DNA of 11,903 nt. Origin: an uncultured delta proteobacterium. Lineage in GTDB: Bacteria; RBG-13-61-14; DRUE01. The DNA is taken from contig CAIYYW010000367.1 in assembly GCA_903930515.1 (NCBI GenBank), positions 1-11,903 of the forward strand. Reading direction: 5' to 3'. The notes under the pieces were generated by a model, which had not been told where the DNA came from, ran no database searches, and saw only the letters and a list, made by a program, of their open reading frames with translations. Every line of letters starts with the position of its first letter. Position 1 is the stretch's first letter. This document shows, in pieces, positions 1 through 11,903 of this stretch. A program made the translations under genes and the position numbers.

Positions 1-1057
1 ATCCCTTGGCCGCAATCACGTCCCAGAGCGCGGTGATGACATCCTCACCCTGGCTGGTTACCTTCATCTTCACCACCGGGTTGTAAAGCAGGTAGCGCCG
101 GTCCTCCAATGAAGCGGTGCGCTGGTAATCCGAGGCCCGCAGCGCCACCAGCTTCATGGCCACCAGCCGGGTGTAGGCATCGGTGAACATTTGCTTGACA
201 TGAGGAAAGTCGGTGACATGCATGCCGTAGAGCACGCGGTTGGCCGCGTGGCTGATCGCCTCGTAGAAGGCGTGGGTGGCGATCCCGATGGAAGCCCATC
301 CCAGGTTGTATTTGCCCACATTCACGGTGTTGAGCGCGGTGGAGAAAGCCTCTTCGCCCCGGACCAGGATCTCGGCGTCGGTGACGGGGTAGTCATGGAG
401 GGCGTAGTTGGCAACATAGTTCTGCGAGTCGCACACATTCTTGATCAACTCGTAACCGGGCTGCTTGAAGTTGGCCACGAAGAAGACATAATCCTTGGTC
501 CCCTCCACCTTGCCGAAGGTGCTGACCATGGCGGCCTCGTTGCCGTTGCCAATGTAGTATTTCTCTCCGTTGGCCACATACTTGCCCTCGCCCTTGGGGG
601 TAAGAAGCATATCGGTGGAGTAAACATCGGCGCCGTGGGTCCGCTCGGAAAGGCCGAAGGCGAAGATCCCGCCCTCCTGCAATGCCTTCGCCGCCTTTTT
701 CTTCAGCTCCTCGTTCTTGCTCATCCAGATCGGGCCCAGGCCCAGGATCGAGACCTGCCAGGTGTACCAGTAACCAAGCCCATAAAACGCGATGATCTCG
801 TTGAACTCGCAGTTGCGGTAAGTGTCCCAGCGCGTGTCCGGGTCGGCGCTGTACTTGGCCGGGGTCAGCAGGGTGGCAAAAATTTTGTTTTCCTTGATGA
901 AGTCGAGGTACTCCCGGTACCAGATCTTCTTCTGGTCGTCATCCTTTACGCTCTTCAATCCCTTCCTTTCAAAAAAATCCACGGTCTTTTGCATTATCTC
1001 CCGAGATTTCTCGTCAGGATATTTGCGAACCAGTTTTTTAGGATTCAATAACACCAT
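1..1057 (-). CDS. acyl-CoA dehydrogenase family protein, C-terminus cut by left edge
   Basis: FAD-dependent acyl-CoA dehydrogenase, expected to oxidise an acyl-CoA at the alpha-beta bond and pass electrons to an electron-transfer flavoprotein in the cytoplasm. The frame is open from the ATG at 1057 to the left edge, so 352 codons are visible and there is no stop. An N-terminal helical domain (about residues 1-125) precedes the flavin/substrate segment GLSERTHGADVYST (135-148), the counterpart of the usual TEPxAGSD motif, and GEKYYIGNG (164-172), the counterpart of the KxWITN strand. Helical sequence follows (245-352) as in the C-terminal domain. The His-Gly-Ala-Asp version is typical of a longer, divergent ACAD branch, so the full protein may exceed 500 residues (inference). 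The start is set by GGAGG seven bases upstream and an extended -10 promoter at 1091-1096. The catalytic Glu region cannot be confirmed because the end is missing. Substrate unknown. Confidence 0.9.
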   Translation of the reverse strand, partial: MVLLNPKKLVRKYPDEKSREIMQKTVDFFERKGLKSVKDDDQKKIWYREYLDFIKENKIFATLLTPAKYSADPDTRWDTYRNCEFNEIIAFYGLGYWYTWQVSILGLGPIWMSKNEELKKKAAKALQEGGIFAFGLSERTHGADVYSTDMLLTPKGEGKYVANGEKYYIGNGNEAAMVSTFGKVEGTKDYVFFVANFKQPGYELIKNVCDSQNYVANYALHDYPVTDAEILVRGEEAFSTALNTVNVGKYNLGWASIGIATHAFYEAISHAANRVLYGMHVTDFPHVKQMFTDAYTRLVAMKLVALRASDYQRTASLEDRRYLLYNPVVKMKVTSQGEDVITALWDVIAAKG

Positions 1058-1090
1058 GTCCACACCTCCAATTTTAATAGTGACCCAACC

Positions 1091-1096
1091 ATTATA
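1091..1096 (-). promoter_or_regulatory. extended -10 promoter of the acyl-CoA dehydrogenase gene
   Basis: On the minus strand the sequence reads TGCTATAAT: a perfect -10 hexamer with the TGn extension. No good -35 is present 16-18 bp upstream (GGCGGT or GCGGTG), which suits an extended -10 promoter. The start would fall near 1084, giving a leader of about 27 nt that contains the GGAGG ribosome site. This separates the gene from the serine hydrolase upstream. Confidence 0.6.
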
Positions 1097-1270
1097 GCAG
1101 AAACATCGTTTTCACCGCCACTCCGTCTGGCTCGCCGCAACCTCACAGCATAACTATTTTTCGCCATTACCCTTTTCCTCCTGGCCCGAAGCGGCCCAAT
1201 CTATCTTCCATTGATCTAATCGTCAGCATAAATGGATTTTTCACCCGCCACGGTCCGGCAATTTCCACTC

Positions 1271-1437
1271 TGGTTCAGCGGGAAATGAGAAGTCCCGCTT
1301 TTCCTTAGCGACCAAGGCTTGCCTGCCCACACCTTTGTTTCCGCCCTGTGGGCGGAGTTTTTTTCAGGTGCGTCCCGCCGGATTATCCCTTGGCGGGTTG
1401 CCCCCCCGGCAGAGCCGCCTCCAAATTCACCCGACAT
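1271..1437. repeat. structured dispersed repeat, copy A (short form)
   Basis: About 167 bp nearly identical to 3140-3376, apart from a 70-nt segment present only in copy B (absent between 1368 and 1369 here). It contains three predicted stems: AGCGGGA/TCCCGCT (1277-1283 with 1293-1299, 9-nt loop); CCGCCC/GGGCGG (1341-1346 with 1350-1355) followed by seven T; and CCCGCC/GGCGGG around an inner GGAT/ATCC. I see no terminal inverted repeats or target duplication and no open frame worth calling. Both copies lie in intergenic DNA in the same orientation. The element type is not recognised: it could be a REP/MITE-like non-autonomous element, an RNA-structure element or a mobile terminator. Confidence 0.85.
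1341..1364 (+). terminator. intrinsic-terminator-like hairpin in repeat copy A
   Basis: A 6-bp all-G/C stem CCGCCC-TGT-GGGCGG is followed after two bases by seven T (1358-1364) on the plus strand. The form is that of a Rho-independent terminator, but all neighbouring genes run on the minus strand. It would therefore stop plus-strand transcripts: antisense RNA, or an RNA starting in or near the element. Copy B has the same structure at 3211-3234. Confidence 0.55.
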
Positions 1438-1686
1438 ATTTTGATTAAGCTCCCTCGCTTTTCCAAAAGAACAGGGTGAAGCCTCCGTTCCGATACCATT
1501 TCCATTTGGAGAAACAAAAAAGTTTTTCATTCTTTAGCCCGCGTTTTTTTAGAATTCAAAATTGTCCCGATCACGACTGGAAAATTTCACGCTAAAACCT
1601 GTCTTAAAGCAAGCCCCGTAAGGATATTTAAGCAGCATGAGGATTCCCTTTATCAATCTGTAATCGAATGTTCATTTCGCAGCGGC

Positions 1687-3117
1687 TTAGTTCGGCATAG
1701 CTTTCAAGATGTTCGCTACGAAATAGTCGTGGTCCCAATTCTTTTCTTCGTCGAAAGTCTGGCCGAGCCGGACGATGATGGTTTTCCGCGACGGGACTAT
1801 GGTTATGAATTGCCCTTCATGTCCCCATGTGCTGTAGATGTCGGCAGGGCAGTTTGGCAGCCACCGGTCTTTTCCTTCGCTGTTCAACCAGAATTGCGCG
1901 CCATATCCCTGGTATGTTGAAGTCGGCGTGCGGGTGTATTGCACCCAACCCTCGGGCAGAATTCTTTCTCCGTTCCAGACGCCGTCGTTGTAATAAAGGA
2001 GGCCGAACCTGGCCCAGTCTCTCGCGGTGGCGTACATAAATCCGGCCCCGACCATCGTGCCGGACGGGTCGGGCTCGATCAATGCGCTGCGCATGCCCAG
2101 CTTATGGAATAACTCCCTGCGAGGGAAGGACAGATAGTCCTGGAAAGAGCCTCCCACCGTCTCTCGGATTATGCGCGACAATAGCATGGTGGTTCCGCTC
2201 GAATATGAAAATTTCTCGCCGGGATTGGCCGCGAGGGGTTTTTGGGCGGCAAATGCCGCCATGTCTCTCGTGGTAAAATACATAAAGCCCGCGTCCGTGT
2301 CCGGATTCTCCTCATAATCCTCCTGGAACTCGAGACCGCTGCTCATGCGAAGAAGCTGATCGGTTGTTATCTTCCCGCGCGGGTCGCCTGGAGTCTTCCA
2401 TTCGGAAACTGAAGCGGGTTTGTAAATATCCAGCTTCCCCTCACGGACCAGCACTCCGATCAACGCGCTGGTAACGCTTTTGGTCATCGACCACCCTAAA
2501 AAGCGAGTTTCTTTTGAATACCCACTCGCATATCGTTCGGCGACTATTTGCCCGTCGTACAATACGATCACGGCCCGCGTTCTGACCGGGTGCTCCGTTT
2601 CGTGTTCGCTGAAAGCCCAATCCAACGCGCGCTCTAATTGCTTCTCGTCGATTGCAACGGCGGTGGACGATTCGGACGAGACATCCCCCATCGGCCACGG
2701 AGAATTTTCATTGTTCGCTGGAGGAGCAGGAAGCGCAACATCGCATTCCTTCCTGAACTCATCCTCCGATGAATCAATCACAAGGGTGCAGCCGCAATCA
2801 CCCCGGTAAAGAGCAGTTTGCCTGAAAAGGAAACCAAAAACATAAGCGTCAACGGATTTTTCTTCATAATTGACCCGGCCGCGAATCATGTTGTTCCGCA
2901 TCAGCTCAAGGTCCTCGTTCCAGAGTGAATCGGGTTGGCGTCCCGACACAAAAACACCGGAACAAAGCATTTTGGCGGCGTATCCCGTGCCGATAGGCGC
3001 GCTCCTTAATAGGGTTCGGATGTCATAATCTTTGGGCGCAAAAAGTATCATTGCGATCAACCCCAAAAAGAGAAAGACCAAAACCAACCCAATGATTTTT
3101 ATCTTGTTTTTAATCAT
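1687..3117 (-). CDS. membrane-anchored serine hydrolase, class-C beta-lactamase family
   Basis: A 476-residue member of the beta-lactamase/penicillin-binding-like family (PF00144; CubicO/6-aminohexanoate-dimer hydrolase type), acting as a serine amidase, esterase or peptidase, probably in the periplasm. Residues 7-27 form one hydrophobic anchor with a short basic N-terminus. An N-terminal region of about 125 residues with Cys52, Cys108, Cys110 and Cys125 precedes the catalytic domain. The active-site SxxK motif is S210-M-T-K213, the Y-x-N position reads Y305-S-S, and the third motif is GHEG (His433). Asn is missing from the second motif, as in many esterase or amidase members, so beta-lactam resistance is unlikely. 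The ATG is preceded by AAGGAG only two bases away and by GGGGAG at 10 bases. It lies 22 bp after repeat copy B and no clear promoter was found. The natural substrate cannot be inferred. Confidence 0.9.
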   Translation of the reverse strand: MIKNKIKIIGLVLVFLFLGLIAMILFAPKDYDIRTLLRSAPIGTGYAAKMLCSGVFVSGRQPDSLWNEDLELMRNNMIRGRVNYEEKSVDAYVFGFLFRQTALYRGDCGCTLVIDSSEDEFRKECDVALPAPPANNENSPWPMGDVSSESSTAVAIDEKQLERALDWAFSEHETEHPVRTRAVIVLYDGQIVAERYASGYSKETRFLGWSMTKSVTSALIGVLVREGKLDIYKPASVSEWKTPGDPRGKITTDQLLRMSSGLEFQEDYEENPDTDAGFMYFTTRDMAAFAAQKPLAANPGEKFSYSSGTTMLLSRIIRETVGGSFQDYLSFPRRELFHKLGMRSALIEPDPSGTMVGAGFMYATARDWARFGLLYYNDGVWNGERILPEGWVQYTRTPTSTYQGYGAQFWLNSEGKDRWLPNCPADIYSTWGHEGQFITIVPSRKTIIVRLGQTFDEEKNWDHDYFVANILKAMPN

Positions 3118-3139
3118 GTCTCCTTTTCTCCCCCTGTCT

Positions 3140-3376
3140 TGGTTCAGCGGGAAATGGAGAAGTCCCGATTTTCCCTAGCGACCAAGGCTTGCCTGCCCAC
3201 ACCTTTGTTTCCGTCCTTCGGGCGGAGTTTTTTTCAGGCATGAAGGGAATGATCGAGCCGAAGGTTTTATCAAGGCGGGGTAGAATGGCCTCCCCGTCCT
3301 CTTCCCGATGCGTCCCGCCGGATTATCCCTTGGCGGGTTGCCCCCCGGCAGAGCCGCCTCCATTTCACCCTGCCAT
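3140..3376. repeat. structured dispersed repeat, copy B (long form)
   Basis: Second copy of the element at 1271-1437. The left arm (3140-3238) and right arm (3309-3376) match copy A with few changes, and a 70-nt segment at 3239-3308 is extra. That segment has its own inverted repeats (CGGGG/CCCCG, and outer GGGAA/TTCCC). The element nearly fills the gap between two minus-strand genes: it ends 21 bp after the flavoprotein stop and begins 22 bp before the serine hydrolase start. Its frames (for example minus strand 3175-3363) have no ribosome site and are not called. It may lie in the 5' leader of the serine hydrolase if the genes are co-transcribed. Confidence 0.85.
3211..3234 (+). terminator. 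intrinsic-terminator-like hairpin in repeat copy B
   Basis: Stem CCGTCC-TTC-GGGCGG with a T-tract at 3228-3234 on the plus strand. Relative to copy A one pair changes from C-G to U-G and the loop changes from TGT to TTC, so pairing is kept. It faces against the flanking minus-strand genes. Confidence 0.5.
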
Positions 3377-3397
3377 TTGGGGTGATGGATTTAAAAA

Positions 3398-4999
3398 CTA
3401 CTTCCCTTGTTTGAGGATTTTATCCGCCGCCATAATTCCCGAGACCAGGACTGCGGACTGGCCTCCGGCCGGGAAGGTCCAGGCCCCGGCCAAATACAAG
3501 TTCTTGATCGGCGTCTCCTGCCCCAGCCTCTTCATCAGGCTCTGATCAAGGGTATTATCCCACCCGAAGATGGTGCCGCCCGGGTTCAGGGTGAAGTGTT
3601 CCATGGTCCGGGGAGACCCGACCTCGAAAACCTTGAGATGCTTGCTCAGATCGGGCAGGTATTTCTCCGCTCTTTTCACGAAGATCATGCCGGTCTGATT
3701 TTTTAGCTCGGTGTATTTCTGATAGTCCTCCTTTTCGTGCCAGCCGTTTTGCCAGTCGTAGGGCAGGATGGCCGTGATGACGATCACATTATGCCCCGCG
3801 GGAGCGACCTTGGGATCCACCACGCTGTAGTTGAGAATGGCGAAGGGGGAATGATCGGGATCGCCCTTCTTGAACATGGCGAAATTCGCCGCCTGATCGT
3901 AGGTTACATTCTCGAAAATCTCGTGGATGCCGCCCGGGAAGTACTCGCGGTAATCCTTGTCCACCCCCATGTACACCTGGAAGCAGGAGAGTCCGATCTT
4001 CATATTCTCCACCCGCTTGACATAATCCGGGGGCAGGTATTCCTTGCCGACCATCTGGAAGAGGGTGGCGGGGGCGTTGGCGTTGGACACTACATACTTG
4101 CTGCGGAACTCCTGGCCGTCCTTGGTCTTAACCCCAACCGCCTTGCCGTTCTCAATGATAATCTTGGTGACCAGGGTCTGGAGCAGGATTTCCCCGCCGT
4201 TCTCCTTGATGACCGCGGCCAACGCGTTTGACACGGATTGCGATCCTCCCTCAAAGTAGTAATACCCGCCCCGGTGGTACGAGTTCCACATCATGGCAAA
4301 CACGATGGCGGGCACATCGTCCGGGGAGGCCCCAAGGAACCCGGCGAGTTGGGTCAGGACCGCCAGGAGCTTCTGGTCATGGGTGTGCTGGTCCAGGAGC
4401 TTGGAGAGAGACTTGTTCCAGTAGCTGGCAATGACAAAATAGCACAGCGGGTCCTCGGCCAATATCTTCATGGCCTGACTGTATCTCCCGCCCTGGAGGT
4501 CGAGCAGGCTGGCCATGCCGTTGTTGATTTGATCCAGGTCCTTGAAAAAACCCGCGATCCCCTTGACCTCCCGGGGAAACCTTTCCTTGAGCATGGCTTC
4601 GTATTGGTTCACATCCGCCGGGACATTGATGGTAAAGTCCGGAAAGACGGCGCGGTACATAGGGTCGAGCTTGATCGGCTTAACCTTGTTCAGGATCCCC
4701 ATCTCGGCAAAGGTGGGAATATTCATCCCGGTCTTCGGGTCGAGACCGTCCATGGCGTGGAGCGAAACCTCAAAGGTGTAGTCGCCGCGCTCAAAGCTGG
4801 TCATATAGCCGCCGACCTTGAAATGCTGTTCAATCACCAGCACCTTCATCCCGTTTTGCGACAGCCTGGACGCGGCGGCCAGCCCGCCTCCGCCCGCGCC
4901 GATCACGACCACATCATAGGTCTTGACCCCGGCCTTAAGCCCCGCCGCCGGCAGGCATAGACCCAACGCCATCAAGCAACTCATCAACATTCTCTTCAT
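3398..4999 (-). CDS. CrtI/RetSat-like FAD-dependent oxidoreductase with signal peptide
   Basis: A 533-residue flavoprotein of the phytoene desaturase/carotene isomerase/retinol saturase superfamily, whose members saturate, desaturate or isomerise polyene or other lipid-like substrates. The N-terminal 23 residues look like a Sec signal peptide (basic MKR, hydrophobic core, possible cleavage after LKA); there is no twin-arginine motif. The dinucleotide-binding fold follows at once: VVVIGAGGGGLAAASRL (30-46) with G34-x-G36-x-x-G39, and the ribose-binding acid E57 in LVIEQ. The C-terminal FAD motif is LYLAGAWTFPAGG (501-513). Length matches the family. The ATG has GGAAGGG five bases upstream. Repeat copy B follows the gene. 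No isoprenoid or carotenoid gene is in the window, so the substrate is unknown, and annotation as a true phytoene desaturase would be unsafe. Export of a flavoprotein without a Tat signal is odd. Confidence 0.88.
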   Translation of the reverse strand: MKRMLMSCLMALGLCLPAAGLKAGVKTYDVVVIGAGGGGLAAASRLSQNGMKVLVIEQHFKVGGYMTSFERGDYTFEVSLHAMDGLDPKTGMNIPTFAEMGILNKVKPIKLDPMYRAVFPDFTINVPADVNQYEAMLKERFPREVKGIAGFFKDLDQINNGMASLLDLQGGRYSQAMKILAEDPLCYFVIASYWNKSLSKLLDQHTHDQKLLAVLTQLAGFLGASPDDVPAIVFAMMWNSYHRGGYYYFEGGSQSVSNALAAVIKENGGEILLQTLVTKIIIENGKAVGVKTKDGQEFRSKYVVSNANAPATLFQMVGKEYLPPDYVKRVENMKIGLSCFQVYMGVDKDYREYFPGGIHEIFENVTYDQAANFAMFKKGDPDHSPFAILNYSVVDPKVAPAGHNVIVITAILPYDWQNGWHEKEDYQKYTELKNQTGMIFVKRAEKYLPDLSKHLKVFEVGSPRTMEHFTLNPGGTIFGWDNTLDQSLMKRLGQETPIKNLYLAGAWTFPAGGQSAVLVSGIMAADKILKQGK

Positions 5000-5090
5000 T
5001 TTTTCCCTTCCTTTTCCCGTGGTTTAAGGCGGCCCCTTCTATTGAGCCAGAACCTCATCAGATAATAATCGTGATGCCGTCACCCGGGTA

Positions 5091-5114
5091 AATTACCATT
5101 TAACAACGGTAATT
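5091..5114. promoter_or_regulatory. inverted repeat, possible operator
   Basis: Perfect 7-bp arms AATTACC and GGTAATT are separated by 10 bp, about 100 bp upstream of the flavoprotein start. Arms centred 17 bp apart would suit a dimeric regulator, but no regulator gene is in the window. It could also be a chance palindrome in AT-rich DNA. Confidence 0.35.
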
Positions 5115-5372
5115 GCAAAATGGAAATACCGGCCGCGGTATCGCGGAACAGGCGCGTTTAAACCAAGCTCCGCCATTTTCCCCTGTTCATTCCAGCCTCC
5201 CTCCGTAATCAATAGCCGCCATTTTATATCACGCGCTCGGCTCGACCCCGAAGGGATCGTGGATCCAACCAGTCAAGTCCCGACCGGTAAAGAGGTTGAG
5301 GATTCGGGCCGCAAAGTCATCCCTCTGCGTTACCGGATGCTTTTGAATATCGGCAACTTCGTTCAACCGATT

Positions 5373-5401
5373 TTTAAAAGCCTTTGATGCTATGATACAA
5401 T
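5373..5401 (+). promoter_or_regulatory. probable promoter of the tandem LolA/DUF1571-like gene
   Basis: The best reading is TTTAAA (5373-5378), a 17-bp spacer and TACAAT (5396-5401). An alternative is the overlapping extended -10 TGCTATGAT ending at 5396. Either puts the start near 5403-5408 and a leader of about 45 nt before the ATG at 5450. Both readings are imperfect. Confidence 0.45.
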
Positions 5402-5449
5402 CTTCCCGAATCCCTTGATTGCGCTGTGGACCTGGGGGGAGGAGCAGAG

Positions 5450-7003
5450 ATGGAAAAAGAAAGCCTGAAATCCCGGTGGAAGAGATGCCTGATGGTTTGT
5501 TTTTGGATGCTCGGGTTTGGGGGACTGGCCGTCATTCCCGCGACAAAAATCACGGGCGCCGAGTCGTTTCCAGCCAATGCTCCGGCAACAATGATCCCTC
5601 CGGCCGCCCCGAATGCGTGCGGAAACCTGACCCCGGAAGAGGTCTACGCCCGGCTGAAAAAGGAGACCTTCTCTCACAACGGCTACACCGCGACCTACTA
5701 CCATTCCACCGAGCGGGGCAAGAAACACGAGATTTTCGCGCGCGGCTCCCTGACCGGAAAATATCTTCAAAAACCGGTTATGTTTTGCGAGAAGCGCCTT
5801 TCCTCGGCCACGAGCTTTCCCGAGCAGGCGGGGGTTGGGGAACAAGAATGTTATTCGGGCAAGGACGACCTCACCCGGATCCTGATGCCCGGCGCCTATC
5901 GCGCCTTGGGTGTGGTCACGATGTTTCCGGAGGACCCCCAGGCAAGTTATTTGAATGGCGAGAACAATAATAATACCGAGGTCTGGGCCTGGTTTAAGAC
6001 CTGGGACCGGATGCTGGAAGGCGGACAGCTCAGCGCCAAATGCGCGACGCGCAAGGGCAAGCCGGCCTGGGTGCTGGTCTTGGTCCGGGGCAAAAACCCG
6101 GACCCGCTCTACCACCACAATGAGATGCATATCTGGGTGGACCCCGAACTTTGGTTTCCGGTCCGGGTGGAAAAATATGTGCCCAACGATCCCAAGCCCG
6201 TGGTCGTTTATGAATTTGAACAGTTGAATTTGGACGCGCCGCTTAAGGAAAAGGACATCGGCTTTGAGGGCATTGCTCCGAAATGGAGCCTGGTCGGGGC
6301 GCCGGGCGGACCCCGGCTGAACGGCCTGGGGCAGCAAGAGCCGGTTCTACAGGACTATCCGACCTTGGATCCAAACAGCTTTGTTGTTATGCTTGACCAG
6401 GCCCTGGCCGATCTGAAAGATTACGCCGCGGACCTGACCTTGGAACTCAAATACCACCGCTTGCGCCAATACCGGCAGGATCAGTTTTGGTTCATCCGGC
6501 AGAACAATTCATTTTCCGCGCTCACCAAACATATTGAGGCAAACTACCTGCAGATCAACAGCGGCGAGAATTTCCGGACCATATATGATCCGGCCAGAGA
6601 CAACCTGCTTTATGTGCTTCCCGCAGGGGTATATAAGTTTATGGGCGAGCAGACTTTTCCTCTGGACGACCCCCGTCTCTTCAGCGCCCTGGGCGACAAT
6701 ATCTATGGCCTAAACTTCTTCGCCATCCGGGACGAAATGAAACGCTGGCTCGCGATTGCGGAGCATAAAAAAGCGGAGCAGGCCGCATACGGCGATCTCA
6801 AAGGTCCCTGGCTGGAACTCACCCGCAAGAGCCAGGGCATCCCGGCATATCCTACAGTGATGCGGCTAATGTTAGATGAGCAAACGCGTTTGCCCGACCG
6901 TTTGGAATACCGCGGCTATGACGACCCCAAAGCCTTCCTTTCCATTCGCTTCTCCAACACTAAAATCAATCCCGGAATCAAAAGCGAGAATCTCTGGAGG
7001 TGA
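5450..7003 (+). CDS. exported protein with two tandem LolA/DUF1571-like domains
   Basis: A 517-residue protein of unknown function. A basic stretch (KSRWKR) and a hydrophobic segment at about residues 12-32 form a signal peptide or anchor, so it is probably periplasmic. The mature part has two similar halves (about 60-272 and 305-505). In half 1, D-D-L-x4-M-P-G-A-Y (139-150) is followed by TMFPEDP and then MHIWVDPELWFPVRVE (226-241). In half 2, the counterparts are D-N-L-x3-L-P-A-G-V-Y (384-395), TFPLDDP and MRLMLDEQTRLPDRLE (471-486). Both anchor pairs are 245 residues apart. The D-x-E/Q-x3-P-x-R-x-E strand resembles DUF1571 and LolA/LolB-type half-barrels, suggesting binding of a lipid or envelope component (inference). 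Start: GGAGG seven bases before ATG 5450 is far better than the in-frame GTG at 5426. It stands alone, converging on the transporter gene. Confidence 0.8.
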   Translation: MEKESLKSRWKRCLMVCFWMLGFGGLAVIPATKITGAESFPANAPATMIPPAAPNACGNLTPEEVYARLKKETFSHNGYTATYYHSTERGKKHEIFARGSLTGKYLQKPVMFCEKRLSSATSFPEQAGVGEQECYSGKDDLTRILMPGAYRALGVVTMFPEDPQASYLNGENNNNTEVWAWFKTWDRMLEGGQLSAKCATRKGKPAWVLVLVRGKNPDPLYHHNEMHIWVDPELWFPVRVEKYVPNDPKPVVVYEFEQLNLDAPLKEKDIGFEGIAPKWSLVGAPGGPRLNGLGQQEPVLQDYPTLDPNSFVVMLDQALADLKDYAADLTLELKYHRLRQYRQDQFWFIRQNNSFSALTKHIEANYLQINSGENFRTIYDPARDNLLYVLPAGVYKFMGEQTFPLDDPRLFSALGDNIYGLNFFAIRDEMKRWLAIAEHKKAEQAAYGDLKGPWLELTRKSQGIPAYPTVMRLMLDEQTRLPDRLEYRGYDDPKAFLSIRFSNTKINPGIKSENLWR

Positions 7004-7015
7004 TCAAGGGATCAC
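7000..7015. other. hairpin overlapping the stop codon
   Basis: GTGATC-AAGG-GATCAC forms a 6-bp stem with a 4-nt loop that includes the TGA stop (7001-7003) of the tandem-domain gene. There is no following T-tract, so it is at best a weak or Rho-assisted 3' end structure. Confidence 0.3.
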
Positions 7016-7154
7016 GCTTCTGACGAAGCCGCAAGGCGCGATTTCAAGTTGAATGTGCGAGAGCGTTGCGCCTAATCTCAGATGACAAATTCTAAATCAA
7101 TCATAAATTCTCTGCGCACTCTGCATCTCAGCGGTAAAAAGATTTTTTTGAATG

Positions 7155-7183
7155 TCGCAAGATATATCGCAAATTTGTCGCAA
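7155..7183. repeat. three short TCGCAA direct repeats
   Basis: TCGCAA occurs at 7155-7160, 7167-7172 and 7178-7183, spaced 12 and 11 bp, in the 219-bp convergent gap (7004-7222). About one helical turn apart is the sort of phasing seen in protein-binding sites, but three hexamers in AT-rich DNA may be chance or local slippage. The same gap carries a CTCTGCG-type tract at 7110-7135. I see no gene or clear terminator there. Confidence 0.35.
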
Positions 7184-7222
7184 GTTATGAATCAATCTTC
7201 CCGGGTTGGTAACAAATCAGAT

Positions 7223-8125
7223 TCATTTTGTCTTTTCCAGTTCCTCTTGCCTTCTGCCAAGCAGGAATCCGGCCAGGATGATGAGCAGGGCGCCCACCAC
7301 AATTAACACCCCGGAGACGGTTTTGGGCGGGGTGAGGGAGAAGACGAAGAAATATACCAGGATGGGTGTGATCTGGACGGAGATTTGCTGGACCGGGATG
7401 ATGTTGCTGGCCTGTCCGTATTTGAACGCGACCTGGATCTGGGAGAAGGCGATCAGGTTGGAGAGGGTGAGGATTACGGAGGCGGCGATGAAGAGCACGA
7501 CCTGCAGGGAGTTGCCTTTTCCCGCGAGCACGATGGTGATGATGGCGGTGAGCGGGCAGATCCAGAAGTTGGAGAGGGAGAAGAGGAATCCGTTGGAAAA
7601 GCCCATAATGATTCCTTTGCGCTTTGGGCTCTTGAGGGAGACAAGATGGAAGGCCAGGCAGGAACCGATCATTATTGCGGTGAAGATGGCGATCCGGAGC
7701 ACGGTGTTTGGCGAGGCGAGCGAAGCGCGGACTACTTCAATGTCAATGCCCAATTCGCTCAGACCGAGCAAGGCGATTCCGATGATCATCAGGAATATGC
7801 CGGCGTATTCGGGCAGGCTGAGTTTTTCTCCCATCAGCTTGACCGAGCCGAGCGCGAGCACGATCAACCCCGCGGCCATCAGCCCCGGGACCAAAGCCGG
7901 GCCGATCATAGCCTGCGCGGCCACGAAGGCGATCATTCCCACCACCACCTGCAGGAACAGCCCGAACAGCCAGAGCGGGTTTTTGAGCAGCCTGCGCAGG
8001 AAGCCCCGGTCGCGGCATTCGGGCGGGACCTCGTTGACCACTTTTTTCTGGAGCAGGACGCCGAGATTGTTGATGATGCCGCTCAGGATCGCGAGGGCCA
8101 CGCCCAGTATGTATTTGAAATCCAT
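7223..8125 (-). CDS. DMT/EamA-like (NIPA-like) integral membrane transporter
   Basis: A 300-residue, very hydrophobic protein with about nine to ten membrane helices, in the cytoplasmic membrane. Approximate helices are 6-25, 50-71, 75-95, 105-122, 140-165, 172-200, 206-226, 245-268 and 272-292. Arrangement and length match the drug/metabolite transporter superfamily. The opening segment SGIINNLGVLLQKKVV also recalls the NIPA/magnesium-transporter branch, where a G-x-x-L-Q-K-K stretch follows helix 1. Substrate is unknown; candidates are a small metabolite or a divalent cation. The ATG at 8125 is well supported by AGGAG five bases upstream. It is transcribed away from the Gfo/Idh/MocA gene from a shared 152-bp region and converges with the tandem-domain gene. 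Confidence 0.82.
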   Translation of the reverse strand: MDFKYILGVALAILSGIINNLGVLLQKKVVNEVPPECRDRGFLRRLLKNPLWLFGLFLQVVVGMIAFVAAQAMIGPALVPGLMAAGLIVLALGSVKLMGEKLSLPEYAGIFLMIIGIALLGLSELGIDIEVVRASLASPNTVLRIAIFTAIMIGSCLAFHLVSLKSPKRKGIIMGFSNGFLFSLSNFWICPLTAIITIVLAGKGNSLQVVLFIAASVILTLSNLIAFSQIQVAFKYGQASNIIPVQQISVQITPILVYFFVFSLTPPKTVSGVLIVVGALLIILAGFLLGRRQEELEKTK

Positions 8126-8149
8126 CCCGACTCCTGATTTCCCGGCGTC

Positions 8150-8178
8150 ATTGTCCTGATTCCGCCTCCCTTAGTCAA
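8150..8178 (-). promoter_or_regulatory. probable promoter of the DMT transporter gene
   Basis: On the minus strand TTGACT (8173-8178) and GACAAT (8150-8155) are separated by 17 bp, matching 5/6 and 4/6 of the consensus. The start would lie near 8143, giving a very short leader of about 18 nt containing the AGGAG site. It sits back to back with the stronger plus-strand promoter at 8202-8230. Confidence 0.45.
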
Positions 8179-8201
8179 ATTTCTTAGTTGTCGATTTTTC
8201 A

Positions 8202-8230
8202 TTGACACAAAAATGCCGGTTTTATATAAT
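8202..8230 (+). promoter_or_regulatory. perfect-consensus sigma-70 promoter of the Gfo/Idh/MocA gene
   Basis: TTGACA (8202-8207), a 17-bp spacer and TATAAT (8225-8230) give full consensus in both hexamers. The start would fall near 8237, giving a leader of about 41 nt with AAGGA sites before the ATG at 8278. Expected to be strong and constitutive unless a repressor binds. Confidence 0.85.
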
Positions 8231-8277
8231 CCTTTTGATAAAAATTTTTGGGCCGGGAAAGCAGAAAGGACAAGGAT

Positions 8278-9378
8278 ATGTCGGAAAAACCAATCGGAGT
8301 CGGTCTGATCGGGTGCGGCAATATCGGGCTGCTCCATGCGGCCTCGCTGTCGCATATCGCCGGAGACGGGGTCTTGATCCGGCCGGTGATCGCGGCGGAC
8401 CTGAACGCGGAGAACCGGGAGGAAGTCGCGAGCAATTGGAAATTCGAGCGGCTGACCGCGGACCCGAATGAGGTCATTGCGCACCCGGAGGTGGATGCGG
8501 TATATATCTGCACGCCCACCTTCACCCACCGCGACCTGATCTTTTCCGTCCTGTCCGCGGGCAAGCACCTCTATTCCGAAAAACCCCTGGCGCCTGCCTT
8601 TGAGACGGTCAAGGAAATCTGCCGGGCGGTCCTGTCCGCGCCCATCATCGCTCAGGTCGGTTTCCAGATGCGCCATAACGCCATGCACGCGAAGGTGAAA
8701 AATTTTGCGCAGACCGGCGAGATCGGCAAGCCGATCGGTTACCTTTACCGCGACGACGAATGCTGGCCGACCACGGAATTCTCTCCGTTTGCCAGCGCCT
8801 GGAGGTCGCAGCGCAAGTTCTCGGGAGGCGGCCCGCTGATTGAACACTCCATCCACGGGATTGATCTGTTGTCGTGGATGTTCGGACCGCCGGTGCGGGT
8901 GGCGGCCGCGACCCGGAGCGTGTTCGGGTATGACATTGAAGATGTGGCCGCGCTGACCATTGAACACGAATCCGGCGTGGTGGGGAACCTCATAACCATT
9001 TACGGCGGGGTGGAGGGCCGGGAGGAAAGCCGGTTTGAAACCTTTTTCGAGAAGGCCACCATTGAGATCACCTGGGGGGTGATGGTGGAGAGCGAGGAAA
9101 ACTCATTCCGGATCACCAGGTCCGGAGAGGCGCCCGAGAATGTCGCGTTCAGCAGGATTTTGGAAGAGCGACTGGCGGCGCTGGGCATCGGCCTGCCGCC
9201 TTTTTTCTGGAACGAATTGGCCAGCCGGGATTTCTTCAAGTGCATCCGGACCGGGCGCAAGGCTTCGCCCGGGTTTAAGGATGGGCTGATCGCGCATGCC
9301 ACAGTTGAGGCCGCGTATCGTTCGGCGCGGGAAAAGCGGATGGTTGAACTTAAGGAACTGATTAGCGACTTTACTTAA
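8278..9378 (+). CDS. Gfo/Idh/MocA family NAD(P)-dependent oxidoreductase
   Basis: A 366-residue cytoplasmic dehydrogenase of the glucose-fructose oxidoreductase/inositol dehydrogenase/MocA family, acting on a sugar, cyclitol or sugar-nucleotide hydroxyl with NAD(P). The Rossmann fold opens with GVGLIGCGNIG (7-17, motif G12-C-G14-N-I-G17). YICTPTFTH (76-84) precedes the family's signature EKP (101-103, in YSEKPLA), whose Lys is catalytic. The substrate domain has GGGPLIEHSIHGIDLL (183-198); H193 fits the conserved active-site His, with E189 where Asp is common. Length is normal. I chose ATG 8278 (AGGA seven bases upstream) over an upstream in-frame TTG at 8248. It is driven by the consensus promoter at 8202-8230 and overlaps the phnD-like gene by 8 bp, tail to tail. 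Substrate cannot be told from sequence, and there are no sugar-pathway neighbours. Confidence 0.92.
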   Translation: MSEKPIGVGLIGCGNIGLLHAASLSHIAGDGVLIRPVIAADLNAENREEVASNWKFERLTADPNEVIAHPEVDAVYICTPTFTHRDLIFSVLSAGKHLYSEKPLAPAFETVKEICRAVLSAPIIAQVGFQMRHNAMHAKVKNFAQTGEIGKPIGYLYRDDECWPTTEFSPFASAWRSQRKFSGGGPLIEHSIHGIDLLSWMFGPPVRVAAATRSVFGYDIEDVAALTIEHESGVVGNLITIYGGVEGREESRFETFFEKATIEITWGVMVESEENSFRITRSGEAPENVAFSRILEERLAALGIGLPPFFWNELASRDFFKCIRTGRKASPGFKDGLIAHATVEAAYRSAREKRMVELKELISDFT

Positions 9379-10336
9379 GCGGCTGGTTTTTGGGCAGGAA
9401 ATTTTCCAGCTCGCGGATGTAATCAAAGTCGCTGTCCTGTGCCGGGGCGAACCCTCCCATTTGCATTTTGGCCAGGTCTTTCTTGCTCACCGAGAACAGG
9501 GCTTTCAAAAACTCGTCTCTGAATTTGCCGGAAATATCCTTGCGGGCAACTATGGGCACGCCCGGGACCAGGTCGCTTTGCCAGAGAATATTGAACTGAC
9601 CCGGACTTAACTTGAGCGCGGTTACGGAGCGGACAAAATCCATATCATTGGTCGCGGCGATGTCATAAATCCCTTTGGCCACCCCTTGCACCGCGGCCAA
9701 ATGGCTCCCGGCCAGAACCGTCTTGGACGCGAACGAGGCCGGGGTTTGTTTCCGCTCCCGGATGAAATAGACATTCGGGATCAGGAAGCCGGAGCTGGAA
9801 TCGGGATCGGTGAACGCGAACACTTTCCCCTGGGCCTGGTCCAGGGAGGTGATCCCGGACTTTTTGGAAGAGATGATGATGCAATGATACCCGGGCTTGC
9901 CGTCCACCGACAACTCCACCGCAATCGCCTTGGCCCCGGTCAGCCGGGCCGCCTCTACATAATTGGCCGGGCCCATATAGGCGAATTCCATCTTATTGGA
10001 CTGGAGCGCCTCAATCAGGTTCAGATAACTGTTGGGCACCACAATCTTGACCTTGATCCCCAGGGTTTTTTCCAGATGCGCGATCAGCGGCTCAAACTTC
10101 CGCCTGGTTTGTTCCGGACCCAGCAACGGGATGAAGCCGATGGTGATTTCTTTGGGAGCAGGCAAAGCTGAAAATTGCGCGCTGGTTTTCCCGGGAAAAA
10201 ACTGGCAAAGCAATAGCAGCGATAAAGACAAACCCAGGCTGAATAAAATGGGAACAGGAAAAATCCTGCCCGCGCCCGCGTTTTTGGCTTCGGGTTCAGC
10301 CGGATCGTATTTTCTCGCGCCTTCCCTTGCGGTCAT
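9371..10336 (-). CDS. PhnD-type phosphate/phosphonate periplasmic binding protein
   Basis: A 321-residue substrate-binding protein of the PhnD family (PF12974), which captures phosphonates, phosphite or related oxyanions for an ABC importer, or acts as a sensor. A hydrophilic 24-residue leader precedes a hydrophobic segment (28-47) with possible cleavage after TSA (53). The mature part begins EITIGFIPLLGPEQ (63-76). It has FAYMGPANYVEA (118-129) and the diagnostic TDPDSSSGFLIP (176-187) that shapes the ligand pocket. The 24-residue extension before the signal core is unusual, and the ATG has AAGGAG 12 bases away; an in-frame CTG one codon earlier is the only near alternative. No permease or ATPase gene is in the window, so it is an orphan here. 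It has its own promoter at 10369-10397 and overlaps the 3' end of the Gfo/Idh/MocA gene. Confidence 0.88.
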   Translation of the reverse strand: MTAREGARKYDPAEPEAKNAGAGRIFPVPILFSLGLSLSLLLLCQFFPGKTSAQFSALPAPKEITIGFIPLLGPEQTRRKFEPLIAHLEKTLGIKVKIVVPNSYLNLIEALQSNKMEFAYMGPANYVEAARLTGAKAIAVELSVDGKPGYHCIIISSKKSGITSLDQAQGKVFAFTDPDSSSGFLIPNVYFIRERKQTPASFASKTVLAGSHLAAVQGVAKGIYDIAATNDMDFVRSVTALKLSPGQFNILWQSDLVPGVPIVARKDISGKFRDEFLKALFSVSKKDLAKMQMGGFAPAQDSDFDYIRELENFLPKNQPLK

Positions 10337-10368
10337 CAGGGATTGGTTCTCCTTTTCAATTTTGAACT

Positions 10369-10397
10369 ATTTTATGCCGGTCCGGCCTCCCGGTCAA
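10369..10397 (-). promoter_or_regulatory. sigma-70 promoter of the phnD-like gene
   Basis: On the minus strand TTGACC (10392-10397) and TAAAAT (10369-10374) are separated by exactly 17 bp, each 5/6 of consensus. The start would be near 10362, giving a leader of about 26 nt. The -35 lies inside the palindrome at 10384-10416, which could serve as an operator. Confidence 0.65.
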
Positions 10398-10416
10398 GAC
10401 CGCCGGGTTTAAGGCC
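10384..10416. promoter_or_regulatory. interrupted palindrome over the phnD-like -35 box
   Basis: Reading the plus strand, GGCCT-CCCGG, a 9-nt centre, CCGGG, four unpaired bases TTTA, then AGGCC. This makes a 10-bp stem with a one-sided bulge. It lies 25 bp beyond the stop of the DUF4139 gene and covers the -35 of the next gene. No T-tract follows on the minus strand, so it is either a 3'-end structure of the upstream transcript or an operator. Confidence 0.5.
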
Positions 10417-10440
10417 AGCCCGAGAAAAATGAGCGAACCG

Positions 10441-11903
10441 TTACCAGGTATAATGCGCGGTATAGATGATTTTCTTTTCCTGGCCCGGATTCACCTTGAC
10501 CTTGAACTGGATGGTGGCCGAGTCTATTTTTTCAAAAGAGTCGGAATTGGACTTGATCTCCCAGTTGCTCCAGCGATACAAATGCTCCACTACCCTCACC
10601 TCCACCGCCTCTTCTTTATGGTTGCGGACCTTGATCTCAAAAGTCTCGTCCGCGAAATCCTTGTCGTCATTCTGCACAAAATTGGTCTGCCTGCGCTCCC
10701 CCACGAGGTCAAAGGCGTTCCCGATATAAAGCCGCACCGTCTCGTCTTTGGGAGTGTGATCAATCTGATCCTCGCCGATAAATTCGTTCCGGCCGTCCGA
10801 GTCCTGTCGGTAAACCTTGATCTTGCCCTTGGGCAGGGGCATCCCGAGACGATTCTTCTCGCTGTTCCTGAACTCAATCATCACCCAGACTTTGGTCTGA
10901 GCGTTCGCGTCATTGCCGTAGGAATAGCGGTATCCCATCGCGCCGTCATAAACAAATATTTTCTGCGCCGGAACCTTGGCGGCTCGCAAGAATTCCACCT
11001 GCTTCACCTCGCTGTCCCTGACCGTGGTCTTGCGGTTCAGGCTGTAAAGATGGAATTCTTCAAAGGCCTTCTCCGTCACCTGGGCCGGAGCAGACTCATC
11101 CCTGGCCCGCCCGGCCATTGGCGCGTTGTAATATTGCTGTCTCATCTCCTGCACCCGGTGCACATCCCCGGCCATCAGCTTGATCCCGGCGTTTTCAAAA
11201 TCCTTGCCCGAACGGTTGTCAATGGTGATCCATCCGATCAGGTCCAGATCGCTCCCCTTTTCCGGAAACACCGCGTTATAATTGGATTCCCATTTCATCC
11301 CGCCGGTGATATAGGACAGCTCCACCTTATGGGTGCCGCCGTCCTTGGCCCATAATTTCCAGAGCAAAGTCGGCTTGAGAAAGCTGTCTGCGGAAATGCC
11401 TTCAAACAAGGGCGTGCCCGGAAGGCCGAACCGGATCTTGCCGTCCATTTCAATGATCGGGCTGCCCGGACTGGCCGCTTGCGGGTTGGGATTATAGCCA
11501 TAAGCCGAATACGCCAGCGATTGCGATTGGTACCCGCTCCGGATAACCTTGCCTTTCTTCAGGAGCTTGGTTTTCCCGTCCGTGTCAATAATTTCAAAAA
11601 GGACCTCCTTGCCCTCAAACTTGCTCAGGAGCAACCCCTGGCTCAACGGCTCAGACTCATAATTCTGTTCCAGAACCTTCAGGCTATTCGGGTCCTTGGT
11701 GTCCAGCAAAATCACCGAGGTGGGATCCAGTCTCGCGGTTACCCCGTCCTCCCGGAACTCGCTCTCGCCGGATTTTAAATCCAGCTTGACCAATTCCTTG
11801 ACCACGGCAAAGTCCTGGTTGTAAATGGTGAGCTGGGTGGAACCGTCTTTTGGGTCCTGGGCGAAATTTTTCCCGGTGCAAAACACAAAGATCAGCAAAA
11901 ACG
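10441..11903 (-). CDS. DUF4139 domain-containing exported protein, N-terminus cut by right edge
   Basis: At least 486 codons; the frame is open at the right edge. The first visible residues (FLLIFVFCTGKNFAQ) are the hydrophobic end of a signal peptide with likely cleavage near FAQ, so the true start lies a few codons outside the window and the protein is probably periplasmic or surface-associated. A TTG at 11898 is within the signal core and is not the start. The body matches DUF4139 (PF13598). Counting from that TTG, SYITGGMKWESNYNAVF (195-211) is followed by GWITIDNRSGKDFENAGI (222-239) and KLMAGDV, with the C-terminal PLPKGKIKVYRQD and LVGERR strands. The family is rich in beta-structure and has no agreed function. 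The gene ends with TAA at 10441, 104 bp before the phnD-like start, which has its own promoter, so co-transcription is not required. Confidence 0.88.
   Translation of the reverse strand, partial: FLLIFVFCTGKNFAQDPKDGSTQLTIYNQDFAVVKELVKLDLKSGESEFREDGVTARLDPTSVILLDTKDPNSLKVLEQNYESEPLSQGLLLSKFEGKEVLFEIIDTDGKTKLLKKGKVIRSGYQSQSLAYSAYGYNPNPQAASPGSPIIEMDGKIRFGLPGTPLFEGISADSFLKPTLLWKLWAKDGGTHKVELSYITGGMKWESNYNAVFPEKGSDLDLIGWITIDNRSGKDFENAGIKLMAGDVHRVQEMRQQYYNAPMAGRARDESAPAQVTEKAFEEFHLYSLNRKTTVRDSEVKQVEFLRAAKVPAQKIFVYDGAMGYRYSYGNDANAQTKVWVMIEFRNSEKNRLGMPLPKGKIKVYRQDSDGRNEFIGEDQIDHTPKDETVRLYIGNAFDLVGERRQTNFVQNDDKDFADETFEIKVRNHKEEAVEVRVVEHLYRWSNWEIKSNSDSFEKIDSATIQFKVKVNPGQEKKIIYTAHYTW

What the first reader, a model, noticed from the sequence alone, without database searches (positions are those of the whole stretch)
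1271..3376. Two-copy structured intergenic element, same orientation, in consecutive gaps
Copies at 1271-1437 and 3140-3376 share near-identical arms of about 99 and 68 bp but occupy gaps next to unrelated genes. Conservation is limited to the element; the DNA around it in the two gaps is unrelated. It has no coding capacity, no terminal inverted repeats and at least three stems. I cannot match it to a named riboswitch, REP, MITE or attC site. It may be a lineage-specific repeat family or a family of small RNAs.
Basis: seen in the sequence. Interest (0 to 1): 0.65.

Follow-up and report, generated by a model that had tools for sequence, protein, structure and literature searches.

The report
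Transposase-less relatives of IS110 guide-RNA region
The two repeated stretches are copies of a small noncoding element found in at least three bacterial phyla, whose conserved half matches the region of an IS110-type jumping gene where its guide RNA should lie, but they carry no transposase gene and so look like hitch-hiking mini-elements.

Summary
Copies A (about 1267-1437) and B (about 3136-3377) are the only two in the own genome, 94-95% alike. B is the full-length form; A lacks an internal 70 bp. The family is not lineage-specific. Its 48-bp end occurs five more times in the related genome RBG_13_61_14 and three times in two genomes of another phylum, one copy there being full length. Its other arm (about 70 nt) is 84-87% identical to the noncoding region right behind an IS110-family DEDD transposase on an Acidobacteriota plasmid. 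An apparent empty site in Granulicella places that region inside the 1.5-kb insertion sequence. In IS1111-type members this is where the target-choosing bridge/seekRNA is encoded. Best reading: non-autonomous, MITE-like derivatives consisting of an IS110-type noncoding end, presumably moved by a recombinase supplied elsewhere. Not shown: transcription, a partner recombinase, guide pairing. Five of seven copies in the phylum end 12-32 nt before a start codon, so recruitment as a leader RNA remains possible. No Rfam family matches.

The parts
1267..1437 (-). Copy A of the element (internal ~70-bp deletion relative to B)
3136..3377 (-). Copy B of the element, full-length form; starts about 20 nt after the stop of the FAD oxidoreductase gene and ends about 18 nt before the ATG of the serine hydrolase gene
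   Evidence: full-length alignment to the G173 copy, z 22
1367..1434 (-). Right arm of A = 5' part of the minus-strand RNA; homologous to the noncoding region behind an IS110-family transposase
   Evidence: nhmmer with the right-arm profile; pair counts
3307..3371 (-). Right arm of B, same homology; closing helix GCAGGGU/AUCCGGC
1267..1313 (-). Conserved 48-bp left end of A = 3' end of the minus-strand element (...TCCCGCTGAACCAG)
   Evidence: covariance model R3, 57 bits
3136..3183 (-). Conserved 48-bp left end of B
   Evidence: covariance model R3, 62.5 bits
3239..3308 (-). Segment present in B and absent from A; aligns with the interior of the C53 and G173 copies, so it is a deletion in A, not an insertion in B
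1341..1364 (+). Intrinsic-terminator-like hairpin plus T run inside A, plus strand (CCGCCCTGTGGGCGGAGTTTTTTT); shared by B and G002 C28 but not by other copies
   Evidence: sequence; alignments
3211..3234 (+). Same terminator-like hairpin in B; its G-U pair favours the plus strand for this hairpin only
   Evidence: sequence
1687..3117 (-). Serine hydrolase (PF00144) gene lying between A and B; its 77% ortholog in the congener G001 has no element upstream

Best explanation
A and B are copies of a small non-autonomous mobile element. It corresponds to the noncoding end (NCR), where bridge RNA/seekRNA is encoded, of an IS110-family insertion sequence of the IS1111 type, without the transposase gene. 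Shown: a dispersed family with unrelated flanks; homology of its 5' part to the NCR of a transposase-bearing IS; a conserved minus-strand RNA fold in that part. Inferred: that it is transcribed on the minus strand, gives a guide-like RNA, and was moved in trans by an IS110-type DEDD recombinase acting on its ends. In the own genome one copy entered the gap before the serine hydrolase gene and the other lies in the next gap. A later lost 70 bp.
For: Same 48-bp end at 7 places in 2 genomes of the phylum with unrelated flanks and at 3 places in another phylum (44, 36, 32 bits). Full-length homology B versus the G173 copy, z 22, and B versus C53, z 10. Right arm versus Acidisarcina plasmid: 84% over 74 bp, E 5e-11, 87% with a consensus query, E 1e-15. 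It starts about 20 nt behind the stop of a transposase with PF01548 and PF02371 that has the IS1111-type GL-P----SG motif (GLDPVHQDSG). Granulicella holds the two flanks joined, with AAG shared at both ends, so a 1508-bp insertion in Acidisarcina contains transposase and arm together. NCR downstream of tnp is the IS1111 arrangement (PMC11187229, PMC11208160). Closing helix 94% paired with three double-sided changes, 10 of 500 shuffles reach the covariation score, slid controls far lower (five sequences). Orthologous serine hydrolase in G001 lacks the element, and upstream homology stops at the element edge.
Against: Only one transposase-bearing relative was found; the link to IS110 rests on it. 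Beyond the first 75 nt the similarity of B to that NCR is not significant (z 1.1), that of the G173 copy modest (z 3.1). Six of the ten copies keep the 48-bp end but no detectable right arm. Terminal inverted repeats weak. No target or donor complementarity beyond chance. Copy numbers are low (2, 5, 2, 1). No clean empty site for A or B on both sides.
Confidence: 0.58

Rival explanations
1. A recruited cis-regulatory leader: the element, of IS110 NCR origin or not, is kept because its RNA lies in the 5' untranslated region and controls the gene behind it.
For: In B, C28, C41, C53 and C125 the element ends 12-32 nt before an ATG (and sequences); 9 of 10 copies precede a gene on the same strand. 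Strong TTGACA promoters lie 132-286 nt upstream of the motif in four G002 copies, and in C53 the predicted start coincides with the element's 5' edge. The 48-bp end is conserved even where the interior is not.
Against: Genes are unrelated in function; the G001 ortholog has no such leader; the G173 copy faces a convergent gene; the hairpin near the ribosome site has no covariation; B has no promoter of its own in front.
Confidence: 0.2
2. [quoted passage not shown]
For: IS1111 members do target repeats, and such repeats then appear downstream of the transposase gene.
Against: In Granulicella the joined flanks contain no arm; arm and transposase sit together inside one 1508-bp insert with normal IS dimensions (ISEc11 is 1443 bp).
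Confidence: 0.08
3. A plus-strand small RNA ending at the internal terminator, antisense to the leader of the gene behind it.
For: A, B and C28 share a terminator-like hairpin with 7-8 T on the plus strand; in B the hairpin keeps pairing through G-U only on that strand.
Against: The terminator is missing from C53, C41, C109, C125 and the G173 copy; the covarying fold is on the other strand.
Confidence: 0.07
4. A plain local duplication of a unique intergenic sequence within this contig.
For: Only two copies in the own genome, adjacent and in the same orientation.
Against: Homologs at unrelated places in three other genomes and in another phylum.
Confidence: 0.04

Closest known systems
Noncoding region (bridge RNA / seekRNA gene) of IS1111/IS110-family insertion sequences (PMC11187229, PMC11208160)
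   Same: Right arm is homologous to the NCR directly behind an IS110-family transposase; same place and strand; length about 240-260 nt compared with 213 nt; structured RNA
   Different: No transposase gene attached in any of the ten copies of this family; no guide match to flanks demonstrated; not in Rfam 15
MITEs (non-autonomous derivatives of insertion sequences)
   Same: Short, noncoding, dispersed, tied by homology to an IS, absent from an orthologous site
   Different: Terminal inverted repeats weak or absent; no target duplications seen; the retained part appears to be a guide-RNA region rather than just two ends
QMITE2 of Coxiella burnetii (PMC5896051)
   Same: Small noncoding repeat associated with IS1111-type elements
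   Different: QMITE2 is the target into which IS1111 inserts; here the arm lies within the IS insert itself

Membership tests
IS110/IS1111 family insertion sequence (complete) | DEDD transposase gene (PF01548 + PF02371) | tested here: not met
   No such gene in the window; tblastn of the Acidisarcina transposase finds nothing significant in the window or around the other copies. The elements are therefore not filed as complete IS110 members.
IS110/IS1111 noncoding region (bridge/seekRNA locus) | Homology to the NCR of a transposase-bearing element, on the same strand, between transposase stop and element end | tested here: met
   one transposase-bearing example only
IS110/IS1111 noncoding region (bridge/seekRNA locus) | Conserved RNA secondary structure | tested here: met
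   helix 1 94% paired, three pairs with double-sided changes; five sequences only
IS110/IS1111 noncoding region (bridge/seekRNA locus) | Guide segments matching the target and donor flanks | tested here: inconclusive
   longest own-flank matches at chance level; one 8-nt match in Acidisarcina, p 0.04 uncorrected
IS110/IS1111 noncoding region (bridge/seekRNA locus) | RNA is transcribed and bound by the recombinase | not testable with these tools
   needs RNA-seq and co-purification
IS1111 group | Subterminal inverted repeats of 7-17 bp | tested here: inconclusive
   B p 0.0005, G173 p 0.06, A and C53 and the Acidisarcina IS not significant
MITE | Terminal inverted repeats and target duplication | tested here: inconclusive
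   no target duplication seen, but IS110-type elements make none (PMC11187229)
MITE | Dispersed copies at unrelated sites, absent from an orthologous site | tested here: met
Integron attC site | Terminal RYYYAAC / GTTRRRY core sites | tested here: not met
   by reading the sequence: the ends read GGGTGAA and TGAACCAGGACA, with no such cores; no integrase was looked for
Known Rfam RNA family | Score above a family's gathering threshold | tested here: not met

The most novel reading that the evidence does not exclude
Free-standing IS110-type bridge-RNA genes, detached from any recombinase, have spread over several phyla as units of their own and in part settled directly in front of start codons, where the guide-like RNA now acts as a leader or recruits a recombinase in trans.
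Probability: 0.15. Interest if true: 0.75.

Novelty: new variant of a known kind. Interest (0 to 1): 0.48.

Why it matters
IS110 bridge RNAs choose both donor and target DNA. An element family that seems to keep only that noncoding region would show that the RNA locus itself can be the mobile, non-autonomous unit, and would give natural variants for comparing guide loops with insertion sites. The papers found here describe transposase-bearing elements and engineered mini-elements, not such natural ones; the search covered open-access papers only.

Tried and rejected
Rfam at gathering and permissive thresholds: no family. c-di-GMP-I, cobalamin and TPP riboswitch resemblances recalled from memory: no Rfam support. 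attC and REP/RAYT: core features absent. sigma-54/ECF promoter or operator reading of the 48-bp end: no consistent match by eye. Terminal-inverted-repeat search over 340 nt: mostly not significant. Whole-leader fold stability: z -0.6 to -2.5 on the gene strand without consistent strand preference, so stability alone proves nothing. Covariation in the gene-proximal hairpin: none. Guide-flank matching: chance level. Viral contigs patterns and transposase search in viral contigs: no convincing further members. The exact-pattern scan of 85k genomes was too strict: it returned only the two G002 places and missed the diverged copies (versus 64). NCRs of five other plasmid IS110 elements (Salinibacter, Vibrio, Pantoea, Deinococcus, Serratia): no right-arm match.

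Full report
Observation. The window is contig C367 of genome G000. It belongs to a phylum for which only three genomes are held: G000, the congener G001, and G002 = Deltaproteobacteria bacterium RBG_13_61_14. Copies A and B are real: arms of 98 and 62-64 bp at 94% and 95% identity with unrelated DNA around them. They are the only two in the own genome by blastn and by three covariance models. No Rfam family matches.

Relatives in the phylum. blastn found one relative in G002 (C28) and part of another (C41). A model of the shared end (R1) then gave three weaker hits in G002 (C109, C125, C53; E 0.007-0.29). They proved to be real: the match continues into bases that were not in the model, giving an ungapped 48-column alignment apart from one deleted base in A. 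C53 also carries the second arm and aligns with B over about 200 nt (z 5.3), which shows that the 70 bp 'extra' in B is original and A has lost it. G001 has no copy; its 77% ortholog of the serine hydrolase lacks the element, and upstream homology to the window stops at the element's edge.

Relatives beyond the phylum. Model R3 (48 bp, seven copies) searched in 290 genomes hit G173 (44 bits) and G026 twice (36 and 32 bits), two members of one family in another phylum. The G173 copy is full length (L182 2206-2459) and aligns end to end with B (z 22). blastn of it against plasmids gave one hit of note: Acidisarcina polymorpha pACPOL3, 84% over 74 bp, E 5e-11, and 87%, E 1e-15 with a consensus query.

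Link to IS110. In Acidisarcina the arm begins about 20 nt behind the stop of an IS110-family transposase, on the same strand, with domains PF01548 and PF02371 and the GL-P----SG motif that PMC11187229 gives for the IS1111 type. Granulicella plasmid pACIX903 carries the two flanks joined: Granulicella 2996-3035 and 3033-3088 match Acidisarcina 5843-5882 and 7391-7449, with AAG shared by both. The insert in Acidisarcina is thus about 1508 bp: 235 nt, transposase, 213 nt noncoding with the arm inside. In IS1111-type elements the long noncoding region lies downstream of the transposase gene and encodes the seekRNA/bridge RNA (PMC11187229, PMC11208160). This is one example only; five other plasmid IS110 elements did not show the arm.

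Structure. The hairpin in the 48-bp end shows no double-sided changes; changes break it. The right arm, read on the minus strand, forms a closing helix of 7 pairs around a stem-loop. In five sequences the closing helix is 94% paired, with three pairs changed on both sides (for example G-C to A-U twice in Acidisarcina), and the stem-loop adds one (U-A to C-G). Ten of 500 shuffles reach the covariation score, and slid controls drop from 89% paired to 26-48%. One row (C53) was entered with a 21-nt insertion removed by hand, and five sequences are few. Overall fold stability of the whole leaders is not decisive.

Position. In the phylum the element ends 12-32 nt before an ATG in five of seven copies, and nine of ten copies precede a gene on the same strand; the tenth (G173) faces a convergent gene. 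Four G002 copies have TTGACA promoters upstream. This may reflect target choice or selection, and keeps a leader function open.

Interpretation. The simplest account of all this is a transposase-less, MITE-like element made of an IS110-type noncoding end. That the elements are moved by a recombinase in trans and that the RNA is made are inferences. Movement of a transposase-less mini-element with recombinase and RNA supplied in trans has been shown experimentally for ISEc11 (PMC11187229). Guide-to-flank matches were not above chance, so function as a bridge RNA is not claimed as shown.

Noticed in passing
G000:C322:3978-4456: Broken paralog of the window's FAD oxidoreductase: only residues 7-90 and 459-533 remain, the middle is missing.
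   Followed up: no
L171:2795-4258 (G002 C109): The gene behind this copy is a strong PD-Lambda-5_A homolog (phage defence, E 1e-55).
   Followed up: no
L182:1292-2009 (G173): A nucleotidyltransferase/HEPN-like gene pair (judged by sequence) directly precedes the full-length element.
   Followed up: no
L049:4880-5500 (G002 C41): Repeat ATTGGGGTCARARCCTTGCTTYAAAC in both orientations around the element; part of it is shared with C28.
   Followed up: partly
L183:3800-3890 and L184:1-98 (G026): Two copies share a further, nearly identical stretch next to the 48-bp end (GCATGATCGAGTGCTAACTACTACTCGAGATGCTAAC), one at a contig end, suggesting recent copying there.
   Followed up: no
window 9371-10336: Phosphonate-type periplasmic binding protein (PF12974) without visible transporter partners in the window.
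   Followed up: no
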